31,829 nucleotides of DNA from a virus: positions 1 to 31,829 of the IMG/VR virus record IMGVR_UViG_3300022074_000216; one strand, given 5' to 3'. The notes beneath the pieces are model-generated. The model was not told the origin of the DNA. It did not search any database and saw only the letters and a list, made by a program, of their open reading frames with translations. Each line of letters begins with the position of its first letter. Position 1 is the first letter of the stretch. This document shows positions 1 to 31,829 of the stretch, piece after piece. A program made the position numbers and the translations under genes.

Positions 1-365
1 CCGGCAGTCTTGCTTTATTTCAACAAGCAAGCACCACAGTTGGAAGCATATCTGTTACTAGCTCTGCTACTGCCTACAACACATCCTCAGACCAACGCCT
101 CAAGGACAACATCGTAGACGCACCTTCCGCTTCTGACGACATCGACGCCATCCAAGTACGTTCATTTGACTGGAAAGCTGACGGGTCACACCAGAAGTAC
201 GGCATGGTTGCTCAAGAACTACAAAGCGTTGCACCAGAAGCTGTTACTGGAGACGCTAACTCAGACGACATGATGGGCGTAGACTACTCAAAGCTAGTGC
301 CTATGATGATGAAAGAAATTCAATTACTACGTGCCAGAGTGGCACAACTTGAAGGAGCTAACTAA
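1..365 (+). CDS. Tail fibre C-terminus with peptidase S74 chaperone domain (partial)
   Basis: The reading frame is open from base 3 (no start in the window) and ends in TAA at 363-365. It encodes about 120 residues. The core is SDQRLKDNI: Ser at 87-89 and Lys at 102-104 are five residues apart, the spacing of the Ser/Lys dyad in S74 intramolecular chaperone domains of endosialidase-type fibres. These domains trimerise the fibre and then cut themselves off N-terminal to the Ser. Further S74 features follow: a YGMVAQELQ segment, VDYSKLVPMM, and a closing helix LLRARVAQLEGAN fitting the C-terminal coiled coil. The fibre body is missing here; the frame is the one needed to continue the gene that leaves the right end of the window. 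The stop overlaps the next start by one base (TAATG). Confidence 0.88.
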   Translation, partial: GSLALFQQASTTVGSISVTSSATAYNTSSDQRLKDNIVDAPSASDDIDAIQVRSFDWKADGSHQKYGMVAQELQSVAPEAVTGDANSDDMMGVDYSKLVPMMMKEIQLLRARVAQLEGAN

Positions 366-670
366 TGGCTACATGGACTATCGCAAATCTCGAAAGACAA
401 TTATCGACAGGGGGCGTTACAGTGGCCCACTGGCGTGTTACTGAATCTGAAACTGTTGGTGACGACACATTCACTGCTTCTGCATACGGCACTGTAGGCT
501 TTACACCTGACGCCTCTGCTGATGACTTTGTTGCTTACGACAGCCTGACAGAAGAAGTTGTTATGGGCTGGGTACACGCAGACGTAGACAAGGATGCTAC
601 TGAAGCGGCACTAACAGCTAACATCGAAGGCCAAAAGAACCCTGTATCTGCTGATGGTATGCCGTGGTAA
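365..670 (+). CDS. Small conserved phage protein, DUF7936-like
   Basis: A 101-residue soluble acidic protein. From memory it resembles a family found next to tail-fibre genes in marine phages and cyanophages (DUF7936-like): an N-terminal ANLERQLSTGGVTVAHWRVT segment, a central YGTVGFTPD, and a C-terminal LTANIEGQKNPVSADGMPW. I see no signal peptide or membrane segment. The start at 365 overlaps the fibre stop by one base, so translation is probably coupled, and the 3' end overlaps the GTG start of the next gene by seven bases. A role as a tail or fibre accessory protein, or as a fibre assembly factor, is inferred from position only. Confidence 0.75.
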   Translation: MATWTIANLERQLSTGGVTVAHWRVTESETVGDDTFTASAYGTVGFTPDASADDFVAYDSLTEEVVMGWVHADVDKDATEAALTANIEGQKNPVSADGMPW

Positions 671-1368
671 ATAGTGCAAAAAAATGTTTATGGATATTGT
701 TAATTAGTGTTGTTAGTCCCGTTTTTGGGCAGGACACTCCTGAAATAGATCCAGTGCCTGAGGTAGATCCTCCGCCAGTTAGAGATGATGGCGAGTATGA
801 CCCAGACATTGGTGGAGATGACACTAACATTGAGGGTGACTTAAACACGTCTAACTCAAACAACGGCAATGTCACTAAAACATTTAACGGTGCGGGGTCA
901 CGGTCTATGCCGGCAAGCACAGCCATAGCCCCCTCGTTAATGAGTAACGGAACACAGTCGTGTCTTAAATCGATATCGGGTGGTGTTCAGTTAGTTGGTA
1001 TTGGTTTGTCGTCTGGCATGTATCGCCAGGATGAAGAGTGTAATCGGAGGCTTAACGCGATCACGCTTTCTAACATGGGCATGAAGGTAGCTAGTGTAAG
1101 CCTTATGTGTCAGAACGCGCAGGTATGGCGAGCTATGTTTATGAGTGCAACTCCCTGTCCAATCATTCGCTCAGGACGTTTGTTGGTAGGAAAGAATGCA
1201 CTGTTAGCCATAAAAAAAAATCCTGAATTATGGATTCCTGATTATGCAGAAGCATCAGACTTTTACGACAGGCTTTTAGCTGGGGGCGGTAATGAAGATA
1301 GCGAGCAAGATTCTAGTGGCGATAGTCTTAGCGAACGTTTCCGCTCCACTAAGCGCGACAGAAATTGA
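664..1368 (+). CDS. Exported protein of unknown function with signal peptide
   Basis: A 234-residue protein starting at GTG 664, inside the end of the previous gene (GTGGTAA). The N-terminus is a typical Sec signal: NSAKK, a hydrophobic core CLWILLISVVSP, and a likely cleavage site after VFG. The mature part begins with a Pro/Asp-rich low-complexity stretch and an Asn/Ser/Thr-rich linker (about residues 55-70). A conserved-looking domain follows with paired Cys residues (SCLK, ECNRR, LMCQN, PCPI), consistent with disulfides in the periplasm. The last ~25 residues are hydrophilic and are encoded where the next gene's signal peptide is read in another frame. Similar proteins occur in marine phages but I know no function. 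A periplasmic role in lysis, superinfection or virion assembly is inference. Confidence 0.72.
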   Translation: MVNSAKKCLWILLISVVSPVFGQDTPEIDPVPEVDPPPVRDDGEYDPDIGGDDTNIEGDLNTSNSNNGNVTKTFNGAGSRSMPASTAIAPSLMSNGTQSCLKSISGGVQLVGIGLSSGMYRQDEECNRRLNAITLSNMGMKVASVSLMCQNAQVWRAMFMSATPCPIIRSGRLLVGKNALLAIKKNPELWIPDYAEASDFYDRLLAGGGNEDSEQDSSGDSLSERFRSTKRDRN

Positions 1369-2134
1369 TGATCTCGTAAACACTTCTCAGAGCATAAGAG
1401 ATACGTTTGCTTATGGCATTAAAACAATTGCAGGTGGTGAGTCTTATGCCGGTCAAGGTTACATTGCTCCAGCTATGGCTAAAGATGGACACATTACTAC
1501 TGAACAACAGAATGCCTATAACGCGGCTGTCTCTGCGGTTATGGCGGCTACTTACACATACAATCCTGGCGCAGAGGAGTACTTTCAGGATCAAGCGGAT
1601 CAAGCCATGGATCAAGTATCAGAAATGATCGATGCGTATGTAGAGGCGGCACAAACCATCATTATGGTTGCAACCGTTAATGAAATGGCACAGGACGCAC
1701 AGACGGCAGAAGATGAACGTGAAGCTATGGCACTACAAGAGTTTATGGGTGCTAACGATGTAACGTTACAGGATGAGGAAATTGAGGCTTACAACGATGC
1801 CCTATCTAACACTGAGCAAGCAATACAGGTGGCCGCCGCATACATGGCAGTTGCTGGTGATGAAGGCTTGTTAGAGCAGGCTAATGACATGGCATTTGAT
1901 TTGCGTGTGACGTATGAAGAAGCGGCCTCTGTATTCTTTGATTTAGATACAACAGCGGTTTGGGTGTCGTTTGATGGTGGTGGCACCATTCAAGGTTTAC
2001 AGGTAGGCAATTACTTTGTATCGCCTGAAGATGTTTTAACTAGAGCGGAAACGCAAGATTTCTGGACTACTAGCCCCGAAGGTGGTTGCTGGTTTGCTGA
2101 AAATCAACAGGAGTGTTTGAACGGTGGCCCTTGA
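1292..2134 (+). CDS. Second exported protein of unknown function
   Basis: A 280-residue protein with a clear signal peptide: MKIASK, the hydrophobic core ILVAIVLANV, and a cleavage site around PLSA-TEID. The mature part is mostly helical and very acidic, rich in Ala, Glu, Asp and Gln, with a long helical stretch at roughly residues 85-200. Near the C-terminus it has a Gly-rich segment (SFDGGGTIQG) and two Cys in GGCWFAENQQEC that could form a disulfide. The start at 1292 is preceded by the G-rich stretch GGGGGCGG. The gene overlaps the end of the preceding exported-protein gene by 77 nt in a different frame, and its own end overlaps the next GTG start by 11 nt. Consecutive exported genes just before a holin-like cassette suggest an envelope-stage function, but none is recognised. 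Confidence 0.72.
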   Translation: MKIASKILVAIVLANVSAPLSATEIDDLVNTSQSIRDTFAYGIKTIAGGESYAGQGYIAPAMAKDGHITTEQQNAYNAAVSAVMAATYTYNPGAEEYFQDQADQAMDQVSEMIDAYVEAAQTIIMVATVNEMAQDAQTAEDEREAMALQEFMGANDVTLQDEEIEAYNDALSNTEQAIQVAAAYMAVAGDEGLLEQANDMAFDLRVTYEEAASVFFDLDTTAVWVSFDGGGTIQGLQVGNYFVSPEDVLTRAETQDFWTTSPEGGCWFAENQQECLNGGP

Positions 2135-2657
2135 AGACTTAGAAGTTAATGTCGGCGGGACGTCCATCAAGGGTGTTTGGATCGCTATTGTGCTGACATT
2201 TGGTTCAACAATTGGTGGCGGAATCTGGGCGGCTTCTCAGTTCTTTGCACAACTAAACGAGCAATCTGAATCGGTGATCTCGGCTACGGCACAGGCTGAC
2301 GCTCTGGCAACACGCTTTAACGACCTGCGCGATGCTAACTCTATTCGCTTACAGGATATGGATAAGAAGCTGTCAAACATGGAGCAGGCCATGACAGCGG
2401 CTGATGTAGAAAACCTACAGGGCAAACTTGCAGAACTGGGCGCTAACCTTGTGCAGATTATGGATGCTCAACAAGAATTACTGGATTTACGTGATCGTAT
2501 TAGCACAGTAGAGAAGACATCATCAGAAACAGAGTTACGTGTATCTGGAAAGCTAGACTCCTTAAACACAATTGATGATCGCTTAAAAAGATTTGAACGG
2601 GATATGGATGATCTATGGATGGCCATAGATGCAACTAACCCACTAGGTGGTAACTAA
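2124..2657 (+). CDS. Membrane-anchored coiled-coil protein, spanin-like candidate
   Basis: A 177-residue protein starting at GTG 2124, overlapping the previous gene by 11 nt. A short N-terminal soluble part (ALEDLEVNVGG) is followed by one transmembrane helix at about residues 16-40 (VWIAIVLTFGSTIGGGIWAA). A long heptad-rich coiled coil runs through residues 45-165, ending in DDLWMAIDATNPLGG. The topology (N-in, one membrane anchor, long periplasmic coil) is that of an inner-membrane spanin. Its position directly before a small membrane protein and a holin-like gene supports a lysis cassette. Known i-spanins are usually shorter, and I do not recognise a classical o-spanin lipoprotein beside it, so the assignment is tentative. 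It could instead be a structural membrane protein. Confidence 0.7.
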   Translation: MALEDLEVNVGGTSIKGVWIAIVLTFGSTIGGGIWAASQFFAQLNEQSESVISATAQADALATRFNDLRDANSIRLQDMDKKLSNMEQAMTAADVENLQGKLAELGANLVQIMDAQQELLDLRDRISTVEKTSSETELRVSGKLDSLNTIDDRLKRFERDMDDLWMAIDATNPLGGN

Positions 2658-2842
2658 TGGATACAGCAGAAGAGGCATTGCGCCGCATTGAGATACACGA
2701 AGCTGAATGTCGGCTTATGCGTGAGATGATGGAGAAGCGTTTAGATCAAGGTGCTGAGCGTTTTAACAAGATCGAGCGCATGCTGTTGGCTATGTATCCG
2801 TTTATTATCGCTTGCCTTGGTGCGGTGGAGTACTTTTCATGA
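2657..2842 (+). CDS. Small coiled-coil and membrane-tail protein, possible lysis accessory
   Basis: A 61-residue protein. The first 40 residues are a charged helix (EEALRRIEIHEAEC, then RLDQGAERFNKIER) and the C-terminal 20 form one hydrophobic segment, MLLAMYPFIIACLGAVEYF. It is therefore a tail-anchored membrane protein candidate. It starts at the TAATG overlap with the previous stop and ends at an ATGA overlap with the holin-like gene, so the three are probably translated as a unit. A holin modulator, pinholin-like protein or small spanin partner are all possible; the sequence does not decide between them. Confidence 0.68.
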   Translation: MDTAEEALRRIEIHEAECRLMREMMEKRLDQGAERFNKIERMLLAMYPFIIACLGAVEYFS

Positions 2843-3315
2843 ACTTTAAAAATATTAAAGGTTTGATAGGTGATCTTGCTCCTACCCTTGGAGCGGCCCT
2901 AGGAGGCCCTGTAGGGGGCGCGGCGGCTACTATGCTGGCAGACGTACTGGGTTGCGATCCTACGCCTCAGAAGATCGAGAAGGCCCTCCAGCAGGCTACC
3001 CCAGAACAGTTAGCTGAAATCAAGAAAGCTGAACTTGACTTTGAAGTCAGGATGAAAGAGCTTGAAGTTGATGTATTCGCGTTAGAAACGAAGGATATAC
3101 AACATGCAAGAGATTCTTTCTCAGAGGATTGGACAGCAAGGGCGATTGCGCTTTTGTCTATCTTGCTCTTTGGTGGCTATGTTTTGCTCGTTACTCTCCA
3201 GCCTGCTGATGACAACGACCTCAATGTCGTTAACTTGGTGCTGGGTTATCTCGGGGGCATCGTGTCTTCTGTGGTGAGTTTTTACTTTGGTGCTAGTAAG
3301 TCGGGGTCTAAGTAA
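2839..3315 (+). CDS. Holin-like protein (similar to GTA/phage three-TM holin family)
   Basis: A 158-residue protein. I take ATG 2839, which forms ATGA with the preceding stop, rather than the longer in-frame ATG at 2812. The N-terminus has a hydrophobic, glycine-rich segment ([21 protein letters not shown]). A charged amphipathic helix follows ([20 protein letters not shown]). After the hinge [11 protein letters not shown] come two membrane helices, [18 protein letters not shown] and [17 protein letters not shown]. This arrangement matches the family described as three-TM holins for gene-transfer-agent release (PF11351-like), from memory. Holins open the inner membrane at lysis. The presumed murein enzyme, an M15 peptidase, lies elsewhere at 23701. 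The stop overlaps the next start (TAATG). Confidence 0.7.
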
Positions 3316-6300
3316 TGGCATATTATGTAGGCAATCAGCAGTTTCCTAGCGTCTATGCGGCGGCTAGGTTTTTAGCGCAGAATCCACAGCCTGGAATGAC
3401 TATTACGTCTACTCCTGTTGCGCCTGCTGGCATGCTTACAAAGCCTGCTCCTACTACCAAGCAGACAAGCCCTATTGGTACGCCTAGTGCGCCACCTAAA
3501 CAGATGCCAGGGGAGTCAGGGCCATTCGATCCTAACGCTCCAGTGCCAACTCCTGCACAAGCACCACAACAAACTGCACCTGTAGGAATGCCTAGTAGTG
3601 ATCCTACAAAGAGACAGTCTGGTGAAACTGGGCCGTTCGATCCTAATGTTGAACCGCCAGCACCTGCACCTGCACCAGAGCCTGAAGCAGAACTAGCACC
3701 GCCTAAACCTTTGCCGGATACAAAAGAGCCTGCGCCAGAACCAGAAGGCATTACTACCTTTACTTTCTTTGAGGGTGTTGAGCGGGGTGACGCCAACCCT
3801 AACGCACTGTATGCAAGGGGTGATTCCACACAGGTAACAGAATCTGAGCTACGTGAGTACTTCAATGCTCAGGGTTCTCAGATGCTCAAACGATCCTTCG
3901 GTAACTTTGATAACTATCTTGCTTACATGACTGAGCGCGAGCAGTTAATTCAGTCAGGTGATTATGATGTAGGTAACTGGGATGAATACACCGGAGCCTT
4001 AACCGAAGATGAGTTAATGATTCTTGAAGGCGAGGATCTTACTCAATACACCGATAGCGATCAGGATGTTTATACAGAAGCCTATGGCGAGCGGATGCAA
4101 GAGCAGTCAGCCGCTTACGATAACTGGGTTAACTCTGAAGCTAACCAAGCATTGTTAAAAAAGTATGGCGTTGGCTCTACTATCTACAACAGCGACGGTG
4201 ATAAGTACGAGTGGAACGGCTCTGCCTATGTAAAAACAGTTAAACAGGATCAGTTAGGTCTTGTTGACTATGTAAAGATGGGCATTGTTACTGCAATGGG
4301 AATTATGACTGGCGGGGCAGTATCTGCTGTTGCTCCGTCATTAGGAACTGTTGGCTCTTCTGTTGTAAGCAATGCTATTACTCAGGCTATTACTACTGGC
4401 TCTATTGATCCCGATCAACTTTTACAAACAGCGGCTACTGCAGGATTTGGTCAGGCACTCAATCAGTTTATTGGCCCCGAACTTAAAGAAGCTTTAAACG
4501 GCTTAGATATTTCAGAAATAACAGGCATTGAAGAGCTAGATAATGTTCTTAATGCAATGGGCCAAACAGCTATTCGTCAAGCCGTATTTGATGGCCAGCT
4601 AGACATGGAAGGCGTTCTTGCATCTGGTTTGTTAACTGGCGCTCAAGAATTTGTTGAGTTTTTGTTTAGCGATCTTGCTGGTCAACAAGCAATTTCTGAA
4701 GAGCAACAACGAGAGTTAGAAGAGCGTTTTGCAGAATACGCGGCTATTGTTGATGAAGACACAATGGCAGAAGTTAACAGAGTCATGGAAAACACTGTTA
4801 ATGAAGCTATAGCCGCACAACAAAATGAAGCAATGGCTAATCAGCTTCAGGCTTTAGCAGGAAACTTGCAGTCTATTTATGAACAGGCTTATGACGTATC
4901 TCCTCAGCCTAGCGGCCCTTCTTTAGAAGACTTTATGGCTAGCTCAGTTGACGATGCAGACTCAGAGCTTGCAGATACAACAGCAGAATTAACAGAAGCA
5001 GATCAAGAGTTTTTGGATGTTGAACCATTCCAAGAGTTTGATGACCCTCAAGATATAAAAAATCCATTTGAAGGCGATGAATTAATTAATGGCGTTTACT
5101 ATAACGAAGCTGGATTCCCTGTAGGCGTTAGCCCCGACGCTACTCCTGAACAAATTCTTGAGCAGTTTGTTAATGACAAGAATGCATGGACTACAGCAAC
5201 TGGCGTATCTGCTCATGGTTTACCTGATGATGCTTTAGCAATTTTAATAGGCGAAACACTATCAGCAGATGGGACTACCGAAAGCCTTCAGGGATTAAGC
5301 GACCTTTTAAAAGCCAATAATTTAGTTTTGGCTCAAGACTCGGCAGGTGCCTACATATTAATTTCAGGATCTAGTGATGTAACATCAGGGATTCATTCAA
5401 GCATTGATCAGGATGCTTTGTTAAACCTTGAGTTTGTTGGCGATCAACAATTTGTTCCGCCGCCCACTTCTTCAGAAGACAATCCTCTTTTAGACCCCTT
5501 AGACACAAGTGATGTTACTTCAGAAATACGAGACATTTTGCTTGATGTTCAAGAAGCGCCAACAGCACCGCTTGAAACAGAAGTAGAAGTAGAGCCTTTT
5601 GAGTATGAAATTGAACCGGAAGTAGTTCCTGAGCCTCCACCCGAGCCAGAGCCACCAGAGCCTGTAGAAACGCCAGAACAACCACAACAAGATGATGGCA
5701 GTGTGGGTGCGCCTACTCCAGCGCCAGTGCCAACGCCCGTACCGGCACCTGCTCCTGCGCCGGAACCACCGCCAGAGGATGATACGCCAATTACTAGGAC
5801 TGTATTTCCTGAATATTTCCCTGAGCCACCACCAGAGCAACCGCCTGTAGATCCTCGTCAAACACCTGATTTTCCTGGTGGGCCACCTCCTGTGCCAGTT
5901 GAAGGCCCTCGTGGTGAAGCAGGCCCAACAGGGCCACAAGGCCCGCAGGGTGATACTGGACAACCTGGACAACCTGGAGAGCAAGGGCCTAGAGGCGATA
6001 CTGGCCCAAGGGGAGAAACCGGAGAAACCGGAGCGCCAGGAACACCAGGAGCGCCAGGTGAGCGCGGTGAAACCGGCCCTCAAGGGCCTCAAGGTGCGCC
6101 AGGCAGAGATGCAGACCCCGAGGTAATTAGGGGCATTGTTCAGGAAGTTCTAGAAAACACTCCGTTTGCTACGCCTAGTGAAGTAGCTGATGCAGTAGCT
6201 CAGGCTGGCTATGCTACGCCGGCAGACATTGGAACTGCCCTTGCCCAAGCTGGTTTTGCTACCCCTGAAGACATTACTCGCGCAGTAACAAGTGCTGGGT

Positions 6301-7262
6301 TTACCACACCAGAAGATGTTGCTAATGCTTTAGCAAATGCAGGGTATGTAACTCCTGAACAACTAGGTAGCGCTCTAGCGGCATCAGGTTTTGCTACACC
6401 GGCAGACGTAACAAACGCTATAGCTAGTGCTGGATTCACTACGCCAGAAGATATTGATCGAGCCTTGCAGGGCGCTGGCTTTGCTACGGCAGAATCTGTT
6501 GCCGCAGGTCAAGCCCAAGCGGAGCAAGAGCGCAGAGACTTACAGCAGGCACTACTTGCAGTAGGTGGTGACGTTAATCGCTTAGATGCACAGACACGCC
6601 AGCAGTTTGAAGAGTTTGGTGAAGATGTTAATGAGTTGTTTGCTGGCGTTAACGTAGACATTGAAGGCTTACGTGCAGGCCAAGTTAGTCAGGAAGAAGC
6701 GTTTAGGCAGTATCAAGCAGATGCCGCAAGTCAAGCGGCTCAAGCAACTACCGAGCGTCGTAACCTACAGCAGTCATTAATTGCAGTACAAGGCGATGTA
6801 AGCCAGCTTGATGCAAATACTCGACAGCAGTTTGAAGAGTTTGGTGGCACGGTTAACCAGCTATTTTCTGATGTAAATGTTGATATCAATGCATTGCAGG
6901 CAGGCCAGATTAGTCAGGCAGAGGCACAACAAGCATTTGAACAAAGCGTGGCTAGTCAGTTTGGTGACATTACAGGACAGCTAGGCGCATTAGGCGGTCA
7001 GGTTGGCGGGTTGATGTCAGATGTAGCCGGCATTGGACAGGGTCTTGAAGGTCTTGGCGAAGGCGTTGCTGGATTAGGCGAAGGCTTAGGCGCTGGACTT
7101 ATGGGTCTTGCGGCACAACAAGCCATGATGCCTGGGCAAATAGCCGCTCTTACTCCTATCCAACCTCAAGAGTTTAAAGAATTTAGGCAGGGGCTTACTC
7201 GACGCAAACTTGCGACACCACTAAAAATTGGATTGTTTACTGGAGGCGCTAGAAGCGTATGA
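3315..7262 (+). CDS. Giant collagen-like, repeat-containing virion protein
   Basis: A 1315-residue protein. The N-terminus (to about residue 150) is Pro-rich and contains a duplicated GPFDPN motif. Residues 150-300 are acidic. Gly/Ala-rich hydrophobic stretches follow at about 315-400 ([16 protein letters not shown]). A helical region at about 465-550 leads to a globular part, then a Pro/Glu linker at about 755-860. After that come 23 collagen Gly-X-Y triplets (864-932), eight 15-residue repeats (951-1070), and a duplicated ~75-residue helical unit (1072-1220). A Gly/Leu tail ends in a basic segment. Collagen-like stretches in phages commonly form trimeric stalks in fibres and tail structures. 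Its position between the holin and tail-tube genes supports a virion role (tail, core or fibre). The specific function is unknown. The stop overlaps the next start (ATGA). Confidence 0.8.
5904..6110 (+). repeat. Collagen-like Gly-X-Y tract (23 triplets)
   Basis: Twenty-three uninterrupted Gly-X-Y triplets, from GPR GEA GPT to GAP GRD, are encoded in frame inside the 1315-residue protein. Pro is frequent in X and Y, and GPQ and GET recur. The tract should form a collagen-type triple helix, which implies the host protein is a trimer at this point. Codons vary between triplets, so the DNA is not a simple tandem repeat. Confidence 0.92.
6165..6524 (+). repeat. Eight 45-bp repeats encoding a 15-residue motif
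   Basis: Eight consecutive 15-residue units follow the collagen tract. The consensus is (F/Y)-(A/T/V)-T-P-(E/A/S)-(D/E)-(I/V)-x-x-A-(L/V/I)-x-x-(A/S)-G. Seven are well conserved; the eighth ([15 protein letters not shown]) is degenerate. Each unit looks like one short helix with a TP cap and a Gly break, suggesting a regular helical stalk or beads along a trimer. The period is exactly 45 nt. Confidence 0.9.
6528..6974 (+). repeat. Tandem duplication of a ~75-residue helical unit
   Basis: Two adjacent copies start at 6528 ([12 protein letters not shown]) and 6753 ([12 protein letters not shown]), exactly 225 nt apart. Shared blocks are [21 protein letters not shown] or LRAG, and Q-SQ-EA. The unit is helical and polar and is likely a coiled-coil rod segment. 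Divergence between copies indicates an old duplication that is still under selection. Confidence 0.88.
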
Positions 7263-7906
7263 CATACCTAAACCTTATAAACAATGTATTGCGTCGGCTT
7301 CGAGAAGAAGAGACCACATCTGTTACAAGCACTACCTACGTCAAAATGGTGGGTGACTTTGTTAACGATGCTAAGACCTTAGTAGGTCAGGCGGCAGACT
7401 GGTCTGCACTACGAGAAACACTCACGATCTCAACGACCGCTTCGGACAACACCTATTCACTAACGGGTGGTGGCGACAACGTAAAAGTCATGTCGATGCT
7501 CAACGATACTCAAAACTGCTTTATGACCTATCAAACTAAAGATTGGTTTAACGATGCGCTTTACATTTCTAACGCAGTAGAAGGTGCGCCTAAGTACTTT
7601 ACCTACAACGGTCTAGACAGTAACGGCGATACCCAGGTTTTAGTTGGCCCTACACCAGATGGCGTATACAGCCTTCGTTTTGATCTAACTAAACGACAAG
7701 CAGATCTAACGGCTAACACTGACTCACTGCTTATTCCTGCTCAACCCGTCATTCACTTAGCAATAGCGTTGCTTGCGCGTGAGCGCGGTGAGACAGGTGG
7801 CACATCAACTGCAGAATACTTCCAGATTGCTAACCAGTATCTATCAGATGCCATAGCAATTGATGCGGCAAAGCACCCAGAAGAGATGGTATTTAGGACG
7901 GTTTGA
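7259..7906 (+). CDS. Tail tubular protein A-like / head-tail adaptor
   Basis: A 215-residue protein starting at the ATGA overlap with the giant gene. The opening [18 protein letters not shown], then a segment like [18 protein letters not shown], is characteristic of the tail-tube/adaptor proteins of short-tailed phages, with an N-terminal helical bundle followed by a beta-rich central part ([16 protein letters not shown]). The adaptor sits beneath the portal and connects head to tail. The length agrees with T7 gp11-type proteins (about 200 residues). It is followed two bases later by the nozzle-like gene, the usual order in podoviruses. The assignment is from memory of the family pattern plus synteny. 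Confidence 0.78.
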
Positions 7907-7907
7907 T

Positions 7908-9431
7908 ATGGCTCAACAACTGCAAAGCATCAATCTTGTAGCTCCGGCCTTTAAGGGTGTTAACACTGAAGACTCGCCGTTAGCACAAGACCCGTCTTTT
8001 GCTGAGATCGCTGACAATGCTGTGATCGATAAGCGAGGACGTATTGCCGCACGTAAAGGTCATACTGTCATTACGACCAATAAAACTGTGTTAGGTACTG
8101 CTTCTATACGGGGAATCAAAGAGTTTAGAGATGACGGTGGTAACACCAAGATATTTTCTGTAGGCAACAATAAGATCATGAGCGGCACAACTACCTTGGC
8201 AGATGAAACGCCTGGTAGTTACACAATTAACGCTGACAATTGGAAGATGGTGACGTTTAACGACAATATCTATTTCTTTCAAAGAGGCTTACAGCCATTA
8301 GTGTATGACAATGCTAGTAACGCAGTAGCTACGCTTAGTTCTGTGTCTGGCGCTAATGGCATGACTAGCGCAAAGTATGGCAACGAAGTTTTAGCCGCAT
8401 TTGGTCGTCTTTGGACGGCAGATTTTAGTGCTGATAAGTCTACTATTTACTGGTCTGATCTGCTTCAGGGTCATATCTGGACTGGCGGATCTAGCGGCAA
8501 TATAGATATTTCTACTGTTTGGCCTGATGGTTACGATGAGATAGTTGCTTTAGCCGCACACAACGACAAGCTAATTATATTTGGAAAACACAGCATTGTG
8601 CTCTATGCGGGAGCAACATCTCCTGCGAGTATGACGCTAGAAGATACTGTATCGGGTGTTGGCTGTGTTGATAGAGATACCGTTCAATACACCGGCACAG
8701 ACGTGTTGTTTTTGTCGCATACAGGACTTAAAAGCTTTGGTCGGACAATCCAAGAAAAGTCACTGCCAATTAGCAGTCTGTCTAACAATATTACAAAGGA
8801 CATCATTGCCGCACTACAAAACGAAACACAATTTTTTAGATCAGCATACAGCCCTGAAGAAGGCTTTTATCTTCTGACGTTTGTAGGTCAAGACGTTACA
8901 TATTGTTTTGATGTAAGAGGCACCTTAGAGAATGGTTCTTATCGAACAACTCGATGGCCTTCTACTGGCTTTACTGCATATACCAGGTTAGAGAATGGTG
9001 ACTTACAAATAGGTACATCTAACGGCATTAGTAAGTATGAAGGTTTTCAAGACAACAATCTTGGTTATCGATTCCGTTACTACAGCCCAAGCTTAACGTT
9101 TGGCGATAGCTCACGAATTAAGATACTTAAAAAACTAAAGCCCACATTGGTGGGTGCAAACAATGCAACAGTATTTATGAAGTGGGCGTATGACTTTGAT
9201 ACTACATACGCTACGGCAGAGTTTACGGTGGGCAACCAGATTACTGGTTTCTACGGTGAAAGTGAGTTTACGACCGTTGAATTTACTGGCGGACAACTTA
9301 CTAACCAGCGCAGTATCAATACAACAGGATATGGCACCAGTGTTCAGGTAGGTCTGGAATCAGAAATTGATGGATCATCCTTATCACTACAGGAAATTAA
9401 CGTAATGGCTTTGATAGGTAAACTGTTATGA
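7908..9431 (+). CDS. Tail nozzle / tail tubular protein B-like
   Basis: A 507-residue protein. I take ATG 7908, one base after the preceding TGA, because the sequence from MAQQLQSINLVAPAFKG onward looks conserved; a longer in-frame start at 7860 lies inside the previous gene. Features are a GVNTEDSPLAQDPSFAEIADNAVID segment (split NTEDSPLAQD / SFAEIADNAV), an IDKRGRIAARKG beta-hairpin, and a repeating beta-strand pattern suggesting a propeller. This start (a list of sites that define the phage, then DN-x-V-x-x-RG-x-(L/I)-x-x-R-G) is typical of podovirus tail nozzle or stabilisation proteins. It probably forms the hexameric lower tail tube. It ends in an ATGA overlap with the next gene. Confidence 0.75.
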   Translation: MAQQLQSINLVAPAFKGVNTEDSPLAQDPSFAEIADNAVIDKRGRIAARKGHTVITTNKTVLGTASIRGIKEFRDDGGNTKIFSVGNNKIMSGTTTLADETPGSYTINADNWKMVTFNDNIYFFQRGLQPLVYDNASNAVATLSSVSGANGMTSAKYGNEVLAAFGRLWTADFSADKSTIYWSDLLQGHIWTGGSSGNIDISTVWPDGYDEIVALAAHNDKLIIFGKHSIVLYAGATSPASMTLEDTVSGVGCVDRDTVQYTGTDVLFLSHTGLKSFGRTIQEKSLPISSLSNNITKDIIAALQNETQFFRSAYSPEEGFYLLTFVGQDVTYCFDVRGTLENGSYRTTRWPSTGFTAYTRLENGDLQIGTSNGISKYEGFQDNNLGYRFRYYSPSLTFGDSSRIKILKKLKPTLVGANNATVFMKWAYDFDTTYATAEFTVGNQITGFYGESEFTTVEFTGGQLTNQRSINTTGYGTSVQVGLESEIDGSSLSLQEINVMALIGKLL

Positions 9432-11044
9432 GTTTAAACATGAACCCAACAATAGGAACTCCACTGTTCCAAACTTCACCGGCAGGCTCTTACACAGGAT
9501 CTACGGGTCTTAGCCCACAACAACTAAACACCATGGTTATGGGCGGAACTCCTAGTGCAACCTTGCCTGCTTCTTCTAGCGGATTTGGAAATGTTATCGG
9601 CGGGCTAGGCGATATCTTTGGCGGGTTAATGGGAGCCGGACAATCTGTTTTGTCTTCTCCTGATGCGCTTATGGGATTGGGTGGCGGCTTGCTAACCAAA
9701 GAAGCCTATGACCGCTTAAGTGATATTGGCAAACAAGCTAAACGTGAGGCTATGGGCCTTGCAGAGCGCGGACAAATGGAGTCTGAGTTCAGGCCGTTTA
9801 CGGTGACTACTCCTACCGGCGCCATGTTTACTGCGCGTATGGGCGGTCAACCCAGTATGGCACAGCCTATGCCTCCAACTTCTGGTATGCCTGCCGAAAT
9901 ACCACAACCTGTAGGTCAACCATCAATGATGTTGCCTCCAAATATTGATCAGTTAGTTAGCCAAATAGATATGCAAATGCCTGGTCAAATGTCACAACCT
10001 GGACAATTAAGCCCTACTGAGGCTAGAGGAAGATTATTGGATTTGCTTGGAAGCGCTCCGTCTTCTTCTCAGTTTGCTCCTCCTCCTGGAATGCCTGCTA
10101 GACCTGAAATGCCCGAAATGCAAACGGCAGACATGGTGCAATTTACAGACCCAGTAACCGGAAGGCAGATGTCTGGAAGCGGTACTCTTCAGCAATATAG
10201 AAGACAGCTAAAAGATTATTACGACAACACTCCTGGCGCTCAACAGTATTACGAAGGGCTAGAAAGGCAAGAACAAAGAGAGAGATTTCCAAGTTTATTT
10301 GGAGCTCCTCAGCCAGAAAGACTTCCTACACAGCCTACTGCTGACGGCCTTCAGATCGGCATGGAACTATCTCCTGAAGAGCGAGCGCTACAGCAACAGT
10401 TGCTTGGCGGTGCCGGCGGGTTCTTTGGTCAAGCCGCACAGCCTACCGTAGATCGTGAGCAAGCCATATTCGAGCGTATGCGGGCCGCACAGCGTCCTGA
10501 AGAAGAACGGCAACGTCTAGCACTCGAAGAGCGTTTAGCGGCTCAGGGGCGATTAGGAACGTCCTCAGCGGCATACGGTGGTGCTACACCAGAGTTACTA
10601 GCATTAAGCACGGCAGAGCGTGAAGCTCGTGATCGATCTATGCTGACTGCAATGCAACAAGCACAAGCAGAGCAAGCACAACAAGCGGCACTAGGCGGTC
10701 AGTTCTTGGGTGCTGGTTACTTGCCACAGCAACAATTGGTAGCGGCATTACAGCCTGGCTTGATTCAACAAGAGCTTGCACAGCAGGCGCAACAGTTTGG
10801 TACAGGACTCTTTGGTGAGACTGCACTGTCTGGTATCGAAGCACAGCTACTGCAAGAACAGGCACGGGCCAATCTACTGGGCGGGATCGGTAGTAACCTA
10901 ATTACTGGTCTTATGAACCAACAACGTGCCGCCGCCGCACAACCTTCGGGTGGTGGTAGCTCAGGGTTAGGCGGTTTGTTTGGTGATATTGCTGATGACC
11001 TTGGTACTGTAGGCTCAGGCATCAGAAGACTTTTTAATTTCTAA
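9428..11044 (+). CDS. Putative internal virion / ejection protein (Gly/Gln-rich)
   Basis: A 538-residue protein of biased composition. The N-terminal 90 residues are Gly/Ser/Leu-rich (VIGGLGDIFGGLMGAG, then ALMGLGGGLL) and could form a membrane-active or flexible segment. The middle is rich in Met, Pro and Gln. The C-terminal third is a Gln/Ala/Glu-rich helix (EEERQRLALEERLAAQGR), a hydrophobic stretch and a Gly/Ser linker before RRLFNF. No enzyme motif is seen. It is the first of three long genes between the tail nozzle and the end of the late operon, the place where podoviruses encode core or ejection proteins, so that role is inferred from position and composition. Confidence 0.62.
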   Translation: MSLNMNPTIGTPLFQTSPAGSYTGSTGLSPQQLNTMVMGGTPSATLPASSSGFGNVIGGLGDIFGGLMGAGQSVLSSPDALMGLGGGLLTKEAYDRLSDIGKQAKREAMGLAERGQMESEFRPFTVTTPTGAMFTARMGGQPSMAQPMPPTSGMPAEIPQPVGQPSMMLPPNIDQLVSQIDMQMPGQMSQPGQLSPTEARGRLLDLLGSAPSSSQFAPPPGMPARPEMPEMQTADMVQFTDPVTGRQMSGSGTLQQYRRQLKDYYDNTPGAQQYYEGLERQEQRERFPSLFGAPQPERLPTQPTADGLQIGMELSPEERALQQQLLGGAGGFFGQAAQPTVDREQAIFERMRAAQRPEEERQRLALEERLAAQGRLGTSSAAYGGATPELLALSTAEREARDRSMLTAMQQAQAEQAQQAALGGQFLGAGYLPQQQLVAALQPGLIQQELAQQAQQFGTGLFGETALSGIEAQLLQEQARANLLGGIGSNLITGLMNQQRAAAAQPSGGGSSGLGGLFGDIADDLGTVGSGIRRLFNF

Positions 11045-11055
11045 GGGGCTTAACC

Positions 11056-12684
11056 ATGGCTAAGTTTTCAGAATCATTTTTACGGTCGATGACTCAGCCC
11101 TCGTTTCAAGAGGGGTTGTTTACTGCGGCTAGGCAGTTAGGTGGACTTAGAGGTCAGTTAGAGCAAGAACGTGGCGCGATGCAACGCTTTGATCAACTAA
11201 GCAAAGCTACTGGCCAGGCTCAAGCATCTGCTTTGTCTGGTGATCCTAACGCACTTGCCCTAAACATTAGGCGCTTAGAAGAGATTAGAGATGCGGCTCC
11301 TACGCTTCAAGAAAAGCAGGCTATTGATTCGCGCATTAGTCAGCTACGAAGTATGGCTCCTGCCGCAAAACAGGCTGGGTTGAAGCGGGATATCACTGCG
11401 GTATCTCAGATTGACAATGTGCTTGATGGACTTGATGCAAGAACAGACATATCAGATCAACAGAAGTCAGAGTTAAAAGAGTCTTTGGCATTACGCAAAA
11501 ACCAGCTTCTTGAAAACCCAGAGATCGAGCAAGGGTACAGACAGGATCAAGTTAATCAGTTTAGGTTTGAAGAAGCAGAGCTTGCCATGCGCGAGCAACA
11601 GTACATTCGCGATAACCAAGATGAAATTCAAAGAGCTATTCAGTCTGGTGATAAAGACCAGCTTCAAGCAGTGAGAGATAACATACCGCCCGAGTTTGCA
11701 ACGATAACTAATCAGTACATTACAGGCGCTATCAGAAACAACGAGACCGTTAATAAATTTAACGAAAGATCTATAGCTCTCAACACAGCGCCAATGTCAG
11801 AAGCAGAGCTAGACAAGATAATTGCCGAGCTTCCAGAGGGTGCCGACAAAGTAATGGCCGCTGAGATCAGAGAATACAGAGAAGCTATCAAAGGCTGGAG
11901 TGATGAGACTCAATGGTCTGGCAACACAAACGCTTTAGCTAGAGCGCAAGCCGCTGAAAAAGCAATTCGCTCAAGAATGTCTGGCATTGCAAACGCTTTG
12001 TGGTCTTCAGAAATTACAGAAGAAAGAAGAATTGCGGCAGAAAATAGAGCCGTAGTTAGGGCCGCAGAGTTAGAAATGGCCAAAGGCCCAACAGACGTTG
12101 AAAGACTAAGAAGAGCAAAGCTCATAACAAAAGAAAAAGATGGTGAGCCAACGCTTCAAGATATTGCTTTGGCTGATGAGCAGTTAACAGCAGAAAATAT
12201 AGATCGCCAGTTGTCGATAATTTATAACGTAGATCCAGAAAGAGCTATGGCTCTTGGTTATGAGGCAGACGATGACTCGCCAGAGGGCGCTGTAAGCTTT
12301 GATGAGGCAAAGAAAATTCTTAGTGATGACCCATCTGACGCAAACAAACAAACTTTTATAGATATCTATGGCACCGACAAGTTTAACGAGTGGCAAAAAG
12401 AGTCCGGTGACACCACTGACCCTGGCGTTTTAGATGTGGCATTTGGCGTTCCTGCTAGAGCGGTTGCCAGCGCAGTAACTCGAAATATTATTGAGCCTGC
12501 TTCTGAGGCTTTAGATTTGGCATCTACTCGTAAGAAAGTTGGTAAGGCTTTTAGGCAGGGTGGTGGCGATCTACAAAACGTAACCACTGATGAGCTTGTT
12601 TTGATCTCAAGAAACCCCAAAGGATTTGAAAGTCGCATAAACAAAATCAATGCAGAAATTGTTAAGCGCATGAGTGGTGAGTAA
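11056..12684 (+). CDS. Putative internal virion protein (helical)
   Basis: A 542-residue, almost fully helical protein, rich in Gln, Glu, Arg and Ala. The first 230 residues carry coiled-coil blocks such as RRLEEIRDAAPTLQEKQ and EEAELAMREQQYIRD. A long helical middle follows (EKAIRSRM, EERRIAAENRAVVRAAELE) and then a basic C-terminus. No catalytic motif or membrane helix is clear. The gene is preceded by a good ribosome-binding site (AGGGG, nine bases before ATG) and is followed immediately by the next start (TAAATG). Position between two other large virion candidates suggests an internal core or DNA-ejection protein of the T7 gp15 kind, but I cannot show homology. Confidence 0.62.
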   Translation: MAKFSESFLRSMTQPSFQEGLFTAARQLGGLRGQLEQERGAMQRFDQLSKATGQAQASALSGDPNALALNIRRLEEIRDAAPTLQEKQAIDSRISQLRSMAPAAKQAGLKRDITAVSQIDNVLDGLDARTDISDQQKSELKESLALRKNQLLENPEIEQGYRQDQVNQFRFEEAELAMREQQYIRDNQDEIQRAIQSGDKDQLQAVRDNIPPEFATITNQYITGAIRNNETVNKFNERSIALNTAPMSEAELDKIIAELPEGADKVMAAEIREYREAIKGWSDETQWSGNTNALARAQAAEKAIRSRMSGIANALWSSEITEERRIAAENRAVVRAAELEMAKGPTDVERLRRAKLITKEKDGEPTLQDIALADEQLTAENIDRQLSIIYNVDPERAMALGYEADDDSPEGAVSFDEAKKILSDDPSDANKQTFIDIYGTDKFNEWQKESGDTTDPGVLDVAFGVPARAVASAVTRNIIEPASEALDLASTRKKVGKAFRQGGGDLQNVTTDELVLISRNPKGFESRINKINAEIVKRMSGE

Positions 12685-15303
12685 ATGGCAAACCCATTCT
12701 TAAAAAAGCCGGTTGCGGGATCAAATCCCTTTGTTAGGTCTTCAAGACCTTCTAATCCATTTCTTTTAGAGCCTGAGCCTGAGTACAGCGCTGTTCGCTC
12801 CGGTGCCGTTGACTTCCTAGAATCTGCTTTGGGTGTGGGCGATGAACTAGATGCCGCTGTTCGGCTTCTTTCTGGTGAGGTTGATACCTACAACCAAGGA
12901 ATACAGCAATCTCGTGCAGAGCTAGACGCTTTTGAAAGAGCCAATCCTGGGGCGTCCAAATTAATCACAGCCGTTGGCTTTGGTGCTGGTCTATTCGTAC
13001 CTGGTGCCGGTCTTGCCAAGATCGCACAGACAGGCAGTAAGTTAGATAGGGCATTAAAAGTAGCTACCCTTGGTGCCGCCGAAGGTGCCGCGTATGGCTA
13101 TCTGAGTGGCAGAGATGAAGGCCGTTTAGAAGGTGCCGCACTGGGGGCTGGACTCGGTGCTGGTCTTGGCGCTGGAGCCTCCCTGTTAACTCGCAATGCT
13201 GATGAGATTGCCGCCGCAACTCAGAAAGCTGACTCTCAACGAATCGGAGAAAAAGGCGGATTCATTGGCGGGGAGGAGGGCTTTGCAGATGTAGGAAGAG
13301 CAGGGAAAGGCCAGTCAATTACCGATGCCAGCCTACAGAAAAGAGAAAACACCACCATCCTTGATGGCGATGGCATTAAAGACAATATGGGTAAAGCCTC
13401 AAGGACGATAGGCAATATCCTTTTGGGAACTAAAGAGTGGACAGCCAAGAACGTAGGCGCCAGGGCCGCTCGTCTTATCGAAGACTCTGAGATTATGGTT
13501 CGCCATGACTTGAATGAAATCGATAACGTTTTTAATGATGATGATTTTGTTAGCGCATACAAAGTCTTTGAAGAAAACTCCGCACTAAAGAAGATGCTTC
13601 TTCAAATAAACAACAGCCTTGGGGACAAAGCTGTTTCTTGGGATCAGGCGATGAGCGTAGCAAGAACTGCCGAAGAAAAGCAGGCCGTTCAGTTGATGCG
13701 AGATCAAGTAAAGAAAATTCAAGACAAAGATCTTGTGAAGTTCCCTGACGGCGACTATATGCCAACAATCGTTACCGACAAAGACATGCTTGTGTTTGGA
13801 GTTAATAATTATGCAAACCCTGTTGAGGCGATTAAGCAATATGCTAAAGATGTCTCTATGGCGAGGGCGGTGGGAACTAGGTTTAACATTGATTTAAAAA
13901 AACTAGACATTAAAGAGGATTTAGACAACCCAAGAAGCCGCATTGATATCATCTTCAAAAGGATTGATGATGCCGCCAGTGAAGAGTTAAAACTTGCAAA
14001 CGTTAGAAGTGCTGAGGCTGTTCGCAGTAACCTACAGGATGCTCTCCGATCTACACTGATTACTTCTAAGATGGGTGGCGATGCGGTGGGTGCCGTATCA
14101 AGAAGGGCGGTATCTACTGCGTTACTGGCTAACCCTATGAACGCTGTGCTGAACATCGTTGAAGGTGTAACGGCTCCAGTTTTTCAGAATGGCATCAAGG
14201 CTTGGGCGCAGACAGTGCCACGCGGGATCATCGAAACCTTTCCCACCATCTCAAAGATTACTGGCGTAAAACCTAACAAGTGGGTATCAAACGAACAGCT
14301 TGGCCTTGGTCAAAACTTCTATGGTGAAGTGGCTAACACGATTAGCAGGGAAACCATAAAGAACGCTGAGGTCTTTAACTACATCAAGGCTCCAGAGCTT
14401 GTAGGCCGTGGCGTGGATGTCCTTGGTAAAGCCCTGTATCGCGTCTCAGGTGTAGAAAAAGTAAACCGTATGGGCCAGGAAATGCTGTCCAATACGGCTG
14501 TTCAGCGAGCAGTAAACCTAGCCAGAAAAGGTGACGTAAAGTCTATCGAAAAGCTAAAGCGACACGATGGAATGAAGGGGCTGTCGCAGTCTGAGTTTGA
14601 CAGCACAGTCAGCGCATTGCAGAAGATGAAGCAAGGCGGCTCGCTAGATAAAAATGAGCTTGGATATGTCCTGAACTTTGCTGGTGCGGCCATGAATAAA
14701 TGGCAACCAGTTAGTGCCAGTGCAATGCCTCGTGCCTACAACGACAATCCAAACGCTCGAATGATGTACAGCATGCTGTCGTACATGAACCGGCAGATGA
14801 ACAACATCCGAACTGAGGTTGGCTTGAACCTAGCTACCGTTGCAGAGAAGGGCATCAATACTAAGGAAGGTGCTGAAGCCGCAAAGACTGCAATGATTCA
14901 GACAGGAAAGTATGTAGCACTGTTCGGGGTTGTGGCTGGCGTTTGGGATGATGCTCGTAAAACACTGGATCTAAGTAAGAACAAAGACATTGCAGACGTG
15001 CTTACACCAGAAGGCATTGCTTCAGGGACAATGAATCAGCTTGCTTCCAACATTAGTAGTGGCGCTATAAACATACGAGCGAAAGAGTTTGGTGGTCAGA
15101 CTGTAAGCATTAGCCCTGCTCCGTTACAGGCTATCAGTCGTACAGGCACCGGCATGTTAACGGCGGGAGAGAGAATGCTGTCTGGAGAAGAGGATCCGAT
15201 GGAGCCATTGCTTCGCACTGCTCAGACATACGCTCCTGGCTTGGCTAACATCGACAGAATCCTTCGCATGACTACCGGCGAACGGCTGTTAACTGACGAC
15301 TAA
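12685..15303 (+). CDS. Putative large internal virion / DNA ejection protein
   Basis: An 872-residue protein, last of the late operon. The N-terminus carries three NPF motifs (ANPFLKK, SNPFVRS, SNPFLLEP) within 28 residues. Two Gly/Ala-rich hydrophobic segments follow: TAVGFGAGLFVPGAGLA (about residues 93-110) and AALGAGLGAGLGAGAS (about 154-170). These suit a protein that crosses the host membrane during ejection. The remainder is a long helical, weakly basic region. No lytic-transglycosylase or polymerase motif is visible. Similar large proteins end the late operon of many short-tailed phages (T7 gp16 position). The function is inferred from synteny. Its TAA overlaps the stop codon of the convergent NinG-like gene. 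Confidence 0.66.
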   Translation: MANPFLKKPVAGSNPFVRSSRPSNPFLLEPEPEYSAVRSGAVDFLESALGVGDELDAAVRLLSGEVDTYNQGIQQSRAELDAFERANPGASKLITAVGFGAGLFVPGAGLAKIAQTGSKLDRALKVATLGAAEGAAYGYLSGRDEGRLEGAALGAGLGAGLGAGASLLTRNADEIAAATQKADSQRIGEKGGFIGGEEGFADVGRAGKGQSITDASLQKRENTTILDGDGIKDNMGKASRTIGNILLGTKEWTAKNVGARAARLIEDSEIMVRHDLNEIDNVFNDDDFVSAYKVFEENSALKKMLLQINNSLGDKAVSWDQAMSVARTAEEKQAVQLMRDQVKKIQDKDLVKFPDGDYMPTIVTDKDMLVFGVNNYANPVEAIKQYAKDVSMARAVGTRFNIDLKKLDIKEDLDNPRSRIDIIFKRIDDAASEELKLANVRSAEAVRSNLQDALRSTLITSKMGGDAVGAVSRRAVSTALLANPMNAVLNIVEGVTAPVFQNGIKAWAQTVPRGIIETFPTISKITGVKPNKWVSNEQLGLGQNFYGEVANTISRETIKNAEVFNYIKAPELVGRGVDVLGKALYRVSGVEKVNRMGQEMLSNTAVQRAVNLARKGDVKSIEKLKRHDGMKGLSQSEFDSTVSALQKMKQGGSLDKNELGYVLNFAGAAMNKWQPVSASAMPRAYNDNPNARMMYSMLSYMNRQMNNIRTEVGLNLATVAEKGINTKEGAEAAKTAMIQTGKYVALFGVVAGVWDDARKTLDLSKNKDIADVLTPEGIASGTMNQLASNISSGAINIRAKEFGGQTVSISPAPLQAISRTGTGMLTAGERMLSGEEDPMEPLLRTAQTYAPGLANIDRILRMTTGERLLTDD

Positions 15304-15725
15304 TCCCAGCTAACAAACTCTAACCACCCTGCTACCCCTGAGGCCCGTTCGTTCTCCATACGTGCGGCCTCAGTTTTATAGTGTTTAGCGATTAGCTTCT
15401 GTTCCTTGTTCATCCTCTTGCCGAGGTTGATGTCCTCTGCCTTTTCCCTGATCAACTCCAAGGCGCCTTCGCCATAGGTATCAATGTAGTGACGGACAAA
15501 GTAATCAGGGTTGCTACCGTACTTCTGGTGACAGCCGTAGCAGTGAGCAAAGGCATTCATGCCATCGTAACGGATTCCTTTTTTTGATCGGCTAAAGTAG
15601 TGGGAGCAGTGCAATCCTGTACTGTTTGACTCGTACTGTGCGCCACACCCCTGGCACTTGAAGTCGTTGCGTAGCCTGACGCATCTACTGAACCAATGAT
15701 CTGCCGCTGTTCTTTTTAACTTCAC
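15300..15725 (-). CDS. ninG: NinG-like recombination protein (zinc-binding HNH-type fold)
   Basis: A 141-residue protein starting at GTG 15725. It has the lambda NinG/Rap pattern: a conserved basic opening (KRTAADHWFSRCVRLRND), a CxxC (CQGCG), then LHCSHYFSR, RYDGMNAFAHCYGCH, and a closing helix with AEDINLG and LIAKHY. The Cys/His pairs should bind zinc, and the His/Asn residues fit an HNH-like nuclease centre. In lambda, NinG (Rap) resolves branched recombination intermediates and works beside NinB. Here it overlaps the NinB-like gene by four bases (GTGA), so translation is probably coupled. Its stop overlaps the stop of the convergent late operon with no room for a terminator. Confidence 0.85.
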   Translation of the reverse strand: MKLKRTAADHWFSRCVRLRNDFKCQGCGAQYESNSTGLHCSHYFSRSKKGIRYDGMNAFAHCYGCHQKYGSNPDYFVRHYIDTYGEGALELIREKAEDINLGKRMNKEQKLIAKHYKTEAARMENERASGVAGWLEFVSWD

Positions 15726-16147
15726 TTCAATTCATCCTTTAGTTGTTGAGGGAATGGCACATAGACCTGCTTGTTCTCTGAGAGCCACCTAATTAGCACC
15801 TCAGCGGCCTCTGAGAGTTCAGCAGGGGTAAGCTTAGTGGTGGTCTCTTTGTTGAACATGGCCTTTGCAGTGGGCTTGTAGAGCATCTCCTTTACCAGCA
15901 CCTCAGTAAACGGTATCTCAAAGTTATCACTGAATGGATGCCGTACCCAGTAGCCAGCATCATTTAGCTCGATAGCTATCTGCCTGAACCACAAGTGCAT
16001 GGCATTGTTCTGCCGGTCACTGCGTGTGGTGTCCTTGATCGAGTACATGATGTGCTTGCCATCCTCGTACTGCTTTTGCACGAAGCTAATAAAGAACTTC
16101 AGCTTGTTTTTGTTATCGACTATCCAGCGATGTGCAGGGTCTGTCAT
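15722..16147 (-). CDS. NinB-like recombination mediator
   Basis: A 141-residue protein. It begins with a short beta/helix region and then has a characteristic block: TRSDRQNNAMHLWFRQIA, ELNDAGYWVR, EIPFTEVLVKEMLY, KPTAKAMFNKETTT, and a final HVPFP-like end (YVPFPQQLKDELK). This RxxxQNxxxHxWF...ALNDAGY pattern is what I know from phage NinB/Orf-like recombination proteins. Lambda NinB (Orf) binds ssDNA and helps recombinases load in place of RecFOR. The NinG-like gene follows directly with a four-base overlap, as in the lambda nin region. The start ATG 16147 has GGAG eight bases upstream. The 150 bases before it hold the iteron array described separately. Confidence 0.68.
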   Translation of the reverse strand: MTDPAHRWIVDNKNKLKFFISFVQKQYEDGKHIMYSIKDTTRSDRQNNAMHLWFRQIAIELNDAGYWVRHPFSDNFEIPFTEVLVKEMLYKPTAKAMFNKETTTKLTPAELSEAAEVLIRWLSENKQVYVPFPQQLKDELK

Positions 16148-16160
16148 ATTATCTCCATTC

Positions 16161-16296
16161 AGTTTGCCCAGTTTGCCCAGTTTGCCCAGAAATCCCCCAA
16201 TGCCTTAGTTTTAGGGGGCGGGTTAGGTGGTAATCCCGCTAGGGGTGGGGGGTTAAACAAGGGCTTTAGGGGCTAACGGGGCATTCTGGGCATTCT
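16161..16296. repeat. Opposed 9-bp iteron arrays around a G-rich core (candidate origin)
   Basis: On the left are three perfect tandem copies of AGTTTGCCC (16161-16187). On the right are four tandem 9-mers that start with GGGC: GGGCTTTAG, GGGCTAACG, GGGCATTCT and GGGCATTCT (16261-16296). The reverse complement of the left unit is GGGCAAACT, so both arrays share GGGC-N3-CT in opposite orientation. Between them is a G-rich stretch including GGGGTGGGGGG (16242-16252) and a small stem GCGGG/CCCGC (16218-16222 with 16235-16239). It lies between the NinB-like gene and the gene following the AAA ATPase. Phased iterons with a dyad arrangement beside replication genes suggest an origin or an autoregulatory operator; which one is unproven. 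Confidence 0.6.
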
Positions 16297-16297
16297 G

Positions 16298-16582
16298 TTA
16301 AAGCTTGTTTTGTATCCACTCGTTATATATTTGGTAATCTGACGGCCTTGACTGTCCGGCCTCATCAACACGCATGAGCCAATTTGCAGTTTCTTCACTA
16401 AGAATGCTTTCAGAAAACTCATGCCACATTCGCCTTGCTTCCCATGCGGCACGTCCATAAACATCGTCAAGGGGAAGCTCTTTATCTGTCTCCAGCACAA
16501 TGTCAATTGCCTTTAAATAAAGCCTAAACTTTTCTTCTCTAAACTTAAGCTTTACTTGTTTTTTAAATTGATATTCGTTCAT
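16298..16582 (-). CDS. Hypothetical protein in replication operon
   Basis: A 94-residue protein. The start at ATG 16582 is chosen because GGAG lies six bases upstream; a longer in-frame start at 16627 sits inside the ATPase gene. The sequence is helical, basic at the N-terminus (YQFKKQVKLKFREEKFRLYL) and ends in EWIQNKL. No family is recognised. It lies ten bases after the AAA ATPase gene and its stop codon abuts the iteron array. A replication accessory such as a helicase-loading or origin-binding partner is possible from context only. Confidence 0.62.
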   Translation of the reverse strand: MNEYQFKKQVKLKFREEKFRLYLKAIDIVLETDKELPLDDVYGRAAWEARRMWHEFSESILSEETANWLMRVDEAGQSRPSDYQIYNEWIQNKL

Positions 16583-16592
16583 TTCGCTCTCC

Positions 16593-17792
16593 TTACATTG
16601 GGTTCCATCGGTAATACTTCTTGCCATGTGCGCCTCTACGCTCGAGAGTGAGGTTGTTTCCCTTCAGTAGGTCGATGCAGTTACGAAGCATCTTCCTTGT
16701 ACAGCCGTTAGGATTCACCTCATGGTCACTTAGCAGGTCAAACAACTCTGACTGCGCCCATAGCTTGCCTTCTTTCATCACACTACTGAGCAGAATGTAC
16801 TCATCTTCATACTTGGTCATGGCCTTGCCGATGTTAATCTGAGACTTCTGCTTCTCTTTCAACTCGCTGATGTCATCGGCACTCATGAACTGCACAGAAT
16901 CCACGGACTCTTCGTAGTGAACAACTGCGCTAGTTTGCTTGTACTTGAACCCACCCTCGAAACTGATCTGGCTTCGATCCTTTTCATTGATTACTAGAAG
17001 CTCTTGATAGGCGGCGAACTTATCGTTCACTGGGTCAAGGCCAAACATATTGTCTACGTCTGACTTCAGATCGCCCACACCTTCATAGATTAGGCGACCG
17101 TCCATGCTTCTGTGCTTGTTACAGTGGCCTAGCAGGATGACCGTACCGCCTGCCGCCGCAAACTCACGGAAGACGTGTAGCACGTCCCGCATGTCGCCCT
17201 TGTTTAACACTGGCGCAAACTTCTTAAGGGTGTCACAGATGACGATCTTGCCATCGGCTTGACCCTCTTCGCGTATCGCACTAAGCAGGCGTAGCGCATC
17301 ATCGGTGTTTCTCAGCAAAGGATCTGGCGAGTTAGCCAAGGTGATCATGGTCATCCCGTGCTTCCTGCCCATCTTCGCCTTCTGGAGTACACCCTTGGCA
17401 CCGTCGTCTTCGTTGAAATAGATCACGTCGGAGCCTTTTATCAGGTTATTCCGAATGCTCTGGAACAGATTGCCCAGTATCCATACCGTCTTGCCTGCTC
17501 CGCTAGGTGCATACACGAGCGTGACTGTGCCGGTAGTGATCATGCCTGGTATCACGTCTCGCTCTTTGGCAAGGCGCTCTTCCATCTCTTCAATGCGGTC
17601 ATTGACTGCCGCGTACATGAGTTTTGATAGTGCTGATGAGGTTCCGTTTTGCTTGCTGAAATATGGATTGCCTGGGAATGCTTCATTGATTGCTCTTTCT
17701 TTCTCAACCCATGACGCGGGTTGTTTAATGTTGCTTATCGGTACTTCGATTTTATTTTGCTCTTGGCAGTACCAGTCCCAATCGTCGATCAT
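16593..17792 (-). CDS. AAA/RecA-fold replicative ATPase (RepA/AAA_25-like) with winged-helix tail
   Basis: A 399-residue protein. Walker A is APSGAGKT at about residues 95-102, Walker B is KIVICDTLKKF (Asp at about 187), and a sensor-like segment GGTVILLGHCNK follows at about 214-226. This is the RecA-like core of the RepA/AAA_25 family, often the replicative helicase or recombination ATPase in phages lacking a DnaB. The last ~70 residues (LLSSVMKEGKLWAQSELFDLL to YYRWNPM) look like a winged helix, suggesting DNA binding. The start ATG 17792 has GGAG seven bases upstream. It heads the leftward operon ATPase, unknown, NinB-like, NinG-like. It is the only replication-motor candidate in the window. 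RadA/Sak4-type recombinase is the main alternative. Confidence 0.78.
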   Translation of the reverse strand: MIDDWDWYCQEQNKIEVPISNIKQPASWVEKERAINEAFPGNPYFSKQNGTSSALSKLMYAAVNDRIEEMEERLAKERDVIPGMITTGTVTLVYAPSGAGKTVWILGNLFQSIRNNLIKGSDVIYFNEDDGAKGVLQKAKMGRKHGMTMITLANSPDPLLRNTDDALRLLSAIREEGQADGKIVICDTLKKFAPVLNKGDMRDVLHVFREFAAAGGTVILLGHCNKHRSMDGRLIYEGVGDLKSDVDNMFGLDPVNDKFAAYQELLVINEKDRSQISFEGGFKYKQTSAVVHYEESVDSVQFMSADDISELKEKQKSQINIGKAMTKYEDEYILLSSVMKEGKLWAQSELFDLLSDHEVNPNGCTRKMLRNCIDLLKGNNLTLERRGAHGKKYYRWNPM

Positions 17793-17953
17793 TCTTATCT
17801 CCTTTTTTGGCCCAGAAAAGTCTTTAACTTTGGCTTAGTTTTACCCAACTGTCAAACATGATGTGACTGCTGTTGCAAATGTTTACAGATGTTTACATCT
17901 TTATACAACTTTAGTACACTCCATTACATCTCAACACAACAAAGGAGAGAGAG
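17793..17953. promoter_or_regulatory. Divergent control region with tandem ATGTTTACA sites
   Basis: The 161 bases separate the leftward ATPase operon from the rightward annealing-protein operon, so both promoters should lie here. ATGTTTACA occurs twice at a 10-bp period (17879-17887 and 17889-17897), one helical turn apart, as expected for a tandem repressor or activator site. The 14-mer CTTTATACAACTTT follows at 17899-17912. On the minus strand, TTGTGT and TACTAA separated by 17 bases form a modest sigma-70-like promoter for the ATPase operon. Ribosome-binding sites GGAG border both genes. Confidence 0.5.
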
Positions 17954-18559
17954 ATGACAGGAACCGTTAAGATTCACGGCAAGGAATACAAGACTGTAGC
18001 CTTGCGTATTCAGGAGTTCAGGGAGAAGCATCCTGACTTCACCATTCAAACAGAATTGGTTGAGGCTAACGATACCTTGGTCGTTATGAAAGCCACGATA
18101 TCTATGGGGCCTCAGGTAATTGCCACCGGCTATGCTGAAGAGGTTAGGACAGCCAGCAAGATCAACCGTACTTCAGCGTTAGAGAATGCAGAGACCAGCG
18201 CAGTAGGAAGGGCCTTAGCGTTCTTCGGGCTGGGTGGTTCTGAGATAGCCTCAGCGGATGAGGTAGCCAACGCTATTAGTCAGCAGAATAGCCAAGGTTC
18301 CAATGAGGAAATGGAAAGGCTGGTGGCTCATAACGAAGCATGGCGTAACAACTCGGCCTCTATCTACTTCATCAAGGAATACATCAACATGGATGAGCCT
18401 AAGTGGGAGAACGTGGCTGAAGCATGGGCTGAGATTCCAAACGAAGATAAGCAAGCCTTGTGGCTGGCTCCTTCAAAGGGCGGGGTATTTACTACGGCTG
18501 AACGTGCCGCGCTCAAATCCGATGAGTTCAATGCCGCAAGAAAAGTAATGGGAGAGTAA
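17954..18559 (+). CDS. Putative single-strand annealing protein (Rad52/ERF-like)
   Basis: A 201-residue protein starting after AAAGGAGAGAGAG. The first 110 residues hold an alpha/beta core: VALRIQEFREKHPDFTIQTE, a strand VVMKATISM, VIATGYAEEVR, then the signature NRTSALENAETSAVGRALA with FGLGGSEIASADEVANAI. Proteins with this pattern lie beside recombination genes in many phages and I relate them to Rad52/ERF-type annealing proteins from memory. A helical C-terminal domain follows. Such proteins anneal complementary single strands in recombination-dependent replication. The context (NinB-like, NinG-like, RecA-fold ATPase, SSB-like partner two bases downstream) supports this. An alternative is a helicase-loader or ssDNA-binding accessory. 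Confidence 0.55.
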   Translation: MTGTVKIHGKEYKTVALRIQEFREKHPDFTIQTELVEANDTLVVMKATISMGPQVIATGYAEEVRTASKINRTSALENAETSAVGRALAFFGLGGSEIASADEVANAISQQNSQGSNEEMERLVAHNEAWRNNSASIYFIKEYINMDEPKWENVAEAWAEIPNEDKQALWLAPSKGGVFTTAERAALKSDEFNAARKVMGE

Positions 18560-18561
18560 CC

Positions 18562-18834
18562 ATGAGTGAAGAGAAAGTGTTTGTTGATGGCATGATCATC
18601 AAGAGCAAGTCAGAAGGCACACCAGACTGGGTGAAAGAGAAGATCTCTCTCAAGCTCGATGAGTTTGGCGCATGGGTTGCCGCACAGAAGAAGGCAGACC
18701 CTGACCTTGAATGGATCAACATCGACATCAAGCAATCTCAGGGCGGCAAGCTGTACGCAGAGCGCGATATGTGGAAGCCACAAAAGCAGGAGAAGCCCAA
18801 GGATGATTCAATGCCGGAGTGGATGAAAGGTTAA
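18562..18834 (+). CDS. Small hypothetical protein with SSB-like tail, partner of annealing protein
   Basis: A 90-residue protein starting two bases after the annealing-protein stop. The core has a short strand-rich part (KVFVDGMIIKSK, then WVKEKISLKLDEFGAWVAAQKK) and SQGGKLYAERDMWKP. The linker KPQKQEKPKDDSMPEWMKG is Lys/Pro/Gln-rich and ends in an acidic-hydrophobic tip reminiscent of SSB C-terminal tails, which recruit partner proteins. I do not recognise a named family. A small ssDNA-binding or recombination cofactor role is inferred from the operon and tail. It is followed by a hairpin and a strong terminator. Confidence 0.65.
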   Translation: MSEEKVFVDGMIIKSKSEGTPDWVKEKISLKLDEFGAWVAAQKKADPDLEWINIDIKQSQGGKLYAERDMWKPQKQEKPKDDSMPEWMKG

Positions 18835-18837
18835 GTC

Positions 18838-18861
18838 CGTTGGTCTGGTTCCGTACCAACG
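18838..18861 (+). other. Stem-loop upstream of terminator (attenuator-like leader)
   Basis: CGTTGGT at 18838-18844 pairs with ACCAACG at 18855-18861 around a 10-base loop, giving a 7-bp perfect stem. It begins just after the stop codon at 18834 and precedes the terminator hairpin by six bases. Two hairpins in series before the gene at 18904 resemble a transcript-processing or attenuation element. Confidence 0.5.
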
Positions 18862-18867
18862 TCCCTT

Positions 18868-18892
18868 GCCCCGTCCAGTGCGGGGCTTTTTT
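18868..18892 (+). terminator. Rho-independent terminator after recombination operon
   Basis: GCCCCG (18868-18873) pairs with CGGGGC (18881-18886) around a 7-base loop, followed by six T (18887-18892). This is a strong intrinsic terminator. The ribosome-binding site AGGAG of the next gene begins one base after the T run, so readthrough would be needed for that gene unless a promoter lies within. Confidence 0.85.
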
Positions 18893-18903
18893 AGGAGATT
18901 TAA

Positions 18904-19086
18904 ATGAGCGAGCAAACTGAATACCTGTACTACCGTGACCTGTTTGACATCTTCAAGGTGTACCAGGTGCCAAAGCTGATCCGTATCCTGGATGATCAGG
19001 GCATTAATTACTTCAAGGATGCGAGCGAGAAACCCTTTACGACAAGGGCCGCTATCGATGGTGCGTTAGAAGGGAGTGGTAATTAG
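18904..19086 (+). CDS. Hypothetical protein, 60 residues
   Basis: A 60-residue soluble protein (opening MSEQTEYLYYRDLFDIFKVY, then VPKLIRILDDQGINYF and FTTRAAIDGALEGSG). The pattern of two helices with a DQGINYF-like turn resembles a helix-turn-helix-like excisionase or small DNA-binding protein, as seen in phage DUF4224-type proteins, but similarity is weak. AGGAG lies six bases before the ATG, directly after the terminator. It could be a regulator expressed by readthrough. Confidence 0.6.
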   Translation: MSEQTEYLYYRDLFDIFKVYQVPKLIRILDDQGINYFKDASEKPFTTRAAIDGALEGSGN

Positions 19087-19088
19087 CC

Positions 19089-19280
19089 ATGAGCAAAGTC
19101 TATCGAATATCAAACCTGCAAAACAAAACTCTTGCGCTAATTGAATTTGTTGAAATGCCTACCGAAGAGGATATTCAGGATATTCTTGAGGGCTTCTTCG
19201 AGTTTTGGCATGACGTTGAAGGGTGGCAAATAATCCATGATGGAGAAGAGGGTGTGCAGGAAATGCATCTTGATCTCTAG
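19089..19280 (+). CDS. Hypothetical protein, 63 residues
   Basis: A 63-residue very acidic protein starting two bases after the previous stop, with GGAG about 12-15 bases upstream. The sequence is beta/alpha-like (VYRISNLQNKTLALIEFVE, then EEDIQDILEGFFEFWHDV) and ends in MHLDL. No motif or family is recognised. The acidity and size are typical of phage early proteins that bind host factors, which is only a guess. Confidence 0.58.
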   Translation: MSKVYRISNLQNKTLALIEFVEMPTEEDIQDILEGFFEFWHDVEGWQIIHDGEEGVQEMHLDL

Positions 19281-19375
19281 GTAGGGGTGCCGCGATTCTG
19301 TCTACCGGAACGCGGCCAACCGGCCAACAGGTAAGAGATTACCTCAGACCCATCCATACTATCAGGTGAAATCTC
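19281..19375. other. Convergent intergenic region with two hairpins
   Basis: Between convergent genes. GCCGCG (19289-19294) pairs with CGCGGC (19311-19316) around a 16-base loop. A direct repeat GGCCAACC/GGCCAAC follows (19314-19327). Then GAGATTACCT (19335-19344) pairs with AGGT (19364-19367) plus AATCTC (19370-19375), with a two-base bulge; this second stem runs into the end of the leftward gene. Neither has a T run on either strand, so neither is a classical terminator. Confidence 0.4.
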
Positions 19376-19643
19376 TATCGAGATACTGTTTTTCCTGCCG
19401 ACAGTCCTGATATCCCTGCATGTACGCATCAGACGTGCATAGATTCGAGCGATTCTTCATACAATCAGCCCAGCCGTGCTTGTAATCACGCTCGATCATG
19501 TCGAGGTAGTCGTTCATGTAGAACTCGCATGATCCTAGATCTGGCTTCGTATCTACTTCATTGACTACTTGAATCCCTCGTAGCATTTCCAAGGACTGCT
19601 CAAGTGAGTCCATCGGTAGTTCTTTTGGCGCTTTAAACTTCAT
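19362..19643 (-). CDS. Hypothetical early protein with paired Cys
   Basis: A 93-residue protein, last gene of the leftward small-gene operon. It opens MKFKAPKELPMDSLEQSLEM and has four Cys (SCEFY, ADCMKN, NLCTS, QDCRQ) in a tyrosine-rich helical region (DYKHGWADCMKN, DAYMQGYQDCRQ). The last two helices repeat a YxxGxxDC pattern, known from several phage hypothetical proteins, where GWxDC and GYxDC segments recur. It overlaps the preceding gene by 11 nt. The start follows the operon's shared leader GAGGTTAAACA-ATG. Function unknown. Confidence 0.65.
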   Translation of the reverse strand: MKFKAPKELPMDSLEQSLEMLRGIQVVNEVDTKPDLGSCEFYMNDYLDMIERDYKHGWADCMKNRSNLCTSDAYMQGYQDCRQEKQYLDRDFT

Positions 19644-19935
19644 TGTTTAACCTCTCGCATACATCTTCAAAGTTAATGATGCTGTAACCGTTCCATGTAC
19701 AGCTAATCACGTCGATCCATTCCTCGCGCAATACCGCAACCTGGCCCCATGCCTCGTCGGTGTAGACCTCTTGGCGCGTGTTCATCTCTGCTTCGATCTC
19801 ATCAAGATTTACGATCAGTGACGCGACACCAGTATTGCGGTCGAAGTCATCGATCTGTGCGCCCATGAAGTCGTCAGCGTCGTCATGTACTAACGCCACG
19901 ATGTTGATCAGTGCTTTATCTCTGGGTAGGTTCAT
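19633..19935 (-). CDS. Hypothetical acidic early protein
   Basis: A 100-residue acidic protein (opening MNLPRDKALINIVALVHDD, with DDFDRNTGVASLIVNLDEIE and a C-terminal WNGYSIINFEDVCERLNN). It appears alpha/beta. GGAGG lies seven bases before the ATG, a strong ribosome-binding site. The 5' end overlaps the upstream gene by 20 nt and the 3' end overlaps the next by 11 nt, so it belongs to a tightly packed operon. No family recognised. Confidence 0.62.
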   Translation of the reverse strand: MNLPRDKALINIVALVHDDADDFMGAQIDDFDRNTGVASLIVNLDEIEAEMNTRQEVYTDEAWGQVAVLREEWIDVISCTWNGYSIINFEDVCERLNNEV

Positions 19936-20113
19936 CGCCCTGCCTCCGTTTTATGTAGTCCGTAACGATCTCATGGTGAGGGCCGGTCTTGTAGTTTGTA
20001 GAGATATCCTGTGCAAACTGATTCAACCCTTCCCATGTCGGCCTCTCGTCATAACTACTACAGGTATTGAAGTAAAGCTGTAGCAGTGTTTCAGGGTAAA
20101 GCCGCTCCATCAT
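19916..20113 (-). CDS. Hypothetical early protein, 65 residues
   Basis: A 65-residue protein (MMERLYPETLLQLYFNTC, then WEGLNQFAQDISTNY and EIVTDYIKRRQGDEPTQR). Helical with a basic C-terminus. Its start overlaps the upstream gene's stop by four bases (ATGA), and its 3' end overlaps the next gene by 20 nt. A start one codon later is equally possible. No recognisable domain. Confidence 0.6.
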   Translation of the reverse strand: MMERLYPETLLQLYFNTCSSYDERPTWEGLNQFAQDISTNYKTGPHHEIVTDYIKRRQGDEPTQR

Positions 20114-20439
20114 TTCCCCCCGCTTTCTCTTTGAAGGTACACGACGTTATTGCGAATCTCCAGCTGTGTACGGGCTACCTCGTCGGAGGCATCCGGTACG
20201 TCGGCTAAGATCTGATCGACTCTCTGGAGCAATTCTACGGCTTCCTGGATGGCCTCATGCGCCTTGGATGCTCTCCATCGGTACAACTCAGGAAATAAAC
20301 GACGAGCAAACATCTGGATGCTATAAGGTGTAGATGAGGAGAGCCTGCGATCTTCATTGAGATGAGAAAGCAGAAGATCTACTTCCGCCTTACCAAGCTC
20401 TGGCACTGCCTTTGAAACATTTTCAAAATTTAAATCCAT
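20110..20439 (-). CDS. Hypothetical helical early protein
   Basis: A 109-residue helical protein (MDLNFENVSKAVPELGKAEV, RRLFPELYRWRASKAHEAI, VELLQRVDQILADV). A good ribosome-binding site (GAGGAG, seven bases) precedes ATG 20439. It lies one base downstream of the preceding gene's stop. No catalytic motif or family is recognised. Confidence 0.62.
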   Translation of the reverse strand: MDLNFENVSKAVPELGKAEVDLLLSHLNEDRRLSSSTPYSIQMFARRLFPELYRWRASKAHEAIQEAVELLQRVDQILADVPDASDEVARTQLEIRNNVVYLQRESGGK

Positions 20440-20440
20440 T

Positions 20441-20608
20441 TCACAGCTCCTCTTTCAGTAGATCAATGATTTCATCGGAGTCCATCCCGACACGCTCGCA
20501 CCAGTAGATTAGTGCGAGGATGTTTTGGGTTTCGGAGTGAACGAAGTGATCGACAGCATCGCGCACCTGTTCACCTATTTCGCCGTAGGCATATCTTGGT
20601 GTAGCCAT
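20441..20608 (-). CDS. Hypothetical early protein, 55 residues
   Basis: I take ATG 20608, seven bases after GAGGG, instead of the longer in-frame start at 20650 that overlaps the upstream gene. The 55-residue product (MATPRYAYGEIGEQVRDAVD, then HSETQNILALIYWCERVGMD) is acidic and ends in DEIIDLLKEEL. Function unknown. The leader between 20609 and 20642 has the 14-mer also found at 17899. Confidence 0.6.
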   Translation of the reverse strand: MATPRYAYGEIGEQVRDAVDHFVHSETQNILALIYWCERVGMDSDEIIDLLKEEL

Positions 20609-20642
20609 ATTGTTACCCTCTTTGTTGATGTTTAGCATAACT

Positions 20643-20840
20643 TTATACAACTTTGCCGGAGTTTACCAGATCAATGCGCGCCTCTACTTCAGCTTTTGCG
20701 CGTTCGATCTCGTCGTCTGACAGATGACCAGCGATTGACTCCGCCATGCGTAGCACGTCGTCCGATTGTTCTTCTGTCGGAGCTGTGACAGCAAGCCACA
20801 AGCCCATGCGGAACGCCTCATAATGGTTTTGAATTTGCAT
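20643..20840 (-). CDS. Hypothetical early protein, 65 residues
   Basis: I take ATG 20840, preceded by AGAGG and the shared leader GAGGATTAAACCA, rather than the in-frame 20873 start, which would run into the upstream 54-residue gene. The protein opens MQIQNHYEAFRMGLWLAVTA and contains EEQSDDVLRMAESIAGHLSD, with an acidic helical C-terminus. Similar small phage proteins exist but have no known function. Confidence 0.6.
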   Translation of the reverse strand: MQIQNHYEAFRMGLWLAVTAPTEEQSDDVLRMAESIAGHLSDDEIERAKAEVEARIDLVNSGKVV

Positions 20841-20844
20841 TGGT

Positions 20845-21009
20845 TTAATCCTCTTGATCGAGCCAGATTTCAAAGCTTCCTTGGTTTAGGTCGCACAGCA
20901 TGTGCTCCGCTTCCCGTTCTGCTTCCTTGTAGGTTGGGTACTCCGCTTCGGACGTGTAAACGTCGCCGCCGTCGCGGTCGATGATGGTGAAGCCAAACAA
21001 TTCATCCAT
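20845..21009 (-). CDS. Small early protein, 54 residues
   Basis: A short gene below a 60-residue cut-off. It starts at ATG 21009 after GGAG at a 7-base spacing and ends in TAA at 20845-20847. The product opens MDELFGFTIIDRDGGDVYTS and contains EAEYPTYKEAEREAEHMLCD, ending in SFEIWLDQED. The opening FTIIDRDGGDVYTSEAEYPT-type pattern suggests a small beta/alpha protein family seen in phages. It fills the gap between two packed genes (four bases to the next start, two after the previous stop), which supports reality. Function unknown. Confidence 0.68.
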   Translation of the reverse strand: MDELFGFTIIDRDGGDVYTSEAEYPTYKEAEREAEHMLCDLNQGSFEIWLDQED

Positions 21010-21011
21010 GA

Positions 21012-21170
21012 TTAAAGCTCCCCACTGATAGCTTCCAAGCTAAACAAGCCGACCAGTCCGCCGGCAAGGAACGCAGACGCTCCAAGCCATTCAAAGTTAA
21101 GCGCCAACATCGCGCCGGTTAGCAGTAGGGCCGCCGTGATAGCGGCCAAGGTGATGTTTGTTTTTCCCAT
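21012..21170 (-). CDS. Small membrane protein, two TM helices
   Basis: A 52-residue protein. I take ATG 21170, which follows the AGGGGTTAACC leader, and not the in-frame start at 21305, which lies inside the neighbour. Two hydrophobic helices are visible: ITLAAITAALLLTGAMLAL and WLGASAFLAGGLVGLFSL. The C-terminus is acidic. Early phage membrane micropeptides may alter host envelope function or anchor replication; function here is unknown. It overlaps nothing and sits two bases after the DUF7227-like gene. Confidence 0.65.
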   Translation of the reverse strand: MGKTNITLAAITAALLLTGAMLALNFEWLGASAFLAGGLVGLFSLEAISGEL

Positions 21171-21172
21171 GG

Positions 21173-21916
21173 TTAACCCCTTGCAATGATTGCTGTATTG
21201 AATTTGTTGGAGCGCGAACCATGCACAGCGATCGCGATATTCTGAGATACCCCGTCGCATAGCTTGCAGTCTACGCACTGGATGCCGTCGGAATCTGCCA
21301 GGCATTCGATCTCGCCAGGCAATAACCCGTCTCCTTCCATTGCCACGCGGAATGTTTTTGCGCCTTGTTTTTGATATTTGGTCGCTTGTTTGGGGGAGTC
21401 AGCCGATACCTGGCACAGCGTAAAATACCGCTGATCAAAGTTTTTGTGATTGGCCTGGTGTGTGTAGCCGGTATGTGCGCGGGCTAGTCTGGCGATGATG
21501 TGAAAGACCTCAAAGGGTACAGCGGCGGGATCACCATAAGCGCCTAACCTAACAACACGCGACCGGAAATAATCAGCGTGTAGCTTGTGATCATATTGCT
21601 CATACAATCCGCGCTTGTAGCTTTTCCAGATCTGATTGGGTGCCTGGTAAACGCTCACATAACACGCGCCGTTATTGAAGTGACGATGTGGACAGCTACC
21701 ACATATCGATGAATCCTCGCCGGTCTTTGTGGCTTCGACGGGGTTGATATCGTCGCGGAGTATCCAGGTCTGTATGGCGTCGCCGGTTTTTGGGTTAGAC
21801 GTTGAAAGGGTAGCGATTACCACAATGGGTGCGCCGTCTAATACCGATGGGCCCTGGTATAGAATGAAGCCACGTCGTTTGGGTAATGCTTTAGGGGATG
21901 TCTTTTTACCTAGCAT
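21173..21916 (-). CDS. Conserved phage protein with Cys pairs (DUF7227-like)
   Basis: A 247-residue protein. I take ATG 21916 after GAGAGAG; the in-frame extension to 22021 is unlikely because it crosses the terminator hairpin at 21967-21982. Visible blocks: RGFILYQGPSVLDGAPIVVI, ICGSCPHR with NGACYVSV, PNQIWKSYKRGLY, VVRLGAYGDPAAVP, and CVDCKLCDG near the C-terminus. The two clusters (CxxC...C and CxxCxxC) could bind zinc or an iron-sulfur cofactor. This pattern is common in phage replication/early regions (a family I recall as DUF7227). No activity is known to me. It may be a DNA-interacting protein. Confidence 0.7.
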   Translation of the reverse strand: MLGKKTSPKALPKRRGFILYQGPSVLDGAPIVVIATLSTSNPKTGDAIQTWILRDDINPVEATKTGEDSSICGSCPHRHFNNGACYVSVYQAPNQIWKSYKRGLYEQYDHKLHADYFRSRVVRLGAYGDPAAVPFEVFHIIARLARAHTGYTHQANHKNFDQRYFTLCQVSADSPKQATKYQKQGAKTFRVAMEGDGLLPGEIECLADSDGIQCVDCKLCDGVSQNIAIAVHGSRSNKFNTAIIARG

Positions 21917-21962
21917 TGTAAGTCTCTCTCTTTTGTTGGGTTGATGGTGCAAAGCGCACCCG

Positions 21963-21982
21963 AAAAGCCATCCGAAGATGGC
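21963..21982 (-). terminator. UUCG-tetraloop hairpin, leftward terminator
   Basis: On the minus strand GCCATC-TTCG-GATGGC (21982 to 21967) is a perfect 6-bp stem with a UUCG tetraloop, followed by TTTT (21966-21963). It lies between the 31-residue gene and the DUF7227-like gene, so it probably reduces transcription into the rest of the leftward operon. The short T run suggests partial termination. Confidence 0.75.
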
Positions 21983-21996
21983 CAGTCGGCTAGGCT

Positions 21997-22092
21997 TTAA
22001 ATGTCTTTGTATTGATCCCACAACTGGACAGCCATAAAAGCAGTTACCAAAGTAAATATGCCGATAACAATAAGCATTGGTATATGTTCCAT
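21997..22092 (-). CDS. 31-residue single-TM micropeptide
   Basis: A micropeptide starting ATG 22092 after the leader AAGGGGTTAAACA and ending in TAA at 21997-21999. It consists of MEHIPM, one membrane helix LIVIGIFTLVTAFMAVQLW, and DQYKDI. It begins 11 bases after the 57-residue membrane gene and is followed by a terminator hairpin. Its ribosome-binding leader matches that of other genes in the operon, supporting translation despite the length. Confidence 0.55.
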   Translation of the reverse strand: MEHIPMLIVIGIFTLVTAFMAVQLWDQYKDI

Positions 22093-22103
22093 TGTTTAAC
22101 CCC

Positions 22104-22277
22104 TTAGAAACGATTTAGTAGATAGACCAAAGCAAGCGCAAAGAATCCAGCGGATCCCGCGTACAGTGCGTCCATTAAGAAAAGGCCACCCATAAGGATG
22201 AGTGAGGTAAAGAGAAGCGATAGACCTAGAGTGATCAGTATTACTTCCATGATGGTGATTTGTGTTGGCTTGCTCAT
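22104..22277 (-). CDS. 57-residue two-TM membrane protein
   Basis: First gene of the leftward early operon, ATG 22277, in a frame different from the overlapping 84-residue shadow. The product opens MSKPTQITIM and has two hydrophobic helices, EVILITLGLSLLFTSLILMG and AGSAGFFALALVYLLNRF. It ends 11 bases before the next micropeptide. AAAGG precedes the ATG at about 9 bases. Early expression of two adjacent membrane micropeptides suggests an envelope or superinfection role, by inference. A second internal Met (codon 10) is an alternative start. Confidence 0.55.
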   Translation of the reverse strand: MSKPTQITIMEVILITLGLSLLFTSLILMGGLFLMDALYAGSAGFFALALVYLLNRF

Positions 22278-22340
22278 TTGTAAAACCTTTGTTTGTTGTT
22301 GATGGTTTTAATCTAACGGATGACCTCAAAGGATTTTCAC

Positions 22341-22380
22341 AATGTGACAAAACTTTTTTAGTTTTTTTGTGAATGTGACA
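22341..22380. repeat. Direct repeat AATGTGACA, 31 bp apart (operator-like)
   Basis: AATGTGACA occurs at 22341-22349 and 22372-22380, about three helical turns apart, separated by an A/T-rich spacer with two T runs. The first copy is part of an imperfect dyad, CACA-A-TGTG (22338-22346). It lies 64-103 bases upstream of the first leftward gene, suitable for an operator or activator site. Confidence 0.5.
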
Positions 22381-22403
22381 TTTTGAGATTGGATTGGGTT
22401 GGG

Positions 22404-22424
22404 TAGCTCATGGTTAGCTCATGG
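22404..22424. repeat. Direct repeat TAGCTCATGG, period 11
   Basis: TAGCTCATGG at 22404-22413 and again at 22415-22424, one base between copies, period 11. The near-helical period suggests side-by-side protein binding on one DNA face. Confidence 0.45.
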
Positions 22425-22463
22425 GGTACTTCATCCACTCTCACACCTCACATTTCTCCCCTC

Positions 22464-22512
22464 ATCTATTGGCATACTCAGTGCCACAATCTATTGGCAT
22501 TCCGAGTGCCAA
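22464..22512. repeat. Two 25-bp-spaced elements with internal dyad TTGGCA-N7-TGCCA
   Basis: ATCTATTGGCAT-N5-GTGCCA occurs at 22464-22486 and at 22489-22511, period 25. Only three of 23 positions differ, all inside the loop. Each has the palindrome TTGGCA-N7-TGCCA, extended to TGCCAA in the second copy. Conserved arms with a variable loop are typical of tandem operator or iteron sites for a dimeric DNA-binding protein. Confidence 0.6.
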
Positions 22513-22544
22513 TTGCTGGGATTTTTTCGGGGTGGGGGGGGTGT

Positions 22545-22567
22545 TGCGTATGTGCGTGTGCGTGTGT
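22545..22567. other. 23-bp alternating purine-pyrimidine tract after a G8 run
   Basis: TGCGTATGTGCGTGTGCGTG plus TGT alternates pyrimidine and purine without exception for 23 bp, mostly GT/GC steps, which favours Z-DNA under negative supercoiling. It lies four bases after the G8 run at 22534-22541. A structural or unwinding element is an inference. Confidence 0.5.
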
Positions 22568-22729
22568 TGCCTCTCAGACACAAAAAAGAGCCGTTTTAGC
22601 CTTATTCCAACTCCTTGATCCACCTCATGTTTTTATAACTGTTTTGCATAGATCAACTATTAGAGTAGAGTGCCTGTTGTGTAGTCCGTATTTTATAAGT
22701 AGGATAGGGAGGGAGGGTTGGTTAAGTAG

Positions 22730-23287
22730 ATGTTGAAAAAACATCGAAGCTTTAGCTTAACCTGTGTTTTTAAAATGTTAATCACAATCAACAAAAGAGA
22801 TGCTCATCAGTCGCAGTTGATGGGTGCTGACACAGTTAAGCTGTGTGAAATGCAGGGATTTCCCCCTCGATTAGAAAACAAACGACAGTCTAGGGTAGAT
22901 GCAAACATCCTTGGTTTTAAAGCTGAGTTTGCGATAGCCCGTTTATTTCAGATAGATCCCCCAACCGTTAATGTGCTTACCGATGGTGGTGTTGATTTAT
23001 GGTTTGATGACATACCTATTGATGTCAAAACGACCAATAAAGAATACGGCCCTTTGGTATTCGACAATCCTGATAAGTTTCAGGCAGAGATTGCGATACT
23101 GGTCGGACAAACAGAACACAAAAACACGCTACGGGTTAATGGCTGGATGGATCGCGCTTCTTTCCTATCTAACTCTACGCCACATGATTACGGATACGGC
23201 CCTAGGATTAAGATGGAGATAGATGAGTTGCGACCTATAGAACAGTTATGGAAAGGTTTGATGCAAAGGAGATTTAAAAATGACTGA
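22730..23287 (+). CDS. PD-(D/E)XK nuclease-like protein
   Basis: A 185-residue protein. The core shows the PD-(D/E)XK pattern: a helix with Glu (FKAEFAIARLF), then GGVDLWFDD, then PIDVKTT (D-x-K on a strand). These line up as E, D and (I)D-V-K, the expected metal-binding set for the restriction-endonuclease fold. No sequence-specific recognition domain is apparent. The start is uncertain: ATG 22730 has GGGAGGG about 12 bases upstream, and in-frame ATG 22775 (MLITINKRDAHQSQL) looks like the conserved beginning. It heads the late operon and overlaps TerS by eight bases. Degradation of host DNA, end processing or packaging-linked resolution are possible roles. Confidence 0.68.
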   Translation: MLKKHRSFSLTCVFKMLITINKRDAHQSQLMGADTVKLCEMQGFPPRLENKRQSRVDANILGFKAEFAIARLFQIDPPTVNVLTDGGVDLWFDDIPIDVKTTNKEYGPLVFDNPDKFQAEIAILVGQTEHKNTLRVNGWMDRASFLSNSTPHDYGYGPRIKMEIDELRPIEQLWKGLMQRRFKND

Positions 23288-23714
23288 AGAAAGCCATTTC
23301 AAACGTCGCAAAGCAGAAATCAAAGCAGAAAAAAAGCGAACACAGCCTAGCAAAAAAACTTTGGCGTCTAATTCTCCTGGTGGCAGGAGTAAAGTAGGCC
23401 GCCCTAAAGGCGATGCGACTATTATCAATGAGTACAAAGCAAGGATGTTGTCATCTCCTAAGTCTAAGTATGTCCTTGATGCAATCTTTGATGCCGCGTT
23501 AGACAATGATCACAAAAATCAGTCTGCCGCATGGAAGTTGGTGATGGATAGAATCCTGCCTGTAGCCGCATTTGAAAAAGATGTCGTGCAAAATGGCGGC
23601 AAATCTGCTATTCAGATCAACATTACTGGGGTTGGCACTGCCTCTGTTAAAGAAGTCGATCCAACTTCTATAAAACCTACGGTTATTGATGGGGATAACG
23701 GTGAAATACTTTAA
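23280..23714 (+). CDS. terS: Terminase small subunit (putative)
   Basis: A 144-residue protein. The first 45 residues are very basic (FKRRKAEIKAEKKRTQ, then GGRSKVGRPKGDA), the GRPKG type of start common in small terminases of marine phages. The middle holds helices (INEYKARMLSSP, VLDAIFDAALDN, WKLVMDRILPVAAFEK) fitting a DNA-binding and oligomerisation domain. The C-terminus is acidic and may bind the large subunit. TerS recognises phage DNA and starts packaging. It lies 346 nt before terL, with a lysis enzyme between. The assignment rests on context plus composition. Confidence 0.7.
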   Translation: MTEESHFKRRKAEIKAEKKRTQPSKKTLASNSPGGRSKVGRPKGDATIINEYKARMLSSPKSKYVLDAIFDAALDNDHKNQSAAWKLVMDRILPVAAFEKDVVQNGGKSAIQINITGVGTASVKEVDPTSIKPTVIDGDNGEIL

Positions 23715-24045
23715 ACGAGAAGAATTTAACTGCACTCATACCAACAACAACGAAATGGATGACGCATTTCTAGAGAAATTAGACGAATTGCGCGAAGCCT
23801 GCGGCTTTCCTTTTGTGATTACCTCGGGTTACAGAGACCCTTCGCACCCCAACGAGGTCAATAAGGAAAATCTAGGCACGCATTCGCAGGGTATCGCCTG
23901 TGATATCCGCGTAACCAACGGTGTTGAGCGCATGAATATCGTCCATAACGCGCTAAAGCTAGGATTTGGCGGTATTGGAGTGGCTCGATCCTTTGTTCAC
24001 GTTGATAATCGTGACACAACCCCTGTTATGTGGACGTATTCTTAG
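23701..24045 (+). CDS. M15A-type zinc peptidase, probable endolysin
   Basis: A 114-residue protein. I take GTG 23701 (overlapping the TerS end by 14 nt); ATG 23689 is an alternative. The M15A pattern is complete: YFKREEFNCTHT at the N-terminus, LDELREACGFPFVITSGYR, then THSQGIACDIRV (His and Asp metal ligands, H-x6-D), GFGGIGVARSFVHVDNR (His of the last ligand). Members cut cell-wall peptides (L-alanyl-D-glutamate or D-Ala-D-Ala links). It is short, without signal peptide or binding domain, and should work with the holin. It is separated from the holin cassette, which is at 2839-3315. Confidence 0.85.
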   Translation: MKYFKREEFNCTHTNNNEMDDAFLEKLDELREACGFPFVITSGYRDPSHPNEVNKENLGTHSQGIACDIRVTNGVERMNIVHNALKLGFGGIGVARSFVHVDNRDTTPVMWTYS

Positions 24046-24060
24046 TGTTGTACGGCTCTA

Positions 24061-25311
24061 ATGGATCTTGATATTGAACTACTGCCCTGGCAACAACAGG
24101 TCTGGGCAGACAATACACGTTTTAAGATAGTTGCGGCTGGCAGACGGACGGGTAAGTCTCGTCTTGCCGCGTGGATGTTGATTGTTAATGGGCTTCAAGC
24201 CGATAGGGGTCATGTATTTTATGTCGCGCCCACCCAAGGACAGGCCAGAGACATCATGTGGCAGACCCTTCTTGAGCTTGGTCATCCTGTTATTGCTGGT
24301 AGTCACATCAATAATCTACAGATTAAACTGGTCAATGGAGCAACCATTAGTCTCAAGGGGGCCGATAGACCAGAGACGATGCGAGGTGTGTCGCTTAAGT
24401 TCCTAGTGCTAGACGAATACGCGGATATGAAGCCCGAAGTATTCGAGCAGATCCTGAGACCCGCATTGGCTGACCAAAAGGGCTGTGCGATGTTTATTGG
24501 GACGCCCATGGGCAGGAACCATTTCTACGAACTGTACAAATATGCGGAGTTAGGGGATGATCCGACGTACTGTGCCTGGCACTTTACTTCTTATGACAAT
24601 CCACTATTGGATAAAGATGAAATTGATATTGCTAAGAGGAGTATGTCTAGTTATGCGTTCCGTCAAGAATTTATGGCATCGTTTGAAGCTCGCGGTTCAG
24701 AAATGTTTAAGGAAGATTGGGTTAGGGTCGAAGCTGATAAAGATCCCGTCGGAGACTACTACATCGCCATCGACCTCGCCGGCTTCGAAGAAGTCAACAA
24801 AAAGCGCACCAAAAACCAAAAGCTCGACGAAACCGCGATCGCCGTCGTCAACGTCTCGGAAGAAGGCTGGTACGTCGAAAACATCATCTACGGCAGGTGG
24901 ACGCTCGACGAAACGGCCATCAAAATCTTCCAAGCCGTAAGAGATTACAAGCCGGTATCGGTAGGTATCGAAAGAGGCATAGCCAAGCAAGCGGTTATGT
25001 CTCCCTTAGTTGACCTACAAAAGAAGTACGGTACGTTTTTTCGGGTAGAAGAACTAACCCACGGCAACAAAAAGAAAACGGATCGTGTGATGTGGGCGCT
25101 ACAAGGTCGTTTTGAAAATGGCTATATCACACTCAATAAGGGTGAATGGAATGCAAGATTCCTTGACCAACTCTTCCAATTCCCTGATCCTTTGACCCAT
25201 GATGACTTGATAGACGCTCTGGCTTACATCGACCAGTTAGCGAAAGTAGTCTATGACTACGAATACGAAATAGATGACCACGACATCTTAGACATAGTGG
25301 CGGGATACTGA
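24061..25311 (+). CDS. terL: Terminase large subunit
   Basis: A 416-residue protein. ATPase: Walker A GRRTGKS (residues 27-33) after the adenine-binding LLPWQQQVW, Walker B FLVLDEYADM (Asp118, Glu119), coupling motif FIGTPMGRN (about 146-153). Nuclease: IAIDLAGFE with Asp238, SVGIERG with Glu304, and a C-terminal LTHDDLIDALAYI Asp cluster. TerL powers DNA translocation into the prohead and cuts concatemers. There is no obvious ribosome-binding site. Codons from 24745 to 24936 differ sharply from the rest of the gene (see findings); that segment spans Asp238 but keeps the frame and motif. Confidence 0.93.
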   Translation: MDLDIELLPWQQQVWADNTRFKIVAAGRRTGKSRLAAWMLIVNGLQADRGHVFYVAPTQGQARDIMWQTLLELGHPVIAGSHINNLQIKLVNGATISLKGADRPETMRGVSLKFLVLDEYADMKPEVFEQILRPALADQKGCAMFIGTPMGRNHFYELYKYAELGDDPTYCAWHFTSYDNPLLDKDEIDIAKRSMSSYAFRQEFMASFEARGSEMFKEDWVRVEADKDPVGDYYIAIDLAGFEEVNKKRTKNQKLDETAIAVVNVSEEGWYVENIIYGRWTLDETAIKIFQAVRDYKPVSVGIERGIAKQAVMSPLVDLQKKYGTFFRVEELTHGNKKKTDRVMWALQGRFENGYITLNKGEWNARFLDQLFQFPDPLTHDDLIDALAYIDQLAKVVYDYEYEIDDHDILDIVAGY

Positions 25312-25312
25312 C

Positions 25313-27325
25313 ATGGACGAAATATACGAACCAGATGCGTTAATGATTGAGCAGTCTGTTGAAGGCTGGGTAATGACAAAGTGTGAGAACTGGCGTGATT
25401 ACTATGAATCAAACTATGAAGCGCGTTTTGAAGAATACTATCGGCTTTGGCGTGGGATTTGGGATCCTTCTGATAGCGAGCGTCGGAGTGAGCGTAGCCG
25501 TATTATCTCTCCTGCTTTACAGCAAGCTGTCGAATCCAATGTTGCCGAACTAGAAGAAGCCACCTTCGGTAGAGGCAAGTGGTTCGATGTCTCCGATAAC
25601 TTTGGCGATACCTCTAGAGAGGACGTTCTTTTTTTAAGAAACAAACTTACCGAAGACTTTGAAGACTGCATGATCCGTAAGTCTGTTGCGGAATGCCTTA
25701 TCAATGCCGCCGTATTTGGTACGGGCATTGGTGAAATCGTCATTGAAGAAATGAAAGAGATGGCCCCTGCTACTCAGCCCATTATGGATGGGGATCTTCA
25801 AGCAGTTGGCGTTACGATCAATGATCGGGTCAAAGTAAAGCTACGCCCCGTCTTACCTCAGAACTTCTTGATTGATCCTGTAGCCACCAGTGTTGATGAG
25901 GCGTTGGGTGTTTGTATTGATGAGTTTGTTAGTCGTCACCAAGTTGAGCTATTGCAAGAGCAAGGTGTATACCGTGATACCTACATAGGATCTGCGGCTC
26001 CTGATACTGACCTTGAACCCGATCAAGACATTACGATCTACAACGACGACAAGGTTCGGCTTACTAAATACTACGGCCTCGTTCCTAGAGAGCTTCTTAA
26101 CGAAGCCTTAGATGAAGAGTCCGAAGGCGATAGCCAGTATGTAGAAGCTGTGGTCGTTATTGCTAACGGCGGGGTACTACTCAAAGCAGAAGCTAACCCG
26201 TACATGATGGGTGATAGGCCTGTTGTAGCATTCCCATGGGATGTAGTGCCTGGACGTTTTTGGGGAAGAGGCGTCTGTGAAAAGGGTTACAACAGCCAAA
26301 AAGCATTGGATACAGAACTCAGAGCGCGTATTGATGCGTTAAGTCTAACAATCCATCCAATGATGGCAATTGATGCTACCCGCCTACCAAGAGGTGCCAA
26401 GCCAGAAGTTAGACCAGGCAAGATGGTATTGACCAATGGAGATCCTAGAGAGGTACTCCAGCCATTTAACTTTGGTCAGGTAGGTCAGATTACGTTTGCA
26501 CAGGCTGGTGCATTACAGCAAATGGTTCAACAAGCTACAGGCGCGGTTGATTCAGCGGGTATTGCGGGCAGTGTCAACGGAGAGGCTACAGCGGCAGGAA
26601 TCAGCATGTCGCTCGGTGCTCTAATTAAACGACATAAACGCACACTAATTAACTTCCAGCAGTCTTTCTTGATTCCGTTTGTTAAGAAGGCCGCACATCG
26701 GTACATGCAGTTTGATCCTGAGAACTACCCTGTTGCCGACTACAAGTTTAATGCCAGTAGCACACTGGGCATCATTGCTCGTGAGTACGAAGTTACTCAG
26801 TTGGTACAGTTGTTGCAGACTATGGGCAAAGACTCACCGCTTTATACAACCTTGATTCAGTCTGTTGTAGACAACATGAACCTTTCTAACCGTGAGGAAC
26901 TGTTGGCGGCTATGACTCAAGCTATGCAACCTAACCCTCAGGCACAGCAAATGCAGATGCAGGCGCAACAAGCACAGTTGCAATTCCAGCAGTCACAAAC
27001 TGCGGCCTTGTCTGCACAAGCACAAGAGTCTGCGGCTAGAGCGCAGAAGCTTGCGGCTGAAGCGGCTGTGGTTCCACAAGAGCTTGAAATTGACAAGATC
27101 AATGCGGTTACTAGAAACTTGCGTGAAGGCGATCAAGAAGACAAAGAGTTTGAGCGTCGTATGAAGATTGCCGACACACTACTAAAAGAGAAGCAAATCC
27201 AAGGAAAAGAGAATGTTAACAGACAGAGAACTCCAAATGATTTACAGCAAGCTCAACGCCCAAATGGAGCCGTTGGCGCGCCAAGTCAAAGAACTCCAGG
27301 CCAAGGTGGAGGCTTTAACCAATGA
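25313..27325 (+). CDS. Portal (head-tail connector) protein
   Basis: A 670-residue protein starting one base after the terL stop. Conserved stretches: WRDYYESNYEARFEEYYRLW, RSRIISPALQQAVESNVAEL (membrane-distal wing helix), INAAVFGTGIGEIVIEE, LRPVLPQNFLIDPVA, YMMGDRPVVAFPWDVVPG, FWGRGVCEKGYNSQKALDTE (stem), and MSLGALIKRHKRTLINFQQS. The last ~130 residues are Gln/Ala-rich helix (a barrel-type extension, from QAQQMQMQAQQAQLQF). Length and order right after terL fit podovirus portals, the twelve-subunit ring at the capsid vertex. Its C-terminal 113 nt are also read in another frame as a 63-residue ORF. Confidence 0.9.
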   Translation: MDEIYEPDALMIEQSVEGWVMTKCENWRDYYESNYEARFEEYYRLWRGIWDPSDSERRSERSRIISPALQQAVESNVAELEEATFGRGKWFDVSDNFGDTSREDVLFLRNKLTEDFEDCMIRKSVAECLINAAVFGTGIGEIVIEEMKEMAPATQPIMDGDLQAVGVTINDRVKVKLRPVLPQNFLIDPVATSVDEALGVCIDEFVSRHQVELLQEQGVYRDTYIGSAAPDTDLEPDQDITIYNDDKVRLTKYYGLVPRELLNEALDEESEGDSQYVEAVVVIANGGVLLKAEANPYMMGDRPVVAFPWDVVPGRFWGRGVCEKGYNSQKALDTELRARIDALSLTIHPMMAIDATRLPRGAKPEVRPGKMVLTNGDPREVLQPFNFGQVGQITFAQAGALQQMVQQATGAVDSAGIAGSVNGEATAAGISMSLGALIKRHKRTLINFQQSFLIPFVKKAAHRYMQFDPENYPVADYKFNASSTLGIIAREYEVTQLVQLLQTMGKDSPLYTTLIQSVVDNMNLSNREELLAAMTQAMQPNPQAQQMQMQAQQAQLQFQQSQTAALSAQAQESAARAQKLAAEAAVVPQELEIDKINAVTRNLREGDQEDKEFERRMKIADTLLKEKQIQGKENVNRQRTPNDLQQAQRPNGAVGAPSQRTPGQGGGFNQ

Positions 27326-27404
27326 GCAACAGGGATCCCCGACTCGAGCGCGCAGGCGTAAGCGGGTTCAACAAGCCGAAGAGAACACCCAACCATCCCA
27401 CTAA
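27213..27404 (+). CDS. Overprinted small coiled-coil protein
   Basis: A 63-residue ORF, +1/+2 relative to the portal frame, whose ATG follows CAAGGAAAAGAGA (Shine-Dalgarno AAGGA, seven bases before ATG). It encodes a plausible coiled coil (MLTDRELQMIYSKLNAQME, then LARQVKELQAKVEALTNE) followed by a basic segment ARRRKR. It overlaps the end of the portal gene by 113 nt and the start of the next gene by 83 nt, so nearly all its length is overlapped; 27322-27325 is covered by all three. The heptad pattern with a good ribosome-binding site argues that it is real. A chance ORF of this size remains possible. Confidence 0.5.
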   Translation: MLTDRELQMIYSKLNAQMEPLARQVKELQAKVEALTNEQQGSPTRARRRKRVQQAEENTQPSH

Positions 27405-27606
27405 ATCGCATGTTGTAGTTGCGAAACAAGGTGATAAGATCAAGACAATTCGTTTTGGTCAGCAGGGAGTCAAAGGTGCAGGGAAGAACCCTAAAACCGC
27501 AAAGGATAAAGCGCGAAAAAAAAGTTACTATGCCCGACACAATGCTCAGGACTCAAATCCCAGTAAACTATCTGCGCGTTATTGGTCGCATAAGGTCAAA
27601 TGGTAA
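27322..27606 (+). CDS. Conserved small basic phage protein (DUF6321-like)
   Basis: A 94-residue basic protein starting at the ATGA overlap with the portal stop. Its opening MSNRDPRLERAGVSGFNKPK, then HPTKSHVVVAKQGDKIKTIR and RFGQQGVKGAG, with YARHNAQDSNPSKLSARYWS near the end, is a pattern I associate with phage structural-region proteins of the DUF6321 type. The Gly/Lys composition suggests nucleic-acid or capsid binding. It ends in a seven-base overlap with the following gene. Confidence 0.75.
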   Translation: MSNRDPRLERAGVSGFNKPKRTPNHPTKSHVVVAKQGDKIKTIRFGQQGVKGAGKNPKTAKDKARKKSYYARHNAQDSNPSKLSARYWSHKVKW

Positions 27607-27887
27607 TGGCTAAAGGCGTCAAGCATTACAAGCGTGATGGCACTGAACACAAAGGTGGCACACATAAAATGCCAGATGGGTCACTCCATTCTGGTAAGAC
27701 TCATGGTAAAACGTCGATAAAACTATTTCATTTTGATGATCTCTCGCAGAGAGCAAAGGAGAAAGCAATGCCTGGTTATGGAATGAAGACACCCAAAAAA
27801 ACGCCCCCATCAAAACCAAGAGGCAAATCGCCAGCCATGCCTAAGCGTGGTCAGCGCACAATGACTAATCGAAAAAAGAAGAAGTAG
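27600..27887 (+). CDS. Small basic protein with internal start (possible fused pair)
   Basis: The ORF starts at ATG 27600 (or the in-frame ATG 27606, product MAKGVKHYKRDGTEHKGG). The N-terminal half has KMPDGSLHSGKTHG. The C-terminal 39 residues, starting at Met57 (27768), are Lys/Pro-rich (MPGYGMKTPKKTPPSKPRG) and end NRKKKK. An ideal AAGGAG with 6-base spacing precedes Met57, so a separate small protein could be made from the same frame. In related phages, from memory, these halves occur as separate genes. Confidence 0.65.
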   Translation: MVMAKGVKHYKRDGTEHKGGTHKMPDGSLHSGKTHGKTSIKLFHFDDLSQRAKEKAMPGYGMKTPKKTPPSKPRGKSPAMPKRGQRTMTNRKKKK

Positions 27888-27889
27888 TC

Positions 27890-28075
27890 ATGCCTAAGGC
27901 AAAGGCAAAGCCAAAGCCTAAAAAGAAAAGTGCGATACCTGCGAATGTAAACAACAAGGCGCTTTATTCGCGGGTAAAGTCTGAGGCTAAACGTAAGTTT
28001 GATGTCTATCCCTCAGCGTATGCTAATGCTTGGCTGGTTAAGACCTATAAGAAGCGTGGTGGCACTTATGGCTAA
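27890..28075 (+). CDS. Small Lys-rich structural-region protein
   Basis: A 61-residue basic protein. The N-terminus is a Lys/Pro/Ala repeat (PKAKAKPKPKKKS). The conserved part is ALYSRVKSEAKRKFDVYPSA, then YANAWLVKTYKKRGGTY, known to me from many phages next to head genes. A DNA- or scaffold-binding role is plausible. It starts two bases after the previous stop and overlaps the next start by eight bases. Confidence 0.72.
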   Translation: MPKAKAKPKPKKKSAIPANVNNKALYSRVKSEAKRKFDVYPSAYANAWLVKTYKKRGGTYG

Positions 28076-28322
28076 AACGAAAGGCGGTCTTACTAATTGG
28101 TTTAAAGAAGAGTGGGTTGACGTTAAGACGGGCAAGCCTTGTGGTCGCAAGTCTGCCAAGAAAAGTAAGCGTCCTTATCCTTCTTGCAGGCCAAAAGCGG
28201 TGGCGGCTAAGATGACTGCGGCAGAAAAAAAGTCTTCAGCAAAGCGCAAGACTGGCCCTGCCAAGATTAAACATGCTGTAACAGCATCAGGTCGTCGCAG
28301 AAAGACAACCAAAAAAGCCTGA
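28068..28322 (+). CDS. DUF5872-like small basic protein
   Basis: An 84-residue protein with ATG 28068 chosen over an in-frame start at 27999 inside the previous gene. It has the conserved block GGLTNWFKEEWVDVKTGKPC, then GRKSAKKSKRPYPSC (Cys pair) and VAAKMTAAEKKSSAKRK, which matches DUF5872 from memory. The rest is Lys/Ala-rich. Related proteins also lie with the preceding family in phage and bacterial genomes. The function is unknown. Confidence 0.75.
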   Translation: MAKTKGGLTNWFKEEWVDVKTGKPCGRKSAKKSKRPYPSCRPKAVAAKMTAAEKKSSAKRKTGPAKIKHAVTASGRRRKTTKKA

Positions 28323-28356
28323 CATTTTTTAAAAACCGTGCTACAAGGCACATAAT
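28319..28356 (+). promoter_or_regulatory. Candidate promoter upstream of scaffold/capsid genes
   Basis: In the 55 bases before 28378, CTGACA (28319-28324) and TACAAG (28342-28347) are 17 bases apart, and CATAAT (28351-28356, five of six consensus bases) lies nearby. An AT-rich T6A5 segment is upstream, and GTGC/GCAC can pair around the -10 region. It is the longest gap in this part of the late operon, followed by GAGAG and ATAGGA before the next ATG. Confidence 0.35.
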
Positions 28357-28377
28357 CAACCAAAGAGAGATAGGAAT

Positions 28378-28632
28378 ATGACGCCTGAACTTGAGGAGTA
28401 CTTTAACAACTATAACGAACTGTTTAACCATGCTGGGTTTAAGCAGTTGACAGAAGAGTTAGCTAACAATGCAAGGCAGTTAGCGGATCTTCAAACAGTT
28501 AAAGATCAGGAGGAGTTGTTCTATCGCAAAGGCCAGGTTGCCGCTCTAGCTACAGTAATCAATCTAGAAGGAACGATTACTGCGGCGCGAGACCAGGCTG
28601 AAGCGGAAGGGCAAGAAGAGTTAGATGTATAA
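28378..28632 (+). CDS. Hypothetical head-region protein
   Basis: An 84-residue acidic helical protein (MTPELEEYFNNYNELFNHAG, then FKQLTEELANNARQLADLQT and REQVAALATVINLE-like helix GQVAALATVINLE). Phages of this type encode a similar small protein shortly before the scaffold. It starts after GATAGGA and ends in an eight-base overlap with the zinc-ribbon gene. Function unknown. Confidence 0.7.
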   Translation: MTPELEEYFNNYNELFNHAGFKQLTEELANNARQLADLQTVKDQEELFYRKGQVAALATVINLEGTITAARDQAEAEGQEELDV

Positions 28633-28855
28633 GATATACGACTTTCGCTGTGATTGCGGTCGTATATTTGAAAAGATGGTACGCAGTGGAGAGACAGTCA
28701 GTAGGTGCGACTGTGGCTTGACTGCTACTAAAATGCTGTCAGCGCCTAAATGCGTACTCGACGGATCTAGTGGGGACTTTCCAGGTCGCCACATGAAGTG
28801 GGTACGGGAACATGAAGAAGCTGGCAGAAAACGTAAATCTCCAAACGGAGTTTAA
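28625..28855 (+). CDS. FmdB-like zinc-ribbon protein
   Basis: A 76-residue protein opening MYKIYDFRCDCGRIFEKMV with a second CDCG at SRCDCGLTATKML. The two Cys pairs (residues 9/11 and 28/30) fit an FmdB-like zinc ribbon, here with one residue between Cys instead of two. The C-terminus is basic. In phages such small ribbons often sit by structural genes and may bind DNA or a virion protein. The role is unproven. Confidence 0.75.
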   Translation: MYKIYDFRCDCGRIFEKMVRSGETVSRCDCGLTATKMLSAPKCVLDGSSGDFPGRHMKWVREHEEAGRKRKSPNGV

Positions 28856-28857
28856 TT

Positions 28858-29688
28858 ATGTCTAGAGCAACGATGCTTGATCCGCACCTCGAAGAGGAGA
28901 ATGCGGAAAACATCGAAAACGAAGTCCAAGAGACTCAGCAGGCTGATGCAGAGGAATCTGTTGATGTTGTTGAGCAGACTCAAGACGCGGTAGAGACTGA
29001 CACTGACGACGATATTCCAGAGCAATACCGAGGTAAATCTCTGAAAGAAGTTGTTCAGATGCACCAAGAAGTTGAAAAGGTGATGAGTCGGCACTCTAAC
29101 GAGGTCGGTGAGCTTCGTAAGATAGTGGATGAGTACATTACTACTCAAACACCATCGCCAGCACCTCAACAGAATGTTGAGCCTGAAAGCGATATTGATT
29201 ATTTTACGGATCCTCAAGGAGCTGTTAACAGAGCAATTGATAACCATCCTAAGATTAAAGAGGCCCAGAAATACACTGAAGACTACAAGAAGCAGGCGGC
29301 GTTAGCGTCTTTGGGTAACAAACACCCAGACATGCAAACAATTCTTGCTGATCCGAAGTTTGCAGAGTGGATCGGGGCATCAAAGATTAGGACTCAATTA
29401 TTTGTAGAAGCTGACCAACAGTACAATGCTGACGCGGCTGATGAGCTATTTTCTCTCTGGAAAGAAAGAAAGGTAGTTGCACAGCAAACCGTTAATGTTG
29501 AAAAACAGGTGCGTAAGCAACAACTACGGGCGGCTAATACAGGTAAAGCTCGAGGCAGTGCCGAGTCAACCGCAAAGAAACAGTATCGCAGGGCCGACAT
29601 CATTAAACTGATGAAAACTGACCCCGAGCGTTACCAAGCCCTGTCAAATGAAATATTTCAGGCATACGCAGAGGGTCGAGTCAAATAA
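28858..29688 (+). CDS. Capsid scaffolding protein (putative)
   Basis: A 276-residue protein immediately before the coat gene. The first 70 residues are extremely acidic (ENAENIENEVQETQQADAEE), then come KSLKEVVQMHQEVEKVMSRH, a Pro/Gln linker, HPKIKEAQKYTEDYKKQ, a helical middle, and a basic C-terminus (KKQYRRADIIKLMKTDPERY, then QALSNEIFQAYAEGRVK). Acidic N-terminus, coiled-coil middle and basic C-terminus that binds coat protein are typical of phage scaffolds. The start at 28858 follows GGAG. Confidence 0.78.
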   Translation: MSRATMLDPHLEEENAENIENEVQETQQADAEESVDVVEQTQDAVETDTDDDIPEQYRGKSLKEVVQMHQEVEKVMSRHSNEVGELRKIVDEYITTQTPSPAPQQNVEPESDIDYFTDPQGAVNRAIDNHPKIKEAQKYTEDYKKQAALASLGNKHPDMQTILADPKFAEWIGASKIRTQLFVEADQQYNADAADELFSLWKERKVVAQQTVNVEKQVRKQQLRAANTGKARGSAESTAKKQYRRADIIKLMKTDPERYQALSNEIFQAYAEGRVK

Positions 29689-29705
29689 TCTGAAAGGAGA
29701 TTGAC

Positions 29706-30683
29706 ATGGCTACTGCAACTTATCCTGGAAGCGGGGGTTTTACCGCGAAAACAGAAGCGAATACTTTTATTCCGGAAATTTGGTCGGATGAAATTATTGC
29801 CGCTTATCAAAAGAACCTGAAGATGGCTCCGCTTGTTAAAAAGCTGGCTATGTCAGGCAAGAAAGGCGACAAGCTTCACATTCCTAAGCCCACTCGTGGT
29901 GATGCGAATGCGAAAGCGGCTGACACTGCGGTTACTATCATCGCAAACACCGAAAGCGAATTGACTGTCGATATCGATCGTCACTTCGAGTACTCACGTC
30001 TTATCGAAGACATCGTAGAAGTACAGGCTCTCAACAGCCTCCGTCAGTTCTACACTGAAGATGCGGGCTACGCGCTTTCAGTGCAGGTTGACAATGACCT
30101 TCACGCGGCGGGTACTGGTTTTGGTGATGGTGGTGCTGTTGTATTTAGCCCAGCGGCTACTGACTATCAGCACACTGGTTGTTTCTTTAATGACAACGGT
30201 ACTACTACTCAGTATACCGATGACACTATTGTGCCAACCCAAGACGTGTTTACTGATGCGTTTTTCCGCGACATGATTCAGAAGCTTGATGACAACAACG
30301 TACCTATGGACGGACGTTCGCTTGTTATTCCACCTTCTGTCCGTAATACCATCATGGGTATTGATCGTTATGTGTCTTCTGACTTTGTAACTGGTCAAGC
30401 CGTGAACTCTGGTCTTATCGGAAACTTGTACGGTGTAGACGTTTATGTTTCAGCTAACTGCCGTACTATCGAAGCGGCGGCTGATAACACTGCTGGATCT
30501 GCTGATACTCGCGCGGCACTTCTGTTCCACTCTGACGCTATTGTCATGGCAGAACAGCAAGCTGTACGTTCGCAGACTCAGTACAAGCAGGAATACCTCT
30601 CAACTCTGTATACGGCTGACTGCCTGTACGGTGTTCAGGTATACCGTCCTGAAGCTGGTTTCGTACTCGCAATCGCTGAGTAA
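29706..30683 (+). CDS. Major capsid protein
   Basis: A 325-residue protein with a very strong ribosome-binding site (AAAGGAG, 7-base spacing) suited to high expression. Typical coat-protein blocks: FTAKTEANTFIPEIWSDEII, MAPLVKKLAMSGKKGDKLHI, RLIEDIVEVQALNSLRQFYT, DAFFRDMIQKLDDNNVPMDG, and a C-terminal YLSTLYTADCLYGVQVYRPE. The length and IPEIW-sd motif match major coat proteins of marine podoviruses. It assembles into the icosahedral shell on the scaffold. A strong terminator follows the stop by 10 bases. Confidence 0.88.
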   Translation: MATATYPGSGGFTAKTEANTFIPEIWSDEIIAAYQKNLKMAPLVKKLAMSGKKGDKLHIPKPTRGDANAKAADTAVTIIANTESELTVDIDRHFEYSRLIEDIVEVQALNSLRQFYTEDAGYALSVQVDNDLHAAGTGFGDGGAVVFSPAATDYQHTGCFFNDNGTTTQYTDDTIVPTQDVFTDAFFRDMIQKLDDNNVPMDGRSLVIPPSVRNTIMGIDRYVSSDFVTGQAVNSGLIGNLYGVDVYVSANCRTIEAAADNTAGSADTRAALLFHSDAIVMAEQQAVRSQTQYKQEYLSTLYTADCLYGVQVYRPEAGFVLAIAE

Positions 30684-30692
30684 TGATACCTG

Positions 30693-30712
30693 GCCCCCTT
30701 CGGGGGGCTTTT
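30693..30712 (+). terminator. Intrinsic terminator after the coat gene
   Basis: GCCCCC-TTCG-GGGGGC (30693-30708) is a perfect 6-bp GC stem with a UUCG tetraloop, followed by TTTT (30709-30712) and a further T-rich stretch. It sits just after the major coat protein, the position where phages limit downstream transcription. Confidence 0.92.
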
Positions 30713-30748
30713 CTTCTTTTCGTATATATTCTGCAATAGGAACCTCAG

Positions 30749-31829
30749 ATGTCGAACTACTCTAAGACCACAGACTTTGAAGCTAAGGACTCGTTACCTA
30801 CAGGCGACTCAGGAAAAATTATCCGTGGCGCTGAATTTGAAACTGAGTTTGATGCAATCTCCACTGCTATTGCAACCAAAGCAGATACCGCAGGGCCTAC
30901 GTTTACCGGAACCCTGACCTTTGAAACTATTTCTGACGGAACTATTGCTGTCACTGCATTTGTTGATGAAGACAACATGGCATCTAACAGTGCAACTCTG
31001 GTTCCTACACAGCAGTCCGTAAAAGCGTACGTTGACTCACAAGTCACTGCACAAGACTTAGATTTTCAGGCTGATTCTGGCGGTGCACTAAGCATTGATC
31101 TAGATAGCGAAACCATGACCTTTACAGGCGGTACGGGTATTGATACGTCTGGCTCAGGTAATGCTGTTACCTTTGCTATTGATTCTACCGTTGCCACATT
31201 GACTGGTTCACAAACACTAACTAACAAAACGCTTACGTCTCCTGTACTGAACACAGGTGTATCAGGTACGGCTGTACTTGACGAAGACAACATGGCGTCT
31301 AACTCAGCTACACAGCTTGCTACTCAGCAATCTATTAAAGCTTATGTTGATAGCCAAGTTGGAGCTAACAACGAACTATCTGAGATTCTAGCCAACGGCA
31401 ATACAACGGGCGGTACAAACATTGTCTTTGGCGACAGTGCAAGCGTATCTGATGATCGTCTAGTATTTGGCGCAGGCAGTGACCTACAGATCTACCACTC
31501 AGGTACTCACAGCTACATTGATGATGCTGGCACTGGAAACCTTACACTTCGTGGTAATGCGTCAGTTCGAGTTGAGAAGTACGAAGGCGAGATACTAGCT
31601 GACTTTGCGGCAGACGGTGCTGTCTCTTTGTACCACGACAATTCAGTTAAGATCGCAACAACTTCTTCGGGTGTAAGCGTTACAGGCAATGTTGCCGTAA
31701 GTGGTACTGTAGACGGACGTGACGTAGCTACAGATGGTTCTAAACTAGACGGCATTGAAACTGGTGCTACTGCTGACCAAACAGCCGCAGAAATTCGTAC
31801 ACTGGTTGACTCTGCTTCTGACTCTAATG
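30749..31829 (+). CDS. Tail fibre, N-terminal part (partial, runs off the window)
   Basis: An open frame of 360 codons from ATG 30749 (AGGAAC upstream) to the window edge without a stop. It opens MSNYSKTTDFEAKDSLPTG, typical of marine podovirus fibres. The repeat VDEDNMASNSAT-x-TQQSVKAYVDSQ occurs twice (starting about 30962 and 31274), with LTGSQTLTNKTLTSPVLN between. Toward the edge it has DGSKLDGIETGATADQTA and AEIRTLVDSASDSN, a unit that repeats in such fibres. If the ends are joined, the frame continues into the S74 chaperone at 1-365, a total near 481 residues. The fibre binds the host receptor. Confidence 0.88.
   Translation, partial: MSNYSKTTDFEAKDSLPTGDSGKIIRGAEFETEFDAISTAIATKADTAGPTFTGTLTFETISDGTIAVTAFVDEDNMASNSATLVPTQQSVKAYVDSQVTAQDLDFQADSGGALSIDLDSETMTFTGGTGIDTSGSGNAVTFAIDSTVATLTGSQTLTNKTLTSPVLNTGVSGTAVLDEDNMASNSATQLATQQSIKAYVDSQVGANNELSEILANGNTTGGTNIVFGDSASVSDDRLVFGAGSDLQIYHSGTHSYIDDAGTGNLTLRGNASVRVEKYEGEILADFAADGAVSLYHDNSVKIATTSSGVSVTGNVAVSGTVDGRDVATDGSKLDGIETGATADQTAAEIRTLVDSASDSN

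Follow-up and report, generated by a model that had tools for sequence, protein, structure and literature searches.

A conserved facing-iteron element 3′ of a RecA-fold ATPase gene is a candidate replication origin of an uncultured phage group

We analysed a 31,829-base virus record from IMG/VR (hereafter the window) and found a repeat element that is probably an iteron-type replication origin of a phage group, located directly 3′ of the gene for its proposed initiator, a RecA-fold ATPase. A preliminary description had already proposed a candidate replication origin here. The proposal is now supported by the conservation of the element in 100 of 100 distinct relatives, by the covariation of ATPase residue 370 with one base of the iterons, by the joint exchange of the ATPase C-terminal domain and the element between phages, and by the same layout in analogues from the literature. 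From these comparisons, we infer that the element has origin function and that replication would start here.

Facing iteron arrays between an ATPase gene and ninB

The features of the element and its surroundings are as follows, in window coordinates.

16161-16169, 16170-16178 and 16179-16187, plus strand: array 1, three identical 9-bp iterons AGTTTGCCC
16188-16196 (AGAAATCCC) and 16197-16205 (CCAATGCCT), plus strand: two degenerate iterons in phase with array 1
16206-16260, no strand: core between the arrays, TTTTAGGGGGCGGGTT ... TAGGGGTGGGGGGTTAAAC on the plus strand
16261-16269 (GGGCTTTAG) and 16270-16278 (GGGCTAACG), plus strand: two degenerate iterons of array 2, with the same units in relatives
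16279-16287 and 16288-16296, plus strand: two identical iterons GGGCATTCT of array 2, inverted, reading AGAATGCCC on the operon strand
16298-16581, minus strand: small inserted gene in the interval between the ATPase gene and the element; its ORF is open from 16627, with an ATG at 16581 that has a Shine-Dalgarno sequence
16593-17792, minus strand: RecA/KaiC/RepA-fold ATPase of 399 amino acids (PF13481 AAA_25, E = 1.4e-9)
ATPase residues ~320-399: predicted C-terminal winged helix, with the predicted recognition helix at residues 366-376 including R370
15722-16147, minus strand: NinB/Orf-like recombination mediator, at the distal edge of the exchanged cassette
15300-15725, minus strand: NinG/Rap-like endonuclease, completing the lambda-like order replication, ninB, ninG

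On the operon (minus) strand, the element reads [AGAATGCCC]n, a C-rich core and [GGGCAAACT]n. Array 1 appears on this strand as three copies of GGGCAAACT; it is the array nearest ninB and is conserved in relatives as their right arm. The degenerate unit AGAAATCCC (16188-16196) could be parsed in close relatives, too. The iteron layout given in the preliminary description stands in that three identical 9-mers face four 9-mers led by GGGC, but the sequence GGGC-N3-CT, said to be common to both arrays, is shared with the left array only by the two outer right units and not by the inner two. The G runs of 4 to 6 bases and the GGG-N5-GGGG-N5-GGGG series are both present as described.

The repeats are real and beyond chance. 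The window contains a single dyad of at least three CCC at 9-bp spacing facing at least three GGG at 9-bp spacing, and none of 300 dinucleotide-preserving shuffles produced such a dyad or, likewise, a lag-9 match run of at least 18 (0/300). The loose motif AGNNNGCCC alone is not enriched in the window (17 seen versus 12.8 expected), so that the signal lies in the arrangement rather than in the word. No AT-rich block was found in the G/C-rich core or beside the window element.

The gene neighbourhood is as previously noted: the element is flanked by the ATPase gene and the small inserted gene on one side and by ninB, followed by the NinG-like gene, on the other; all these genes are encoded on the minus strand. 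It begins 1 base past the stop codon of the ORF at 16298 and occupies the space between this ORF and ninB. The order of helicase, ninB and ninG parallels the replication/nin region of lambda. The remaining record carries terminase, portal, capsid, tail and lysis-type genes as well as unknowns, and no tRNA was found in the window. The window ORFs searched, a set that leaves out several small ones, yielded no further recognisable initiator, helicase, primase or polymerase, in agreement with the earlier remark that no other replication initiator is visible.

The small gene at 16298-16581 is missing or replaced in most relatives and is therefore no part of the mechanism. The window (16298-16627) and six relatives (L009, L010, L012, L019, L087 and L094) carry differing small genes between the ATPase gene and the element. 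These ORFs share a constant N-terminal stretch, MARSITDGTQCKE, which is an out-of-frame reading of the ATPase 3′ end, indicating that the true starts are internal ATGs. In a subgroup (L038, L044 and L052), a 386-residue protein with an HTH-like start (GLSQYQAAK) and a 75-residue protein are encoded between the element and ninB. Two further repeat regions were observed in the window. A 10-nt tandem repeat, ATGTTTACAG, at 17879-17918 separates the ATPase gene from the gene at 17954, within their divergent promoter region, and is a possible operator. Two 25-nt repeats of the ATCTATTGGCATACCCAGTGCCACA type at 22464-22511 (intergenic region 22021-22730), accompanied by a G-run and GTGTGCG tracts, precede the rightward late genes and possibly form a second regulatory or binding region.

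Conservation of the element and its link to the ATPase C-terminal domain

Two viral-contig scans yielded about 160 loci of relatives, a number increased by a third scan that used L074, a distant relative. The conservation count covered 91 distinct relatives with 300 or more bases past the ATPase gene and used the dyad pattern CCC-N6-CCC / GGG-N6-GGG. The dyad was found 3′ of the ATPase gene in all of them (91/91), either ~50 bp or less from the stop codon or past one inserted gene. In the enlarged set, the element sought at this location, adjacent to the gene of the proposed initiator, was present in 100 of 100 distinct relatives, and 98 distinct element-plus-tail combinations scored positive. 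The pattern misses two relatives, L193 and L194, in which the element is present with one unit mutated and a wider spacing. Over all fetched loci, 244 dyad matches fall at ATPase 3′ ends and 3 elsewhere; two of the latter are true elements on contigs that end before the ATPase gene and one is unrelated. The inserted genes vary among relatives and are found before or after the element, never within it.

Pattern hits in L162 and L173 were rejected as chance inverted repeats, and L176:770-879 as a different repeat family on an unrelated contig, whose many GCCCGGGCAAC/GGTTGCCCGG repeats fit the loose dyad pattern. A mobile or repeated element was ruled out, as the genomes contain no further copies. 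Outside the viral contigs, relatives are scarce: the window has no nucleotide relatives in public phage records, the ATPase has no recognisable protein relatives in 50,697 phage records, terminase matches in public phage records stay below 60% identity, and bacterial genomes yielded one related fragment, in a Gammaproteobacteria MAG.

Most relatives contain the core motif TTTAGGGGGC in either orientation, often as a perfect G/C palindrome. Elements of the window type and the L036 type are mutual inversions (AGAATGCCC..GGGCAAACT versus AGTTTGCCC..GGGCATTCT). The two forms, together with the core motif occurring in either orientation, indicate that inversion of the element is tolerated, which fits a binding or start site that is symmetrical. 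AT-rich flanks were found only in the compact L150-type elements. An extended element is seen in the L074 relatives L192, L193 and L194, in which a second right array of the GGGCTAACT type with its own GCCCCCTAAAA motif follows ~150 bp past the first.

The preliminary description also considered a G-quadruplex in the core. This feature is not conserved: short-loop G-quadruplexes (loops of 1-3) occur in 0 of 91 elements, 29 of the 91 have no G-quadruplex pattern with loops of 1-7 on either strand, and in many relatives the core is a G/C palindrome.

Position 6 of the iterons, just before the CCC, is mostly G (..GCCC); in 15 genomes it is C, A or T. This difference coincides with residue 370 of the ATPase. 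All 15 genomes without G at position 6 have Leu370, with G in 0 of 114 units, and all other genomes have Arg370, with G in 548 of 577 units. The only alignment columns that separate the two classes perfectly are 344, 351 and 370, all in the ATPase C-terminal domain, and among them only column 370 has a charged residue that is constant in one class. AlphaFold predicts the C-terminal domain as a winged helix (pLDDT ~88), and residue 370 falls inside the predicted recognition helix (366-376). In a Foldseek search, the domain resembled DNA-binding winged helices, including DNA-bound Zur, PadR/LmrR and FOXO, with weak E-values. An arginine that reads a G:C pair and is lost together with the G is a familiar pattern, and R370 probably contacts the G:C pair at position 6. 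The preference at base 5 is partially associated with wing residues 389-391, an association confounded with phylogeny.

The same position bears on the folding of the element. A hairpin of RNA (or single-strand DNA) could serve mRNA stability, translation or termination in the operon. The arms can indeed pair; folding z-scores against shuffles average -4.8 in the Arg class and -3.0 in the Leu class, and single-strand folding is stable (z < -2) in 85 of 91 elements, which follows partly from the facing copies of one motif. However, pairing potential is automatic for two such copies. At unit positions 3-4, the arms match in only 21-29% of the elements, and every repeat of the majority type retains a 2x2 mismatch. 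This mispairing speaks against an RNA role and against selection for a perfect hairpin. The arms of the Leu class change jointly, but the changes at position 6 do not compensate each other (an A on the left facing a G on the right, for example), and an RNA role does not predict that this position tracks a residue in the recognition helix of a protein. No intrinsic terminator was found in the element. We consider such a hairpin function very unlikely.

The winged helix and the iterons have been swapped together, as a cassette of ~0.4 kb, among otherwise near-identical phages. The relatives L005 and L007 share ~95-100% identity up to ATPase codon 300 (one bin at 87%), 58-83% in the C-terminal domain, 45-58% in the element and again 95-100% from ninB on. 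The pairs window/L003, L026/L031 and L009/L014-15 show the same identity profile, and the C-terminal domain and the iterons were never seen separated. Leu-class changes number one on the C-domain tree, seven on the tree of the ATPase core (residues 46-300) and nine on the ninB tree; a single Leu clade is rejected on both the core tree (p-AU 7e-36) and the ninB tree (p-AU 6e-5). The pairwise profiles and the trees together indicate that the two parts travel jointly between near-identical backbones. A sign test on independent pairs gave no significance with the only 3 well-supported pairs. Since Arg changed to Leu once on the C-domain tree, the residue/base match represents one event spread by exchange rather than many independent origins, and linkage explains part of the co-inheritance because the C-terminal domain adjoins the element.

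The covariation and the exchange both support the earlier suggestion that the ATPase C-terminal domain binds the arrays, and the element as the landing site of this winged helix, presumably by direct binding, is well supported by the sequence comparisons. The 94-residue protein, also suggested as a binder, is superfluous because the ATPase carries a predicted winged helix of its own.

Regulation, recombination or initiation

Binding by the C-terminal domain would be equally well supported if the element were an autoregulatory operator, an alternative that the preliminary description had raised for the leftward operon. The ATPase on the arrays would then control transcription either of ninB and ninG downstream or of the operon to which it belongs. 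The element is indeed located within the leftward operon and lies just upstream of the ninB ribosome-binding site. The array is, however, 3′ of the ATPase gene, and neither the ATPase promoter nor any other part of the window carries a further one; a scan for sigma-70-type sites found no promoter-like site in the element; with genes inserted on both sides, the distance to a start codon is not fixed; and a repressor has no need of a RecA-fold ATPase domain. The operator is in our view unlikely. The element may still serve regulation, in addition to replication or in its place, though nothing in the sequence favours this.

The ATPase core itself was modelled with a pLDDT of 30-70 in the full-length AlphaFold prediction, which gives no class beyond RecA-fold. 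Its profile and structure matches comprise the RecA/KaiC fold, RepA as a non-significant PDB match (1G8Y, E = 0.93) and a weak Sak4 match (E = 0.018). Since the core is placed only as RecA-fold, it may be a Sak4/RadA-like recombinase that works with NinB and NinG, with the element as its loading site. The adjoining NinB and NinG genes, the weak Sak4 match and the presence of RecA and RadA among the structural matches are in line with such a recombination site. To our knowledge, Sak4-type recombinases require no sequence-specific site, and this role would leave initiation unexplained, with no other initiator, helicase or primase among the window ORFs searched. We therefore regard a recombination site as highly improbable.

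For the replication origin, we envisage the following mechanism. The RecA-fold, RepA/KaiC-like ATPase would bind each 9-bp unit (TGCCC/GGGCA core) through its C-terminal winged helix, whose recognition helix would read the G:C pair at position 6 through R370. Given the facing arrays, a pair of oligomers, probably ring-shaped, would assemble around the core in opposite orientation. ATP hydrolysis would then open or extrude the core. The core lacks the AT-rich character of an unwinding element and has a strong tendency to form a hairpin or cruciform, so that opening may proceed by extrusion of such a structure. The ATPase, assumed here to have helicase activity, or a recruited host helicase could start two forks for bidirectional replication, and NinB and NinG would act later, in recombination.

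An AT-rich DNA unwinding element is absent in or beside most elements. Such elements are typical of many origins, not all, and the absence weakens the claim to a textbook iteron origin. The GC skew, expected to switch at an origin in the preliminary description, does not switch at the element: the third-position skew of the coding strand is +0.044 to the left versus +0.029 to the right (plus-strand genes).

More tentatively, the phage group may represent an undescribed replicon class, in which a RecA/KaiC-fold (RSF1010 RepA-like) ATPase with its own origin-recognition winged helix would be both initiator and helicase, acting at a G/C-rich facing-iteron origin without an AT-rich element. Co-circulating phages would repeatedly exchange the recognition domain and the origin as a cassette that sets specificity, perhaps under selection by competitors or origin-targeting nucleases. 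We regard this class as a plausible proposal, held with some reserve. With the element and the ATPase, a large group of uncultured phages gains a concrete candidate for its replication origin and initiator. The pair of R370 and G6 constitutes a testable prediction of one residue and one base, the two-sided exchange of domain and origin offers an unusually clean natural experiment on the evolution of replication specificity, and the facing G/C-rich layout bears on origin opening without an AT-rich element.

Comparison with known replication systems

Close parallels in layout are found in the staphylococcal pathogenicity islands (SaPI) and in SCCmec. In SaPI Rep, the C-terminal domain recognises iterons that immediately follow the gene, and the protein apparently binds them as two hexamers; for SCCmec Cch2, the bound repeats lie in a comparable position and constitute a putative origin (PMC7581432). 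As in these systems, the gene of an initiator-helicase would be followed here by an iteron origin for the C-terminal domain of the protein. The helicase core is of the DUF927 or D5/Primase_Cterm type in SaPI Rep and Cch2, whereas here it belongs to the RecA/KaiC/AAA_25 type. The iterons of Cch2 are shorter (5 nt), and the arrays of the present element face each other across a G/C-rich core.

In phage P4, the winged-helix domain of the alpha helicase binds repeats at the origin (PMC4234260), resembling the winged-helix domain predicted here for the origin repeats. P4 alpha differs by its Toprim primase and another helicase core, and no primase domain was found in the present protein. A homologous helicase core (DUF927, D5 or SF3) was not found; the ATPase core is of the AAA_25/RecA-KaiC type. 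Because its core type differs from those of SaPI Rep and P4 alpha, the present system would work like them without being a member of their families.

The origin of the crenarchaeal plasmid pRN1 is a stem-loop of ~100 bp on the 3′ side of orf904, the gene of a protein with a C-terminal winged helix (PMC4234260). The present system is similar in the position of an element that may fold as a stem-loop, directly 3′ of the proposed replication gene, in an arrangement that is conserved despite low conservation of the sequence, and in the predicted C-terminal winged helix. Unlike the present element, the pRN1 origin lacks iterons, and ORF904 has prim/pol and SF3 domains.

By profile, the nearest ATPase in the PDB is RSF1010 RepA (1G8Y), at a non-significant E of 0.93, which shares the AAA_25 fold class. 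At RSF1010 oriV, the iterons are read by a separate protein, RepC, and unwinding is carried out by RepA, whereas recognition appears to be fused to the ATPase here.

The exchange of specificity also has a precedent. In the PLE satellites of V. cholerae, the DNA-binding domain of RepA and the origin were swapped jointly under pressure from the nuclease Odn (PMC8263062), much as the DNA-binding domain and origin appear to be exchanged together between the relatives studied here. PLE differs in being a satellite with an initiator of the RepA_N family and iterons of ~30 bp. What appears to be new relative to all these systems is the combination of a RecA/KaiC-type core with its own recognition domain and a facing, G/C-rich origin layout.
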